Shown here: piece after piece, positions 1 to 64,000 of the stretch | Numbering within the stretch: position 1 is the first letter of the stretch | How the letters are laid out: each line of letters opens with the position of its first letter | Origin: Desulfuromonas sp. | Lineage (GTDB): Bacteria > Desulfobacterota > Desulfuromonadia > Desulfuromonadales > BM501 | Assembly: GCF_002868845.1 (NCBI RefSeq) | Contig: NZ_PKUB01000034.1 | Span: 1 to 64,000, forward strand | Reading direction: 5' to 3' | Length of the DNA stretch: 64,000 bases | Made by a program: the position numbers and the translations under genes | Notes under the pieces: model-generated | The model's input: only the letters and a program-made list of their open reading frames with translations | Database searches by the model: none | What the model was told of the DNA's origin: nothing

Positions 1-674
1 CCGCCGACGCCGCCCTGGCCGCCCCCTTCGGCCCGGAGAACCTGCGCGGCAAGCGCGCCTGCAAGCGGGCCCTGCAGCGGGAACTGGGCCTGGAGCCCGA
101 CCCGACGGTGCCGATCGTCACCATGGTCACCCGCCTCGACACCCAGAAGGGGCTGGACACCGTCGAAGAGGCCTGGCGGGACCTGGTGAAGCGGAAGCTG
201 CAGTTCGTCCTCCTCGGCACCGGCGAGGAGGCGCACATGAAGCGCTTCGCCCGGATCGAGGGGAGCCGCCCCGGCCAGGTCTCCATCAACCTCTCTTTCG
301 ACGAGGCCCTGGCCCGGCGCATCTACGCCGGCAGCGACCTCTTCCTCATGCCGAGCCGCTACGAGCCCTGCGGCCTCGGGCAGCTCATCGCCCTGCGCTA
401 CGGCACGGTTCCGGTCGTGCGCAGGACCGGGGGATTGGCGGACACGATCACCGACCCGCGGGAGAGCCCGCGCCGGGCCAACGGCTTCAGCTTCGAGGAG
501 CCGAGCGCCGCCGCCCTGATGGAGGCCCTCGACCGGGCCCTCGACCTCTACGAGCGCCGCCGCCCCTGGCTGACCCTGGTGCGGCGCGGCATGTCCCGGG
601 ACTCCTCCTGGGCCCGCTCGGCGGAGCGCTACGTAGAGCTCTACCGCCGGGCGATGGAGATGCGCGATGTCTGA
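1..674 (+). CDS. glgA: Glycogen synthase, C-terminal part (5' end outside window)
   Basis: ADP-glucose-dependent glycogen/starch synthase of the GT5 family, which extends alpha-1,4-glucan chains in the cytoplasm. The frame is open from base 3, so the start lies upstream. What is visible is the C-terminal GT-B nucleotide-binding half: VTRLDTQKGLD, the stretch ending LGTGEE, and the donor-site motif YEPCGLGQLIALRYGT followed by VVRRTGGLADT, all typical of bacterial GlgA. The C-terminal end (SSWARSAERYVELYRRA) also fits. Its stop codon overlaps the ATG of the next small gene, suggesting translational coupling. The family call is secure; the full length cannot be judged. Confidence 0.95.
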   Translation, partial: ADAALAAPFGPENLRGKRACKRALQRELGLEPDPTVPIVTMVTRLDTQKGLDTVEEAWRDLVKRKLQFVLLGTGEEAHMKRFARIEGSRPGQVSINLSFDEALARRIYAGSDLFLMPSRYEPCGLGQLIALRYGTVPVVRRTGGLADTITDPRESPRRANGFSFEEPSAAALMEALDRALDLYERRRPWLTLVRRGMSRDSSWARSAERYVELYRRAMEMRDV

Positions 675-921
675 TGGGGGGGAAAAGGACACGGCCGGGG
701 CCGGCCGGCAGGGAACCATCGGGGAGGAGACAGCCGCGATGGCCGCCGACCTGGACGCCATTCAGCAGGAGGTGGGAAAGCGCATCCGGGACAACCGGCG
801 CTTCCTCGCCCGGTTCATGGACGAGGACTTCATGGACGAGGACTTCATGGACGAGGACTTCGAGGACGAGGACGAACGGGGAGAGGACGTCGAAGGAGAG
901 GGGGATGCGGACGGGGAGTGA
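667..921 (+). CDS. Small acidic protein with tandem MDEDF repeats
   Basis: A predicted 84-aa protein whose ATG lies inside the last codons of glgA, an arrangement that favours co-translation. The first half is unremarkable (a helix-prone DLDAIQQEVGKRIRDNRRF segment). The second half is very acidic and contains three perfect MDEDF units, then a run of Glu/Asp to the end. There is no signal peptide or membrane segment. I do not recognise a family. The overlap with glgA and the Asp/Glu coding pattern favour a real gene, but the repeat could also be drifting sequence. A role in glycogen metabolism is only a guess from position. Confidence 0.55.
   Translation: MSDGGEKDTAGAGRQGTIGEETAAMAADLDAIQQEVGKRIRDNRRFLARFMDEDFMDEDFMDEDFEDEDERGEDVEGEGDADGE
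817..861 (+). repeat. Three perfect 15-bp tandem repeats (MDEDF codons)
   Basis: The unit atggacgaggacttc occurs three times head to tail with no mismatch, then degenerates into gaggacgaggacgaa. The unit is a multiple of three, so gain or loss of copies would keep the frame and only change the length of the acidic tract. Confidence 0.9.
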
Positions 922-946
922 TCCACGAGAAGGAGGGTCGAGGGGC

Positions 947-1246
947 CTACCCCTTCCCTTCGAGCCGCGCCAGGTACTCCCCCCACTCCACGGGCAGCAG
1001 CGACTGCTTGCGGCTGTTGCACTCCTTGCAGGCCGCCACGCAGTTGCCCTTGGTGCTGCGGCCGCCGCGCACCAGGGGCACGATGTGGTCGAGGGTCAGC
1101 TCCTTGGGAGGAACCTGCGCCCCGCAGTAATGACAGCGGCCCTGGCCGACGCGGTTCTTCCACCACTGGCTGCGGCGCAGCTCCCGCGCCTTGGACCGCT
1201 CCCGGCGGATCTGCTCCTCGGAAACCTCGATGATCGGATCGGACAC
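947..1246 (-). CDS. HNH endonuclease family protein
   Basis: A 99-aa protein built around one HNH (ββα-metal) nuclease domain: CHYCG at about residue 37, the catalytic segment LTLDHIVPLVRGG, then NCVAACKECNSRK, so both Cys pairs that hold the structural zinc and the active-site His are present. I chose the GTG start (VSDPIIEV) because GGGAGGGGAG lies just upstream; longer starts read through poorly coding sequence. It is convergent with the acidic-protein gene and divergent from trkA. Stand-alone HNH proteins of this size are common and mostly uncharacterised; nothing here ties it to a restriction, phage or intron system. Confidence 0.85.
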   Translation of the reverse strand: MSDPIIEVSEEQIRRERSKARELRRSQWWKNRVGQGRCHYCGAQVPPKELTLDHIVPLVRGGRSTKGNCVAACKECNSRKQSLLPVEWGEYLARLEGKG

Positions 1247-1424
1247 GCTCCCCTCCCTTGTTAAAAAACCGACCCCATTGTAGCCAAGCCACCGGCCCGG
1301 CACAACCCCTGCCCGCCCCCCTGCCGCCGCACATCTTGCACAAATTTCCAAATTGTGCGATGTATACGATCGTCGTCGCCGGGGATTTTCTCCGGCGTCC
1401 CCCTTTTCACAGAGAACCGCGGAC

Positions 1425-2774
1425 ATGAAGATACTCATCATCGGCGCCGGCCAGGTCGGCTACTTCCTCTGCGAGCGCCTCTCCCACGAGGGTCACGAGG
1501 TGACCCTCATCGACCGCAACGAAGAGCAGCTGGGCCGGGTGCAGGACCGCCTCAACGTGCTCGGGATCCTGGGCAACGGCGCCAGCGCCGAAACCCTGGA
1601 GCAGGCCGGCATCAAGGAGACGGAGATCTTCATCGCCGTCACCGACATGGACGAGGTGAACATCCTCGCCTGCCTGCTCGCCCGGGAGTACGGGGTGGCC
1701 ACCCGGGTCGCCCGGGTCAAGAGCATCGAGTACACCGGCCAGAGCGCGGTCCTCTCCAAGGAGAAGCTCGGCATCGACCTGCTCATCAACCCCGACGACG
1801 CGGTCGCCGACGAGATCGTCAAGATCGCCACCCGCTCGGGGGCCTTCGACGTGGCCGAGTTCGTCGAGGGGCAGATCCAGTTCATCGGCTACCACATCGG
1901 CCAGGAGAACCCCCTGTGCGGCCTCACCCTGCGCGAGCTCGGCGAGATCCGCGGCATGTACCGCTTCGTGGTCACCGCCATCGGCCGCGGCGACCAGACC
2001 ATCATCCCCCGGGGGGACGACACCATCCAGGCCGGCGACCGGATCTTCATCTTCGCCCACAAGGACGAGCTGCCCTCCATCCAGTACCTGCTCCATGTGG
2101 AGGAGCCCTCGCGGCGCGGACACCGGGCCTTCGTCCTCGGCGGCGGCCACATCGGCCTGCGCATCGCCCGCCAGCTGGAGAAGATGCGCTTCGCCGTGCG
2201 CCTCGTCGACCGCGACGAGGAGCGCTGCGCGAGGCTCTCGGCGACCCTGAAGAAGACCATGGTGATCCACGCCGAGGGGACAGACATCCGCACCCTGGTC
2301 GACGAGGGGGTCGAGAACGCCGACGTCTTCATCGCCGTCACCGATAATGACGAGACCAACATCCTCTGCTCCCTGCTCGCCCGCCAGCACGGCGCCCGGC
2401 GCACCCTGACCCTGGTCAACAAGCCCGAGCTGCTCAACCTGGCGCCGACCCTCGGCATCGACGCCTGCGTCTCGGCGCGCCTCGCCGCCGCCGGTGCGAT
2501 CCTCAAGTACGTGCGCCGGGGCGAGGTCATCTCCCTGGCCGCCATCGAGGGGAGCAACGCCGAGGTCATGGAAATCCAGATCAAGAAGGGAAGCGCCATC
2601 CTCGGCACCCCCCTCAAGGAACTCAACTTCCCCGCCGGAGCGATCATCGGGGCCATCGTCCACGGCCAGAACTACGAGATCCCCACCGGGGAGAGCACCC
2701 TGAAGAAGGGCGACCGGGTGGTGGTCTTCGCCCTGCCCGAGGCGCTGGCCCCGGTCGAGAGGTTTTTCGAATAG
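1425..2774 (+). CDS. trkA: Trk system K+ uptake protein TrkA
   Basis: Peripheral, NAD(H)/ATP-binding regulatory subunit of the Trk/Ktr potassium channel. The 449-aa protein has the duplicated layout of TrkA: RCK-N (Rossmann, MKILIIGAGQVGYFL) and RCK-C, then a second RCK-N (AFVLGGGHIGLRIARQL) and RCK-C. Both glycine-rich nucleotide loops and the acidic residue ending β2 (VTLIDRN, VRLVDRD) are visible. The start is set at MKILIIGAG, where homology begins; an upstream in-frame start would add 24 residues of no recognisable character. trkH follows immediately, so the two form an operon. Confidence 0.95.
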   Translation: MKILIIGAGQVGYFLCERLSHEGHEVTLIDRNEEQLGRVQDRLNVLGILGNGASAETLEQAGIKETEIFIAVTDMDEVNILACLLAREYGVATRVARVKSIEYTGQSAVLSKEKLGIDLLINPDDAVADEIVKIATRSGAFDVAEFVEGQIQFIGYHIGQENPLCGLTLRELGEIRGMYRFVVTAIGRGDQTIIPRGDDTIQAGDRIFIFAHKDELPSIQYLLHVEEPSRRGHRAFVLGGGHIGLRIARQLEKMRFAVRLVDRDEERCARLSATLKKTMVIHAEGTDIRTLVDEGVENADVFIAVTDNDETNILCSLLARQHGARRTLTLVNKPELLNLAPTLGIDACVSARLAAAGAILKYVRRGEVISLAAIEGSNAEVMEIQIKKGSAILGTPLKELNFPAGAIIGAIVHGQNYEIPTGESTLKKGDRVVVFALPEALAPVERFFE

Positions 2775-4217
2775 ATGAACGGGATGCTGACCCTGCGCAT
2801 ACTCGGGGCCCTTTTGCTGTTTCTCTCCGGCGCCCTGCTCCTGCCCATCCCCCTCGCCCTGCTCGACGCCGACGGCACCGCCGGCCCCTTCGCCCTGGCC
2901 GCCGTCGTCACGCTCGCGGCGGGTTCGGCCCTGTTCAAGTGCTGCAAGAGCGGCAAGGAGCTGACCCTTCGCGAGGGCTTCGCCGTGGTGAGCTTCGGCT
3001 GGGGCCTCTACGCCCTGTTCGGCGCCCTGCCCTTCGTCTTCTCCGGGGCCATCCCCTCCTTCCTCGACGCCCTGTTCGAGACCATGAGCGGCTTCACCAC
3101 CACCGGGGCGACCATCCTCACGGACGTCGAGGCCCTGCCCCGCTCCCTGCTTCTGTGGCGGGCGCTGACCCACTGGCTCGGCGGCATGGGGATCATCGTC
3201 CTCTCCCTGGCGATCCTGCCGATGCTCGGGGTCGGCGGCATGCAGCTGTTCAAAGCCGAGGTGCCCGGGCCGACCGCCGACCGCCTCAAGCCCCGCATCC
3301 AGGACACCGCCAAGCTCCTCTGGGGGGTCTACGTCCTGTTCACCGCCCTCGAGACCCTGCTCCTGATGGCCGGGGGGATGGGCCCTTTCGACGCCGTCTG
3401 CCACGCCTTCGCCACCCTCGCCACCGGCGGCTTCTCCACCCGCAACGCCTCGGTGGCCGCCTACGACAGCGCCTTCATCGACTGGACCATCACCCTCTTC
3501 ATGTTCCTCGCCGGGGTCAACTTCTCCCTCCACTACCACGCCCTGCGGGGGCGTTTCGGGGACTACTTCCGGAGCGAGGAGTTCCGCTTCTACCTCGCCC
3601 TGACCCTCGGGGTGACCGCCCTGCTGGCGGTGCTCAACTACGGTTCCAGCTACGACTCGGTGGCCGACACCCTGCGCTACAGCGCCTTCCAGGCCTCCTC
3701 CATCCTCACCACCACCGGCTTCGGCACCGCCGACTACGAGCTGTGGCCGGTAGTCGCCCAGTTCCTGCTGGTCTTCCTGATGTTCGTCGGCGGCTGCGCC
3801 GGCTCCACCGGAGGCGGCATGAAGGTGGCCCGGGTGCTCCTGCTGTTCAAGCACGCCCAGGTCCAGCTCTTCCGCCTCATCCACCCCCGGGCGGTGCGCC
3901 TTGTCAAGCTCGGCGACCTCCCTGTCGACCGCGAGGTGATGCAGTCGATCCTCGGCTTCTTCGCCCTCTACGTCGGCAGCTTCGTCGTCGCCACCTGCCT
4001 GATGGCCGCCACCGACCTCGACGTCGTCACCTCGGCCGCCTCGGTCGTCGCCACCCTCGGCAACATCGGCCCCGGCCTCGGCGCGGTCGGCCCGGTCGAC
4101 AATTACAGCCAGATCGCCCCCTTCGGCAAGAGCGTCCTGATCGGCTGCATGCTCCTCGGCCGCCTCGAGCTCTTCACCGTCCTGGTTCTCTTCTTCCCCT
4201 CCTTCTGGCGCAAGTAG
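2775..4217 (+). CDS. trkH: Trk system K+ uptake channel TrkH
   Basis: Integral membrane K+-translocating subunit of the Trk/Ktr/HKT superfamily, 480 aa with about ten to twelve hydrophobic segments. The four selectivity-filter loops are visible: FTTTGAT after METMSG, ATGGFST, TTTGFGT and NIGPGL, each with the conserved Gly. It starts on the base after the trkA stop, a zero-gap arrangement expected for partner subunits that assemble with TrkA on the cytoplasmic face. Confidence 0.95.
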   Translation: MNGMLTLRILGALLLFLSGALLLPIPLALLDADGTAGPFALAAVVTLAAGSALFKCCKSGKELTLREGFAVVSFGWGLYALFGALPFVFSGAIPSFLDALFETMSGFTTTGATILTDVEALPRSLLLWRALTHWLGGMGIIVLSLAILPMLGVGGMQLFKAEVPGPTADRLKPRIQDTAKLLWGVYVLFTALETLLLMAGGMGPFDAVCHAFATLATGGFSTRNASVAAYDSAFIDWTITLFMFLAGVNFSLHYHALRGRFGDYFRSEEFRFYLALTLGVTALLAVLNYGSSYDSVADTLRYSAFQASSILTTTGFGTADYELWPVVAQFLLVFLMFVGGCAGSTGGGMKVARVLLLFKHAQVQLFRLIHPRAVRLVKLGDLPVDREVMQSILGFFALYVGSFVVATCLMAATDLDVVTSAASVVATLGNIGPGLGAVGPVDNYSQIAPFGKSVLIGCMLLGRLELFTVLVLFFPSFWRK

Positions 4218-4311
4218 CGGCGTCATCTCCCGCACTCCTGGCCCCTCCGGCTCTCTATTGATTTCAACCCCATGACCTGCCGGCCGGCGGACCACGCGGT
4301 ATACTGGGGGC

Positions 4312-5166
4312 ATGAGCTCCCTTTTCATCCCCGGACGGCGCCACGCCGCAACCCTTCTCGCGGCCCTGGCCGCAGCGATCCTCGCCGTCCCGACCGCCGC
4401 GGCCGCCGCCATGGAACACCGCTACATCTACTTTCCCGAACGCCAGCTGGTCGCAACCCCGGCCTCCTACGGCCTCATCTACGAAGACGTTTCCTTCGAC
4501 GCCGCAGACGGCGTCACCCTGCACGGCTGGTACCTCCCCGGCGAAGAGGGGAGGCCCCTGGTCCTCTTCTGCCACGGCAACGCCGGCAACATCTCCCACC
4601 GGGTCGAGAACCTCGCCCTCTTTCACCGCCTCGGCCTGCCGGTCTTCATCTTCGACTACCGCGGATACGGCAGAAGCGAGGGCCGGGCGAGCGAGGAGGG
4701 GACCTACGACGACGCCCGCGGGGCCCTCGCCTGGCTGCGGAGCAGGAGCTGGGAGCCGGAGCGGATGGTCTACTTCGGCCGCTCCCTCGGCGCCGGGGTC
4801 GCCGTCCAACTCGCCCTCGAAGAGCCGCCGGCGGCCCTCGTCCTCGAGACCCCCTTCCCTTCCATCTCCGCCATGGGCTGGCACCACAGCCCCCTGCTCT
4901 ACCTCCTGCTCGGCTGGAGCCTCGACGCCCGCTACGACACCCTCGGCAAGATCGGGCAGGTCTACGTGCCGCTCCTGCTGTTCCAGGGGGACCGGGACAC
5001 CATCGTTCCGGAGAAGCTGGCCCGGCGCGTCTTTCGGGCCGCCAACAAGCCGAAGACCTTTCACCTGATCCGCGGGGCGGGGCACAACAACACCTACGAT
5101 GTGGGCGGGGAGGCGTACTGGGAGGTTTGGCGGGGGTTTCTGGATGGCCTGTTCGGGAAGGAATAG
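4312..5166 (+). CDS. Alpha/beta hydrolase (BEM46/ABHD13-like)
   Basis: A predicted serine hydrolase of 284 aa. An N-terminal hydrophobic stretch of about 30 residues ending in an Ala-rich segment looks like a signal peptide or anchor. The fold markers follow in order: oxyanion-hole HGNAGN, DYRGYGRSEG, nucleophile elbow GRSLGAG, acid residue in QGDRDTIVP and catalytic His in GAGHNNT. This pattern matches the BEM46/ABHD13 subgroup, often exported and of unknown substrate. It stands alone on its strand after trkH with a 94-bp gap. Confidence 0.85.
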   Translation: MSSLFIPGRRHAATLLAALAAAILAVPTAAAAAMEHRYIYFPERQLVATPASYGLIYEDVSFDAADGVTLHGWYLPGEEGRPLVLFCHGNAGNISHRVENLALFHRLGLPVFIFDYRGYGRSEGRASEEGTYDDARGALAWLRSRSWEPERMVYFGRSLGAGVAVQLALEEPPAALVLETPFPSISAMGWHHSPLLYLLLGWSLDARYDTLGKIGQVYVPLLLFQGDRDTIVPEKLARRVFRAANKPKTFHLIRGAGHNNTYDVGGEAYWEVWRGFLDGLFGKE

Positions 5167-5261
5167 GCTCCTCAGAAAGTTCCGACGGGACTTGTTTCCC
5201 AGCCATCCCCTGCTACCCTTCATAAAGCCGATTCAACACAACAGACCGAAAGGAGACGATC

Positions 5262-5675
5262 ATGATGCGTAGTATAATGTTCGCGGCGGTGACCCTCGTC
5301 GCGACGGGGATGCTCCTCATGGGCATGGGCAAGGCCCCCGAGGCCGGCGAGGTGCCCCGGATGACGGCGCAGGAGTTGAAGGGGCAGCTCGGCACCCCCG
5401 ACTTGGTGATTCTCGATGTACGGAAGGGGAAGGACTGGGAAGAAAGCGACCGGATGATCAGCGGGGCGCTCCGCGCCGATCCCAAGTCCCCCGGAAAGTG
5501 GACCGCCGACTACCCCAAGGGAAAGACCATCGTCCTCTACTGCGCGTGACCGAACGAAGGGACCAGTGCCAGTGTGGCACGGCAACTGATGAAGATGGGA
5601 TACACCAACGTCTATGCCCTCAAGGGGGGATGGAACGGGTGGCTGGAAGCCGGCTACCCGGTGACGGCGAAGTAG
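5262..5675 (+). CDS. Exported rhodanese-like protein with in-frame TGA, probable selenoprotein
   Basis: A single-domain rhodanese (sulfurtransferase fold) of 137 aa if TGA at 5547-5549 is read as selenocysteine. Visible parts: a hydrophobic N-terminal signal-like segment without a lipobox, LVILDVRKGKDWEESD, the GAL-R-DP segment, then IVLYCA-(TGA)-PNEGTSASVARQLM and the normal C-terminal end YALKGGWNGWLEAGYPV. The frame is unchanged on both sides of the TGA and ends at TAG. The stop falls two residues after the active-loop Cys (Cys94-Ala-U96). From memory, relatives have Cys at this position (YCxCPNE), and selenocysteine forms of rhodanese-related proteins have been described in bacteria. A SECIS-like hairpin follows directly. 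An AAAGGAGA ribosome site precedes the ATG. Alternatives are a pseudogene or a TGC-to-TGA sequencing error. Confidence 0.72.
5563..5582 (+). promoter_or_regulatory. Candidate bacterial SECIS hairpin
   Basis: Within the coding sequence just after the TGA, bases 5566-5570 (gtgcc) pair perfectly with 5576-5580 (ggcac), leaving a five-base loop AGTGT. Two further pairs (cc 5563-5564 with gg 5581-5582) extend the stem around a single bulged A. The loop starts 22 bases after the TGA and has G at its second position. Bacterial SECIS elements are known to be short hairpins with a G in the first two loop bases, about 16-37 nt after UGA, so the geometry fits SelB recognition. Confidence 0.65.
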
Positions 5676-5750
5676 TTTTTTCGGCCCTGAACCAGGGGCC
5701 CGGCCTTGCGAGAGCTCAGCCTCGGCTAGTTTCTCGAGGGCCAAAATTCA

Positions 5751-5783
5751 ACGGGCGGCCGGATCGGCCGCCCGTTGTTATTT
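5751..5783 (+). terminator. Rho-independent terminator after the rhodanese gene
   Basis: A perfect 10-bp inverted repeat, acgggcggcc/ggccgcccgt, with a 5-base loop is followed by TGTTATTT. It lies 76 bp past the TAG at 5675. That it sits after the TAG and not after the TGA suggests the whole reading frame was the transcribed unit. Confidence 0.8.
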
Positions 5784-5882
5784 AAGATTCCAGTGCGCTA
5801 TATCGCCGGAAGAACCTCAGCATTGCCGAAGAAGTGGCACGGGACAACGTGCCCCTCGACTTGCGACTGCCCTGCGGCAGGG

Positions 5883-6302
5883 TCACTCAAACACTTGATG
5901 AATCTTTATGATGACGGGCGGCCCCCAGTCAGTCCACTTCTTGGCATTTCTCTTGGATTGTGAAGAACCCGTCGACAGCTCCTCGATGCTTTTGAACATC
6001 GGTTCCTCGACCTCGGGGAACTCGATGGTGATCGTCACGTCGCCGTCGAGCAGCGAAGCGCCATCGAGCAGTCCATCCCTTATCAAGTCATCTGCGGTAC
6101 TGACATCTTCGGTGGTGATGGTTGTCGTCACCTCCTCGCTGTCCTCTTCGGTAAACAGAAGCGCGTGCGGCGTCTCGCCTACCACCTCATCGATCATGGC
6201 ATAAATGTCTTCATCAACCATATCGACGGCAAGGTGATGAGCAAATGCAACCGTGAAAGCGAGTACGACCATCATCGTCGTCAAAATTAATACTTTGGCC
6301 AT
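5883..6302 (-). CDS. Secreted acidic protein of unknown function
   Basis: A 139-aa protein with a clear signal peptide: MAKVL then a hydrophobic core, and an AFA cleavage site before HHLAVD at about residue 22. The mature part is rich in Asp, Glu and Thr (EEDSEEVTTTITTEDVSTADD) and ends in a more basic tail (SKRNAKKWTDWGPP). No Cys is present. I chose the ATG at 6302 because GGGGAGG precedes it and the signal peptide begins there; an upstream ATG would add six residues. Codon use is less GC-biased than its neighbours. I do not recognise a family; a periplasmic or extracellular location is inferred. Confidence 0.65.
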   Translation of the reverse strand: MAKVLILTTMMVVLAFTVAFAHHLAVDMVDEDIYAMIDEVVGETPHALLFTEEDSEEVTTTITTEDVSTADDLIRDGLLDGASLLDGDVTITIEFPEVEEPMFKSIEELSTGSSQSKRNAKKWTDWGPPVIIKIHQVFE

Positions 6303-6870
6303 GTTGTCCTCCCCAGCCAATCCGATCTTCGTAAGCAGGAACGCTCGTGCGTTGCGAAAAGCCTCGGTCGAATGAACAATCGGTTTCCAGAAGGGAAAAA
6401 CACTTTCAAATGAACCACCCCCCTTCGTGGCTTGAGGTTCACGGCTTGGTCCCGGGGTGCGCCTGCGTCACCAAGGCCAATTGCCCCCGAGCGGTTTTCG
6501 CGTAAAGAAACCCTTTGTTTCCTGAATAATGACAGGGGCCCACCTGCTGTCAATCGCTTTTTACGTTAAATTAGGTGGATTCTTTTTCGAACAATTTCAA
6601 AAACTTACACAAACCTGCAAGCAGAAAGTTGTCAACTGCCGCCGCTACCCAATCAACGTACTACGACAATGTGCCGTAAAAGCACTACCGGCAAATACAA
6701 CAATCAATGCAGTACAAATCAAAGGATCATTTCAGGCGCCAGGCGAATGAAACCGGTCTGTGTCCGGAAAATTGTTCAAAAACGCCATGGGTGCGAATGA
6801 CCTCGGGTTAAGCTGCTGTCAGTTAACTACTTAAGAACGTCCCCCAGCCCGCCTCATTATTCCCCCCCCT
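6303..6870. other. 568-bp gene-free, relatively AT-rich stretch
   Basis: No convincing gene is present; a 73-codon frame at 6529-6750 has no ribosome site and no coding bias. On the minus strand a fair promoter for the secreted protein gene is visible: TTGACA at 6553-6548, a 17-bp spacer, and ATTATT at 6530-6525. This would give a leader of about 215 nt. The AT-richness between 6550 and 6760 contrasts with the flanks. Confidence 0.45.
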
Positions 6871-7518
6871 TCAGTTCCCGAGGCAATCCCTGGGATTCTT
6901 TGCCCAAGCGAGTGAGCGGGCCATCTTCAACTGACAGAGGCGGAAGGAGCACACCAGTTCCAGGCTCGGTGCCGGGTCGCCGTAGATCTGCCACGGCCCC
7001 CGGCAACTCAACGGCTCCAGCCCGCAGCCCATGAAACCGAGAACATCCTTGAGAGGATAACCGAGGATGACGCCGACTTCGTGGGGCATCCCCCCCTCGT
7101 CGAAGCGCAGCTGCATCTCCCGCAGCAACTGCTCCGTTCCCCCCTCCGGATTGAAACCCCGTTCCCGTAAGAACCCAGTCACCGCGGGGCAGGCGAGTTG
7201 GCGCTTCAGCAAATCCTCGCGGTAGAGATAGACCAGCGTGTTGCGTCCGTTGTCGCGCAGGGTGAAGGCCAGCAGGGGGCTCTCGGCGAGGAGGTCGGCG
7301 CCGTGGCGTAGCCAGAGCTCGTACATGTACTGCCCGCAGGCCATGTGGCGATTGACGATGTTGACCAGGTTCCCGGGTTTGGCCCCGCCGAGGACTTCGG
7401 CAGCCTCGAATGCGAGGAAGGATGCAAGGCACTCCTTCCCCTCGAACCGCCGGCCGATCGGGGCCCAAATCGGCGGTTTGACAAGGGCGTCTGGCAACGC
7501 CTCCCTTAACGTGGTCAT
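6871..7518 (-). CDS. DUF3793 family protein
   Basis: A 215-aa cytoplasmic protein matching what I know of DUF3793: a hydrophilic N-terminal helical part with CGQYMYELWLRHGADLL, a 'LVYLYRED.L' strand, and the family signature HEVGVILGYPLKDVLGFM, followed by a C-terminal GPWQIYGDP segment. In other anaerobes such genes often sit near flavodoxin or iron-transport genes and their function is unknown; here it is alone. AAGAGGAGT lies upstream of the ATG. The Fur-like operator 23 bp upstream supports iron-responsive expression. Family call is from memory of the signature. Confidence 0.75.
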   Translation of the reverse strand: MTTLREALPDALVKPPIWAPIGRRFEGKECLASFLAFEAAEVLGGAKPGNLVNIVNRHMACGQYMYELWLRHGADLLAESPLLAFTLRDNGRNTLVYLYREDLLKRQLACPAVTGFLRERGFNPEGGTEQLLREMQLRFDEGGMPHEVGVILGYPLKDVLGFMGCGLEPLSCRGPWQIYGDPAPSLELVCSFRLCQLKMARSLAWAKNPRDCLGN

Positions 7519-7541
7519 CGGCGGACTCCTCTTGGTGGAAT

Positions 7542-7556
7542 TGAAAGTCGTTTTCA
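7542..7556 (-). promoter_or_regulatory. Fur-box-like operator upstream of the DUF3793 gene
   Basis: TGAAAGTCGTTTTCA is an imperfect 7-1-7 palindrome (TGAAAGT / GTTTTCA). It differs at two positions from the TGAAAAT-N-ATTTTCA form reported for Fur sites in metal-reducing deltaproteobacteria. It lies between the gene start at 7518 and a likely promoter (TTGACA at 7585-7580, 18-bp spacer, CAAACT at 7561-7556), so a bound repressor would block transcription. Confidence 0.5.
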
Positions 7557-7585
7557 GTTTGCGTGAAAATACCCCGATCTGTCAA

Positions 7586-8024
7586 TGTTTTTTTTGGCCA
7601 TTTCGTTGAGGGTGGCAGGTGAAGCGGCGGGGGGAAATCAAAGTCGCCGGGTTATCGGCGAGCGGGGGGCGCGGGATACTATCGGTTTTGTGCGGGTCGA
7701 GAAAACGTACCTGAAATTTTGAGTTTCCCCTGGTCCGCCTGATTCTACATGCAATATTTGGGTTTTCGCATTGGGGCGGGGAAACGTAAAGGGTCACGCC
7801 TGAAATATCTAATTTTCAAGAACGTCCCCTTTTGTCCTTTTGTCACCCTGTGGGGTGCCCGCTCGGCAGGTTGTTCCCTAGCACAAAGGGGGACCCTGGC
7901 AGCCCATTGTCAAAACCTCAACAGCGCCCCCTCCTCCCCCCCACGGAAAAGGCCGAAGATAAGGGACGTCCATGCAGTTATGCGTTTCCCCTCTCGCCCT
8001 TTCACCGAGCCGGCTTGCATGCCG
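7586..8024. other. 439-bp gene-free stretch
   Basis: It separates the DUF3793 gene from the end of the LysR gene, both on the minus strand. Frames here are short or are shadows of the LysR gene. T-rich and GGGG-rich patches are present, but I see no clear terminator, repeat or promoter. Confidence 0.4.
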
Positions 8025-8948
8025 TCAGGCCCAAGCCTTGTCGGCGAGACTGCCGTCCCCTTCTTCGTGCGACTTACGCCAGATGTAGCCGATCGCCTCG
8101 CGCACGGCCTTGACCGGCCCCTTGTCGCGGTTGCCTTCCCGCCAGCCGAGATTCAAGGGGACCGAGCCCCAGCCCTTGTCCCAGATCAACGCCTTCCCGC
8201 TGGCGGCAAGGGGCCGCGCCTCGTCCTCGCGCATGATCCCCACCCCCTGACCGGCGATCACGAGCTCCCGAACGATCTGCTCGTTGGCCGCGGTCACGAT
8301 CCTGCCGGGAGCCATCCTGAAACCGCCCATTTTCTCCTGCATGACCTGGTAAAAGGGGAACTTGTCGCTGACCCAGACCCAGGGCAGGTCGGCGAGTTCC
8401 TGCCAGTCGCGCGGCGGGCCCGCGGCCGCCAGGTTGCTCGGGATCACCACGCAGATGCGAACCTGGGTGATGGCGGCATGGTCGATGTCGGGCGCCTGCA
8501 GCGGGCCGTAAAAGAAGCCGAGGTCGATCGTTCCGTTTCTGAGGCTCTGGGCCGTGCTCGTGGTTTCGCTGGTATGGAAGATCACGTTCAGGTCGGAGCG
8601 CAGCAGGGCGAGGCGCTGGTTGATCTCGCTGACCCGCAGAAAGGTCGGGTCGGTATTGAGGCCGATGGTGACCGACGCGGTGATGCCGCGGCTGAGGGTT
8701 TCCGCGGTGCGCTGCAGGACGCCGGCCGCCTCGAGGGTGCCCTGGGCGTGGCTCAAAAGGATGCGGCCGGGTTCGCTGAGCCGCATCCCCCGCGCGGTCC
8801 GCTCGAAGAGGCTGACGCCGAGTTCCTCCTCGAGGGCCTTGATCTGGCAGGAGAGCGCCGAAGGGCTCAGGTGCCGCAGGTCGGCGGCCCGGGTCAGGTT
8901 CCGCTCGCGCGCGATGGCGACGAACGACCTGAGCTGGTAAAGCTCCAT
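8025..8948 (-). CDS. LysR-type transcriptional regulator
   Basis: A 307-aa LTTR. Residues 1-60 form the winged helix-turn-helix (MELYQLRSFVAIARERNLTRAADLRHLSPSALS), followed by the linker helix and a periplasmic-binding-protein-like effector domain (ASVTIGLNTDPTFLR, GTIDLGFFYGPL, GIMREDEARPL). The start at MELYQLRSF is where LysR homology begins and has an upstream GGAG; an upstream ATG would add 13 residues. It is divergent from the symporter pair starting at 9112, the usual arrangement for a regulator of the neighbouring operon, so those genes are the likely target. The effector is unknown. Confidence 0.9.
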   Translation of the reverse strand: MELYQLRSFVAIARERNLTRAADLRHLSPSALSCQIKALEEELGVSLFERTARGMRLSEPGRILLSHAQGTLEAAGVLQRTAETLSRGITASVTIGLNTDPTFLRVSEINQRLALLRSDLNVIFHTSETTSTAQSLRNGTIDLGFFYGPLQAPDIDHAAITQVRICVVIPSNLAAAGPPRDWQELADLPWVWVSDKFPFYQVMQEKMGGFRMAPGRIVTAANEQIVRELVIAGQGVGIMREDEARPLAASGKALIWDKGWGSVPLNLGWREGNRDKGPVKAVREAIGYIWRKSHEEGDGSLADKAWA

Positions 8949-9111
8949 GGTCATCTCCGTGGATTCGGCAGCGTTTGAAAAATTCAAACACAGCCTAGAA
9001 AAACTTCAATTGGACTGCCAGTGTAAAACACGGTAAAAACTCAGTCCAGCAGTTTCATAACGCTTCAGCTCAACCGGGAGCGTTGCAAAAATATTCACAA
9101 AGGAGACGCCA
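8949..9111. promoter_or_regulatory. Divergent control region between lysR and the symporter genes
   Basis: 163 bp between divergent genes. A perfect GTGT-AAA-ACAC palindrome lies at 9021-9031 inside a longer imperfect GGACT...AGTCC pair (9012-9046); this is a plausible LysR operator. A weak promoter reading toward the symporter may be TTGGAC (9010-9015) with TAAAAA (9034-9039), 18 bp apart, so the palindrome would sit in the spacer. Confidence 0.4.
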
Positions 9112-9288
9112 ATGTTAGGATTGGAAGGACTGGGAGTGCCGGCCGGCTTCGCCCTGACCCTGCTCAGCGCCCTGCTGTGCATCTGGTACGGAGTGAAAAA
9201 CTGGAACCGCGGGCACCTGAGCGACGATGAGGCCCGCCGGAAGCAGGCCTGGGCCCGGGAAGAGCAGAAGGTCGAAGAGAACCTTTGA
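9112..9288 (+). CDS. Symporter small accessory protein
   Basis: A 58-aa protein with strong ribosome site AAAGGAGA before the ATG. One hydrophobic helix (FALTLLSALLCIWYG, about residues 13-27) is followed by a charged cytoplasmic tail rich in Arg, Glu and Lys (SDDEARRKQAWAREEQ). Short single-span proteins of this shape are found next to sodium:solute symporter genes in related bacteria, and here the symporter starts 16 bp downstream. It probably binds or stabilises the transporter; that function is inferred from pairing. Confidence 0.75.
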   Translation: MLGLEGLGVPAGFALTLLSALLCIWYGVKNWNRGHLSDDEARRKQAWAREEQKVEENL

Positions 9289-9304
9289 GCCGAGGAGAGC
9301 AGAA

Positions 9305-10918
9305 GTGAGTATTCCGTTGCTGACCAGCGTCGTCCTGGTCTACCTGGCGATCGTCGCCTGTCTGACAGTCAAGGCCTACCGGAGCACCACCAGCGCCGCC
9401 GACTACATGCTCGCCGGGCGCGGGATTCACCCCTTCGTCATGGCCATGTCGTACGGCGCCACATTCGTCAGCACCTCGGCGATCATCGGTTTCGGCGGCG
9501 CCTCAGCGGTCTTCGGCATGAGCGTGCTGTGGCTGACCTTTCTCACCATCATGATCGGCATTTTCATCGCCTTCGTCTTTTTCGGCCGCCGCACCCGCCT
9601 GATGGGCCTCAACCTCGAAGCCCACACCTTCCCCGAGTTTCTCGGCCGGCGCTTCGACTCGCTCGGCCTGCAGGGGCTGACCGCGCTGCTGATCTTCACC
9701 GCAATGCCGCTCTACGCCAGCGTGGTGCTGATGGGCGGCGCCAAGTTCATCTCCCAGGTGCTCGCGATCGACTACGGCGTCGCGCTCTTTTTCCTCACCG
9801 CGATCATCGCCCTTTACGTGATCATGGGCGGGCTCAAGGCGGTCATGTACACCGACGCCTTCCAGGGAAGCATCATGTTCAGCGGCCTGCTGGTTCTGCT
9901 CGGGGTCACCTACTACAAGCTCGGCGGGGTGACCCTCGCTCACCAGCGCCTGAGCGACATGCGGGAGATCGCGGTGCAGGTTTTCGGGGCCAAGGGGCAC
10001 ACCGGCTGGACGGCCTTTCCCGAACTCGGTTCCGAATACTGGCTGATCGTCGTGACGACCATTATCCTCGGGGTCGGCATCGGAGTGCTCGCCCAGCCCC
10101 AGCTGATCGTGCGCTTCATGACGGTCAAGAGCAACCGCGAGCTGAACCGCGCGGTCCTGATCGGCGGGATCTTCATCCTCGTCGCCGTCGGGGTGCCGTT
10201 CATCGTCGGGCCGCTCTCCAACGTCTTTTTCTACTACGAAAACCCCGCGACCCAGGGACAGATCGCGCTCCTCGCGGCCGAGAAGAACGTCGCCCGGATC
10301 ATCCCCATGTATATCAGCTCCGCGATGCCCCAGTGGTTCACCGCCCTTTTCATGGTCACCCTCCTCTCGGCGGCCATGAGCACCCTGAGTTCCCAGTTCC
10401 ACGCCATGGGCACGTCCCTCGGGCGCGACATCTACGAAAAGGCCCTCGGGCGCAGCGGCAACCCGGTGCTGCTGACCCGGATCGGCATCCTCTTCGCCAT
10501 CATGCTCAGCTACTTTCTCGCCTGGGGGCTCCCCAGCTTCTTCGAGGGGGGGACGGCGATCATCGCCCGCGGCACAGCGATCTTCTTCGGCATCTGCGCC
10601 GCCGCCTTTCTGCCGATGTATTTCGGGGCCATCTACTTCCGGGGCATGACCAAGCTGGCCGCCTACGCCGGTTTCGTCTGCGGCACCGCGGTCAGCTTCT
10701 TCTGGCTCTTCTTCGTCCACCTCAAGGAGTCGAAGCCGCTGCTGCTGTGCAAGGCGCTGTTCGGGGTCGATTCCCTCGCCATGGGGACCAAGTGGGCGCT
10801 CGTCGACCCGCTGGTGATCGCCCTGCCCGCCTCGGTCGCGGCGACGCTCCTCTTCAACCTGTGGGGGCGGCGGCCGTCCCGCCAGCACGTGGAGCGCTGC
10901 TTCGACAACGTGAGCTGA
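9305..10918 (+). CDS. Sodium:solute symporter (SSS family)
   Basis: A 537-aa integral membrane transporter with about 13 hydrophobic segments. Family marks include ADYMLAGRGIHPFVMAMSYGATFVSTSAIIGFGG near the N-terminus, YVIMGGLKAVMYTDAFQG, and the Na+-site helix segment LLSAAMSTLSSQFHAMGT. A GTG start (VSIPLLTSVV) is chosen because CGAGGAGAG lies just upstream and it follows the small accessory gene by 16 bp. The substrate cannot be told from sequence; relatives carry acetate, other monocarboxylates, proline or pantothenate. The divergent LysR gene probably controls it. Confidence 0.9.
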   Translation: MSIPLLTSVVLVYLAIVACLTVKAYRSTTSAADYMLAGRGIHPFVMAMSYGATFVSTSAIIGFGGASAVFGMSVLWLTFLTIMIGIFIAFVFFGRRTRLMGLNLEAHTFPEFLGRRFDSLGLQGLTALLIFTAMPLYASVVLMGGAKFISQVLAIDYGVALFFLTAIIALYVIMGGLKAVMYTDAFQGSIMFSGLLVLLGVTYYKLGGVTLAHQRLSDMREIAVQVFGAKGHTGWTAFPELGSEYWLIVVTTIILGVGIGVLAQPQLIVRFMTVKSNRELNRAVLIGGIFILVAVGVPFIVGPLSNVFFYYENPATQGQIALLAAEKNVARIIPMYISSAMPQWFTALFMVTLLSAAMSTLSSQFHAMGTSLGRDIYEKALGRSGNPVLLTRIGILFAIMLSYFLAWGLPSFFEGGTAIIARGTAIFFGICAAAFLPMYFGAIYFRGMTKLAAYAGFVCGTAVSFFWLFFVHLKESKPLLLCKALFGVDSLAMGTKWALVDPLVIALPASVAATLLFNLWGRRPSRQHVERCFDNVS

Positions 10919-10968
10919 CCCGCTGCGGGCGCCCTGCCCCGGCGGCAAGAACGACGCAACCGATGACA

Positions 10969-11008
10969 AGCGCCTCTGAGTCCCCCGGGACCAGAGGCGC
11001 TTTCTTGT
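10969..11008 (+). terminator. Terminator after the symporter gene
   Basis: A perfect 10-bp stem agcgcctctg/cagaggcgct with a 13-base loop, followed by TTCTTGTT. It lies 50 bp past the symporter stop. Confidence 0.75.
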
Positions 11009-11188
11009 TGGGGTTTGCGCCCGGCTGTTTGGCGGCGGGCCGCAAACCTTTAATCCCGACGGGGTTGTCGATTTTTCATGTTAAAACTCAAGCCCATGGG
11101 GCCACAGAAAAAATATCCAGGAAAAGGGTGAACTCCCCCTGACCGGAGGCCCCTGGCAGGACCGTGAGACGACAGAGTAGACCCCTTC

Positions 11189-13750
11189 TCAGACCGATGT
11201 TCCGCCCGGCCCTTTTTCGGGGTCCCCTTTCAGGTGGTACTTCTTGCGAAGCTGCTCCAACTGCCGTTTCTCCAGTTCCCGCTTGGCCTCGGCCTTGGCT
11301 GAGCGCCTGATCGCCTTGTCCAGGTTCTGGCGAGACTCCGCCAGGTCTTCATAAGGCGTGACCGCATCGCCTTCGGCTCCCCGCCTGGGGCCATCCAGCA
11401 GCGCCTTCAGATTCTCCTCGATGGCCAGGTTGGCCGCCTCCAGCTCCTGCTCGGCAAGCTCGGCCCGGCTCTGCGCCGCGCCGAGGGCATCCTCGGCCTC
11501 GGCCAGCAGGCCGGCGGCACCTTCCTCCGGTTCGGCATCGAGTTCGATCTGTTGCGCGGCAACGACCAGGGCGACCAGTGGCAGCTTCGGCAGAAGGTTG
11601 TCGGCGGATTCCCCCGTACAATCGATGATCTGCCCCTCTTTCAGGGCCAAAGGCAAGACCACCAGGCTGGCATCCGCCGAACATCCGATCACCGTGGCGC
11701 TTTTGCAGTCCGCGACAACGACGGCTTCGGCGTCGATCCGACCCTGCTCGAGCTCCTTCTTCAAGGCCTCGATCGTCCCCTCGCGATCCTCATTCTGAAC
11801 CGCGGCCAGCACCCTCAGTTCGGCCTGTTCCCAAAAGGGGGACCGCGTCATCATGTGGGCCAGGAGCAACATCAGCGCGCTGCTCTTTCGATGCTCGTAC
11901 CAGATATCGATCCGTCGTTCATCGGCGGCCTGATTCTCCAGGCGCTGCCATTCCTGCTCTTTCGCATCGAGCAGCACCAGGTTGTAGCCGAGCCGCAGGC
12001 CCGCGCGCAGGTTTTTGCCGAAGTTTTTGAGCTGTTCGGCATAATGCTGCTGGGTGTTGATGCCGTGGTGATTGATCAGGACGGTGTTGGCCCGCAGGGG
12101 GCCGACCCCGTAGGATTGCAGCAGCAGCGAACTGCCGACCTCGAAGGACGGGGCATTGACCACCAGCGGAAATGCCTGAACGCCGCTGGCGGCGATATCC
12201 TCATACAGTTGACTTTCGGCGGCGGCCTTCTTCAGGGCTCTCTGCGGGCCGCTCTCCTCGAGGATGCGCACCAGGGTTGTCAATCCGCTCCCGCCTTCGA
12301 GCCAGGAGGAGAATTTCAGCAGCCGCCCGCGACGGACACGGCTGTCGGAGAAGGCGAGAATCTGCGGCCGCCAGTCCCGCGGGTGCTCCAAGTCGTGCGA
12401 GGCCTGCAGCAGGTGCTCGCGCACCCGCTGCAGGTGGTAGGAGCGGCGGCTGTCGGCCCAGCGGCTTTGCTGTGCGGTGCGCTGCAGGTACTGATAAAGG
12501 CTAAACAGCACCGCCACCGCCAATGCCCCGGATTTCCAGTCGATGGCCAGCATCGCCACCAGGCAGACCAGGGCTCCGGCGAGGCTGGCGTGTTGATGAA
12601 ACCACTTGAAGCGCGGTCGGAACGAGGGGCTGGCGGCCTTGGCTTCAAAATAGGTCGCGTAGTTGAGCAGACCGTAGGAGATCAAAAAGAACATCGCCAC
12701 CACGCTGGCGATCAGGTTCAGGTTGCCGAGGCCGACGGTCAGCACGGCGATCGCCGCAGCCAGCAGGACGCCGCGTTGAGGGTTGCTGGCAGGCCCCGCC
12801 CCCTTGGAAAAAGGGTTCAGAAGGGGAAAGATTTTGTCGCCCGCCAGCGACTGCAGAATCCGGGGGGCGCCGAGAAAAGAGGCCATGGCCGAAGAGAGGG
12901 TCGCCGCGAAAACCCCGGCGACGATCAAAAAAGGCAGCCAGGCGACCCGGTTCATGGCCTCGTAATCACCGACCATCAGTTCTTGGGGCAGGGTGCCGGC
13001 AAACAAGAGTGCAGCGGCGAAATAGACCAGGACCGAAACGCCCACGGCAAGGAAGGTTCCCAGCGGCAGACTCTTGCCCGGATCGCGAAGGTCTCCCGAC
13101 ATGCTCACGCCCTGGGTGAAGCCGGTGACGGCGGGGAAAAAGACCGCGAACAGCGCCCAGAACCCGGGGCTCTCCCCCGCGGGCCGCCAGTTCGCCTGCA
13201 GAAGTTCGCCATCCCATTGCTGCAGCCCGCCGAGGAAAAAGGAGACCAGGGCCAGGCAGAGAATCCCCATAACGGCATACTGAAACCGGGTCGCCCAATC
13301 GGCCCCCTGCCAGGCGAGGACGAACAGGCCGGCGATCGCCAGCAGCGCAATGACCTGCGCCCCGCCGCCGCCCACCCCGAACAGCCCGGCGGCCACCTCT
13401 CCGAAACCGATGCAGTAGAAGCCGATCGAAACCGATTGGGCCAGAAAGAGCACCAATCCCAGTGCGCCGCCGAACTCCAGCCCCAGGGTGCGGGAGATCA
13501 GGTAATAATCGCCGCCGCCGCGGACCGTCAGGTTGGTGGCGATGGCCGACAGCGAGATGCTGGTCAGCACCGAGATGGTGTTGGCAATGAGAATGATCAG
13601 CAGGGCCTGCTGCAAGCCGGCGGCTCCGACCACGTAGCCGAGCCGCATGAAAAGGATGATCCCGAGGATGGTCAGAACGCTCGGGGTGAAGACCCCGGCA
13701 AAGGTTCCCAGCTTGTTCGTGTCCTCCAACTGCCGTCGCTGGTTGCTCAT
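11189..13750 (-). CDS. SLC12-like (Na-K-Cl cotransporter type) APC transporter
   Basis: A predicted 853-aa protein. Residues about 10-430 form a 12-helix APC-fold transporter opening with GTFAGVFTPSVLTILGIILFMRLGYVVG, the signature start of the cation-chloride cotransporter family, with FFPAVTGFTQGVSMSGDLRDPGKSLP further on. The second half (about 420 residues) is cytoplasmic, as in SLC12 proteins, and ends in a long Ala/Glu/Lys-rich coiled coil (EAEDALGAAQSRAELAEQEL). Bacterial members are little studied, so ion specificity is open. It stands alone on the minus strand. Confidence 0.85.
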   Translation of the reverse strand: MSNQRRQLEDTNKLGTFAGVFTPSVLTILGIILFMRLGYVVGAAGLQQALLIILIANTISVLTSISLSAIATNLTVRGGGDYYLISRTLGLEFGGALGLVLFLAQSVSIGFYCIGFGEVAAGLFGVGGGGAQVIALLAIAGLFVLAWQGADWATRFQYAVMGILCLALVSFFLGGLQQWDGELLQANWRPAGESPGFWALFAVFFPAVTGFTQGVSMSGDLRDPGKSLPLGTFLAVGVSVLVYFAAALLFAGTLPQELMVGDYEAMNRVAWLPFLIVAGVFAATLSSAMASFLGAPRILQSLAGDKIFPLLNPFSKGAGPASNPQRGVLLAAAIAVLTVGLGNLNLIASVVAMFFLISYGLLNYATYFEAKAASPSFRPRFKWFHQHASLAGALVCLVAMLAIDWKSGALAVAVLFSLYQYLQRTAQQSRWADSRRSYHLQRVREHLLQASHDLEHPRDWRPQILAFSDSRVRRGRLLKFSSWLEGGSGLTTLVRILEESGPQRALKKAAAESQLYEDIAASGVQAFPLVVNAPSFEVGSSLLLQSYGVGPLRANTVLINHHGINTQQHYAEQLKNFGKNLRAGLRLGYNLVLLDAKEQEWQRLENQAADERRIDIWYEHRKSSALMLLLAHMMTRSPFWEQAELRVLAAVQNEDREGTIEALKKELEQGRIDAEAVVVADCKSATVIGCSADASLVVLPLALKEGQIIDCTGESADNLLPKLPLVALVVAAQQIELDAEPEEGAAGLLAEAEDALGAAQSRAELAEQELEAANLAIEENLKALLDGPRRGAEGDAVTPYEDLAESRQNLDKAIRRSAKAEAKRELEKRQLEQLRKKYHLKGDPEKGPGGTSV

Positions 13751-14101
13751 CGATTCTCCCCGAAGGCCCGAAGCCGGATCGTGGCGACACCATGAAAGTC
13801 TACTACCTCCGGAGAAGATCCGCTATCAAGGCGAGTGCAAAAGTGGCCAGCCCTTGATGCCGGACAGATTCAACCTCGGCGGGACTTTTTTTGCCCGCAG
13901 CTCCCTGCCGCCGGCGGGACGCTCAACGCCCTCCCTCAGTCACTTTCCTACCCCACAACCGCCAGCTCCGTCCCATCTTCCCGGTAGAGCGCCCCGGCGC
14001 CTGAACCATTGACATTCCGGAGGGGTGTTTTAGCTTTTCAGTAAGGAGCGGGCACTTTCGAGGCCACCGCGGCAAAGACGGCTTCGGCCCGGCATGAAAA
14101 G
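13751..14101. other. 351-bp gene-free divergent spacer
   Basis: Lies between the SLC12-like gene (minus) and the winged-helix gene (plus). Open frames here are short and without ribosome sites. I see no clear promoter hexamers, repeats or RNA structures. Confidence 0.4.
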
Positions 14102-14572
14102 ATGAACATGCCCCTACCTTTCCTGCAGGGCCCCGACGCCCCGTTGTCGAACTTGGTGCTCCTTTTCCTGGCGGCGTTTCTGCTCATCGGCATCTCCCCC
14201 TTCCTGGGCAAGGTCGTTGCCAGAATGCGCGGATCTTCCGGCAGGCCGGGCCGACCGAAGGAGCCGGGGAGAGCCGCTCTTGAGCAGCCCTCCGGAGAAA
14301 TGAACGAGCCCCTGCACTTGAACGCCTACGAGGCGATCGTCCTCAGGCGACTGGCACAGGCCGGCAGGCGGGGCGTCTCCCTCCGGTCTGTCGACACGGA
14401 CCTTGGCATCGCCCCGTCGCTCATCGCGAGCGCGTTGGAGTCGCTGCACGCCAGGGGTTTTGTCCGCCTGGCGATAACGCTTTTAGGCCGCACCCGTGTC
14501 CATTTGTCGGGAAAAGGTCGAGGCTACGCGCAAGAGCACGGCTATGTGCCGACCCTTGGGAGCTGGCATTGA
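14102..14572 (+). CDS. Membrane-anchored protein with C-terminal winged-helix-like domain
   Basis: A 156-aa protein of no recognised family. Residues about 17-37 form one hydrophobic segment (SNLVLLFLAAFLLIGISPFL), then a basic, Pro/Gly-rich linker. Residues about 70-150 resemble a winged helix: NAYEAIVLRRLAQAG, SLRSVDTDLGIAPSLIASALESLHARGFV, then a β-wing and a Gly-Lys-rich turn. The HTH resemblance is by eye. If right, this would be a membrane-tethered DNA-binding or protein-interaction module. It converges on metX with an 18-bp gap. Confidence 0.6.
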   Translation: MNMPLPFLQGPDAPLSNLVLLFLAAFLLIGISPFLGKVVARMRGSSGRPGRPKEPGRAALEQPSGEMNEPLHLNAYEAIVLRRLAQAGRRGVSLRSVDTDLGIAPSLIASALESLHARGFVRLAITLLGRTRVHLSGKGRGYAQEHGYVPTLGSWH

Positions 14573-14590
14573 GGGGGAGATACGGCGATG

Positions 14591-15706
14591 CTAGCCGGCG
14601 AGACGGTCGAGAAACTCGACCACGTAGGGGGTGAACTTGTCCGGTTCGACGAGAAAGGAGTCGTGGCCGTAATCCGAGTCGATGAGGCGGTATTCCACCG
14701 GCTTGCCGAGGCTCTCGAGGACCGCCACCACCTCCTCGGTCTGGTTCGGGGGGTAGAGCCAGTCGGAGGTGAAGGCGAACCACAGGGAGGGGCAGCGCAG
14801 GAGGCCGAGGGCCTCTTCAAGGGAGTCGAAGTTCCAGGCGACATCGTACAGGTCGAGGGACTTTGCCAGGTAGAGGAAGCTGTTGGTGTCGAAGCGGCCG
14901 ACGAAGTTGCCGCCGTTGTACTCAAGGTAGCGCTCCACCTCGTACTGACCGAAGAAGTCGAAGAGTCCGTCGCGGGCCGAAAAGCGCCGCCCGAACTTGA
15001 GGTGCATGGAAGCGTCGGAGAGGAAGGAGATGTGGCCCATGGCCCGGGCCAGGGCGAAGCCGTCGGCGGGCGGGTGCTCCGGCTTGTAGTTCCCCTTTTT
15101 CCACAGCGGGTCGTTAAAGATCGCCTGGCGGGCCACGGCGTTGAGGGCGATGGCCATGGGGGAGGTGCGCCCGGTGCCGGCGATAGGGATGATGGAGCGC
15201 ACCGCATCCGGGTAGAGGATGCCCCACTCAAGAGCCTGCATCGCCCCCATGCTGCCGCCGATGACGGTCACCAGGGAGTCGATGCCGAGACGCTCGAGGA
15301 GCATTTTCTGGGCGCGCACCATGTCGCGCACCATGACCACCGGAAAGGACAGGTTGTAGGGGCGCCCGGTGCGCGGGTTGGTGCTGGCCGGACCGGTGGA
15401 GCCCTTGCAGGAGCCGATGACGTTGGAGCAGATCACGAAGTAGCGCTCGGTGTCGAGCACCTTTCCGGGGCCTATCATGTCGTCCCACCAGCCCGGCTTG
15501 CGGTCTTCCGGCGCGTAGCGGCCGGCCGCGTGGGCGTCGCCGGTCCAGGCGTGGGTGACGAGGATGACGTTTGACCGGTCAGCGTTGAGCGCTCCGTAGG
15601 TCTCGTAGGCAAGCCGGATCGGGCCGAGCAGGCGACCGCTTTCCAACTGCAGTTCGGTGTCGAACTCGGCGTATTCAGTTGTGACGATGCCGACCGATCC
15701 GCTCAA
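14591..15706 (-). CDS. metX: Homoserine O-acetyltransferase MetX
   Basis: Transfers an acetyl (or succinyl) group from CoA to homoserine, the first committed step of methionine synthesis. The 371-aa alpha/beta-hydrolase-fold protein has the nucleophile elbow GGSMGAMQ, the acid residue in TSDWLYP and the His in [10 protein letters not shown], with [15 protein letters not shown] upstream, all typical of MetX. Whether acetyl- or succinyl-CoA is used cannot be safely read from sequence. A SAM-I riboswitch and terminator precede it. metW, which commonly follows metX, is absent: the next gene is convergent. Confidence 0.95.
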
Positions 15707-15756
15707 ATCATATCCCTATGACCACCAGGCGCTGCACCGAAGTGCAGGGGTTGCTG

Positions 15757-15796
15757 GAAAAAAGGCCCCTTCCCGGATCAGATGGGAAGGGGCCTT
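15757..15796 (-). terminator. Riboswitch-controlled terminator ahead of metX
   Basis: On the minus strand a 13-bp perfect stem (arms 15796-15784 and 15774-15762) is followed by a U-run ending near 15757. It lies between the SAM aptamer and the metX start, so transcription would stop here when SAM is bound. Confidence 0.85.
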
Positions 15797-15829
15797 CGGA
15801 TACATGAATGGAGCGTATCGTCTGGCTCC

Positions 15830-15942
15830 GTCCTCATCTTCCCCCGCTGCCGGGGAAGGAATTAGCACCTGGCGTCCGCGCCGCGCGAACCGGTTGCTGT
15901 GGTTTCACAGGGCCTTATCCCTCCACCACTCTTGATAAAGAC
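15830..15942 (-). ncRNA. SAM-I (S-box) riboswitch aptamer
   Basis: Read on the minus strand, the conserved S-box elements appear in order: P1 arm gtctttatc then AAGAGTGGTGGAGGGA, the CTGTGAAACCACAGCAACC core, the GGTGCTAATTCC segment, and the closing P1 arm gatgaggac. The two P1 arms (15942-15934 and 15838-15830) pair along all nine bases with G-U pairs. Followed by a terminator and metX, it fits known transcriptional control of methionine genes by S-adenosylmethionine. Confidence 0.92.
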
Positions 15943-16279
15943 GTTGCACTATCTATTTGTAAGGACAGACTCTAACGAAAAGCCGGGGCATTGTCAAACG
16001 GATTTGGCGGCCTGACGCCGGTCTCAGGCGGCGAGGGGCGAGTGCCGGTTTTTGGTTCGATGGGTGTCCGTCGATCGCCCTGCCTGTCCGGGAAGGGACG
16101 TATTGGCCTTTCAAGGCACCGCCCTGCCGTTGGGAGAAACCGAAGGGGCGCCTCTCCCCCCGGCTTGACAGAGAGGCCTTTGCCTATATGCTGAGGGTGA
16201 AAGTGGGCATCTCGGGCCCGGAAAACTCCGGACCTTTGGGCCCTCGACCCGAACCATCACGAAAAGGGGAGGTGTGACC
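15943..16279. other. 337-bp gene-free stretch
   Basis: It must hold the promoter for the metX leader (minus) and for the DUF2780 gene (plus). AT-rich bases at 15945-15975 (minus strand TTACAAATAGATAGT) are a likely metX -10 region. Frames here lack coding character. Confidence 0.35.
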
Positions 16280-16702
16280 ATGGCAGGGATTCAGGACTTC
16301 ATTCAGATGGCGAGCCAGAACCTGGGGATCAACCAAGAGACCGCCAGCGCGGCGACCGGTGGCATCCTCGGTTTTATGAAGGAGAAGGTCGGCGGGGCCG
16401 ACTTCGATGAGTTGCTCGGCAGACTGCCGGGTGCGGAGAACCTTCTTCACGGCTCCGAAGAGGGGGCCGAAGAGCACCACGAAGGGATGATGGGCGGCCT
16501 GATGAAGAAGGTGACAGAGATGCTCCACATCGGCGGCGGAGCCGGCCTGGCCGGGATGCTGGGCGGCTCGGGTCTCGACGCCGCGAAACTGGGGCCCTTC
16601 GTTTCGATGTTCGTCGGCTTCCTCAAAGAGAACGCCAACGGGGGCCTGGCGGGCCGGCTCCTCGACAAGGTGCCCGAGTTGAGCAAGTTCATGGGAAAAT
16701 AG
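16280..16702 (+). CDS. DUF2780 domain protein
   Basis: A 140-aa protein rich in Gly, Ala, Met and Leu. The pattern FIQMASQNLGINQETASAATGGILGFMKEKV, repeats of GG-x-GLAGMLGG type, and the C-terminal LLDKVPELSKFMGK suit the DUF2780 family (VcgC/VcgE-like), whose role is unknown. There is no signal peptide. ATG at 16280 is preferred to GTG six bases upstream because GGGGAGGT ends six bases before it. It is a single-gene unit closed by a strong terminator. Confidence 0.7.
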   Translation: MAGIQDFIQMASQNLGINQETASAATGGILGFMKEKVGGADFDELLGRLPGAENLLHGSEEGAEEHHEGMMGGLMKKVTEMLHIGGGAGLAGMLGGSGLDAAKLGPFVSMFVGFLKENANGGLAGRLLDKVPELSKFMGK

Positions 16703-16750
16703 GGGCCGGATTCAGGCGATCCGGAATCGCCGATCGACTCTACCAGACGA

Positions 16751-16800
16751 AAAAAGGCCGGGTCGCCCCTCCTCCCCGGAGGGGCGACCCGGCCTTTGCC
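16751..16800. terminator. Strong bidirectional terminator
   Basis: A 20-bp perfect inverted repeat (16753-16772 and 16778-16797) with a 5-base loop. T-rich sequence follows on the plus strand and a run of A precedes it (T on the minus strand), so it can end transcription from either side. Confidence 0.85.
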
Positions 16801-17152
16801 TTTCCTTCCGCCCTCCCCCCCCGGCCCGTCACGGCAACCACCGCTTGAGCAGAAAACCCACCCCCTTCCTGCCGGCCAACTTCTCCGCGCTTGCCTGACC
16901 TTCCCCCTCGGGCGCCCGCGCCGACGGCGGGGACGACTCGCCTCGGTCTTCCCCGAGAAGCCCGGCCGCGCTGTTTAAATTGCAGGCATTGGCGCCCAAT
17001 AAAGGTGCAGCAAACCGTCCAAGGGGGGGGCGTGGATCTCCGCCCCCCCCGAAACGAGGCGCTTTTAAGGACGGCATGGGAGTTGAAAGAGGACCTCGAC
17101 AACTTCGGCGACAGCGGCGTCGCCGAAAAATAAGACGAGGAGGTCTTGGACG
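16801..17152. other. 352-bp gene-free stretch before amt
   Basis: Frames here have no ribosome site or coding pattern. No PII (glnK/glnB) gene, a frequent amt partner, is present. G-runs and C-runs around 17025-17050 form a weak inverted repeat. No sigma-54 type GG-N10-GC site was convincing. Confidence 0.35.
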
Positions 17153-18368
17153 ATGGAGTCTACGGTGCAATCCCTGCAGCACGGCGGTGACGTGCTGTTT
17201 CTCATGCTGGGCGCGGTCATGGTCTTTGCCATGCACGCCGGTTTCGCTTTTCTGGAGGTGGGCACGGTTCGCAAGAAGAGCCAGGTCAACGCCTTCGTCA
17301 AAATCCTCTCCGACTGGTCCGTTTCCACGGTCGTCTATTTCATGATCGGCTACCCCATCGCCTACGGGGTCCACTTCCTGGTCCCCGCGGGGGAGTTGCT
17401 CGGCGGAAACCAGGGCTTCGAGCTGGTCCGCTTCTTCTTCCTGCTATGTTTCGCGGCCTGCATCCCGGCCATCATCTCCGGCGGCATTGCCGAGCGCGCC
17501 CGCTTCTGGCCCCAGGTCCTGGCCGGGGCGGTCTTCGCGGGGCTGACCTACCCCCTGTTCGAGTCGTTTATCTGGGGGCGGAACAGCGGCGGTCTGCAGG
17601 CTTTCTTCGAGAGCACGTTCGGGGCCCCCTTCCACGACTTCGCCGGCAGCGTGGTGGTCCATTCCATGGGCGGCTGGCTCGCCCTGCCCGCGGTCCTTAT
17701 TCTCGGCCCCCGGCTGAACCGCTTCGTGCGCGGCAAAAGCCAGCCCATCCCTGTCAGCAACATTCCCTTCCTCGCCCTCGGCAGCTGGATCCTCGCCGTG
17801 GGTTGGTTCGGCTTCAACGTGATGAGCGCCCAGAGCCTGGAGGGGATCTCCGGGCTGGTGGCGGTCAATTCCCTGATGGCCATGGTCGGAGGCGTCCTCT
17901 TCGCCCTCGTGGCGAGCAAGAACGATCCCGGCTTCGTGCACAACGGCGCCCTGGCCGGCCTGATCGCCATCTGCGCCGGTTCAGACCTGGTGCACCCGAT
18001 CGCGGCCTTCGCCATCGGCGGGCTGGGATCGCTGATCTTCGTCTACGGCTTTCAGTGGGAGCAGGAGAAACTGCGCATCGACGACGTGCTCGGGGTCTGG
18101 CCCCTGCACGGCATTGTCGGCACCTGGGGGGGGGATTTCCGCGGGGATTTTCGGCGGTCCGCTTTTCGGGGGAATGGGGGGAGTGTCCTTTATGAGTCAG
18201 CTGGCAGGAAGCCTGCTGGCCGTGGCTTACGCCCTGGTGACCGGCACCGTGGTCTACTTTATTATCTCCAGGGTATTCGGCTTCCGCATGGAGGACGAGG
18301 AGCAGTTCGCCGGTCCGGACCTGTCGATCCACAGCATCCACGCCTACCCCGAGGACTATGTCAAATAG
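17153..18368 (+). pseudogene. amt: Ammonium transporter, frameshifted at a G9 run
   Basis: Amt/Mep/Rh channel for ammonium uptake, about 404 aa once repaired. Recognisable segments: VFAMHAGFAFLEVGTVRKKSQVN, the GGIAERARF helix, DFAGSVVVHSMGGW with a pore-lining His, and LHGIVGTWGG. In frame one the protein runs into nonsense after GTWGG. The correct end (ISAGIFGGPLFGG ... EEQFAGPDLSIHSIHAYPEDYVK) is in the +1 frame. The shift falls in nine consecutive G at 18126-18134; eight G would restore one frame. This is either a sequencing/assembly error, a slippage (phase-variation) site, or true decay. GAGGAGG precedes the ATG. Confidence 0.85.
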
Positions 18369-18503
18369 CCCTGCCAATTTGACGGAGGGGCGTTCAGGAC
18401 GTACAATTTAAAGCACAAGTGATTTCAAGGGGAGCTGGACGCAGCTTCCTTCATCGCCCTGGACGACTTGCCCTCCTGGTCTCCAGGGTGTTTTTTAGCT
18501 GCC

Positions 18504-18550
18504 CAAAACCGACGGCCGCACCGATCTTCATTCGGTGCGGCCGTCGGTCA
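18504..18550 (-). terminator. Terminator between amt and the Rrf2 gene
   Basis: A 17-bp perfect inverted repeat (18508-18524 and 18532-18548) with a 7-base loop. On the minus strand it is followed by TTTTGGG and, further on, a six-T run, and it lies 30 bp past the Rrf2 stop. It may also end amt transcripts. Confidence 0.75.
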
Positions 18551-18577
18551 TTTCTCGCGATCCCTGCCCTGCGCGGT

Positions 18578-19045
18578 TCACTCGGCCGGGGTGTCCTTTT
18601 TCGACATTTTTCCCTTCTCGGCCAGAGCCCCCAGGTTCAGTGTCTCCTGCCGGGCAAGGTGGGCGAAGTTGTAGCGGTCGAGAATGGCCATGATCTCGTC
18701 CTGAACTTCCCTCCAGGCTCCGTGCATAGGGCAGAAGACGTCCCGGTCGCAAAAACCGTCATGGGCCAGGCACTGGTTGAGGTAGAGAGGGCCTTCTTCG
18801 GCCTTGACAACGTCGAGAAGGGTGACTTCGGCGGGGGCCTTGAGAAGGTAAAACCCACCTCCCACGCCTCGCTGGGAACCGACGATGCCTTCCTTTATGA
18901 GAGGCTGGAGGAGTTTTGTGAGGAACGCCGGCGTGACTCCCTGGGTCCTGCAAATGTCCTTCTTGAGGACGATCTCCCCACGGGGTTGCTTGGCCATGAA
19001 GAGCAGGGCCCGAATGGCGTACTCGGTTGCACGGGTGATGATCAT
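18578..19045 (-). CDS. Rrf2 family transcriptional regulator with Fe-S type cysteines
   Basis: A 155-aa winged-helix regulator. The N-terminal part (MIITRATEYAIRALLFMAKQP, VTPAFLTKLLQPLIKEGIVGSQRGVGGGFYL) is characteristic of Rrf2/IscR/NsrR. Three cysteines in Cx6Cx5C spacing (NQCLAHDGFCDRDVFCPMH) sit where IscR and NsrR bind an iron-sulfur cluster, so it probably senses redox, NO or Fe-S status. A palindrome just upstream may be its own operator. The target genes are not evident from neighbours. Confidence 0.88.
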   Translation of the reverse strand: MIITRATEYAIRALLFMAKQPRGEIVLKKDICRTQGVTPAFLTKLLQPLIKEGIVGSQRGVGGGFYLLKAPAEVTLLDVVKAEEGPLYLNQCLAHDGFCDRDVFCPMHGAWREVQDEIMAILDRYNFAHLARQETLNLGALAEKGKMSKKDTPAE

Positions 19046-19062
19046 TGCCAGCCTCCCAATAG

Positions 19063-19079
19063 ATTACCGATGGGGTAAT
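19063..19079. promoter_or_regulatory. Palindrome upstream of the Rrf2 gene, candidate operator
   Basis: ATTACC-N5-GGTAAT, a perfect 6-5-6 inverted repeat ending 18 bp upstream of the Rrf2 ATG. Its position in the promoter region suits self-repression. The half-site is not one I recognise for IscR or NsrR. Confidence 0.45.
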
Positions 19080-19141
19080 GGATACCTCCCGGGAGGGGTT
19101 TTGTCAAGGCCGGGGTCATGCCCCGGATCGGGAAAAGCGGT

Positions 19142-19534
19142 TCAGGCGGCGCCCCGCGCGGTTTCCGCAAGGGCCTGGCGGACCCGCCGCGTCAAGGAGA
19201 GAGCGGTGAAGGGCTTGCGCAAAAAGCCGTCGGCCCCAGAGGAGCGTGCCAAGCCTTCCAGTTCTTCGGCCGGCTTGGTGGACATGAGCAGAACAGGGAT
19301 GTGACGACTGGCCTCGCGCTCCTTGAGAAGACGGACCTTGCGGTCGCCGTTGAGCATCGGCATCATGACGTCGAGGAGGATGAGGTCGGGCCGGCGCATC
19401 GGAGAGTAGATGATGCTGTTGGCCTCGATCCCGGATCCGGCGGTGAACACCTCGAATCCGGCCTGTTCCAGAGCCTCGGAGGCGATGGCCAGAACCAATT
19501 CGCTGTCATCGATAACCACGATTCTCTTCGGCAT
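19142..19534 (-). CDS. Single-domain response regulator (CheY-like)
   Basis: A 130-aa receiver domain with no output domain. Landmarks: acidic pair in VVIDDSE, phosphoacceptor Asp in LILLDVMMPMLNGD, the switch Ser/Thr in LLMSTKP and the Lys in FLRKPF. The protein ends shortly after the receiver fold in a basic helix. No histidine kinase is adjacent, so its partner is unknown. Confidence 0.88.
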   Translation of the reverse strand: MPKRIVVIDDSELVLAIASEALEQAGFEVFTAGSGIEANSIIYSPMRRPDLILLDVMMPMLNGDRKVRLLKEREASRHIPVLLMSTKPAEELEGLARSSGADGFLRKPFTALSLTRRVRQALAETARGAA

Positions 19535-19717
19535 GACCCCTCCACAAAAGACAGTGTTTGTAAAATTAAATCCTTACAGGGAAAACGTCTTGCCGGAACG
19601 ATCGCATTCCCACCACCAAGGTGCCGCAAAATAAATAACAGTGTTCTACTTAGAGGGGTTTCCGGGAAAAGTCAATGGAATTCTCTTTCCCGCCCCGGAC
19701 CCCCTCCGCGTGGGCTG

Positions 19718-19746
19718 TTGACAGGGGGCCGCCGGCTGGGCATCAT
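19718..19746 (+). promoter_or_regulatory. Possible promoter for gluQ
   Basis: TTGACA at 19718-19723 with a 17-bp spacer and CATCAT at 19741-19746; perfect -35, poor -10. It ends 32 bp before the gluQ ATG. Confidence 0.35.
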
Positions 19747-19778
19747 CATGGGACCTTGTTTCCCGGAGTTATTTCTTC

Positions 19779-20699
19779 ATGGACCGTCAGCACCCGACAC
19801 CCCAACCGACCGTCGGCCGCTTTGCCCCCAGTCCTACGGGTGCGCTCCATTTCGGCTCCCTGGTCACGGCGGTCGGCAGCTATTGTCTCGCCCGGCAGAC
19901 CGGGGGAAAGTGGCTGATGCGCATGGAGGACCTGGACACCCCGCGGGTCGTCCCCGGGGCGGCGGACGAGATCCTGTGGACCCTGGAGGCGCTCGGGTTC
20001 GAGTGGGACGAAGAAGTGCTCTACCAGAGCCGCCGCACCGACCGCTACGAAGCGGCACTGGAGCGACTGCGAGAGCAGGGACGGATCTTCGACTGCGGCT
20101 GCACCCGAAAGGAGATCCTGGCCAGCGCCCCTCATCCCGGCGAAGAGGGCCCCGTTTATCCCGGAACCTGCCGGCACGGGCTTGCCGCTGGACGGCGCCC
20201 CCGGGCGCTGCGGGTCCGGGTTCCGGAGGAGAAGGTCTGCTTTGCCGACGGCCTTTTCGGGGCCGTAGAGCAACACCTGGTCAGCGCGGTGGGCGATTTC
20301 GTGCTGCGCCGGGCCGACGGGCTCTTTGCCTACCAGCTCGCGGTGGTGGTGGACGATGCCGAATGCGGGGTAAACCAGGTGGTCAGGGGAGCGGACCTTC
20401 TGTCCTCTACACCACGGCAGGTCTTTCTTTATGCCTGCCTGGGCTGGCCGCCCCCCCGCTTCGTCCACCTGCCCCTGGCCCTGGCCCCCGACGGCGAAAA
20501 GATCAGCAAACGCCACGGGACGCTGGCACGGGGCGACCTCCAAGAAGGCGGGGGGAGCCTCTGCCGGGCGCTGAGGTTTCTCGGCCAGCAGCCTCCCGCA
20601 GGCCTGGACCTGGCGCCCGCCCGGGATGTGCTTTCCTGGGCGATCGCCCATTTCGACCTGAAGCGGGTCCCTTCCCGGTCCCGGCCGGCGGAAGGGTGA
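19779..20699 (+). CDS. gluQ: Glutamyl-Q tRNA(Asp) synthetase
   Basis: A 306-aa truncated glutamyl-tRNA synthetase paralogue without the anticodon-binding domain. It attaches glutamate to the queuosine base of tRNA-Asp. Visible: VGRFAPSPTGALHFGSL (HIGH-like signature), RMEDLDTPR, zinc ligands in DCGCTRKE and YPGTC, and DGEKISKRHG (KMSKS-like). The size is right for GluQ (about 300 aa) and too short for GltX. A lipoprotein gene follows on the same strand after 181 bp. Confidence 0.93.
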   Translation: MDRQHPTPQPTVGRFAPSPTGALHFGSLVTAVGSYCLARQTGGKWLMRMEDLDTPRVVPGAADEILWTLEALGFEWDEEVLYQSRRTDRYEAALERLREQGRIFDCGCTRKEILASAPHPGEEGPVYPGTCRHGLAAGRRPRALRVRVPEEKVCFADGLFGAVEQHLVSAVGDFVLRRADGLFAYQLAVVVDDAECGVNQVVRGADLLSSTPRQVFLYACLGWPPPRFVHLPLALAPDGEKISKRHGTLARGDLQEGGGSLCRALRFLGQQPPAGLDLAPARDVLSWAIAHFDLKRVPSRSRPAEG

Positions 20700-20880
20700 A
20701 GACCGACCCGCGTGCCCCAGGAAGAGGACTTTCCCTTTCGCCCATCAGGCCTCTTCCCCTTCCAGCCGTCTTCTGGTACCGTTGTTCCATGACAGCACTG
20801 CCCGCCGTGGGCCGACTGCCCTCGCACCGGGCAAGGAAGGCGACGAAGCCGGGCATTTTCGTTTGAAAGGCAGGTGCATC

Positions 20881-21666
20881 ATGTTGCGAGCTTTAGCGTT
20901 TACCCTCCTGGTCCTGCTGAGCGGCTGCGCCGGCGTGTTGCCGGGCGGGGCGGAAAAGGACCGGGCCGCGGTCCGGACCCTCGGGGTCCTGCCCCTCCTG
21001 GTGGACGAGGGCTCCGCCATCGGACACCCCGAGCGCCAGGGGGTCGTTGACCTCCTTTACCGCCACAACGTTCTGAAAGAGAGTCGCCTGACGGCCCTGC
21101 TCAAGGAGAGGCGCAAGTTCTTCGACATCAGGCCCATCTCCGGCGACCCGGCCCGGCTTTATGCCCGCTTGGTCCGGGAGCGAGCCCTCGCCGGAGAAGG
21201 GCCGGGACAGACCTGGCAATACCGATTAAATCCTTCTGCGGCGGCCGAACTGGCCCGGGAGGGGGCGGCCGAAGCACTGCTGGTGATCGTTTTCAACGGA
21301 ATCGACCGGAAGGAAAAGCGCTGGGACCGCACCCGGCTCAACTTTCTCGAGGGCGAGTTCAATGCCCTTCTCGCCACCGCCATGGTGGTCTTGCCCTCGG
21401 GGGAGGTGGTCTGGGAATCCTCCGGGGCACCGGGAAAGGCCTTTGCCCTGCTCCAGTACCCCGATTTCGACGAGGCCTTCTACAACCTGACCGACCAGGT
21501 GCAGGTCAAGTTCGTCACCCTCGCCGGTCTGGAGCGCGCCCTGGCCGAACCGGAGCGCGGAGTCTTCGCCCGAAGCCCTTTTCCGCGCCGCTACGGGAAA
21601 CTGTTCGAGGAGATCGCATCCGAGCTAAAACCAGACCGCCTGGTTCCGCAGGGGGGCGTCCGCTGA
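20881..21666 (+). CDS. Putative lipoprotein of unknown function
   Basis: A 261-aa protein beginning MLRALAFTLLVLLSGCAG, a lipoprotein signal with lipobox LSGC, so it is probably anchored to a membrane facing the periplasm. After the Cys the sequence is soluble, with alternating strands (TLGVLPLLVDEG, AAEALLVIVFNGIDRKEKRW, ATAMVVLPSGEVVWESSG) reminiscent of periplasmic/outer-membrane lipoproteins whose function is not known. AAAGGCAGG precedes the ATG. I do not recognise a named family. Confidence 0.7.
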   Translation: MLRALAFTLLVLLSGCAGVLPGGAEKDRAAVRTLGVLPLLVDEGSAIGHPERQGVVDLLYRHNVLKESRLTALLKERRKFFDIRPISGDPARLYARLVRERALAGEGPGQTWQYRLNPSAAAELAREGAAEALLVIVFNGIDRKEKRWDRTRLNFLEGEFNALLATAMVVLPSGEVVWESSGAPGKAFALLQYPDFDEAFYNLTDQVQVKFVTLAGLERALAEPERGVFARSPFPRRYGKLFEEIASELKPDRLVPQGGVR

Positions 21667-21741
21667 CCTGCCCCCCCTGCCCTTCCCCGGCGGAAGAGCG
21701 GCCCGGAGAAGACCCTTTTGGGAAAAAAGAAAAATAACCGA

Positions 21742-21770
21742 TTGACAGGTACGGACAAAGATAGTACATA
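21742..21770 (+). promoter_or_regulatory. Sigma-70 type promoter for rho with a long leader
   Basis: TTGACA (21742-21747), a 17-bp spacer and TACATA (21765-21770). It would start transcription near 21777, giving a leader of about 290 nt before the rho ATG at 22066. No gene is visible in that leader. Confidence 0.6.
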
Positions 21771-21776
21771 GATAAG

Positions 21777-22065
21777 TGACAGTCACCTCGATAGCCTCCG
21801 GTCAAGTTGCAGTCCTGAGCAGTCCATTCGGAACCCATCCAAACTCAATTTTCGTTCATTTAGAAATCTAAATCGCCAGTGGCGGGGGTACCCGCCGCGC
21901 TCCTGTGCGGGTGTCCGAATCAAGGGCAGCTCCCCGCCAACCCACCTCATAATTTGACCTCTGAATCTCATAGAGACACCGAAAATCCTACCCATTACAT
22001 TGTAGCCCGCGGGCGAAAAACCGCGGGGCGGTGCGTCCGGCAGAGCATGCGGCCGAGGAGAATCC
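21777..22065 (+). other. Untranslated leader of rho (about 290 nt)
   Basis: A C-rich, gene-free stretch with several possible small hairpins (cccgcgggc near 22007). Rho is known in some bacteria to control its own mRNA by early termination in the leader, and a long leader with C-rich patches would permit that. The ribosome site is GAGGAGAA before the ATG. Confidence 0.4.
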
Positions 22066-23313
22066 ATGAACCTGAAAGAACTGAAAGAGAAGAAGGCCAC
22101 TGAACTGGCGGCCATTGCCAACAACCTGAACCTTGAAGGCACCGCCGGGATGCGCAAGCAGGACCTCATCTTCGCCATCCTCAACGCCACTGCGGAAAAG
22201 AACGGAGCCATTTTCGGCGAGGGAGTCCTGGAGATCCTCCCCGACGGGTTCGGTTTCCTGCGGGCACCGGACGCCAACTACCTGCCCGGGCCGGACGACA
22301 TCTACGTCTCGCCCTCCCAGATCCGGCGCTTCAACCTGAAGACCGGCGATACGGTCTCGGGTCAGATCCGGCCCCCCAAGGAGGGCGAACGCTACTTCGC
22401 CCTGCTCAAGGTCTCCGAGGTCAACTTCGAGAACCCTTCGGTGGCCCGGGACAAGACCCTCTTCGACAACCTCACCCCCCTCTACCCCGAAGAGCGCATC
22501 CTTCTCGAGACCGAGCCGGACAACCTCTCGGCGCGGGTCATCGACCTGGCGAGTCCGATCGGCAAGGGCCAGCGCGGCCTGATCGTGGCCCCGCCGCGCA
22601 CCGGCAAGACGATGCTGCTGCAGAACATCGCCAACTCCATCACCGCCAACCACCCCGAGGTCTACCTCATCGTGCTCCTTATCGACGAGCGCCCGGAGGA
22701 GGTGACGGACATGCAGCGCAGCGTCAACGGCGAAGTGATCTCCTCGACCTTCGACGAGCCGGCCACCCGCCACGTCCAAGTCGCCGAGATGGTCATCGAA
22801 AAGGCCAAGCGCCTGGTGGAGCACAAGCGCGACGTGGTCATCCTGCTCGATTCCATCACTCGCCTTGCCCGCGCCTACAACACGGTGGTCCCCCCCTCCG
22901 GGAAGATCCTCTCCGGCGGGGTCGATTCCAACGCCCTGCACAAGCCGAAGCGCTTCTTCGGTGCGGCGCGCAATATCGAGGAGGGCGGCAGCCTGACCAT
23001 TATCGCCACCGCCCTGATCGACACCGGCAGCAAAATGGACGAGGTCATCTTCGAGGAGTTCAAGGGCACCGGCAATTCGGAGCTCCACCTCGACCGGCGC
23101 CTGGTGGACAAGCGCACCTTCCCGGCCATCGACATCAACAAGTCGGGCACCCGCCGCGAAGAGCTTCTCCTGGACCAGGTCAGCCTGCAGCGCATCTGGC
23201 TGCTGCGCAAGGTGCTCTCCTCCATGAACGTGGTCGACAGCATGGAGTTCCTCCTGGACAAACTCAGCGATACAAAAACCAACCAGGAATTTTTCGATTC
23301 CATGAACCAGTAA
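22066..23313 (+). CDS. rho: Transcription termination factor Rho
   Basis: Hexameric RNA-dependent ATPase that ends transcription. The 415-aa protein has the N-terminal helical part ([18 protein letters not shown]), the cold-shock RNA-binding fold ([14 protein letters not shown]), and the RecA-like motor with P-loop [11 protein letters not shown]-loop and R-loop region, and [33 protein letters not shown]. No insertion is seen and the length is standard. rpmE follows in the same direction. Confidence 0.98.
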
Positions 23314-23428
23314 CCCCTTCGGGGCGGACAAAGCTCTTGCAAATTGGCCCCAAAAGTGGTATCCGTCCCCTTTGCACTTCACAACCCGAACCGAGGCCTG
23401 TACAAGCCAGGCCGCCGAGGAGAATCCC

Positions 23429-23635
23429 ATGAGAGAAGGCATCCATCCCAAGTACGAAGACGTCACGGTCAAGTGCCACTGCGGCGCAACCTTTGAGACC
23501 CGCTCCACCAAGGGCAGCGACATCACTACGGAGATCTGCTCCTCCTGCCACCCCTTCTTCACCGGCAAACAGAAGCTGATTGACACCGCGGGGCGCATCG
23601 AGCGTTTCCGGAAAAAGTACGGGCAGCCCAAGTAA
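23429..23635 (+). CDS. rpmE: 50S ribosomal protein L31 (zinc-binding form)
   Basis: A 68-aa L31. It starts [22 protein letters not shown] and has [33 protein letters not shown]. The four cysteines (CxC and CxxC) needed to bind zinc are all present, so this is the C+ form. GAGGAGAA lies before the chosen ATG; an upstream in-frame start would add 19 residues without homology. It sits between rho and thyX and is closed by a terminator. Confidence 0.97.
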
Positions 23636-23641
23636 GCTTCG

Positions 23642-23672
23642 GAGACGGCCCATCGAGGCCGTCTCTTTTTTT
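23642..23672 (+). terminator. Terminator after rpmE
   Basis: A 9-bp perfect stem gagacggcc/ggccgtctc with a 6-base loop, followed by seven T. The thyX ATG is only 15 bp beyond, so thyX needs partial read-through or its own start signals. Confidence 0.88.
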
Positions 23673-23686
23673 CGATCCGGCAGATC

Positions 23687-24373
23687 ATGCTTGTTCAACT
23701 ATTGACCCATACCCCCGATCCGGAGCAGGTGGTGGCCTCGGCCGCCCGCCTGTGCTACTCCGCTGCGTCCATCGACCAGCTTCAGGAGAAGAGCCGGGCC
23801 GACAGCGAGACCCTGATCGGCAAGATTCTCGATCTGGGCCACCTCTCTGTGCTGGAGCACGCCTCGTTTACCTTCGGGGTCGAGGGGATCAGCCGGGCCT
23901 GCAGCCATCAACTGGTGCGTCACCGGCTGGCCTCCTACAGCCAGCAGAGCCAGCGCTACGTGGCCCTGAAGGAGCGCTTCGCCGCGGTGACGCCCCCTTC
24001 CCTTGCCGCAAAGCCCGAACTTCTGGAGCGCTACGAGGCCCTGCTGGAGGAGATCCACGGGGTCTACCGGCAGTTCATGGAGGCGGGAGTTCCCGCCGAG
24101 GACGCCCGCTTCGTCCTGCCCAATGCCGCCGCCACAAAGATCGTTCTGACCATGAACGGCCGGGAACTGCTCCATTTTTTCAACCTGCGCTGCTGCCGCA
24201 GGGCCCAGTGGGAAATACGGGCCCTGGCCAAGGAGATGCTGCGCCTGGTCCGGCAGACCGCCCCCGGCCTCTTCGCCAAGGCGGGGCCCGGCTGCCTGCA
24301 GGGAGCCTGCCCTGAAGGTCCGATTACCTGCGGCCAGATGGCCGAGGTGCGCCGGGAATACGCTGACCTGTAG
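23687..24373 (+). CDS. thyX: Flavin-dependent thymidylate synthase ThyX
   Basis: Makes dTMP from dUMP using methylene-tetrahydrofolate, FAD and NADPH. The 228-aa protein contains the ThyX signature RHR-x7-S (RHRLASYSQQS) and HLSVLEHASFTF, plus the C-terminal NLRCCRRAQWEIR segment. No thyA is in this window; ThyX-only genomes are common in anaerobes. The C-terminal end has extra cysteines (GCLQGAC, TCG). Confidence 0.96.
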   Translation: MLVQLLTHTPDPEQVVASAARLCYSAASIDQLQEKSRADSETLIGKILDLGHLSVLEHASFTFGVEGISRACSHQLVRHRLASYSQQSQRYVALKERFAAVTPPSLAAKPELLERYEALLEEIHGVYRQFMEAGVPAEDARFVLPNAAATKIVLTMNGRELLHFFNLRCCRRAQWEIRALAKEMLRLVRQTAPGLFAKAGPGCLQGACPEGPITCGQMAEVRREYADL

Positions 24374-24468
24374 GGCCGCCCTTCGTCCGTCGCGCTTCGA
24401 GGTCCTGTTGACAAGAGCCTCCTCCCCCCCTTCTGACCGCCGACAGCTGTCGGCGAATTAAATTACTT

Positions 24469-25536
24469 ATGTTCAGCAAACTCGAAGAAGTCGTCGACCG
24501 CTTTCGGGAAATCGAAGGCCTGCTTTCCGACCCGGCCACCATGGCCGACCAGGGCAAGTTCCGGGCGTTGACCAAGGAGCACGCCGGTCTGTCGGAACTT
24601 GTCGAGGTCTATGGGGAGCTCCGCAAGACAAACGAGGAACTGGGAGGCAACCGGGAACTGCTAAAGGATTCCGACCCGGAAATCCGTGAGATGGCCAAGG
24701 CCGAGATCCTCGAACTGGAGGAGCGCCAGGGGGAGCTCGAAGGGCAGCTCAAAATACTGCTCCTTCCCAAGGACCCCAACTACGAAAAGAACATCATCCT
24801 CGAGATCCGCGCCGGCACCGGCGGCGACGAGGCGGCCCTGTTCGCCGGAAACCTTTTTCGCATGTATACCCGGTACGCCGAGGGAAACCGCTGGAAGGTT
24901 GAGATCATGACCCTTTCCGAATCGGACGCCGGCGGATGCAAAGAGGTCATCGCCATGATCAGCGGCGACCGGGTCTACTCGCGGCTCAAGTTCGAGAGCG
25001 GCACCCACAGGGTGCAGAGGGTCCCGGAGACCGAGGCCCAGGGGCGCATTCACACCAGCGCCTGCACGGTGGCGGTGATACCCGAGGCTGAGGACGTCGA
25101 TGTCGACATCGACCCCTCGGACCTGCGCATCGACGTGTACAGGGCTTCGGGGGCCGGCGGGCAGCACGTCAACAAGACCGAGTCCGCGGTGCGCATCACC
25201 CACATCCCCAGCGGGGTGGTCGTCTCCTGCCAGGACGAGAAGTCCCAGCACAAGAACAAGGCCAAGGCGATGAAGGTCCTCAAGTCGCGCATCCTCGACA
25301 GCATGCTTGCCGAGCAGCATGCCCAGATGGCTGCCGACCGCAAAAGCCAGGTCGGCAGCGGCGACCGCTCGGAGCGGATCCGCACCTACAACTTTCCCCA
25401 GGGCCGCTGCACCGATCACCGCATCGGCCTGACCCTCTACCGCCTCGACGCCATCATGCAGGGGGAGATCGACGAGATCATCGACGCCCTGGTGACCGAT
25501 TCCCAGACGGCGGCCATGGCCAGCCAGGAGGGTTGA
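24469..25536 (+). CDS. prfA: Peptide chain release factor 1
   Basis: Recognises UAA and UAG stop codons and releases the peptide. The 355-aa protein has the coiled N-terminal domain, [27 protein letters not shown], the anticodon-like domain 2 containing [14 protein letters not shown], and the catalytic GGQ in [13 protein letters not shown]. Its stop overlaps the start region of prmC, whose product methylates the GGQ glutamine. A small hairpin (gccgacagctgtcggc, 24436-24451) lies between thyX and prfA. Confidence 0.97.
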
Positions 25537-25538
25537 GC

Positions 25539-26399
25539 TTGGGCGAGACCTGGACGGTGCTCCGCATCCTGCAGTGGACCGCGGGGCATTTCGCGCAAAA
25601 GGGGATCGAAGGGGGGCGGCTCGACGCCGAACTCCTTCTCGGCTACACTCTCGGCCTGGACCGGGTGGGGCTCTACATGAATTTCGACCGCCCCCTCACC
25701 CCCGAGGAACTCGGCCGCTTCCGGCAACAGGTTCAGCGGCGGGCCGGGCGTGAGCCGCTGGCCTACATCCAGGGAGAGACGGAATTCTGGTCCCTGCCGC
25801 TTCGGGTCGGGCCGGATGTCCTCATCCCCCGCCCGGAGACGGAGATCCTTGTGGAGGAGGCGCTGAAGAGGGCGACCCCCTCCAGCATCGTCCTCGACGT
25901 GGGGACGGGCAGCGGCGCCATCGCCGTGGCCCTGTCGCACGAACTTCCCGGAGCGTCGGTCACGGGGTTCGACATTTCGCCCGGAGCGCTTCAGGTGGCG
26001 GCAGAAAACGCCCGGCGCAACGGAGTACAAGGGCGCCTGAAGTGGATTGCGGGGGACCTGGCCCGGCTGCCTGCCGGGCCCTACGACCTGATCGTTTCCA
26101 ACCCCCCCTACATCCCGAAGGGAGAGATGGCGGGGCTTATGCCGGAGGTGGGCGGCTTCGAGCCGCACCTCGCCCTGTGCGGCGGCGCCGACGGCCTGGA
26201 CTGCTACCGGCACCTGGCCCGCCAGGCTCCCGGTTGCCTGCGCAGCGGAGGCTGGCTGCTATTGGAGGTCGGGGCCGGACAGGACAACGCGGTGCGCGAC
26301 CTGCTGGACCGGGCGGGGCTGACCGAGACCTTTTGCCGGGCGGACTACGCGGGAATCGGCCGGGTGGTGGGCGGCCGTCTGAGCGACCAAGACATCTAA
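25539..26399 (+). CDS. prmC: Release factor glutamine methyltransferase PrmC
   Basis: SAM-dependent enzyme that N5-methylates the Gln of the GGQ motif in RF1/RF2. The 286-aa protein has an N-terminal helical substrate domain, then the Rossmann fold with [15 protein letters not shown] and the catalytic SNPPYIP. I chose TTG at 25539, 6-7 bases after AGGAGGG; another TTG at 25533 overlaps the prfA stop. Coupling with prfA is functional as well as physical. Confidence 0.95.
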
Positions 26400-26419
26400 C
26401 GACTGCAACGGTTCTGGAT

Positions 26420-27673
26420 TTGGAAAAAATCATCATACATGGCGGCCGGCGACTTCGGGGCGAAGTTCGTGTCAGCGGGGCCAAGAACGCCGCCCTGCCC
26501 CTGCTCTTCGCCACCCTGCTGGCGCCCGGAGTTCACCGGGTGGACAACGTCCCCCGGCTGCGCGATATCGCCACAGTGGAGAAGCTCCTCTCCACCCTCG
26601 GCGCAGGTGTCTCATGGAGGGACGACCTCTTCGAAGTGGAGGTCGGGGAGCTGCGCGAGGTGGAGGCCCCCTACGACTTGGTGCGCACCATGCGCGCCTC
26701 GGTCCTGGTGCTCGGCCCCCTGCTGGCCCGGCTCGGTCAGGCGCGGGTGAGCCTACCCGGCGGCTGCGCCATCGGCGCACGGCCCATCAACCTGCACCTG
26801 AAGGGCCTTGAAGCCATGGGCGCCCGGATCACCCTCGACCACGGCTACGTCGAGGCCAGGGCCAAGCGTCTGCATGGCGCCCGAATCTATTTCGACATCC
26901 CCACCGTGGGGGGGACCGAGAACCTGATGATGGCCGCATCCCTGGCGAAAGGGACCACCGTCCTGGAGAATGCCGCCTGCGAGCCGGAGATCGTCGATCT
27001 TGCCGAGGCCCTGAACAAGATGGGGGCCAGGGTCGAGGGAGCCGGCACCGAGACGGTGACCATCGAGGGGGTGGACGAGTTGCGGCCCCTGCGCCACACG
27101 GTTATGGCCGACCGCATCGAGGCCGGCACCTTCATGGTCGCCGCCGCCATCACCCGCGGCGACATCCGGGTGGAGGGGGCGGACCCGGCCCACCTGGGGG
27201 CGGTGATCAGCAAGTTGCGCGAGGCCGGAGCGGAGGTCATCGAGGAGCAGGGCGGGGTCCGGGTCAGGGGCCCTCGCCGAGTCCTTCCCGTTGACATCAA
27301 GACGATCCCCCACCCCGGGTTTCCCACCGACATGCAGGCCCAGTTCATGGCCCTCATGAGCCTCGGTTCGGGGACCAGCATCATCAACGAGAACGTTTTC
27401 GAAAACCGCTTCATGCACGTCTGCGAGTTGCAGCGAATGGGAGCCGACATCAGCATCGAGGGGCACATGGCCACCGTCAAGGGGGTCAGGGGACTGCTCG
27501 GCGCACCGGTCATGGCCACCGACCTGCGAGCCAGCGCCTGCCTGATTCTGGCCGGCCTGGCAGCGGAGAACACCACGGAGATTTCCAGGGTCTACCACCT
27601 GGACCGCGGATATGAGAGAATCGAGGAGAAGTTCAACTCTCTGGGCGCCGCCATCGAGCGGGTCAGGGAATAA
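26420..27673 (+). CDS. murA: UDP-N-acetylglucosamine 1-carboxyvinyltransferase MurA
   Basis: First committed step of peptidoglycan synthesis: adds enolpyruvate from PEP to UDP-GlcNAc. The 417-aa product from TTG ([24 protein letters not shown]) matches the normal MurA length. Visible: catalytic Cys in [15 protein letters not shown] (the fosfomycin target), [15 protein letters not shown], and the C-terminal [16 protein letters not shown]. No ATG is available near the family N-terminus, so a TTG start is required, with a weak ribosome site. Confidence 0.95.
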
Positions 27674-27754
27674 GCCACTGACAAGTGAGGCGAGGCATGG
27701 ATCCGGGTATTCACCCCCCACCTCGCCACGTTTCACGGGCATCGAGGGTTTGAC

Positions 27755-28417
27755 ATGAGCGACTACATCACTTTCGCCCTCCCGAAGGGGCGCATTATGC
27801 AGGACTCCATGGAGATGCTGGGCAAGATCGGCATCACCTGCCCCGAAATGGAGAAAGACAGCCGCAAGCTGGTCTTCGAAAACCGGGAAGACAGGTACCG
27901 GTTCATGGCGGTGCGCGCCACCGACGTGCCGACCTACGTGGAGTACGGCTGCGCCGACCTGGGGGTGGTGGGCAAAGACACCCTTCTCGAGCAGGGCAAG
28001 GACCTCTACGAGCCCCTCGACCTGAACTTCGGCTACTGCCGCATGGTGGTCGCCGAGCCCAAGGCGCTTCTCGGGGAGGACGATCCGGCCAACTGGTCCA
28101 ATATCCGGGTGGCCACCAAGTATCCCAACATCACTGAGGAGTACTTCGCCGCCAAGGGCATCCAGGTGGAGCTCATCAAGCTCTACGGTTCCATCGAGCT
28201 GGCGCCCCTGGTCGGGCTGGCCGAGCGGATCGTCGATCTGGTCTCCACGGGGGCGACGCTTCGGGACAACGGCATGGTGGAGGTGGAGACCATCGCCGAG
28301 GTCACCACCCGGCTGATCGTCAACCGGGCGAGCCTCAAAACAAAGCACCAGCGGATCACCCGGATCATCGAGGGGCTGGAGCAGGTGGTCGCCGAGCGGC
28401 CCACCATTTCGGTCTGA
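27755..28417 (+). CDS. hisG: ATP phosphoribosyltransferase, short form
   Basis: First step of histidine synthesis, joining ATP and PRPP. At 220 aa this is the short HisG type, which lacks the C-terminal regulatory domain and is active only with HisZ. Visible: ALPKGRIMQDSMEML, YVEYGCADLGVVGKDTLLE, and the PRPP loop DLVSTGATLRDNGM. No hisZ gene is in this window, so it must lie elsewhere. hisD follows after 34 bp. Confidence 0.96.
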   Translation: MSDYITFALPKGRIMQDSMEMLGKIGITCPEMEKDSRKLVFENREDRYRFMAVRATDVPTYVEYGCADLGVVGKDTLLEQGKDLYEPLDLNFGYCRMVVAEPKALLGEDDPANWSNIRVATKYPNITEEYFAAKGIQVELIKLYGSIELAPLVGLAERIVDLVSTGATLRDNGMVEVETIAEVTTRLIVNRASLKTKHQRITRIIEGLEQVVAERPTISV

Positions 28418-28451
28418 GTCCCCCGCCGGGGCAACGGGCGAGGAGCATGTC

Positions 28452-29750
28452 ATGATTCGTACGCTGCGATTTTCAGATCCCGACTTCGAGGAGGCGTTCC
28501 GCCGCATCGTCGAGCGCGGGGAGACCGCCCAGGCCGGTGTTGAAGAGACCGTCCGGGAGATCATCGCCGAGGTGCGCCAAAGGGGGGACGAGGCCCTCAT
28601 CGAGTACACGGGGCGCTTCGACCGGCAGGAACTGACCGCCGACACCCTGCGCGTCTCCGACGAGGAGATGGAGCGGGCCCTGGCCGCTGTCAGCAAAGAG
28701 TCCCTGGCGGTTCTCGAGCTGGCCACCCGGCGCATCGCCGCCTTCCACGAAAAGCAAAAGGAGAAGACCTGGCTCTCCACCGAGGAGGAGGACATCCTGC
28801 TCGGGCAGATGGTGCGGCCGCTCGACAAGGTCGGCATCTATGTTCCCGGGGGCAAGGCGGCCTACCCGTCTTCGGTGCTGATGAACGCCGTGCCGGCCAA
28901 GGTCGCAGGGGTCGAGCAGGTCGTGATGGTCGTGCCGATGCCGGGCGGGGAGGTCAACCCCCATGTCCTGGCGGCGGCCCACCTGGCCGGAGTCGATCAG
29001 ATATTCAAGGTCGGCGGCGCCCAGGCGGTGGCGGCCCTGGCCTACGGCACGGCGAGCGTGCCGCGGGTCGACAAGATCACCGGACCCGGCAACATCTTTG
29101 TTGCGACGGCCAAGCAGATGGTCTTCGGCCAGGTCGACATCGACATGATCGCCGGCCCCAGCGAGATCCTTGTGATAAACGACGGTTCGGGAGAGCCGGC
29201 CCACATCGCCGCCGACCTCCTCTCCCAGGCCGAACACGACGAACTGGCTTCCTCCGTCCTCATCACCACCGAGGAGGGCTTCGCGCAGGCCGTGGCCGGC
29301 GAAGTGGAGAGACAACTGGGGGAGCTGCCCAGGGAGAGGATCGCCCGCCAGTCCATCGACAGCTACGGCGCCATCATCCTCGCCGCCAACCTCGACGAGG
29401 CGATCGCCTTTTCCAACCGCATCGCCCCCGAACACCTGGAGTTGGCCCTGGAGAACCCCTTCGAGGTGCTTCCCAGGATCCGCCACGCAGGCGCCGTCTT
29501 CATGGGGCACCACACCCCCGAGGCGGCCGGCGACTACCTGGCCGGCCCCAACCACACCCTGCCCACCGGCGGGACAGCCCGCTTCTTCTCCCCCCTGGGG
29601 GTCGATGACTTCGTCAAGAAGTCGAGTATCGTCTCCTTTACCCGCGGAGGGCTGGAGCGACTCGGCAGGGACATCGTGCACATCGCCGAACTGGAAGGGC
29701 TTAGCGCCCACGCCCGTTCGGTGTCGATAAGGCTGAAAGAGCAGTGTTAG
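28452..29750 (+). CDS. hisD: Histidinol dehydrogenase
   Basis: Zinc enzyme that oxidises L-histidinol to histidine in two NAD+-dependent steps. The 432-aa protein carries YVPGGKAAYPSSVLMNAVPAKVAG, KITGPGNIFVATAKQMVFG, DMIAGPSEILVI, the zinc ligand region LLSQAEHDE and the C-terminal FVKKSSIVSFTRGGL. Full length. A 74-bp spacer with an AT-rich hairpin separates it from hisB, at the place where hisC is found in many his operons. Confidence 0.97.
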   Translation: MIRTLRFSDPDFEEAFRRIVERGETAQAGVEETVREIIAEVRQRGDEALIEYTGRFDRQELTADTLRVSDEEMERALAAVSKESLAVLELATRRIAAFHEKQKEKTWLSTEEEDILLGQMVRPLDKVGIYVPGGKAAYPSSVLMNAVPAKVAGVEQVVMVVPMPGGEVNPHVLAAAHLAGVDQIFKVGGAQAVAALAYGTASVPRVDKITGPGNIFVATAKQMVFGQVDIDMIAGPSEILVINDGSGEPAHIAADLLSQAEHDELASSVLITTEEGFAQAVAGEVERQLGELPRERIARQSIDSYGAIILAANLDEAIAFSNRIAPEHLELALENPFEVLPRIRHAGAVFMGHHTPEAAGDYLAGPNHTLPTGGTARFFSPLGVDDFVKKSSIVSFTRGGLERLGRDIVHIAELEGLSAHARSVSIRLKEQC

Positions 29751-29824
29751 GTTTCAAGTTTTAGGTTTTAGGTCGCTTAAAACTTAATACTCGTGACCCG
29801 AAACTGATTTTCCAGGAGGGAACC

Positions 29825-30415
29825 ATGGCCCGCAGCGCCACCATCGACCGCAAAACCCAGGAAACCCAAATCCGCCTGACCCTGGAACTCGACGGCAAAG
29901 GAGAGAACCGGATCGTCTCCTGCGTCCCCTTTTTCGACCATATGCTGACGCAGGTGGCCAGGCACGGTTTCTTCGACCTGACGGTGGAGGCGCAGGGGGA
30001 CATCGAGGTCGACGCCCACCACACCGTGGAGGACCTGGGGATCTGCCTCGGCGAGGCTTTCAAAAAAGCCCTCGGCGACAAGGCGGGCATCCGCCGCTAC
30101 GGCCGGGGCACCATGCCGATGCACGAGGCCCTCGCCTCGGTGATCATCGACTTCTCAGGACGGCCCTTCCTGGTCTTCAACGTCGACATGCCCAAGGCCA
30201 AGGTCGGGGAGTTCGACACCGAGTTGGTGGAGGAGTTCTTCGTCGCCTTCTGCAACCACGCCGGAGCCAACATCCACGTCAACCTCGCCTACGGGGACAA
30301 CCTGCACCACATCATAGAGGGAATCTTCAAGGCCTTCGGCCGCGCTCTCGACGAGGCCACGGGGTTCGACCCCCGGGTGGAAGGTGTTTTGTCGAGCAAG
30401 GGAAAGCTGGAATAG
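29825..30415 (+). CDS. hisB: Imidazoleglycerol-phosphate dehydratase
   Basis: Manganese enzyme converting imidazole glycerol phosphate to imidazole acetol phosphate. The 196-aa protein is the stand-alone dehydratase without the phosphatase half found in E. coli. Metal-binding His motifs are present in both repeats: [13 protein letters not shown] with [10 protein letters not shown], and the C-terminal [26 protein letters not shown] precedes the ATG. hisH starts 6 bp after its stop. Confidence 0.97.
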
Positions 30416-30421
30416 TTACCC

Positions 30422-31048
30422 ATGATCAATATCATCGACTACGAAATGGGAAACCTGCGCAGCGTCGAGAAGGCCTTTGAGACCCTTGGCTTCGCTGCGC
30501 GGGTCAGCGCCGACCCGAAGGATATAGCAACAGCCGAAAAGGTTGTGTTGCCGGGGGTCGGATCCTTTCGCGATTGCATCCACAACCTGCGCGCCGGAGG
30601 TTTCGTCGAGCCCCTGATGGCCCATATCGAAGCGGGCAAGCCGATGCTCGGAATCTGCGTCGGCATGCAGATGCTCTTCGACGAAAGTGAGGAGTTCGGC
30701 CGTCACGAGGGGCTCGGCCTGATCCCGGGCAGGGTGGTGCGCTTCCCTTCCGGGATGGAAGAGGACGGCGAGCGGCTCAAGGTGCCGCACATGGGGTGGA
30801 ACGACATCAGCCTGCGCAGCCCCTCGCCGCTCTTCGCCGGGGTGGAGGACAACAGCTTCGTCTACTTCGTCCACTCCTACTATTGCGCGGCACAGGACCC
30901 GGAGGTCGTCGCCGCCAGCTGCCGCTACGGCGAGGTCGAGTTCTGCGCCTCGGTCCGGCACGGCAACATCATGGCGACCCAGTTCCACCCGGAAAAGAGC
31001 CAAAGCATCGGCCTGAAAATTTTCAAGAACTTCGGAGATTTGCCATGA
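30422..31048 (+). CDS. hisH: Imidazole glycerol phosphate synthase, glutaminase subunit
   Basis: Supplies ammonia from glutamine to HisF. A 208-aa class I glutamine amidotransferase: [11 protein letters not shown], nucleophile Cys in [11 protein letters not shown], and the His-Glu pair in QFHPEKSQ. Its stop overlaps the hisA ATG (ATGA), so translation is coupled. Its partner hisF lies further along, after hisA. Confidence 0.97.
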
Positions 31049-31776
31049 TTATTCTGCCCGCGATCGATCTCAAGGAAGGACGCTGCGTCCGCCTGGAACA
31101 GGGGCTGATGGACAAGGACACGGTCTACAACGACGATCCTGCGGCCCAGGCGCGCATCTGGCAGGAGCAGGGCGGCGAACTGCTGCACATCGTCGACCTC
31201 GACGGCGCCTTTGCCGGCGTACCGAAGAACAAAGAGGCGATCAGGGCGATCGTCGAGGCGATCGACATTCCGTCTGAACTCGGCGGCGGCATTCGCGACA
31301 TGCAGACGATCGAAGCCTACCTGGAGCTCGGCATCGACCGGGTCATCCTCGGGACCGTGGCCAAGGAGAATCCGGCCCTGGTGCAGGAGGCCTGCGCGAA
31401 GTATCCCGGCCGGATCGTCGTCGGCATCGACGCCAAGGACGGCCTGGTCGCGGTGCGAGGCTGGGCGGACGTCACCACGAAGCTGGCCACGGAGATGGCC
31501 AAGGAGATGGAAGGTTTCGGCGTCGAAGCGATCATCTACACCGATATCGCCCGCGACGGCATGATGCGGGGTCCGAACATCGCGGCGACCAGGGCGCTGG
31601 CCGAATCGATCGCCATCCCGGTGATCGCCTCCGGCGGCCTGTCCACCCTCGACGATATCCGCCGCCTGATGGCGATCGAAACCTCCGGCGTCACCGGCGT
31701 CATCACCGGCAAGGCGATCTACTCCGGGGCGATCGACCTGCGCGAAGCGGTCGCCTTGACCAAGGGGCAAATTTAA
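31045..31776 (+). CDS. hisA: ProFAR isomerase HisA
   Basis: Ring-opening Amadori isomerisation of ProFAR to PRFAR. A 243-aa (βα)8 barrel: [20 protein letters not shown] at the N-terminus with the catalytic Asp, and [15 protein letters not shown] with the second Asp, and [13 protein letters not shown] in the phosphate site. The ATG overlaps the hisH stop. A 300-bp repeat-containing gap separates it from hisF. Confidence 0.97.
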
Positions 31777-31800
31777 CGGCGGACGTCAAAACCAAGCATC

Positions 31801-32040
31801 GTGTCTCACGCAAAGCCGCAAAGACGCCAAGAAATTCAAAGATCAAGTTCCATTATAGGTTTCCTTTGCGTCTTAGCGTCTTGAGTGAGCAAAGCGAACG
31901 AGCGTGAGGCCGATGTTGATTGCAAAACCATGACCCTGGCTTGCGCTAAGCCGCAAAGGGCGCCAAGGACGGCGACAAGCCCGAGTCTCAACGGTTTTCT
32001 TTTCGCCTTGCATCACCCCTTTGCGCCTCTGCGTTAAATC
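31801..32040. repeat. Cluster of ACGCAAAG-type inverted repeats inside the his operon
   Basis: The 300-bp hisA-hisF gap holds four related segments. Segments at 31805-31831 and, inverted, 31863-31889 agree at about two thirds or more of positions and can fold into a long hairpin; a second such pair is at 31941-31968 and 32018-32039. All are variants of cgcaaagacgcaaag. A further copy lies at 49807-49834. These look like dispersed non-coding elements of the genome and not a gene. Confidence 0.65.
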
Positions 32041-32076
32041 CTTGATTTTGGTTATTAATCCGGAAAAGGTGTTGAA

Positions 32077-32877
32077 ATGCTGACAAAACGCATCATCCCC
32101 TGTCTCGATGTCAAGGACGGCCGCGTCGTCAAGGGCGTTAACTTCGTTGGACTGCGCGACGCCGGCGACCCGGTCGAGGCGGCCGAAGCCTACTGCGCGC
32201 AGGGCGCCGATGAGCTGACCTTTCTCGACATCACCGCCTCGAGCGACAAGCGGGGGATCATTCTCGACGTGGTGCGGCAGACCGCCGAGCGGGTCTTCAT
32301 GCCCCTGACCGTCGGCGGCGGGGTGCGCGAGGTCGCCGATATCCGCAACCTGCTCAACGCCGGCGCGGACAAGGTTTCGATCAACACGGCCGCCGTTCAC
32401 CGGCCCGAGTTCGTGCGCGAAGCGGCCGAGCGTTTCGGCTCGCAATGCATCGTCGTCGCCATCGACGCGCGTCGCGTGCCCGGTTCCGATCCCCTGCAAT
32501 GGGAGGTCTACACCCACGGCGGCCGCAATCCGACCGGCATCGACGCCATCGAATGGGCGGTGCGGATGGCGGATTACGGCGCCGGAGAACTTCTGCTCAC
32601 TTCGATGGATTGCGACGGCACCAAGGACGGTTACGACATTCCCCTGACCCGGGCCGTCAGCGATGCGGTGGGAATCCCGGTGATCGCCTCCGGCGGCGTC
32701 GGCAACTTGGAGCACATCCGCGAAGGGGTGGTCGAGGGAGGCGCCAGCGCAGCCCTGGCGGCCAGCATCTTCCATTTTCGAGAGTACACCATCCGCCAGT
32801 GCAAGGAGTACCTCGACCAGCACGGCGTGGCGGTGCGCCTCGATCGACTGGCTTTGACAGGGGACAACAATGAATGA
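32077..32877 (+). CDS. hisF: Imidazole glycerol phosphate synthase, cyclase subunit
   Basis: Uses ammonia from HisH to close the imidazole ring and release AICAR. A 266-aa (βα)8 barrel with [23 protein letters not shown] (catalytic Asp) and [13 protein letters not shown] (second Asp), and [13 protein letters not shown] in the phosphate site. It is slightly longer than usual because of a C-terminal extension that overlaps hisE by 8 bp. Confidence 0.97.
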
Positions 32878-33202
32878 CGAACGAAGCGAAGATATCCTCG
32901 ATGCCGTCTACCGGGTGATCCGGGAACGGCGCCAGAACCCCACCGAAAAATCCTATGTCGCCTCCCTGTACTACAAAGGGCTCGACAAGATCCTCGGCAA
33001 GGTCGGCGAGGAGGCCACCGAACTCGCTGTGGCGGGCAAGGGAGGCGACCCCGAGGAGATCGTCTACGAGGCGGCCGACCTCTTCTTCCACGTCCTGGTG
33101 CTGCTCGGCCATTACGACCTTCCTCCCGAGCGGATTTACGCCGAACTCAGGCGCCGCTTCGGCATGTCCGGGATCGAAGAAAAGCAAAGCCGCAACAAAT
33201 AG
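32870..33202 (+). CDS. hisE: Phosphoribosyl-ATP pyrophosphatase
   Basis: Second step of histidine synthesis, removing pyrophosphate from PR-ATP. A 110-aa all-helical MazG-like protein with [24 protein letters not shown] and [17 protein letters not shown], in which the acidic metal-binding residues are visible. It is the separate HisE form; the partner HisI is not in this window. It overlaps hisF by 8 bp and ends the his cluster. Confidence 0.95.
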
Positions 33203-33203
33203 C

Positions 33204-33232
33204 TTGACCCGCTCGTAAAAAAGAGATAGGTA
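33204..33232 (+). promoter_or_regulatory. Promoter for the yqeY-cvpA-mutS2-dnaG-rpoD cluster
   Basis: TTGACC (33204-33209), 17-bp spacer, TAGGTA (33227-33232), directly after the hisE stop. Transcription would begin near 33239, about 75 bp before yqeY. Confidence 0.55.
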
Positions 33233-33314
33233 TGGAAATTTACTGCAGAGGGGCAGCGGGGGACCGCGTGCCCTCTTTTGCGTTTTTCTTGCCAACCAAC
33301 CCGGGGCGGTATCC

Positions 33315-33761
33315 ATGAACATTCAAGACAGCCTGATCGAAGCCATGAAGGCGGCCATGAAGGCCAAGGACGCCCTGCGCCTCGCCACCATCCGCCTCGC
33401 TCGGACGGCCATCAAAAATAAAGAGATCGAGCAGAGGTGCGAACTCGACGGGGCAGCGGCCATCGCCGTGCTGTCGACCCTGGTGAAGCAACGCAAGGAG
33501 TCGGCACAGCTTTATCGCGAGGGCGGTCGCCTGGAGTTGGCCGAGAAGGAAGAGCAGGAAGTCGCGGTACTTCAGGAGTTCCTTCCCTCCCAGTTGAGCG
33601 AGGACGAGATTCGGGCCCTCGTCGAGGAGGCGGTGGCCGAGACCGGCGCCTCCTCCATGAAGCAGATGGGTGCTGTCATGAAGATCGTCACCGGCAAGAC
33701 CCGGGGCCGGGCCGACGGCCGCCTGGTCAGCGACTTGGTCAAGGCGCGCCTTACCGTTTAG
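33315..33761 (+). CDS. GatB/YqeY domain protein
   Basis: A 148-aa helical protein of the YqeY type: MNIQDSLIEAMKAAMKAKDALRLATIRLARTAIKNKEIE, LVKQRKESAQLYREGGR, EEQEVAVLQEFLPSQLSEDEI and GKTRGRADGRLVSDLVKARL. It resembles the C-terminal tail domain of GatB and may bind tRNA, though its role is not settled. It is commonly found just upstream of dnaG/rpoD, as here. Confidence 0.93.
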   Translation: MNIQDSLIEAMKAAMKAKDALRLATIRLARTAIKNKEIEQRCELDGAAAIAVLSTLVKQRKESAQLYREGGRLELAEKEEQEVAVLQEFLPSQLSEDEIRALVEEAVAETGASSMKQMGAVMKIVTGKTRGRADGRLVSDLVKARLTV

Positions 33762-33789
33762 GGCGCCGACCTGCAGGTAAGGAGGGAAG

Positions 33790-34278
33790 ATGGGCGTTGT
33801 CGATATCGCCATCCTGGTATTGCTGGCGGTCTCCCTGATAAAGGGACTGTTGCGGGGCCTGCTCAAGGAGGTTTGCTCCCTGGCCGGGCTGGTTGTGGGG
33901 GGCTTTTTGGCCTTTCGCTTTCACGCGCCGCTGGCCGAGTGGATGATCCAGAGTTTTGACCTGCCGGCCAAACTCTGCGTGGTGGCCGCCTTCCTGGCCC
34001 TGTTCCTTTCGGCCCTGGTGGCCTTCTCGGCCCTCGGATTTCTGCTCTCGAGGCTTGTCAAGCTGGTCTTTCTCGGCGGATTCAACCGGGTGGCTGGCGG
34101 CCTGTTCGGCCTGGCCGAAGGGGTGCTGCTTCTGGCAGTTGTCCTCTACGGCCTCTCCTTCGCCAAATCCGAGACGGTCGCCGTCTTTCTTCGAGGATCG
34201 CAACTGGCTCCACCCTTCGTGAAACTCGGCGAGGCCGCTTTCCACGGCAGCCTCGAAACCTTTGCCGAGCGGCGCTAA
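33790..34278 (+). CDS. CvpA family membrane protein
   Basis: A 162-aa inner-membrane protein with about four hydrophobic helices. It opens with VDIAILVLLAVSLIKGLLRGLLKEV and has LVKLVFLGGFNRVAGGLFGLAEGVLL, the CvpA signature. CvpA is named from colicin V production but its basic role is unclear. AAGGAGGGA precedes the ATG. It lies 28 bp after yqeY and 30 bp before mutS2. Confidence 0.9.
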   Translation: MGVVDIAILVLLAVSLIKGLLRGLLKEVCSLAGLVVGGFLAFRFHAPLAEWMIQSFDLPAKLCVVAAFLALFLSALVAFSALGFLLSRLVKLVFLGGFNRVAGGLFGLAEGVLLLAVVLYGLSFAKSETVAVFLRGSQLAPPFVKLGEAAFHGSLETFAERR

Positions 34279-34308
34279 TCCGAACTCCCGGGACGTCCAG
34301 AAGCGTTG

Positions 34309-36672
34309 ATGAACGAAAAGAGCCTCCGGGTTCTGGAATACGACAAGGTCAAGGACCTGCTTGCAGGGTTCACGATCACCGATCCCGGCAGGGAGAAGGC
34401 TGAGGCCATCGCCCCCCTCGGGAGCCGGGAGGAGGTTGTCGAGACCCTCTCCGAGGTCACGGAAACGATGGCCCTGCTGAAGGAGGCCGGCCGCCCCCCC
34501 GTGGGGGGATGCCAGGACCTGCGCCCTTACCTGAGACAGGTCCGGGCCGAAGGGGCATGGCTGTCGCCGACGGCTCTGCTGGAGGTGCTCTCCAGCGTGG
34601 AGGCGGCCCGGGATTGCCGTCGCCACTTCAGCGGCCACGACCGGGCCCCGCGGCTCGCCGCCCTGAGCGGCCGGCTGAACCCCCTCAAGTAACTGGGGCA
34701 GGCCCTGCGCGAAAGCATCGGGGCCCGCGGCGAGGTCCTGGACAGCGCCTCGCCCGAACTGGGGGATCTGCGCAGACAGACTCTCGTACTGCGGAGCCGG
34801 ATCCGCAGAGCCCTGGAGGATCTCCTCGTCTCGGAGAGACTGGCCGCCGCCTTTCAGGATCGGATCATTACCGAGCGGGGCGGACGCTACGTGGTTCCGC
34901 TTCGGGCCGACCACCGCGGCCAGGTCAAGGGCTTCATCCACGACGAGTCGGCCAGCGGCCAGACCCTGTACCTGGAGCCGGTTGCAGTCCTGGAACGGAA
35001 CAACGAACTGCAGGCGTTGCAGCGCCAGGAGCAGCGGGAGGTCGAGAGGGTCCTGCGCCGCCTCTCCAGGGCGGTGCGCCAGGCGTCCGCGGAGCTCGGG
35101 GAGAACCAGGAGGTCCTGGCCCGGCTCGACCTGCTCTCTGCGGCCGGGCAATTCGCCCTGCGCAGCGGCGGCGTTGCACCGCAACTGGCCGAGGGGCCGG
35201 TGGTCGAACTGAGGCAGGCGCGCCATCCCCTGCTCCTCTTTACCGGTGACGGCTCGCCCCGGGATCGTCCTGCCGTGCCGGTCGACCTGCTCCTGGGCGA
35301 GGATTCCGACACCCTGGTGATCAGCGGACCCAACACCGGCGGCAAGACCGTGGCGCTGAAAACTGCGGGGCTGCTCGTACTGATGGTGCGCTCCGGGTTG
35401 CCCGTTCCCTGCCGACCCGACAGCCGGGTCGGGCTCTTCGGCAAGGTGTTCGCCGACATCGGCGACGAACAGAGCATCGAAGAGGACCTGTCCACCTTTT
35501 CCGGGCACCTGACCCGCATCGGACAGATCCTGGAGCAGGCCGACGGCGATTCCCTGGTACTGCTCGACGAGGCCGGCACCGGCACCGACCCGGCCGAGGG
35601 CGGAGCCCTGGCCATGGCGGTACTCGACTCCCTGCGCGACAGGGGGGCGCGAACCATCGTCACCACCCACCTCAACCTGGTCAAAGGCTACGCCCAGATC
35701 GAAACCGGGGTGGAGAACGCGGCGGTGGAGTTCGACGAGCAGACCCTCGCCCCGACCTACCGGCTGCACTACGGCATTCCCGGAGCGAGCAGCGCCTTTA
35801 CCATCGCCCGCCGCCTCGGCCTGCCCGAGGACGTGCTCGAGCGGGCGGGGGGCTACCTTCGGGACGAGGAGCGCGAGGGGCTGAACCTGCTGGAGAGGCT
35901 CAACCGGCTGCGCAAGGAACTGGAGCAGGACCGGGTCGAGGCGGCCGAACTGCGCCGCCGCGCTCACCAGGAGCGTGAGCGGCGCAAGGCGCTGCTCACG
36001 GAGCTGGAGGAAAAGAAGCGGGGCATCCTGGAGAAAGCGACCCGGCGCGGCGAACAGATGGTGCGCGAGACCGAGGGCCGCCTCAAGACACTCCTGAAAG
36101 AGGCCGGCGCCGCTGCTCCGGACACCGCCGCCAAGGCCCGCATCGGGGGCGAGTTCAGGGACGTGCGGGAAGACCTGGCCCGCCGCCGTCCCGCCCCGCC
36201 CCGCCGGGGGCTGGTCCCGAAGGAAGTCGCGGTCGGGGAGATCCTGCGCGTACCCGCCCTGGGGGCCGAGGCGGAAGTAGCCCGGGTGCAGGGCAAAGAG
36301 GCGGAACTGCTGGTGCAGGGCAAGAAACTGCGCCTGCTCCTGGCCGACCTTGAGCAGTTCAGCCCCCGCCGCTTCCGGGGCAAAGCCCCAGCGAGCAGGG
36401 TGCGCAGCGCGGTGACCCGGGACGTATTCAACCCCAGGTTGATGCTGGTGGGCCAGCGGGCCGAGGACGCCCTGCTGTTGCTCGACCGATTTCTGGACGA
36501 TGCCCTGTTGCAGGGGCAAGAACAGCTGGAAGTGGTGCATGGCGCCGGCGAAGGCATTCTGCGCCGGGTGGTCCGCGACTACCTGGGCGGACACCGGGCG
36601 GTAAAGGCCTTTCATGCCGCCGACCTGGCTCACGGCGGGAACAACGTAACGGTCGTGGAGTTGAGAGGGTAA
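34309..36672 (+). pseudogene. mutS2: MutS2 (endonuclease/ribosome-rescue ATPase), interrupted by in-frame TAA
   Basis: A MutS paralogue of about 787 aa if read through. From ATG 34309 the frame is normal for 127 codons (SLRVLEYDKVKDLLAGF ... RLNPLK), meets TAA at 34690-34692, and continues in the same frame (LGQALRESIGARGEVLD ...) to the end. Downstream are Walker A GPNTGGKTVALK, Walker B LLDEAGTGTDPAEGG, a long coiled clamp and a C-terminal Smr nuclease domain with EVVHGAGEGILRRVV. Relatives have PLKELG at the break (memory), so one G-to-T change from GAA explains it. No ribosome site for a restart is seen. A sequencing error or a recent null mutation are both possible. Confidence 0.88.
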
Positions 36673-38489
36673 TGGCGGGACGGATACCGGAGGAGAAGGT
36701 TGACGAGATCCGTGAACGCACCGACATCGTCGAGGTGGTCTCCTCCTACATGCCCCTGAAGCGCTCGGGGGCCAACCACCAGGGACTGTGTCCGTTCCAC
36801 TCGGAGAAGACCCCCTCCTTCAACGTCAACGCTCCCCGGCAGATCTTCCACTGCTTCGGCTGCGGGGTCGGGGGAAACGTCTTCTCCTTCCTGATGAGAA
36901 TGGAGGGGCTCTCCTTTCCCGAAGCGGTGCGCCGGCTTGGAGAGCGGGTCGGCATCGAGGTCGAGGAACAGCGCCTGACCCCTGCCGAGGAGCAACGCCG
37001 CCAGGAGCGGGACCGGCTGTCGAGGGTCAACGAGGTGGCCGCCGAATTCTACCACCAGATTCTTCTCGAGGACCCTCAGGGGGGACCGGCCCGCCGCTAT
37101 CTCAAGCAGCGAGGCTACGGCGGAGAGACGGCGCGCGCCTTTCAGCTCGGCTTCGCTCCGGCGGAGTGGGAGGGCCTCGCCCGGCATCTGGAGGGCAAGG
37201 GGTTCGACCCCAAGGTGGCACGGCAGCTGGGACTTATCCGCGAGGGGCGCCAGGGTCGGGGGGACTACGACCTTTTCCGCAACCGGCTGATCTTTCCCAT
37301 CCAGGACGCGTCCGGGCGGGTGGCGGCTTTCGGAGGCAGAGTCCTCGACGACAGCCTCCCCAAGTACATCAACTCTTCCGAGTCCCCCCTTTACCACAAA
37401 GGGCAGGTCCTCTACGGCCTGTTCCAGGCCAAGGAGGAGATGAGGCGGCGGGACGAAGTGGTGGTGGTGGAGGGATATTTCGACCAACTCGCCCTGCACC
37501 GGGCCGGATTCGGCCATGCCGTGGCGACCTGCGGAACCGCCCTCACCGAGGAGCACGGCAGACTCCTGAAACGCTATGCGAAGCGGGTGGTCCTTCTGTT
37601 CGACCAGGACCGGGCCGGCCAGCAGGCGACCTTCCGGGCGATGGACGTTCTGCTCGGCCAGGGGCTGACCGTGGCCGTGGCCGCACTGGAGGCGGGGGAG
37701 GACCCCGACTCCTTTCTCCAGCGCCACGGGGACGAGGGCTTCGCGAAGAGACTGGAGGAGGCGCGGCCGGTCTTCGAGGCCTACACGGACGCGGTCTTTG
37801 CCGCCCGGGGCGACAGCATCGAGGGCAAAGCGCGGGCCGCCGAGGAGGTGGCCGGCAAGATGCGGCTCCTGTCCAGCGACATCGAGCGCGGCCTTTACCT
37901 GAAGGCGCTGGCCGAGCGCACCGGCCTGGACGAGTCGCTGCTTCGAACCAAAATGCAGCGGCCGAATCAAAAACCGGCGGCCGTCCCGCCCCGGCCCGCC
38001 GCCCCCGCCGGGGCCGCGGCTCCCCGGGAAGAGGGAGGCCCGCCCCGCCAGCGCCCGAAAGAGTCCAAGGCCCAGGCTTGGCTGCTGCAGCTGATGGCCG
38101 TCGATGCAGGTGTGCGCGGGAGGGTCGGCAAGGAAGGGGCCGGGGAGCTGTTCATCGGCCCGGACCACCGGGCCGTGGCCGAGGCGATGCTGGAATGTTC
38201 CCCGTTCAGCCTGGAGGGCCTGCTCCACGGAGAACGCCTCAGCGAGGACCAAAAGGCGATTGTATCGGGTATTCTTATAAAGGATGACGGGGCTTTTGCC
38301 GATAACGCAGAAGAGCTTTTCGAGGGCTGCCGCCGGGCGACGGAAAAGACACGCCTCAAGCTCCGCTGCGACGAACTGAAAAAGCTTATGCGACAGACCG
38401 AGCAGGAAGGCGATTGGGAACGCCACGCGGAACACCAGAGGGAATTCTTCGATATTCGAAAACGGCTTGAAGCCCCGGCCAAGAAATAA
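36672..38489 (+). CDS. dnaG: DNA primase
   Basis: Makes RNA primers for replication. The 605-aa protein has the N-terminal zinc-binding domain ([11 protein letters not shown] and [17 protein letters not shown]), the RNA polymerase domain with [21 protein letters not shown], the TOPRIM motifs [13 protein letters not shown] and [12 protein letters not shown], and a C-terminal DnaB-interacting helical part after a Pro/Ala linker. The ATG overlaps the mutS2 stop (TAATG). rpoD follows, the usual macromolecular-synthesis order. Confidence 0.97.
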
Positions 38490-38532
38490 AGATAGATCCC
38501 CGTCGGGGGGAATCGAGAGGAGAAAAACCGGC

Positions 38533-40293
<1,761 letters not shown>

Positions 40294-40309
40294 CGCCCCG
40301 CAATAGGCC

Positions 40310-40338
40310 TTGACAGGCCAGGGCCAAAACCATAAACT
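40310..40338 (+). promoter_or_regulatory. Promoter for the tRNA gene
   Basis: TTGACA (40310-40315), 17-bp spacer, TAAACT (40333-40338); predicted start about 40346, seven bases before the mature tRNA 5' end. Confidence 0.75.
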
Positions 40339-40352
40339 GAAGCTTCTTGTTT

Positions 40353-40428
40353 GGGCCTATAGCTCAGCTGGCAGAGCCACCGGCTCATAACCGGTCGGTC
40401 CCAGGTTCGAATCCTGGTGGGCCCACCA
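40353..40428 (+). tRNA. tRNA with CAU anticodon (probably elongator tRNA-Met)
   Basis: A 76-nt cloverleaf. Acceptor arms GGGCCTA/TGGGCCC pair fully with one G-U; D-loop AGCTCAGCTGGCAGAGC; anticodon loop CTCATAA gives CAU; T-arm CCAGG-TTCGAAT-CCTGG; discriminator A and encoded CCA. The acceptor begins with a normal G-C pair, so it is not initiator tRNA. Met elongator and the lysidine-modified Ile2 type both have CAU genes; Met is more likely by general shape, but this cannot be settled by eye. Confidence 0.95.
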
Positions 40429-40538
40429 CCAAGGAGCGAAATGAGTCCAGAACTCATGCCGATATGTCACAAATCACTGTTAGCCCAGAGTGCGACGACA
40501 CCAGAGTTGCACTCTCTTTTTTTCCGCCCCCGGAGAGC

Positions 40539-41666
40539 ATGAAAAGGGAGTCTGTCGTTCGCATTCAGTACCTGGTCGGTCTGGTCCACGCCCTCTATCC
40601 CCCGGCGCTTGCCGAAGAGTGGGACAATGTCGGACTCCAGGTGGGGGACCCCGCCGCCCCGGTCGAGCGGGCCCTGATCTGCCTCGACCCCACGGAACGA
40701 GCCCTGGACGCGGCCTCTGAGGCCGGCGCCAAGCTCCTGATCACCCACCATCCCCTCATTTTCAAGCCCCTCAAGAGCCTGGTCCCCATTGACGCCACCG
40801 GGCGTTTCCTGTTCCGCGCCGTACGCGAAGGGATCGGGGTACTGAGTGTCCACACCAACCTCGACCGTGCCGCCGGGGGCCTCAACGACTGGCTCGCCGA
40901 CCGGGTGGGACTGGACCAGAGGCGGCCGCTCCTGTCCGCCGCCGGCGACCTTCACAAGCTGGTTGTTTTCGTCCCGGCGGGCCACGAGGACTCGGTCGCC
41001 GAGGCCCTGTTCTCCGCGGGAGCCGGCAGGGTCGGGAACTACGACCGCTGTTCCTTTCGCTCCGCGGGGACGGGAAGCTTCCGCCCCGGGCCCGGCACCC
41101 GGCCCTTTCGGGGAAGGGTGGGCGAGGACGAACGGGCCGAGGAGGTCCGCCTGGAGACAATTCTCCCCCGGGAGGGCCTGAACCGCGCGGTAACCAAAAT
41201 GATCAAGGTCCACCCCTACGAGGAGGTGGCCTACGACCTGATCCCCCTTGGCAACCGCCGCGGCGATGTGGGACTGGGGCGGATCGGCCGCCTCGCCGAG
41301 GCGACCACCCTGGGGGTGTTCGCCGAGCGGGTCAAGAAGGCCCTCGGCGCGCCGGCCCTGCGGCTGGTGGGAGAGCCCGGAAGGAAAATCCGCAAGGTGG
41401 CCCTGTGCGGAGGAAGCGGCGCCTCGGTCCTCGCCGAGGCGGCCCGGCAGGGAGCCGACCTGTTGCTCACCGGGGACGTCAAGTACCACGAGGCCCAGAG
41501 CGCCGAAAACCAGGGGGTGGCCATCATCGATGCCGGGCATTTCGCCACTGAACACCTGATGGTCAAGGGACTGGCCAGAGCCCTCGGGAAGGCGGCGGAA
41601 ACGCGCCGCATCACTGTCGAATTTCTGGAAATGGAGGGGGAGCAGGACCCGTTTCGGGTGATCTGA
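40539..41666 (+). CDS. Nif3-like dinuclear metal centre protein (DUF34)
   Basis: A 375-aa protein of the NIF3/YbgI family, which carries a two-metal site in a toroidal hexamer and may act as GTP cyclohydrolase I type 2-like or metal-handling enzyme; the role is unsettled. Metal-binding motifs: KLLITHHPLIFK, LSVHTNLD, and C-terminal GDVKYHEAQSA with DAGHFATE. A central insert of about 100 residues (DLHKLVVFVPAGHEDSVAEALF ... KVHPYEEVAYDLIPL) is the PII-like domain of the long form. ATG 40539 has GGAG upstream. Confidence 0.93.
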   Translation: MKRESVVRIQYLVGLVHALYPPALAEEWDNVGLQVGDPAAPVERALICLDPTERALDAASEAGAKLLITHHPLIFKPLKSLVPIDATGRFLFRAVREGIGVLSVHTNLDRAAGGLNDWLADRVGLDQRRPLLSAAGDLHKLVVFVPAGHEDSVAEALFSAGAGRVGNYDRCSFRSAGTGSFRPGPGTRPFRGRVGEDERAEEVRLETILPREGLNRAVTKMIKVHPYEEVAYDLIPLGNRRGDVGLGRIGRLAEATTLGVFAERVKKALGAPALRLVGEPGRKIRKVALCGGSGASVLAEAARQGADLLLTGDVKYHEAQSAENQGVAIIDAGHFATEHLMVKGLARALGKAAETRRITVEFLEMEGEQDPFRVI

Positions 41667-41732
41667 GTCCCCCTTTTCTTTACACTCTAACAAGGCCGTC
41701 GATACCACAGGAAGCGGATGGGAGGTACACAG

Positions 41733-42443
41733 GTGCAAGAAAAGATGGGACTGCTCATCGAGCTGCAGGAACTCGATCGTGAAATGATCAAAACGCGCGA
41801 GAACCGACGGGAATTCGAAACTGAACAGGCTTCGCTCGCTGCCGAACTGGAAACGGTGCAGTCCATGTTGGACAGTCTGGTAGACGAGATCGAGGCCCTT
41901 CAGGCCCAGCACAAAGAGCTGAGGCAGGCTCTGGAGATAGAGCAGGCCAACATCGAGAAGGCCGAGGGAAGGCTCCCCGCCATCAAGACCCAGAAGGAGT
42001 ACGTCGCGGTCCTGAAGGAGGTTGACACCGCCAAGAAGCTCAACAAGGAGATTCAGGACCGGATCGAGGCCAAGAACGCCGAGATCGAGGTCCTCGACAA
42101 GGATCGACAGGAGAAGTCGGGCGAAGTGGAGACCATCGCCTCCAGGGTGAAGTCCCGCAACGCGGAGATCGCATCTTCCCTGGCCGATTACGACCAGGTT
42201 CTGGGCGAGTCGGACGGCAAAAGAAAAGTCCTGCTCGACCAGATTCCGTCTTCGATGCGCAAGCGCTACCAGATGCTTCTCGATCGACGCGGCGGCCTGG
42301 CCGTGGTCGAGGCGCGCAGAGGCACCTGCCTCGGCTGCAACATGCACCTGCCGCCGCAGTTGTTCAACAGCCTTCTGCGAAGAAACGAGATCTACACCTG
42401 TCCCCACTGCAACCGACTCCTCTATGTTCACCAGGAGCAGTAA
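41733..42443 (+). CDS. Coiled-coil protein with C4-type zinc ribbon
   Basis: A 236-aa protein: about 170 residues of antiparallel coiled coil (Glu/Lys/Leu-rich), then LDRRGGLAVVEARRGTCLGCNMHLPPQLFNSLLRRNEIYTCPHCNRLLY, a CxxC...CxxC zinc ribbon. Such proteins are usual partners of Nif3 genes, as here, and are thought to be nucleic-acid or protein chaperone-like; function is unproven. GTG at 41733 is favoured, since GGGAGGT lies 6 bp upstream; ATG at 41718 would place the site inside the coding part. Confidence 0.9.
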   Translation: MQEKMGLLIELQELDREMIKTRENRREFETEQASLAAELETVQSMLDSLVDEIEALQAQHKELRQALEIEQANIEKAEGRLPAIKTQKEYVAVLKEVDTAKKLNKEIQDRIEAKNAEIEVLDKDRQEKSGEVETIASRVKSRNAEIASSLADYDQVLGESDGKRKVLLDQIPSSMRKRYQMLLDRRGGLAVVEARRGTCLGCNMHLPPQLFNSLLRRNEIYTCPHCNRLLYVHQEQ

Positions 42444-42455
42444 GGCGAAGGGCCC

Positions 42456-42484
42456 TTTTCCTACCGGGGCGACAAGGGTACAAT
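42456..42484 (+). promoter_or_regulatory. Promoter for rnpB
   Basis: TACAAT at 42479-42484, eight bases before the RNA 5' end at 42492. The -35 (TTTTCC, 42456-42461; spacer 17) is weak. Confidence 0.6.
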
Positions 42485-42491
42485 GACAATT

Positions 42492-42882
42492 GTGGTCGAA
42501 GAAGGCCAGATGATCGCCGGCCCCTTCGGGGGCGGGAGGAAAGTCCGGGCTCCGCAGAGCAGGATGGTCCTTAACGGGGACCGGGGGCGACCCTAGGGAA
42601 AGTGCCACAGAGAGCAGACCGCCCGCCCAAGCTTCGGCCACGGCGGGTAAGGGTGAAAGGGTGAGGTAAGAGCTCACCAGTTCCGGCGGCGACGCCGGAA
42701 GCTAGGCAAACCCCATCCGGAGCAAGGCCAAATAGGGGAGCGTTCGAGGGCGGCTCGTCCGAGGCTCCCGGGTTAGGCTGCTTGAGGCCGTCGGCAACGG
42801 CGGTCCTAGAGGAATGATCATCGCCCCGTTCCGGGCAACCGGTGCGGGGAACAGGACCCGGCTTACGGCCTTCTTCGGCCAC
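42492..42882 (+). ncRNA. rnpB: RNase P RNA, bacterial type A
   Basis: Catalytic RNA that trims tRNA 5' ends. The P1 stem closes the molecule: 42492-42507 pairs with 42867-42882 over 16 bases with one G-U pair. The conserved core GAGGAAAGTCCGGGCTCC is at 42536-42553, followed by AGGGAAAGTGCCACAGAG, and the 3' core ACAGGACCCGGCTTA near 42851. Between them are GGTAAGGGTGAAAGGGTGAGG and GCAAACCCCATCCGG elements seen in type A molecules. A run of T follows the RNA. Confidence 0.97.
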
Positions 42883-42893
42883 TTTTTTAAGCC

Positions 42894-42933
42894 AAACGGC
42901 GCAACCGCTTTCCGGCTGTGCCGTTTGTTTTTT
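42894..42933 (+). terminator. Terminator downstream of rnpB
   Basis: Stem aaacggc/gccgttt (42894-42900, 42920-42926) extended inward by imperfect pairs, then TGTTTTTT. It follows the rnpB 3' end by 11 bp. Confidence 0.75.
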
Positions 42934-43003
42934 CCACCAGAGCGCCGGGGTCCCCATCGAGCTCCGGCGCCCGACCGGCCAGGACCGTGAAGGGGTCTGC
43001 GAC

Positions 43004-43564
43004 ATGACTGAATGTCCCCACAGCCTGCTCTCGACCTGGCGCAACGCGGTGGAGCGCGTAACGGCCGAGTTGGCCCGCCAGGTTCAAACCGAGGAGGCCT
43101 GGATGTCTCCCCGCCTTGAGCGCATTGCTGCTGTGCAGCGGCAGATCCACGAGCTCTTTTCGGCGGCCGAGGGACAGGAGTGCTGCCGCGGCTGCGGGGG
43201 GCTGTGCTGCGACCGGGGCAAAAACCACCTGTCCCTGGTCAACCTGCTCGGCTTCCTGTGTTCCGGCCAGTCCCCCCCTGAGCCCGATTTCACACGCCCC
43301 TGTCCCTTTCTCGGAGAGGGCGGGTGCCGGCTCGACCCGGGGCGGCGCCCTTTCAACTGCGTCACCTTTATCTGCGAAGAGGTCGAGGCGCGCATGGCGC
43401 CTGCGGACCGGGAGGCCTTCTACCGACTCGACGCCGACCTGAGACGGCTGTACGGGGAGTTCGACGGGCGCTACGCCGGCTCCAGCCCCCGCGGCCTGTT
43501 CATACGACTGGCCCGCCTCGGAGACGCTCCCCTGCTGGCCCGCGACGGGCGGGAGCAGGGATAG
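43004..43564 (+). CDS. Cysteine-rich (YkgJ-type) metal-cluster protein
   Basis: A 186-aa protein with a helical N-terminal part and a Cys cluster: CCRGCGGLCCDRG near residue 63, then CPFLGEGGCRLDPGRRPFNCVTFIC. The spacing resembles the YkgJ / CxxCxxCC group, proposed to bind zinc or an iron-sulfur cluster; catalysis is not proven. ATG 43004 is chosen because upstream codons lie inside the rnpB terminator region. It is 51 bp from the LOG gene and may be co-transcribed. Confidence 0.72.
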   Translation: MTECPHSLLSTWRNAVERVTAELARQVQTEEAWMSPRLERIAAVQRQIHELFSAAEGQECCRGCGGLCCDRGKNHLSLVNLLGFLCSGQSPPEPDFTRPCPFLGEGGCRLDPGRRPFNCVTFICEEVEARMAPADREAFYRLDADLRRLYGEFDGRYAGSSPRGLFIRLARLGDAPLLARDGREQG

Positions 43565-43615
43565 CCACGGCACCGTGAGAGGCCCCGCGGGGCCGGATAC
43601 GAGAGAGGGATATCG

Positions 43616-44644
43616 ATGAAACTGAATTTCAGCCGATCCAACAACGAACTCGACGAACTGATCGACGACATCCTGCGCATGACGGTGGTCAACCACCCCG
43701 GCATTATCCGGGAGATGATCATCACCGCCCTCAAGGCCGGCCAGGAGACCGACTACCTGGCCGACCTCAAGCTGATGCGCACCACCATGAAGGAGATGCG
43801 CTATACCAACAAGGTGTTCTGTCCTCACCGGGACCGAATGAAGGTGACCATCTTCGGCTCGGCCCGGACCAGCCCGGAAGAGCCGATCTACCAGAAATGC
43901 GTGACCTTCTCCCGGATGCTTGCCGAACGGGGCTTCATGGCCATTACCGGCGGCGGGGGAGGCATCATGCAGGCCGGCAACGAGGGCGCGGGAGCTGAGA
44001 ACTCCTTCGCGGTGAACATCCGCCTCCCCTTCGAGCAAGAGACCAACCCGGTAATGAACGGCAGCCGCAACGTCATCACGTACAAATACTTCTTCAACCG
44101 CAAGGTGGCCTTTCTCAAGGAGGCCCAGGCGGTTGTCCTCTTCCCCGGCGGGTTCGGCACCCTCGACGAGGCGATGGAGACCCTGACCCTGATTCAGACG
44201 GGCAAGAACCCCCCTATTCCCCTGGTGCTCATCGACGACGACCAGGGGGACTACTGGGAGAAATGGTTCCACTTCATCAAGGAGACCCTGCTCAAGCGGG
44301 GGCTGATCTCCGGTGAAGATTTCAGCCTCTTCTCCGTCACTCGCGACCCGGCCGAGGCGGTGCGGATCATCGAGGACTTCTACCGGATCTACCACTCCAG
44401 CCGTTTTGTCGGAGATACCCTGGTCATTCGCCTCAACCGCCCCCTGACCGCCGAGCAATTGGACATCCTGGAAAAGGAGTTCCACGAGATCATCGAGCCC
44501 GGCAGCTCCCTTCGGATTACCGGTCCCCTCCCCGAAGAATTGGACCAGCCCGACCTCGTTCACCTGCCGCGTCTCAGCTTCGAATTCAACCATCACAGCT
44601 ACGGCCTGCTCAAAGCCTTTATCCGCAGGATCAACGCTTTCTAG
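43616..44644 (+). CDS. LOG family protein (nucleotide-monophosphate nucleosidase type)
   Basis: A 342-aa protein. Residues about 70-250 form the LOG fold: KVTIFGSARTSPEEPIY, MAITGGGGGIMQAGNEGA, and the signature PGGFGTLDEAMETLTLIQTGK. Family members split nucleoside 5'-monophosphates (cytokinin-activating in some bacteria and plants). It was once annotated as lysine decarboxylase. Extra N-terminal (about 70 aa) and C-terminal (about 80 aa) parts make it longer than the 180-aa minimal form. GAGAGGGA precedes the ATG. Confidence 0.9.
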   Translation: MKLNFSRSNNELDELIDDILRMTVVNHPGIIREMIITALKAGQETDYLADLKLMRTTMKEMRYTNKVFCPHRDRMKVTIFGSARTSPEEPIYQKCVTFSRMLAERGFMAITGGGGGIMQAGNEGAGAENSFAVNIRLPFEQETNPVMNGSRNVITYKYFFNRKVAFLKEAQAVVLFPGGFGTLDEAMETLTLIQTGKNPPIPLVLIDDDQGDYWEKWFHFIKETLLKRGLISGEDFSLFSVTRDPAEAVRIIEDFYRIYHSSRFVGDTLVIRLNRPLTAEQLDILEKEFHEIIEPGSSLRITGPLPEELDQPDLVHLPRLSFEFNHHSYGLLKAFIRRINAF

Positions 44645-44673
44645 GCTGCCTCCGCTCAACTCCTAGACCCTTC

Positions 44674-44702
44674 AAAAGGGAGCCCGCCGGGCTCCCTTTT
44701 TT
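44674..44702 (+). terminator. Terminator after the LOG gene
   Basis: A 12-bp perfect stem aaaagggagccc/gggctccctttt with a 3-base loop, followed by T. The A and T ends also allow use on the minus strand. Confidence 0.9.
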
Positions 44703-44711
44703 CATGAAACC

Positions 44712-44739
44712 TTGACAGGCCCTGCCGTTCTGGTAAGTT
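44712..44739 (+). promoter_or_regulatory. Promoter for the TRAP transporter genes
   Basis: TTGACA (44712-44717), 16-bp spacer, TAAGTT (44734-44739). The first gene starts at 44821. Confidence 0.6.
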
Positions 44740-44820
44740 TCTCATGAAATTCACCTCGCCGGGGTCTTGATCAAACGCACGCTCCCCGGCCCTTCAGAAG
44801 GCCATCACCAGGAGGATATT

Positions 44821-45825
44821 ATGAGAACAGGCGCAGTGCTGGCCATCGTCGCCTTTCTGCTGTTCGGGTGCAAGGGAGAGCAACAGGCGACAGTCGAAGC
44901 CCCGGACGCGCAGAAATCCGCCGCCATGCGATTCGCCACCATCGGGACGGGGGGAGTCACCGGAGTTTACTACCCCACCGGGGGCGCCATCAGCAAAATG
45001 GTCAATAAGAAGGCCAAGGAATACCGCCTGCGGGCGACCGTGGAGTCGACCGGCGGTTCAGTCTTCAACGTAAACGCGATCATGACCGGGGACCTGGAGT
45101 TCGGCATCGTTCAGTCCGACCGTCAATACCAGGCCTACCACGGGCGAGCGGACTGGGACGGGAACCCACAGCAGAGACTGCGCGCCGTCTTCTCCATCCA
45201 TCCCGAGTCGGTGACCCTGGTCGCGGCCGTGGACAGCGGCATCCAGACTCTCGCCGAGCTCCGGGACAAGACCGTCAGCATCGGCAACCCCGGCTCCGGC
45301 CAGCGGGGCAATGCCGGCGACCTCTTCGAGGCGGCCGGCATCGACCCGGAAAACGATTTTCGGGCCGAGGGACTCAAGGCCGCCGAATCGGCCGGGATGC
45401 TTCAGGACGAACGCATCGACGCCTACTTTTATACCGTCGGCCACCCCAACGGGTCGGTCAAGGAAGCAGTCGCCGGGGCCCGCAAGGTCCGTTTCGTCCC
45501 GGTGGACGAGGCGACCGTCGCCAAACTGACCGCCCGGTTCCCCTACTATGCGCCCTCGCTCATTCCGGTCGAGTTCTACCCCGGAGTCGCCAACGAGGCC
45601 GACGTGCCGACCTTCGGGGTCAAGGCGACCCTCTGCACCTCGGCCGACGTGCCCGAGGACGTCGTCTACGCAGTCACCAAGGAGGTCTTCGAGAACTTCG
45701 ACGAGTTCAAGGGCCTCCACCCCGCTTACAAGGTCCTGACCAAAAAGTCCATGCTCCAGGGGCTCAGTGCCCCCCTGCACCCGGGGGCGGAGCGGTATTT
45801 CAAAGAAGCGGGGCTGATGGAGTAA
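44821..45825 (+). CDS. TRAP transporter solute receptor, TAXI family
   Basis: A 334-aa extracytoplasmic solute-binding protein. The N-terminus is a lipoprotein signal with Cys in AFLLFGCKG, so it is tethered in the periplasm. The TAXI signature FATIGTGGVTGVYYPTGGAISKMVNK is followed by GGSVFNVNAIMTGDLEFGIVQSD and TVSIGNPGSGQRGNA. TAXI proteins bind small organic acids or amino acids such as glutamate, but the ligand here is unknown. CAGGAGGA precedes the ATG. The fused permease gene lies 412 bp downstream. Confidence 0.95.
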   Translation: MRTGAVLAIVAFLLFGCKGEQQATVEAPDAQKSAAMRFATIGTGGVTGVYYPTGGAISKMVNKKAKEYRLRATVESTGGSVFNVNAIMTGDLEFGIVQSDRQYQAYHGRADWDGNPQQRLRAVFSIHPESVTLVAAVDSGIQTLAELRDKTVSIGNPGSGQRGNAGDLFEAAGIDPENDFRAEGLKAAESAGMLQDERIDAYFYTVGHPNGSVKEAVAGARKVRFVPVDEATVAKLTARFPYYAPSLIPVEFYPGVANEADVPTFGVKATLCTSADVPEDVVYAVTKEVFENFDEFKGLHPAYKVLTKKSMLQGLSAPLHPGAERYFKEAGLME

Positions 45826-45915
45826 AGGGATAGAGGGGGTAGGCGATGCGGACCCCTGCTTTTTTTCTTCCTGGGGCCGGCGAAACTGTCCCCTCGCTTT
45901 GAATTGAAGGGGAAA

Positions 45916-46005
45916 GCGGGGACTCGCCCCCGCAGGGGGCCAGGGGATTGCCCGCCCAATTCCCTGGCCCCCTGTGCGTCCCCAACGCCTTGCCCGCCCT
46001 CGCCT
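45916..46005. repeat. Dispersed GC-rich intergenic repeat, copy A
   Basis: This stretch between the TAXI receptor and permease genes shares gcggggactcgccccc, ccaggggattg and cgccttgcccgcc, in the same order and spacing, with 60885-60978. It contains two internal palindromes (gcggggactcgcccccgc; ccaggggattg...caattccctgg). More hairpins follow it (ccctcgcctcgcgaggg), so the 412-bp gap is rich in RNA structure. Confidence 0.7.
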
Positions 46006-46237
46006 CGCGAGGGCGGTTTCCCTCCGCTGCGCAGATGACGTTGGCGCGGACGAAAACCTGCCTTCGGCTTCGGACAGTCGTCCGCATCTTTCCAAATGCA
46101 TCCACTCCGCTCCGGCGGCGGCGAAGGGGGAGGCAGAATGCCCCCTTTCGTCGAATCCCCAAAATCTCGGAAAACTTACGGCCCCGATTTCCACTGGGGG
46201 GACCACCTTCCTTTGCCCTTGTTCCAGGAGTCAGTGT

Positions 46238-48325
46238 ATGGCCGAAGACCATTACAGAGGCAAAGGCACCGGGCTCGAGGCCGCACGGCGGATGCAGGAA
46301 GAGGAGGAACTTGGCCTGCGCCGGCCCAGGGGTTGGCAACGGCAAGTGGTTCCGACGGTGGCCCTGATCTGGTCCCTGTTCCAGCTCTCTCTGGCCAGCT
46401 GGCTGACCCTTGATTCCACCTACTCCCGGGCCATCCACCTCGCCTTCGCCTTTGTCATCGTCTTTCTCTCCTACCCGACCCTGCGAAGACGGCTTTCTCT
46501 TCCGGGGCTGCGCTGGCTCGGGGAGACGCGCACGATTCCCGCGGCCGATTTCCTTCTCGCCTCCCTGGCGGCGGGGGCGGCCCTCTACATCGCCATCGAC
46601 TACGAGGGGCTCGCCACCCGGGTCGGCCTGCCGATCGGCCGCGACATGCTCTTCGGCATCCTGCTGGTAGTGGCGTTGCTGGAGGCGACGCGCCGGGTGA
46701 TCGGCCCGGCCCTGCCGATCATCGCCATCCTCTTCTCCCTGTACGCCTTCTTCGGGCCCTACATGCCCGACTTCCTGGCCTTCAAGGGGGTCAGCCCCGG
46801 CCGCTACGTGGGGCAGATCTCCCTGACCACCGAGGGGATCTTCGGCATCCCCCTCGATGTCTCGGCGCGCATCGTCTTCCTCTTCGTCCTCTTCGTGGCG
46901 ATGCTCGAGAAGGCCGGGGGGGGCAAGTTCTTCATCGACCTGGCGATGAGCCTTCTCGGCCGCTACAAGGGGGGGCCGGGCAAGGCCGCGGTGATGAGCA
47001 GCGGCCTCACCGGCCTGGTCTCCGGTTCGAGCATCGCCAACGTTGTGACGACCGGGACCTTCACCATCCCCCTCATGAAGAAGGTCGGCTACCCGGCGAA
47101 GAAGGCGGCGGCCATCGAGGTGGCGGCGAGCACCGACGGCCAGATCATGCCCCCGATCATGGGTGCGGCCGCCTTCATCATCGCCGAGTACGTGAACATC
47201 CCATACCTCGAGGTCTGCAAGGCGGCCGCGATCACGGCCTTCGCCTCCTATGCCACCCTCTTTTTCCTGACCCACATCGAGGCCTCCAAGCTGGGTCTGG
47301 AGGGACTGCCCCGGGCGGACCTTCCCCGTTTCTTCGCCACTCTCCTCTCCGGACTGCACTACCTGCTGCCCCTCGGGGTGCTCCTCTACGAGCTTATCGT
47401 TCCCCGCCATTCCCCCGACCTGGCCGCCTTCAGAGCCACCGCGGCGCTGACCGTCATCATGCTGCTGCAGCATCCGCTGCGGGCCGCGAGGACGGGGGGG
47501 GACATCGCCGGGGCCCTGCGCCGCGGATGGGGCGAAATTGTCGCCGGCCTGATCGCCGGGGCCCGCAACATGGTGAGCGTGGCGGTGGCCACCGCCGCCG
47601 CCGGGATCATCGTCGGGGTGGTGACGATGGGGCTGGGCGGCTTGATTACCGAGATCATCGATCACCTGAGCGGGGGCAACATCTACCTGATGCTCGCCAT
47701 CACCGCCTTTGCCAGCCTGTTGCTCGGCATGGGCCTGCCGACCACCGCCACCTACATCGTCATGGCCTCCCTCACCGCGCCGGCGATCGTCACCATCGCC
47801 GGCTGGCAGGGGTTTGCCGTTCCCCTGATCGCCGCCCACCTCTTCTGTTTCTACTTCGGCATCCTTGCAGACGACACCCCGCCGGTGGGCCTGGCGGCCT
47901 ACGCGGCGAGCGCCATCGCCCGGTCTGAGCCGATCCCGACCGGGCTGCAGGGCTTCATGTACGATATCCGCACCGCCGTCCTCCCCTTCGTCTTCATCTT
48001 CAACCACGATCTGCTGCTGTGGGGGATCGACAGTTGGCCCCTGGGCCTGACCATCTTCGCCATGACCTGCGCCGGCGCCTTCTGTTTCGCGGGGGCGACC
48101 CAGGGCTGGTTCGTCGCCCGCAATCGCTTGTACGAGGTGCCTCTGCTCCTGGCCGTGGCGGCGGTCATGTTCCGCCCCGATTTCTTCGCCGGTCTTGCCG
48201 GGGTGGGCAACCGCTACCTCATGTATCCGCTCGGCCTGCTCCTGCTGGGGCTGGTCTATGCCCTGCAAAAAGCCCGTTCCCGCCGCGGCGGCTCTGCGCC
48301 CGGCAGCACAGGAGGGATGCCGTGA
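46238..48325 (+). CDS. TRAP transporter fused permease (4TM/12TM)
   Basis: A 695-aa inner-membrane protein with about 16 hydrophobic segments, combining the small (DctQ-like) and large (DctM-like) TRAP subunits, as in TAXI-type systems. Marks include KAAVMSSGLTGLVSGSSIANVVTTGTFTIPLMKKVGYPA, STDGQIMPPIMGAAAFIIAEY and GMGLPTTATYIVMASL. It takes up its solute using an ion gradient, receiving it from the TAXI receptor. ATG 46238 has CCAGGAG upstream; the open frame extends further but is non-coding. The stop overlaps the uspA start. Confidence 0.95.
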   Translation: MAEDHYRGKGTGLEAARRMQEEEELGLRRPRGWQRQVVPTVALIWSLFQLSLASWLTLDSTYSRAIHLAFAFVIVFLSYPTLRRRLSLPGLRWLGETRTIPAADFLLASLAAGAALYIAIDYEGLATRVGLPIGRDMLFGILLVVALLEATRRVIGPALPIIAILFSLYAFFGPYMPDFLAFKGVSPGRYVGQISLTTEGIFGIPLDVSARIVFLFVLFVAMLEKAGGGKFFIDLAMSLLGRYKGGPGKAAVMSSGLTGLVSGSSIANVVTTGTFTIPLMKKVGYPAKKAAAIEVAASTDGQIMPPIMGAAAFIIAEYVNIPYLEVCKAAAITAFASYATLFFLTHIEASKLGLEGLPRADLPRFFATLLSGLHYLLPLGVLLYELIVPRHSPDLAAFRATAALTVIMLLQHPLRAARTGGDIAGALRRGWGEIVAGLIAGARNMVSVAVATAAAGIIVGVVTMGLGGLITEIIDHLSGGNIYLMLAITAFASLLLGMGLPTTATYIVMASLTAPAIVTIAGWQGFAVPLIAAHLFCFYFGILADDTPPVGLAAYAASAIARSEPIPTGLQGFMYDIRTAVLPFVFIFNHDLLLWGIDSWPLGLTIFAMTCAGAFCFAGATQGWFVARNRLYEVPLLLAVAAVMFRPDFFAGLAGVGNRYLMYPLGLLLLGLVYALQKARSRRGGSAPGSTGGMP

Positions 48326-48813
48326 TTCCCACGTACCGGACAATTCTCTACGCGACCGACCTCTCGCCCAACGCCGCCCACGCCTTTCGTCACGCCCTCG
48401 GCATCGCACGCTGCCACGACGCCAATATCCACATCCTTCACGTCCTGCCGGAGATGGATGCGGCGACCGTGAACTACGTGGCGACGGTCATGGGCGAGGA
48501 GCGCTTCGCCGATCTGGAACTGGAGCACGAGTCTGAGGTCGCCGAGAAGATCCGGAAGCGACTGGCCGATTTCGTCCGGGAGGAGCTTGCCGGCCGGGAT
48601 GAGGAGACGGAACGGGTTGCAGGGATCGAAGTTCATCACGGCCCCCCGGCGCTCGGCATCCTGGAGGCGGCCGAACGCCTCGGCGCCGATCTGGTCGTCA
48701 TGGGAAGCCACGGCAAGGGCCTTTTGAAACACGCATTTCTCGGCAGCGTCGCCGAGCGGGTGCTACGCAAGGCCCCCTCTCCGATCATGGTCGTTCCCCT
48801 GCCCAGATCCTGA
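48322..48813 (+). CDS. Universal stress protein UspA family
   Basis: A 163-aa UspA fold protein. TYRTILYATDLSPNAAHAFRHALGIA at the N-terminus and the ATP-binding loop GSHGKGLLKHAFLGSVAERVLRKAPSPIMVV (G-2x-G-9x-G-S/T type) are present, so it probably binds ATP. The GTG start overlaps the permease stop (GTGA). UspA proteins are known partners of some TRAP transporters (for example TeaD with the ectoine transporter), so it may regulate this one. Confidence 0.92.
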   Translation: MIPTYRTILYATDLSPNAAHAFRHALGIARCHDANIHILHVLPEMDAATVNYVATVMGEERFADLELEHESEVAEKIRKRLADFVREELAGRDEETERVAGIEVHHGPPALGILEAAERLGADLVVMGSHGKGLLKHAFLGSVAERVLRKAPSPIMVVPLPRS

Positions 48814-48831
48814 CGGGCGGCCCTGCGGGAG

Positions 48832-48859
48832 TTGACGAAAGGGGCCCCGGAGATAAACT
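48832..48859 (+). promoter_or_regulatory. Possible promoter for the Slp gene
   Basis: TTGACG (48832-48837), 16-bp spacer, TAAACT (48854-48859). The first gene start is at 49058, giving a leader of about 190 nt with nothing recognisable in it. Confidence 0.5.
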
Positions 48860-49057
48860 TGTATCAAACCTTGAATGCGTAGAGTCTGACCGGAAATCAA
48901 CACAAGCCCTCGACCTGCTTCGGCGTCCCATGAACCACGGAGAGGCTGCGGGTGCGACTCAGATGTTTCGGGACACTTTATAAAGGCCAGGTACGCGCCC
49001 TTTTCCCCTAGCCCACGTATTCAGGGTAACCATCCCTCGCACCGATAGGGAATAACC

Positions 49058-49642
49058 ATGCAACGCTTCGCTGTGACGCTCCTCGCCCTGACCCTGCTGG
49101 CTCTGAACGGAGGCTGTTTTCACGCCATCTCCAAGGATGCCCTCTCAAAGGTCGATCCGGAAGTCGATTTCACCCGGGTCCTGGAAGAACCCGAAGCATA
49201 CAGGGGCACGGTGCTTTTGGTCGGCGGGCAGATCATGGAAGTCGAGGCCGGCCGCGAGGGCTCGGCCCTTGAGATCCTTCAGTTCCCTCTCGACAAATAC
49301 GGAGAACCGGAAACCGACAAGGCCTCGGAAGGGCGCTTTCTGGCCCTGACCAACCGGTTCCTGGAGGCGGAGGACTACAAGCCCGGGCTCTTCGTCACCC
49401 TGACAGGGAGCGTCGAAGGGGCGAGGGTCAAGCCCCTCGGCGAGGGCGAGTACCGCTATCCCCTGCTGCGCATCGGGGAGGCCTCGGTATGGCCCTCCTA
49501 TGCCCGGGACTATCCCTCCCCTTATTCCCCCTGGACCTACAGGCCCTATCCCTATTACAAATACAGGGGCCTCTATCCCTATTACGACCCCTTCTGGCCT
49601 CCCCTCGGCCCCTATCCCCATTACCCCTACCGTTACTGGTAG
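49058..49642 (+). CDS. Slp-type outer-membrane lipoprotein with Tyr/Pro-rich tail
   Basis: A 194-aa protein. The signal has lipobox LNGGC, so it is lipid-anchored. The middle (DFTRVLEEPEAYRGTVLLVGGQIMEVE, ALEILQFPLDKYGEP, GLFVTLTGSVEG) matches the Slp/starvation-lipoprotein family of Gram-negative outer membranes. The last 50 residues are unusual: repeated YPYY, PYPHYPY and WPP units, rich in Tyr and Pro. The tail could bind other surface polymers, but no function is known. Confidence 0.85.
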   Translation: MQRFAVTLLALTLLALNGGCFHAISKDALSKVDPEVDFTRVLEEPEAYRGTVLLVGGQIMEVEAGREGSALEILQFPLDKYGEPETDKASEGRFLALTNRFLEAEDYKPGLFVTLTGSVEGARVKPLGEGEYRYPLLRIGEASVWPSYARDYPSPYSPWTYRPYPYYKYRGLYPYYDPFWPPLGPYPHYPYRYW

Positions 49643-49981
49643 CCCCCTGCGAAGACCCTGCCCGGCCGAAGGAGTCCTTATCGTCTGCATCGGACCCGGC
49701 GCACGATTTTAGTCCCCTGCCTTGCAAATGTGCATTGAGGGGGTAAAGTCTTTCTGGTGTATACGCAGACCCTCCCAAAGAAGCGAACTTTCAGTCGAAA
49801 CAAAGGTTTTAACGCAAAGACGCAAAGGGGTGCAGCAAGGCCAGGGATAAGGTCTGATGTTCCGGGACGCGGGTCTTTACACTTCGCGTCACCCTCCTCC
49901 CCCCGCCGGCCCCGATCGAAGAGCGATTGATTTTTGACGAAATCCTTTCGGATACTGATTCCGGGAAAACAGGTGAACGCT
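49643..49981. other. 339-bp gene-free stretch with one ACGCAAAG repeat
   Basis: No gene was found. A copy of the cgcaaagacgcaaag element lies at 49807-49834 and resembles the inverse of 32018-32039 in the his operon, including the following ggggtg-gcaagg bases. Confidence 0.55.
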
Positions 49982-50425
49982 ATGATTCAAGCTCAGGCGC
50001 TGGTCGATTACGAAAAGTTCTGCTGTGCCAAGGTGGCCCTATTCGTCGATATCGCCAAGGTCTCCCAGTCCCACGCCCTTGTGGACAAGCACCGCGAGGC
50101 CATCACCCGGATCGCCAACCTTTTCTCGGCGCGGGTGCTGCTGGTCGACCAGAGCCGGCTGCAACCCTAACAGATCCTCGAGAACGAGGTCGCCGACGCT
50201 TGGATCCTCCTCGTCTCCGATGGCCGCAACCGTGCCCTGGCCACCAAGAAGAACCCCCAGCGGATCAACGTCGATACCGCCACGGGCTGGGAGGGTTACG
50301 CCTTCAAAGAGCTCGTTCGCCAGATCATTGAATCGACCCAGATCATCGAGGACGTAACAAGCCATTACAGCCGCTTCGTCCTTCCCGCCGAGAGCGCCCC
50401 GGCCCCCCGCCCCCGCCCCAACTGA
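49982..50425 (+). pseudogene. Conserved-looking protein interrupted by in-frame TAA
   Basis: A reading frame of 147 codons plus stop, broken once by TAA at 50168-50170. The first part (ALVDYEKFCCAKVALFVDIAKVSQSHALVDKHREAITRIAN ... DQSRLQP) and second part (QILENEVADAWILLVSDGRNRALATKKNPQRINV ... RQIIESTQIIEDVTSHYSRFVLP) are in the same frame and both have coding character. GAA or CAA at the TAA would restore it. I do not recognise the family; the protein is cytoplasmic and probably helical with strand parts. No ribosome site is seen for a restart after the stop. It could be decayed or a consensus error. Confidence 0.6.
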
Positions 50426-50502
50426 AGGGACCTGCCCTGGCGGACCTTCGGCCAGCCGTCCCATCCTCCCCTTCCCCGCAAATTCCGCAAACAAAATTTG
50501 AC

Positions 50503-50531
50503 ATGACAAACCGGGCCGATCGGGATAAACT
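50503..50531 (+). promoter_or_regulatory. Possible promoter for the hybrid kinase gene
   Basis: ATGACA (50503-50508), 17-bp spacer, TAAACT (50526-50531), 73 bp before the kinase ATG. Confidence 0.45.
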
Positions 50532-50603
50532 CTTGAAATCATTTTGCGGAGTTCGGCCGCGCCGCAAGGCCGCCAGCACGCCGGGTCGGACGAGGGATTC
50601 TCC

Positions 50604-53849
<3,246 letters not shown>

Positions 53850-53871
53850 AGGGCGCTGGTCTCCCGGGAGA

Positions 53872-54960
53872 CTAAAGTTCGAGGAGCATTTCTTCCGGTT
53901 CCTCCACGCAGTCCTTGACCTTGCGAAGGAAGCCGACCGCCTGGCGCCCGTCGACGAGCCGGTGGTCGTAGCTCAGAGCCAGATTCATCATGGGGCGGAT
54001 CACGACCTGGCCGTCCCGGGCCACCGGCCGCTCCTGGATCGCGTGCATGCCGAGAACGCCGCACTGGGGCGGGTTGAGCAGGGGGGTGCTCAGCAGCGAC
54101 CCGTAAACCCCTCCGTTGCTGATGGTGAAGGTCCCTCCCTGCAGGTCTTCCAGGCCGATGCGGTGGGTCTGCACTTTTTCGACGAATTCGCCGATCTTCT
54201 TCTCGATCTCCGAAAAGTGCAGCCGCTCGGCGTCCCTCAGCACCGGCACCACCAGCCCCTTCTCCGAGCCGACCGCGATGCCGATGTGGTAGAAGTGCTG
54301 GTAGACGATGTCGGTTCCCTCGATGCGGGCGTTGACCTCGGGGAACTCCTTGAGCGCTTCCACGCAGGCTTTTACGAAGAAAGACATCAGGCCGAGGCCG
54401 ACGCCGTGTTTTTCGCGGAAATGCCCCTGATGCTTTCTGCGCAGTTCCTTCACCCGGGTCATGTCAGCCTCGTTGAAGGTGGTGAGCAGGGCGGCCTGCT
54501 GTTGGCCCGCGACCAGCCGTTCCGCGATCTTCTGGCGGATCGGGCTCATCGGCTGGCGGGTGATCCGTCCTTTCGGCTCCGGGGCGGCCGGTTTCGCCTG
54601 GGCGGCCGGGGACTCTTTTTTTTCTCCCCGGGGCGATTCTCCGGAGGGCTTGGCCGCCGGCGCTTCGGAGGGGGCAGCCTTGGGCGCGGCCTCCTCTTTC
54701 GCTTCCTGCACGGCGCTCTCGCCGCTCCCGGCTTCCTCCCGGATCGTGCCGATGGGACTTCCGACCTTCACGGTGTCGCCTTCGGCCGCACCGACCGCGA
54801 GCACCCCCCCGATCTCCGCATGCAGCTCCAGCGTGATCTTGTCGGTTTCCAGCTCGCACAGCAGCTCGTCCTTGGCCACCGTCTCCCCGTCTTTTTTGTG
54901 CCACTTGGCCAGGGTCGCCTCGAACACCGATTCGCCGATCTGTGGAACCTTGATTTCCAT
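53872..54960 (-). CDS. sucB: 2-oxoglutarate dehydrogenase E2 (dihydrolipoyl succinyltransferase)
   Basis: Core subunit of the 2-oxoglutarate dehydrogenase complex, passing the succinyl group to CoA. The 362-aa protein has a lipoyl domain ([23 protein letters not shown] with lipoylated Lys in [10 protein letters not shown]), an Ala/Pro-rich linker, a short E1/E3-binding segment, and the catalytic domain ending in [10 protein letters not shown] (active His). AAGGAGG precedes the ATG. It is the last gene of the operon starting at rubredoxin. A palindrome gtctcccgggagac overlaps its stop, between it and the convergent kinase gene. Confidence 0.95.
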
Positions 54961-54995
54961 GGAAAATCCTCCTTGGGCCGCGGCCGTCGCCGCGG

Positions 54996-57680
54996 TCAGT
55001 CGCCGAATGCCTCGGCCAGAATCTGTTCCTGCTCCCGGGTGTGCAGGCGGTGGGAACCGACCGCCGGGGAGGCGGCCGCATCCCGTCCGACGTAGCGCGG
55101 CTCCTTCCCCAGCAGGGCGGTCAGGCGGGGGCGGAGAAAGGGCCAGGCCCCGCCGTTCTCCGGCTCCTCCTGCACCCAGACGACCTCGGCGCCTGCGAAG
55201 GGCTCCAGCGTTTCCTTCAGCAGGTCGGAGCGCAGCGGGAACAGCTGTTCGAGGCGCACGATCGCCACCCCCCGGCGTCCCGATTTTCTCCGCCGGTCGT
55301 CCAGGTCGTAGTAAACCTTGCCGCTGCACAGCAGGACCCGGGTCGTTTCCCCGGTGTCGGTCTCCTCCGGAAGGACCTCGCGGAAGGGGCCGCCGGCGAA
55401 GGCGTCCAGCTCCGAGACGCATTCGGGGTGGCGCAGCAGGCTCTTGGGAGTAAGGACGATCAGCGGCCTCCGGAAGCTCTGCAGGACCTGCCGCCTCAGC
55501 AGGTGAAAGTACTGGGCCGGGGTGGAGGGGACGGCGACCACCAGGTTGTCCCCGGCGCAGAGCTGCAAAAAACGTTCGATGCGGGCGCTCGAATGCTCCG
55601 GACCCTGCCCCTCGTAGCCGTGGGGCAGGAGCAGGGCGAGGCCGCTGGCCCGGTCCCACTTGGCCGCGCCGCTGGCGATGAACTGGTCGATGATGACCTG
55701 GGCGCCGTTGACGAAGTCGCCGAACTGGGCTTCCCAGAGGGTCAGCCCGCCGGGGGTCTCCAGGGAATAGCCGTACTCGAAGCCGAGCACCGCCGCCTCC
55801 GAAAGCGAGCTGTCGAAGGGGCGGAAGGCGGCCCCGCCCGGGAGGGCGGCGAGGGGAACGTGAGTTCGCCCGGTCTCCATGTCGACAATGGTCGAATGGC
55901 GCTGGCTGAAGGTCCCCCGTCGCGAGTCCTGGCCGCTCAGGCGCACCGGGACCCCTTCGGCGAGAAGGCTTCCGAAAGCGAGGGCTTCGGCGGCGGCCCA
56001 GTCGATGCCGGCGCCGGCCAGGACCGCCTCGCGCCGTTTTTCCATCAGCCTGGCGGCCTTGGGGTGGGGAGTGAAGCCGGCGGGCAGTTCGGCCAGCTGG
56101 CGGGCCAGCGCTTGAAGCCGGTCGGTCTCGACCCCGGTGAAGACCGCCTTCGGGGAGTAGTCCCGTTCGATTTCCCCCCACTTGTCGCGGAAACCGAGGT
56201 CGACCGGCTCGGAGGGCCGGTCGAGGCCCTCTTCCAGGCGCCGGCGGATCGCCTCGGCCCCGGCCGCCACCGTCTCGGGGCTCTTCCCCTCGGCGACGCG
56301 GCGCGCGGCGTAGACCTCGTGGGCGGGGGGGCGGTCCTTGATCTTGCCGTACATCAGGGGCTGGGTGAAGTAGGGTTCGTCCCCCTCGTTGTGGCCGTGG
56401 CGGCGGTAGCAGATGATCTCCACCACGGCGTCGCGGCCGAAGGCCTGCCGGTAGTCGAGGGCGAGGTGGACGGCGGACACCGCCGCCTCGGGGTCCTCTC
56501 CGTGGACGTGGAAGATCGGCACCATCAGCATCTTGGCGACGTCGGTGGCGTACCGCGTGGAGCGGGCATCGGCGGCGGCGGTGGTGAAGCCGATCTGGTT
56601 GTTGACCACGATGTGCACCGTGCCGCCGGTGCGGTACCCTTCGAGCCCGGAGAGGTTGAGGGTCTCGGTGACCACGCCCTGGCCGGCGAAGGCGGCGTCG
56701 CCGTGGATCAGTACCGGCAGCACAAGTTTCTCCCCGTCGGCGCCGTAGCCCTCCTGGCGGGCCCGGCACTTCCCCTCGACGACCGGGTCGACCGCCTCGA
56801 GGTGGCTGGGGTTGGAGGCGAGGGAAAGGTGGATGGGGTGCTCCCCGTAGCGGTGGTCGACGGAGAAGCCCTTGTGGTACTTGACGTCCCCCTCGCCGAC
56901 GAAGCCGAACTCGAGGTTGTCGGCGAACTCGGCAAAGATCGTCTCGAGGGGCTTGTGGAAGATGTTGGCGAGAACGTTGAGCCTGCCGCGGTGGGGCATG
57001 CCGAGGACCAGATCGCGGACGCCGAGGGAGGCGGCGCGGCGCACCAGGGCGTCGAGGACCGGGATCAGGGCCTCCCCCCCCTCCAGGGAAAAGCGCTTCT
57101 GGCCGAGAAACTTTCTGTGCAGGAATTCCTCGAAGAGGGTCGCTTCCTGAAGGTGTTCGAGGATCAGCTGCTTCTCCTCCCCGCTGAGCTCGGGACGGTT
57201 GCGGGTCGGCTCCATGCGATCGATCAGCCAGCGGCGCTCGGCCGGGTCCTGGATGTGCATGAACTCCACCCCGACCGAGCGGCAGTAGGTCTGGCGCAGG
57301 GTGTCGAGGATTTCGCGGAGGGTGGCCCGTCCCTTCAGGAAGCCCCGGGCGGCGAAGACACGATCGAGGTCGGCCGTCTCCAGGTCGAAGGTTTCCAGGT
57401 CGAGCAGGGGATGGTCGAGTGCGCAGGGGGAGAGGGGGTCCGTGCAGGCGAGGAGATGGCCGATGTCCCGGTAGCGGTAGATGAGGGACTGGACGGCGGA
57501 CTGCTTGAGCGTCGGGGCCGCAGCCTCCGCTCCTTCCCCTGGGGGGGGAGGGCCTTCCCGGCCCAGGTCGAAGCCCCGGAAAAAGGCGCCCCATTCGGGG
57601 GGGACCCCGTCGGGGTCCTCCTGCCAGGCCCGGTAGAGGGATTCGATCCAGGCGGGGCTGAGGTTGGCTTCGAGGCTCAT
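54996..57680 (-). CDS. sucA: 2-oxoglutarate dehydrogenase E1
   Basis: Thiamine-diphosphate enzyme that decarboxylates 2-oxoglutarate and passes the succinyl group to SucB. The 894-aa protein begins with the E2-binding tail ([28 protein letters not shown]), then [33 protein letters not shown], the ThDP site [18 protein letters not shown] and [10 protein letters not shown], and the transketolase-like C-terminal half with [17 protein letters not shown]. The start at [11 protein letters not shown] matches the family; longer starts are non-coding. Standard length. Confidence 0.96.
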
Positions 57681-57831
57681 GGGGATGCTTTCCGCGGTCA
57701 AAAGTCGAAAGGAGCCGGGTGGGACGCGGGCAGTATAGCAGCGGCCCGCCCGGCTGGCAATGTGGCTTCCGTGCGGGCCACAGGGCGTTTGCCGGGGAGC
57801 GTCCTGAGAAGACGGGGCGGCTGCCGGAGCG

Positions 57832-58782
57832 TCAGCTCTTCGCCTGCTGCAGGGTCTCCAGATAGCGCTCTGCCTGCATCGCCGCCATGCAGCCGCTGCC
57901 GGCGGCGGTAATGGCCTGGCGGAATTGGTGGTCCTGCACGTCGCCGGCGGCGAAGACCCCGGGGACACTCGTTTCGGTGCCGTTTCGGGTGACCAGGTAG
58001 CCGCCCTCGTCCATCTCCAGCTTCCCCTCGAAGAGGGCCGTGTTGGGGGTGTGGCCGATGGCGATGAACACCCCGTCGCAGGCCAGTTCCTCCTCCTGCC
58101 CGTTCTGCAGGTGCTTCAGGCGCACCCCCCGAACCCCCGCCTCCTTGTCCCCGAGGATGGCGCTGACCACGCTGTTCCAGCGGAAGCCGATCCGTTCGTT
58201 TTCCCGTGCCCGTTTCTGCAGGGGAGGGGAGGCGCGCAGGGTGTCGCGGCGGTGCACCACCGTCACCCGGCGGGCGAAGCGGGTCAGGAAGGCGGCCTCC
58301 TCCAGGGCGGTGTCGCCCCCGCCGACAACCACCAGCTCTTTCTCCTTGTAGAAGAAGCCGTCGCAGGTGGCGCAGACGGAGACCCCGCGGCCGTAGAGGT
58401 CCCACTCGTTGGGCAGGCCGAGCATCCGGGGCGAGGCGCCGGTGGCGATGACCAGGGACGTGCAGAGGTAGATTTCGTCCTCCACCCAGACACGAAAGGG
58501 CGGGCCCTCCAGATCCACCCGGGTGACCTCGCCCTGGACGAAGGCGGTGCCGAAGCGGCGCGCCTGGTCCTCCATCTGCTGCATCAGGGTCGGGCCGTCG
58601 ATCCCCTCGGGAAAGCCGGGGAAGTTGTCGATGTCGGTGGTGGTCGTGAGCTGCCCCCCGGGCTGGCTGCCGTGGATCACCAGAGGGCAGCAGTTGCCCC
58701 GGGCGGCGTAGATGGCCGCGGTCAGTCCGGCCGGGCCGGAGCCGAGGATGATGGTGTCGTGGGCCTCATGGACGGTTGTCAT
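57832..58782 (-). CDS. trxB: Thioredoxin reductase (NADPH type)
   Basis: Flavoprotein that reduces thioredoxin. The 316-aa protein has the FAD loop ILGSGPAGLTAAIYAARG, active-site pair CATC in GVSVCATCDGFFY, the NADPH motif VVGGGDTALEEAAFL with HRRDTLRA, and the C-terminal FAD segment GVFAAGDVQDHQFRQAITAAGSGC. It overlaps lipA by 17 bp and shares its operon with lipB, lipA, sucA and sucB. GAGGAG precedes the ATG. No lpd (E3) gene is present in the window. Confidence 0.94.
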   Translation of the reverse strand: MTTVHEAHDTIILGSGPAGLTAAIYAARGNCCPLVIHGSQPGGQLTTTTDIDNFPGFPEGIDGPTLMQQMEDQARRFGTAFVQGEVTRVDLEGPPFRVWVEDEIYLCTSLVIATGASPRMLGLPNEWDLYGRGVSVCATCDGFFYKEKELVVVGGGDTALEEAAFLTRFARRVTVVHRRDTLRASPPLQKRARENERIGFRWNSVVSAILGDKEAGVRGVRLKHLQNGQEEELACDGVFIAIGHTPNTALFEGKLEMDEGGYLVTRNGTETSVPGVFAAGDVQDHQFRQAITAAGSGCMAAMQAERYLETLQQAKS

Positions 58783-59647
58783 GCAGCGACTCCTCGAACT
58801 GTTCTTCGGCGTGGTAGGAGGACCGCACCAGGGGGCCGGCCTCAACGTGGGAGAATCCCCTCTCCAGCCCCTTCTGTCGCAGAGCGTCGAACTCTTCGGG
58901 AGACAGGTAGCGGGTCACCGGGTGGTGGCGGGATGAGGGGGCGAGGTACTGGCCCAGGGTGAGGCGGCGGCAGCCGGAGCGGCGCAGGTCGTCGAGGACG
59001 TCGAGGGTTTCCCGGCGGCTCTCTCCCATGCCGAGCATGAGGCCCGACTTGAGGGGCACTCCGGGGGCGATCCGGGCGGCGGCGGCCAGCAGCTCGAGAG
59101 AACGGCGGTAGGACGCCCCCTTGCGCACCGCCCCGTAGAGGCGCGGCACCGTCTCCAGGTTGTGTCCCAGCAGGTCGGGGGCGGCCCGCAGAATCCTCGC
59201 CAGGGCCCCGTGGTCTCCCCCCAGGTCGGGGATGAGCAGTTCCACCCGGCAGCCGGGGGCCCGCTTGCGGATCGCCCGCGTCACTTCCGCGAAGTGGGCC
59301 GCCCCGCCGTCGGGCAGGTCGTCCCGGGTCACCGAGGTGACAACCGCGTGGCGCAGGCCCAGCTCCCCGATCGCCCGGGCCACCCGCGCCGGCTCGGCGG
59401 GCTCCGCAGGCGCCGGCGCGCCGGCGTGCACGTTGCAGAAGGCGCAGTCCCGGGTGCAGATGTCGCCGAGCACCATGAAGGTGGCGATGCCCCGGCTCCA
59501 GCACTCCCCCATGTTGGGACAGGCGGCGCTGCGGCAGACCGAGTGCAGGCCCAGCTCCCGGTGGTAGCGCTCGATGCGGGCGACCCCGGGCCCGCCGGGA
59601 AAACGGACCTTGAGCCAGTCGGGCTTTTGTCTAGAGGGCCGGCTCAT
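58766..59647 (-). CDS. lipA: Lipoyl synthase
   Basis: Radical-SAM enzyme inserting two sulfurs into an octanoyl chain on E2 or GcvH. The 293-aa protein has the auxiliary cluster cysteines (SVCRSAACPNMGECW), the radical-SAM CTRDCAFC triad, GGDHGALARILRAAPDLLGHN, and the C-terminal RSSYHAEEQ that carries the Ser ligand. Complete length. It overlaps lipB by 17 bp and trxB by 17 bp, so the three are translationally linked. Confidence 0.96.
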   Translation of the reverse strand: MSRPSRQKPDWLKVRFPGGPGVARIERYHRELGLHSVCRSAACPNMGECWSRGIATFMVLGDICTRDCAFCNVHAGAPAPAEPAEPARVARAIGELGLRHAVVTSVTRDDLPDGGAAHFAEVTRAIRKRAPGCRVELLIPDLGGDHGALARILRAAPDLLGHNLETVPRLYGAVRKGASYRRSLELLAAAARIAPGVPLKSGLMLGMGESRRETLDVLDDLRRSGCRRLTLGQYLAPSSRHHPVTRYLSPEEFDALRQKGLERGFSHVEAGPLVRSSYHAEEQFEESLHDNRP

Positions 59648-60365
59648 GTTCTTCGTACTCTCCTGAGTGGCGACCGCCGAAAACCCGGGAGAAGGCGCGG
59701 ACCAGCGCGCTTTCCACGTCTTCGAGCAAGACGGGACGGCCGAGCAGTCCCTCCAGGGAGGTCATCCTCACTCCCGGCAGACCGCAGGGGACGATGGCCT
59801 CGAAACCCGTCAGGTCTCCGGCCACGTTGAGGGCAAAGCCGTGCCAGCTCACCCAGCGGCGCACCCCGACGCCGATCGAGGCGATCTTGGCTCCGTCCAC
59901 CCAGACACCGGTCTTGCCCGGGATGCGCTCCGCGACCAGGCCGAAGGCCGCCAGGGTGTCGATCAGGGTCGCCTCGAGCATCCTCAGGTAGCGATGCAGG
60001 TCGCGCCCGAGGGGGTCGAGGTCGACAACCGGGTAGCCGACCAGCTGGCCCGGACCATGGTAGGTGACGTCGCCTCCCCGCCCCGTCCGCAGCACTTCGA
60101 TGCCGCGCCGGGCCAGCTCCTCCCGGCTGTGCAGCAGGTGGGCCTCGGAGCCGCCCCGGCCTAGGGTGACGACGGGCGGGTGCTCCACCAGGAGCAGCAC
60201 GTCCTCGCGCCGCCGCCGCCGTCCATCGAGGAGCCTCTCCTGGAGCTGAAGAGCGTCCCGGTAGGAAAGGCGGCCCGCCCGCAGGGTGACGAAGGGGGAC
60301 GGGATCCCGCCCTGCCCGGCAAGCTGGGGAGCTAGTCCTCCCAGAGGATGCAGGCCACCGGGCAT
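59631..60365 (-). CDS. lipB: Octanoyl-ACP:protein octanoyltransferase
   Basis: Moves octanoate from acyl carrier protein to the lipoyl domains that LipA then sulfurates. The 244-aa protein has RTGRGGDVTYHGPGQLVGYPVVDL, the catalytic Lys in AKIASIGVG, RRWVSWHGFALNV and the catalytic Cys in VPCGLPGVRMTSLE. The ATG at 60365 lies inside the ferredoxin gene, with AGGAGG ten bases upstream; about 30 N-terminal residues are weakly conserved, so a slightly later start is possible. Confidence 0.94.
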   Translation of the reverse strand: MPGGLHPLGGLAPQLAGQGGIPSPFVTLRAGRLSYRDALQLQERLLDGRRRRREDVLLLVEHPPVVTLGRGGSEAHLLHSREELARRGIEVLRTGRGGDVTYHGPGQLVGYPVVDLDPLGRDLHRYLRMLEATLIDTLAAFGLVAERIPGKTGVWVDGAKIASIGVGVRRWVSWHGFALNVAGDLTGFEAIVPCGLPGVRMTSLEGLLGRPVLLEDVESALVRAFSRVFGGRHSGEYEEHEPAL

Positions 60366-60523
60366 GCGTCCATCGCCTCCTGGATCTTTTCCTCGGGAGC
60401 GCCGCTCGGGTCGTAGACCTCGGCGAGATCCTCATCGTCCATGCGGAACACTTCGGGGACCGTGTCGACGCAGAGGTTGCAGCTGATGCAGACGTCCTTG
60501 TCGACATAGGGCTTTCTGGCCAT
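60332..60523 (-). CDS. Small single-cluster [4Fe-4S] ferredoxin
   Basis: A 63-aa protein: MARKPYVDKDVCISCNLCVDTVPEVFRMDDEDLAEVYDP, then ACPVACILWED. CxxCxxC plus a later CP motif gives ligands for one 4Fe-4S cluster. It is acidic and soluble. The start MARKPY is supported by family shape; the longer frame adds 40 unrelated residues. It overlaps lipB by 34 bp. Being in the lipB-lipA transcript, it may feed electrons to LipA, but this is an inference. Confidence 0.93.
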   Translation of the reverse strand: MARKPYVDKDVCISCNLCVDTVPEVFRMDDEDLAEVYDPSGAPEEKIQEAMDACPVACILWED

Positions 60524-60591
60524 GGTTCTGTCTCCATCCGGGATGGCTTCGGCCACCTGGCAGCTGGGACACCCTTCCGGGTGCGGGCGAG

Positions 60592-60750
60592 TCAGACCTT
60601 TTCGAAGTTGCTCTTGTCGGCCCCGCACAGCGGGCAGACCCATTCTTCGGGCAGGTCCGCGAAGGCGGTGCCGGCGGCGACGCCGTTGTCAGGGTCGCCC
60701 ACGGCGGGGTCGTAGATGTAATCGCAGATCAGGCAGCGGTACTTGTCCAT
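60592..60750 (-). CDS. Rubredoxin
   Basis: A 52-aa iron protein: [24 protein letters not shown] and [19 protein letters not shown]. Two CxxC pairs bind one iron. Rubredoxins carry single electrons in anaerobes, often to superoxide reductase or rubrerythrin; no such partner is adjacent. AAGGAGG precedes the ATG. It is the first gene of the minus-strand operon that continues to sucB. Confidence 0.97.
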
Positions 60751-60793
60751 GGCATCCTCCTTGGAAAGGGGTTCGACTGGTCGTAGCTTTCTA

Positions 60794-60821
60794 ATTCTAG
60801 ACCAAATTCCCCTTCTGGCAA
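60794..60821 (-). promoter_or_regulatory. Promoter for the rubredoxin-to-sucB operon
   Basis: On the minus strand TTGCCA (60821-60816), 16-bp spacer, TAGAAT (60799-60794). It would start near 60787, about 37 bp before the rubredoxin ATG. Confidence 0.65.
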
Positions 60822-60884
60822 GGGTTTCATGGACGACCCAGGCGTGACGGCGGCGGGAGTCCTGATGGGCGGGGTCGCTGATGG

Positions 60885-60978
60885 GCGGGGACTCGCCCCC
60901 CCCCCGCAGGCAACCAGGGGATTGACCGCCCAATCCCCTGGACCCCAGGGCGCCCCCACGCCTTGCCCGCCATCGCCT
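60885..60978. repeat. Dispersed GC-rich intergenic repeat, copy B
   Basis: Second copy of the element at 45916-46005. Shared blocks: gcggggactcgccccc, ccaggggattg-ccgcccaat-ccctgg and cgccttgcccgcc. It differs by a longer C run and several substitutions. It lies between the rubredoxin promoter and elbB, in non-coding DNA. Confidence 0.7.
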
Positions 60979-61039
60979 CCGGCGCCGGCAAAAGGGGGAA
61001 CCAATTTCCCAAGGAACAGAGGCAGAGCCAAAGCGACGA

Positions 61040-61702
61040 TCAGATGAGTTCGACGAGGGCCCGGACGGTCTTCTCGATCCCCTCGGCCGCCTCCTTGATG
61101 CTTCCGGCGAGCATGTAGGCGGGGGTGGAGACGAGCTTGTTCTCTCTGTCGATCACGAATTCGCTCACCGGGCAGGCCACGTGGGTGGAGCCCATGCTCT
61201 CCAGGGCGCCGGCCGTCCCCGCGTCGGTGCCGATGGTGAGCTGGTGGGCCAGCTTTTCATTGCCGAGCACCTTGGAGACCAGGGCCGGGGCGATGCAGAC
61301 GGCGGCGAGGGGCTTCTTCGCCCCGAGCACCGCCCGCACCAGGCGCGCCACGTCGGGCTGCACCGAGCAGTCGGCGCCCTTGACGGCGAAGTCGCACAGG
61401 TTCTTGGCGGCGCCGAAGCCGCCGGGGAGGATCAGGGCATCGATGTCGCCGGCGGCGACGTCCTTGATATCCCTGATGTCGCCCCGGGCAATGCGGGCCG
61501 ACTCCACCAGCACGTTGCGGCTCTCGCCGGCGGCGGGCTCGCCGGTGAGGTGATTGACCACGTGCATCTGCTCCATGTCGGGAGCCATGCAGACCGCTTC
61601 GGCACCGGCCCGGTCGATGGCCAGAAGGGTGATGACCGCCTCGTGGATCTCGCTGCCGTCGTAGACGCCGCAGCCGGACAGGACGACTCCTATTTTTGCC
61701 AT
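61040..61702 (-). CDS. elbB: ElbB-like isoprenoid biosynthesis glyoxalase
   Basis: A 220-aa DJ-1/PfpI-fold protein. [42 protein letters not shown] at the N-terminus, [22 protein letters not shown], and the nucleophile elbow AAVCIAPAL (Cys) match ElbB. The E. coli protein has weak glyoxalase activity and a proposed link to isoprenoid synthesis; the true role is not settled. AAGGAGGT precedes the ATG. It is a single-gene unit. Confidence 0.92.
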
Positions 61703-61837
61703 GGCATTACCTCCTTGGTTGGATTGTCACAATATGGCGAGAGCTCGGGCGAGCTTTGCTATGGCGCGATTGAAGCGGGGCGCAGGAACGCCCCGGTCAG
61801 GAAAGATTAAAGGCCGGGGGGCCGATGTCAAGACGCC

Positions 61838-62434
61838 CTACCAGGTTCGGGAAAAGAGGACCGCCACCGCCCGGGCCGCCCTCTCCCCCCTGGCGATGTA
61901 ACCGTGGGGCTCGGTCGAGTCGTAATAGACCGAGTCGCCGGGGCCCATGGTCATGACCCGTTCGCCGTAGTGGAACTCCAACTCGCCCTCAAGCAGGAAG
62001 AGGAACTCCTCCCCCTCGTGGCTGACCTGCAGTTCGCCGCGCCACTGCCGGGCTTCAAACTCCACAAGGAATGGTTCGAGGTTGCGGTCCTTCTTGCCGT
62101 AGGCCAGGGAGTGGTAGACGTAGGGGGACTGCAGGCCCGCGCGACCGGCAGGACGGGTCATCTTGCGGCTCTCGCCGGCCCGCACCAAGAGGCACTTTTC
62201 GCTGCTGCCCTCCTCCTGAAAGAAGGTGTGCAGGTTGACCTTGAAGGACTTGGAGATGCGCAGCAGGGTGGCCAGGGGGGGAATCACCTGGTCGTTTTCG
62301 ATCTGGGAGAGGAGAGGCTTGGACAACCCGGTGGCCTCGGCGAGAGCCTGCAGGGTCATACGCCGCTCCTGGCGCAATCGGCGAACTTTGAGGCCGATCT
62401 GTAGCTCTTTCACCTCTTCCCGAATGTTCCCCAT
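61838..62434 (-). CDS. XRE-family regulator with cupin domain
   Basis: A 198-aa regulator. Residues about 14-70 are a helix-turn-helix (IGLKVRRLRQERRMTLQALAEATGLSKPLLSQIENDQVIPPLATLLRIS). Residues about 120-195 are a cupin (VSHEGEEFLFLLEGELEFHYGERVMTMGPGDSVYYDSTEPHGYIA) that would sense a small molecule. This layout is that of PuuR/SutR-like regulators. Neighbours do not reveal its targets. Confidence 0.93.
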   Translation of the reverse strand: MGNIREEVKELQIGLKVRRLRQERRMTLQALAEATGLSKPLLSQIENDQVIPPLATLLRISKSFKVNLHTFFQEEGSSEKCLLVRAGESRKMTRPAGRAGLQSPYVYHSLAYGKKDRNLEPFLVEFEARQWRGELQVSHEGEEFLFLLEGELEFHYGERVMTMGPGDSVYYDSTEPHGYIARGERAARAVAVLFSRTW

Positions 62435-62670
62435 GCGTTAACTACCTCCCTGTTATTCCTCATGTTATTACCTCGGACGGCAAGTCAAGTCAAGATTTAA
62501 ACCGGGGAGGGGGCAACTTCGACCGGGGAGAGGCCCAGGGCCGGACACCGCAGGCTCCCTGCCCTTCGTTTGCCGACAACAGACAACTGATATCGTGCTG
62601 GCCTTTGGCCTTCCGGCCGGGCGCCTCCCGTGTTATGCTTCGGGTCCACCCGAAAGGAGACCCTCGCGGC

Positions 62671-63423
62671 ATGGACCCGACGCTGCTTCGCAACATCCGG
62701 GCGATATTCTTCGACCTCGACGGCACCCTGCTCGAGGTGGAGATGGACCGCTTCATCCCCGCCTACCTACGAGGCCTTTCGGGGCACCTCGCCGAAGAGG
62801 GGGGCAGCCCCGGCGAGATCGCCCGACTTCTCCTCTCCACCACCGGCGAACTGCTTCGCGGGGGCAACGGCCACGACAGCAACGAGGAGGCCTTCCTGGC
62901 CGCCCTGCAGCAGCGCCTCGGCATCGACCGCGAGGCCTTCGCCCGCCGCCTCGGCGACTACTGCGCCGACGGCCTCACCGCACTGGCGCCCCTGACCCGG
63001 CCGATCCCCCTCGCCCGGCCCATCCTGCAGACCTGCTTCGAACGGGGCCTGACCGTGGCCGTCGCCACCAACCCCGTCTTTCCCCGCCCGGTGGTCGATG
63101 CCCGGCTGCGCTGGGGGCAGCTCGACGACTTCCCCTTCCGCCAGGTGACGACCATCGAGAACAGCCGCCACTGCAAGCCCGACCCCCGCTACTTCGCCGA
63201 CCTGATGGACGCCCTCGGGGTGGTCCCGGCCGAATGCGTCATGGTCGGCAACGACGCGCTCCAGGACCTGGCCGCCCGCCGTGTCGGCATCGCAACCTTC
63301 CTCGTCGACACCTACCTGGTCCCGCGCCGCAGCCGCAGGGAGCCGCCCGCCGACTTTCGCGGCGGCCACGAAGAGCTGCTCGAATTCGTCGCCCGGCTCG
63401 GCCCGGCGGCCGTGGAGAATTGA
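62671..63423 (+). CDS. HAD family hydrolase
   Basis: A 250-aa phosphatase-type protein. Motif I is IFFDLDGTLLEVE with the two Asp residues; motif II is in LTVAVATNP; motif III Lys is in NSRHCKPDPRYF; motif IV is VMVGNDALQDL. A helical cap lies between I and II. Class I HAD enzyme; substrate unknown. ATG at 62671 is used, with GAAAGGAGA upstream; an in-frame ATG 36 bp further upstream is less likely. Confidence 0.9.
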   Translation: MDPTLLRNIRAIFFDLDGTLLEVEMDRFIPAYLRGLSGHLAEEGGSPGEIARLLLSTTGELLRGGNGHDSNEEAFLAALQQRLGIDREAFARRLGDYCADGLTALAPLTRPIPLARPILQTCFERGLTVAVATNPVFPRPVVDARLRWGQLDDFPFRQVTTIENSRHCKPDPRYFADLMDALGVVPAECVMVGNDALQDLAARRVGIATFLVDTYLVPRRSRREPPADFRGGHEELLEFVARLGPAAVEN

Positions 63424-63481
63424 CATAACCCCTTTTTTTCGTTACTCTTCCGGTTGTTGAGACGTCTCCAAGGAGCCCGTG

Positions 63482-64000
63482 ATGATCCCCCTGCTGCGCC
63501 TCGCTCTGGCCTCGCTGGCCCTCCTCCTGGCTCTCGTGCCGGCCGGCTGCGACCGGGATAGCGAAACGCCGATCCGCACCAGCGTCCGCGACGAGAAGGT
63601 GCGCCCGCCCGTGGAGAAGCCCGCCCCCGAGCTGGTCTCCACCCAGGAGGCGTTTATCGAGGTCTCGGCCAAGGTGACCCCGGTGGTGGTCAACATCCGC
63701 GCCGCGCGGATGCGTCGGGGGGGGGAGTTCGGCGGCCTCTTCGAGCAGTTCTTCGGCGACGTGTTCAAGGACCGGCCGCGGCAGCGCCGCCAGGAGCAGA
63801 GCCTCGGCTCGGGCTTCATTGTCAGCGGCGACGGCTATATCATGACCAACGAGCATGTGGTCAAGGGGGCCGAGGAGATCTCCGTCAAGCTCTCCGATCA
63901 GCGGGTCTACGCCGCCGAGGTCGTCGGGGTCGATCCCCGTACCGACGTCGCGGTGCTCAAGATCGAAACCGGCGAGGATCTGCCGACAGCGGTCCTCGGC
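63482..64000 (+). CDS. HtrA/DegP-type serine protease (3' end outside window)
   Basis: Periplasmic quality-control protease, truncated after 173 codons by the window edge. The N-terminus is a signal with VPAGC, so it is probably a lipoprotein and not freely secreted. Then FIEVSAKVTPVVVNI, LFEQFFGDVF, SLGSGFIVSGDGYIMTNEHVV with the catalytic His, and VVGVDPRTDVAVLKI with the catalytic Asp. The catalytic Ser and the PDZ domains lie beyond the window. CAAGGAG precedes the ATG. It follows the HAD gene by 58 bp. Confidence 0.93.
   Translation, partial: MIPLLRLALASLALLLALVPAGCDRDSETPIRTSVRDEKVRPPVEKPAPELVSTQEAFIEVSAKVTPVVVNIRAARMRRGGEFGGLFEQFFGDVFKDRPRQRRQEQSLGSGFIVSGDGYIMTNEHVVKGAEEISVKLSDQRVYAAEVVGVDPRTDVAVLKIETGEDLPTAVLG

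Follow-up and report, generated by a model that had tools for sequence, protein, structure and literature searches.

A predicted selenocysteine-containing rhodanese of the CxU family in Desulfuromonas sp.

The gene at positions 5262-5675 of the forward (+) strand very probably encodes a selenoprotein of a known rhodanese family, NF041203 (CxU), with selenocysteine inserted by SelB at a SECIS element. The in-frame TGA at 5547-5549 is, judging from comparison with homologues, almost certainly decoded as selenocysteine, residue 96 of the protein. SelB carrying Sec-tRNA would bind a SECIS hairpin that begins 13 nt past the UGA, and the ribosome would insert selenocysteine 96 to give a protein of 137 residues. 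The family has already been catalogued and is found widely among sulfur- and metal-reducing bacteria; the gene is a sound but ordinary member and adds a well-supported entry to a widespread selenoprotein family.

The gene lies in a 64,000-nucleotide stretch of DNA, the whole of which was analysed and is called the window here. It starts at an ATG at 5262, with a Shine-Dalgarno sequence (AAGGAG, 5250-5255, read directly) 6 nt 5' of the start codon, and ends at a TAG stop codon (5673-5675); translating the TGA as selenocysteine gives 137 residues and an active loop that reads LYCAUPNE. The sequence-only reading had given precisely this frame, and the coordinates are exact. It had also warned that a pipeline calling every TGA a stop would truncate the gene. 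Table 11 alone does yield an open reading frame of 95 residues, but pipelines equipped with NF041203 should recognise the gene, since the family is already modelled and listed in reviews. A single rhodanese domain (residues 35-129, 5364-5648) runs across both sides of the TGA, matching PF00581 with an E-value of 1.5e-16 and 61.1 bits against a gathering cut-off of 22.2. An intrinsic-terminator-like hairpin, a consensus match only, follows the gene at 5749-5777 (+). Upstream lies an alpha/beta hydrolase gene (4312-5166), and downstream a small open reading frame on the opposite strand, without a Pfam or NCBIfam match; no functional link was found from the gene's neighbours in the window. When the window was scanned for further TGA read-through genes with a GC3 filter and a hairpin search, only formal candidates appeared besides the TGA at 5547.

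Comparison with homologues carries the decoding argument. A search of 136 genomes of the order, accepting matches at E-values up to 1e-10, returned 67 homologues, 65 of them with a TGA inside the match. In a phylum set of 395 genomes, 84 matches scored above the NF041203 cut-off, and at least one TGA was present in 75. Sequencing error or chance can be rejected on the strength of these two counts. Named genomes supplied 80 loci, drawn from Thermodesulfobacteriota, Nitrospirota, Methylomirabilota, Synergistota, Fibrobacterota and others; the readable motif was CxU at 75, UxU at three and CxC at two. Homologues occur in isolates such as Desulfacinum infernum DSM 9756 and Desulfosarcina alkanivorans PL12. 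Distant homologues from Burkholderia and Cupriavidus have cysteine at the TGA position (YCACPNE, YCACPHE), which bears out the earlier placement of the TGA at the second cysteine of a CxCPNE loop. Serine at position 96 also occurs, rarely, so that the alignment of homologues proposed in the sequence-only reading found TGA or cysteine there with few exceptions.

The putative SECIS hairpin (5563-5582, +) consists of an upper stem of six base pairs (5566-5571 with 5575-5580) closed by the loop GUG (5572-5574), and of lower pairs (5563-5564 with 5581-5582) set off by a bulged A at 5565. A model of bacterial SECIS elements (PMC13188914) allows a loop of 3-9 nt, a stem of 4-16 bp and a spacing of 16-37 nt, with G in the first two loop positions and an MFE of at most -7.5 kcal/mol. 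The hairpin falls within all four constraints of that model, with its GUG loop, its 6-bp upper stem, a UGA-to-loop distance of 22 nt and an MFE of -10.2. Taken singly it is unremarkable: 4.4% of synonymous shuffles reach the same stem length, so that a single sequence proves little; single-sequence folding around the hairpin showed no significant excess of energy (z -0.6, -0.5 and +0.8), and Rfam at gathering thresholds reported no selenocysteine element in the window. The hairpin is convincing only through family comparison. All five core pairs are kept in 120 of 125 distinct TGA homologues, and four of these pairs have varied on both sides; pairing in register holds in 99.2% of cells, against 22-54% once the partner is shifted by 1-3 positions, and the observed count was reached in none of 2000 trials in which the 3' arms were re-dealt among sequences (both figures uncorrected for kinship). 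The wobble bases of a serine and an alanine codon covary in the first 74 sequences (T-A 43, C-G 24, T-G 6, C-A 1; Fisher 7e-13, uncorrected for relatedness, yet over a diverse tree). Position 26, the first base of the loop, is G without exception, and the stem is lost in 10 of 11 homologues without selenocysteine, which retain 1-4 of the five pairs. One Desulfatitalea homologue (L195:169-570) has an intact hairpin despite a TGT cysteine codon at the selenocysteine position; this looks like a recent change from selenocysteine to cysteine, or a sequencing error.

The genome from which the window comes (3.70 Mb, 99.8% complete) holds the machinery for selenocysteine insertion. Matches were found to selA (615 bits), selB (390 bits), selD (356 bits) and tRNA-Sec (75.7 bits, also found by ARAGORN), with selA, selB and selD consecutive on contig C56 and tRNA-Sec about 4 kb away; the rhodanese gene is on a different contig. 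The selD gene (L077:2463-3518, minus strand) has an in-frame TGA of its own (SSGUAAK), and SelD is therefore itself a predicted selenoprotein. Across the order, the selB cut-off is passed by 115 of 136 genomes and several of the others are incomplete, so that co-occurrence with selB is hardly informative. A search for selA, selB, selC and selD had been suggested when the gene was first called a probable selenoprotein; the presence of all four, together with the TGA conservation and the conserved hairpin, upholds that call.

The structure model has a pLDDT of 95-98 over the rhodanese domain and matches rhodanese folds in the PDB with Z up to 17.2. In the model, Cys94 (TGC, 5541-5543) is the first residue past strand 89-93, where the nucleophile of rhodaneses usually sits. 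Alignments conflict as to which of the two loop residues corresponds to the canonical cysteine: it aligns with Cys94 in 2hhg and in the last domain of 6h98, but with residue 96 in an ungapped alignment to 6mxv. With selenocysteine written as cysteine, Tyr93, Cys94, residue 96, Glu99, Thr101 and Ser102 are invariant in an alignment of 38 sequences, and switching between cysteine and selenocysteine is seen among homologues at both loop positions, 94 and 96. Residues 1-28 (5262-5345) form a hydrophobic segment, modelled as a helix over residues 3-19, which is probably a signal peptide or membrane anchor; lipobox-like sequences occur in 20 of 125 relatives. From these two features we infer that the protein is exported or membrane-anchored.

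If the TGA were a true stop, the gene would be a truncated pseudogene or would make a 95-residue product, in keeping with the frame obtained under table 11. We consider this exceedingly improbable: the part of the gene 3' of the TGA is conserved across phyla along with the codon, the SECIS hairpin covaries and the sel machinery is in the genome. For the function of the selenoprotein, we tentatively prefer the extracytoplasmic handling of sulfane sulfur, as persulfide or polysulfide, by Cys94 and Sec96 acting together. Sec96 stands two residues past Cys94 in a lengthened active loop, and the pair would cooperate: one residue would accept a sulfane sulfur donated by polysulfide, thiosulfate or a persulfide, its partner would assist the release, and the outcome would be extracytoplasmic sulfur transfer or reduction. 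The suggestion of the sequence-only reading that such a pair would have a chemistry differing from that of the usual single-cysteine sulfurtransferase is plausible.

The main rival to sulfane sulfur handling is a plain redox role, somewhat less probable in our judgement, in which a Cys94-Sec96 bond would let Sec96 act as a general redox centre, exchanging thiols and disulfides or reducing peroxides, with sulfur transfer secondary. Switching between cysteine and selenocysteine at both positions 94 and 96 resembles a redox pair, PMC9312934 takes most uncharacterised selenoproteins to have redox functions, and a rubrerythrin-like gene lies upstream at a few Desulfuromonadales loci; however, the fold and the active loop are of the rhodanese type, and Cys94 alone is kept in the CxS forms. 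It is also conceivable, though unlikely, that the loop holds two active centres, Sec96 resolving the persulfide that forms on Cys94, which would make the protein an extracytoplasmic persulfide/polysulfide reductase and not a plain sulfurtransferase. If that were true, the site in the recurrent UxU relatives would be its all-selenol counterpart, and the two-centre loop would be a rhodanese chemistry without description in the literature surveyed. A role in selenium handling, in which the protein would bind selenide or selenium derived from selenite as a perselenide so as to deliver or detoxify it, is improbable. It recalls a selenium-substituted rhodanese which, according to a title cited in PMC5877670, was prepared with selenite and glutathione and put forward as a selenium delivery form. 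Against it, the protein probably resides outside the cytoplasm, the gene and the sel genes are on separate contigs, and no homologue linked to selenium use was found.

Some relatives carry UxU in place of CxU (L089, L095, L099, L124-L129, L165, L166 and L186); in these the usual catalytic cysteine is also TGA-encoded and the same SECIS hairpin follows downstream. Parsimony places seven changes to UxU on the tree, at least five of which are forced by well-supported branches. The string UxU was not found in the main text of the 2026 review that lists the CxU form. Together, CxU, UxU, CxC, CxS and the hairpin-bearing cysteine form make a natural series in which the role of selenium in a rhodanese loop is testable by simple residue replacement.

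The neighbourhoods of the relatives show several arrangements. A DUF547 gene lies directly 3' of a UxU rhodanese gene, overlapping it by about 1 nt, at L165, L166 and two further loci, and selenocysteine-rhodanese genes are paired side by side at L189, L190, L198, L202 and L206. At 25 of about 76 loci (L131, L135, L137, L142, L145, L153, L155, L200, L207 and others), a gene on the same strand lies directly upstream, at a median distance of 37 nt. Its product is a many-helix membrane protein with the motif GFVFNExFxYWFPNFGF; the two members tested had no Pfam or NCBIfam match, and a model (pLDDT 86) has the APC-transporter fold, with AdiC and other amino-acid transporters as best matches. There are only two strong matches to this gene in the order, each adjoining a selenocysteine-rhodanese gene. 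The transporter-fold protein was rejected as a functional partner here, its gene being absent from the window's genome.

Elsewhere in the window, a SAM riboswitch (81.7 bits; 15831-15941, minus strand) is located upstream of a minus-strand open reading frame (14591-15706) whose product, named by eye, resembles homoserine O-acetyltransferase, and an RNase P RNA of class A (298.9 bits) occupies 42498-42880 (+). A small open reading frame at 667-921 (+) has a repeated FMDED motif (DEDFMDEDFMDEDFEDEDE) and may represent a genuine acidic protein or just a tandem repeat.

Among known systems, NF041203, the equivalog rhodanese_LYCAU or 'rhodanese-related (seleno)protein', is matched at 171.5 bits against a cut-off of 115 over positions 8-126 of a 126-position profile, and the C-x-U (or C-x-C) loop of its definition is present. 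The CxU form is listed in a 2026 review, which credits a 2005 paper, and appears in PMC9312934 as 'COG0607 form 2, CxU'; given this match and these listings, the gene joins an already known family. It shares with that family the whole-length match, the CxU motif and the single rhodanese domain, and we found no features that set it apart. Selenocysteine-rhodanese forms 1, 2 and 4 of PMC13188914 (UxxS, UxxG) likewise have a rhodanese domain with selenocysteine but differ in its motif. TsoB (NF045694, UxxxxU) gives a weak profile match (31.6 bits against a cut-off of 805) and, unlike the protein described here, is a larger fusion with two selenocysteines. The DedA/rhodanese fusions of Burkholderia (WP_258285231.1) have a YCACPNE loop that aligns with CAUPNE, but carry cysteine at the selenocysteine position and a fused membrane domain. 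No phage homologues were found at 1e-5, and no plasmid matches at the DNA level. The polysulfide-sulfur transferase of Wolinella succinogenes is periplasmic. Its structure (1qxn) shares the single-domain rhodanese fold, as seen both by sequence profile and by Foldseek; the match is remote (32.5 bits, 19% identity) and 1qxn is without known selenocysteine, and by analogy it is a candidate for a protein that works like ours in extracytoplasmic sulfane sulfur handling.
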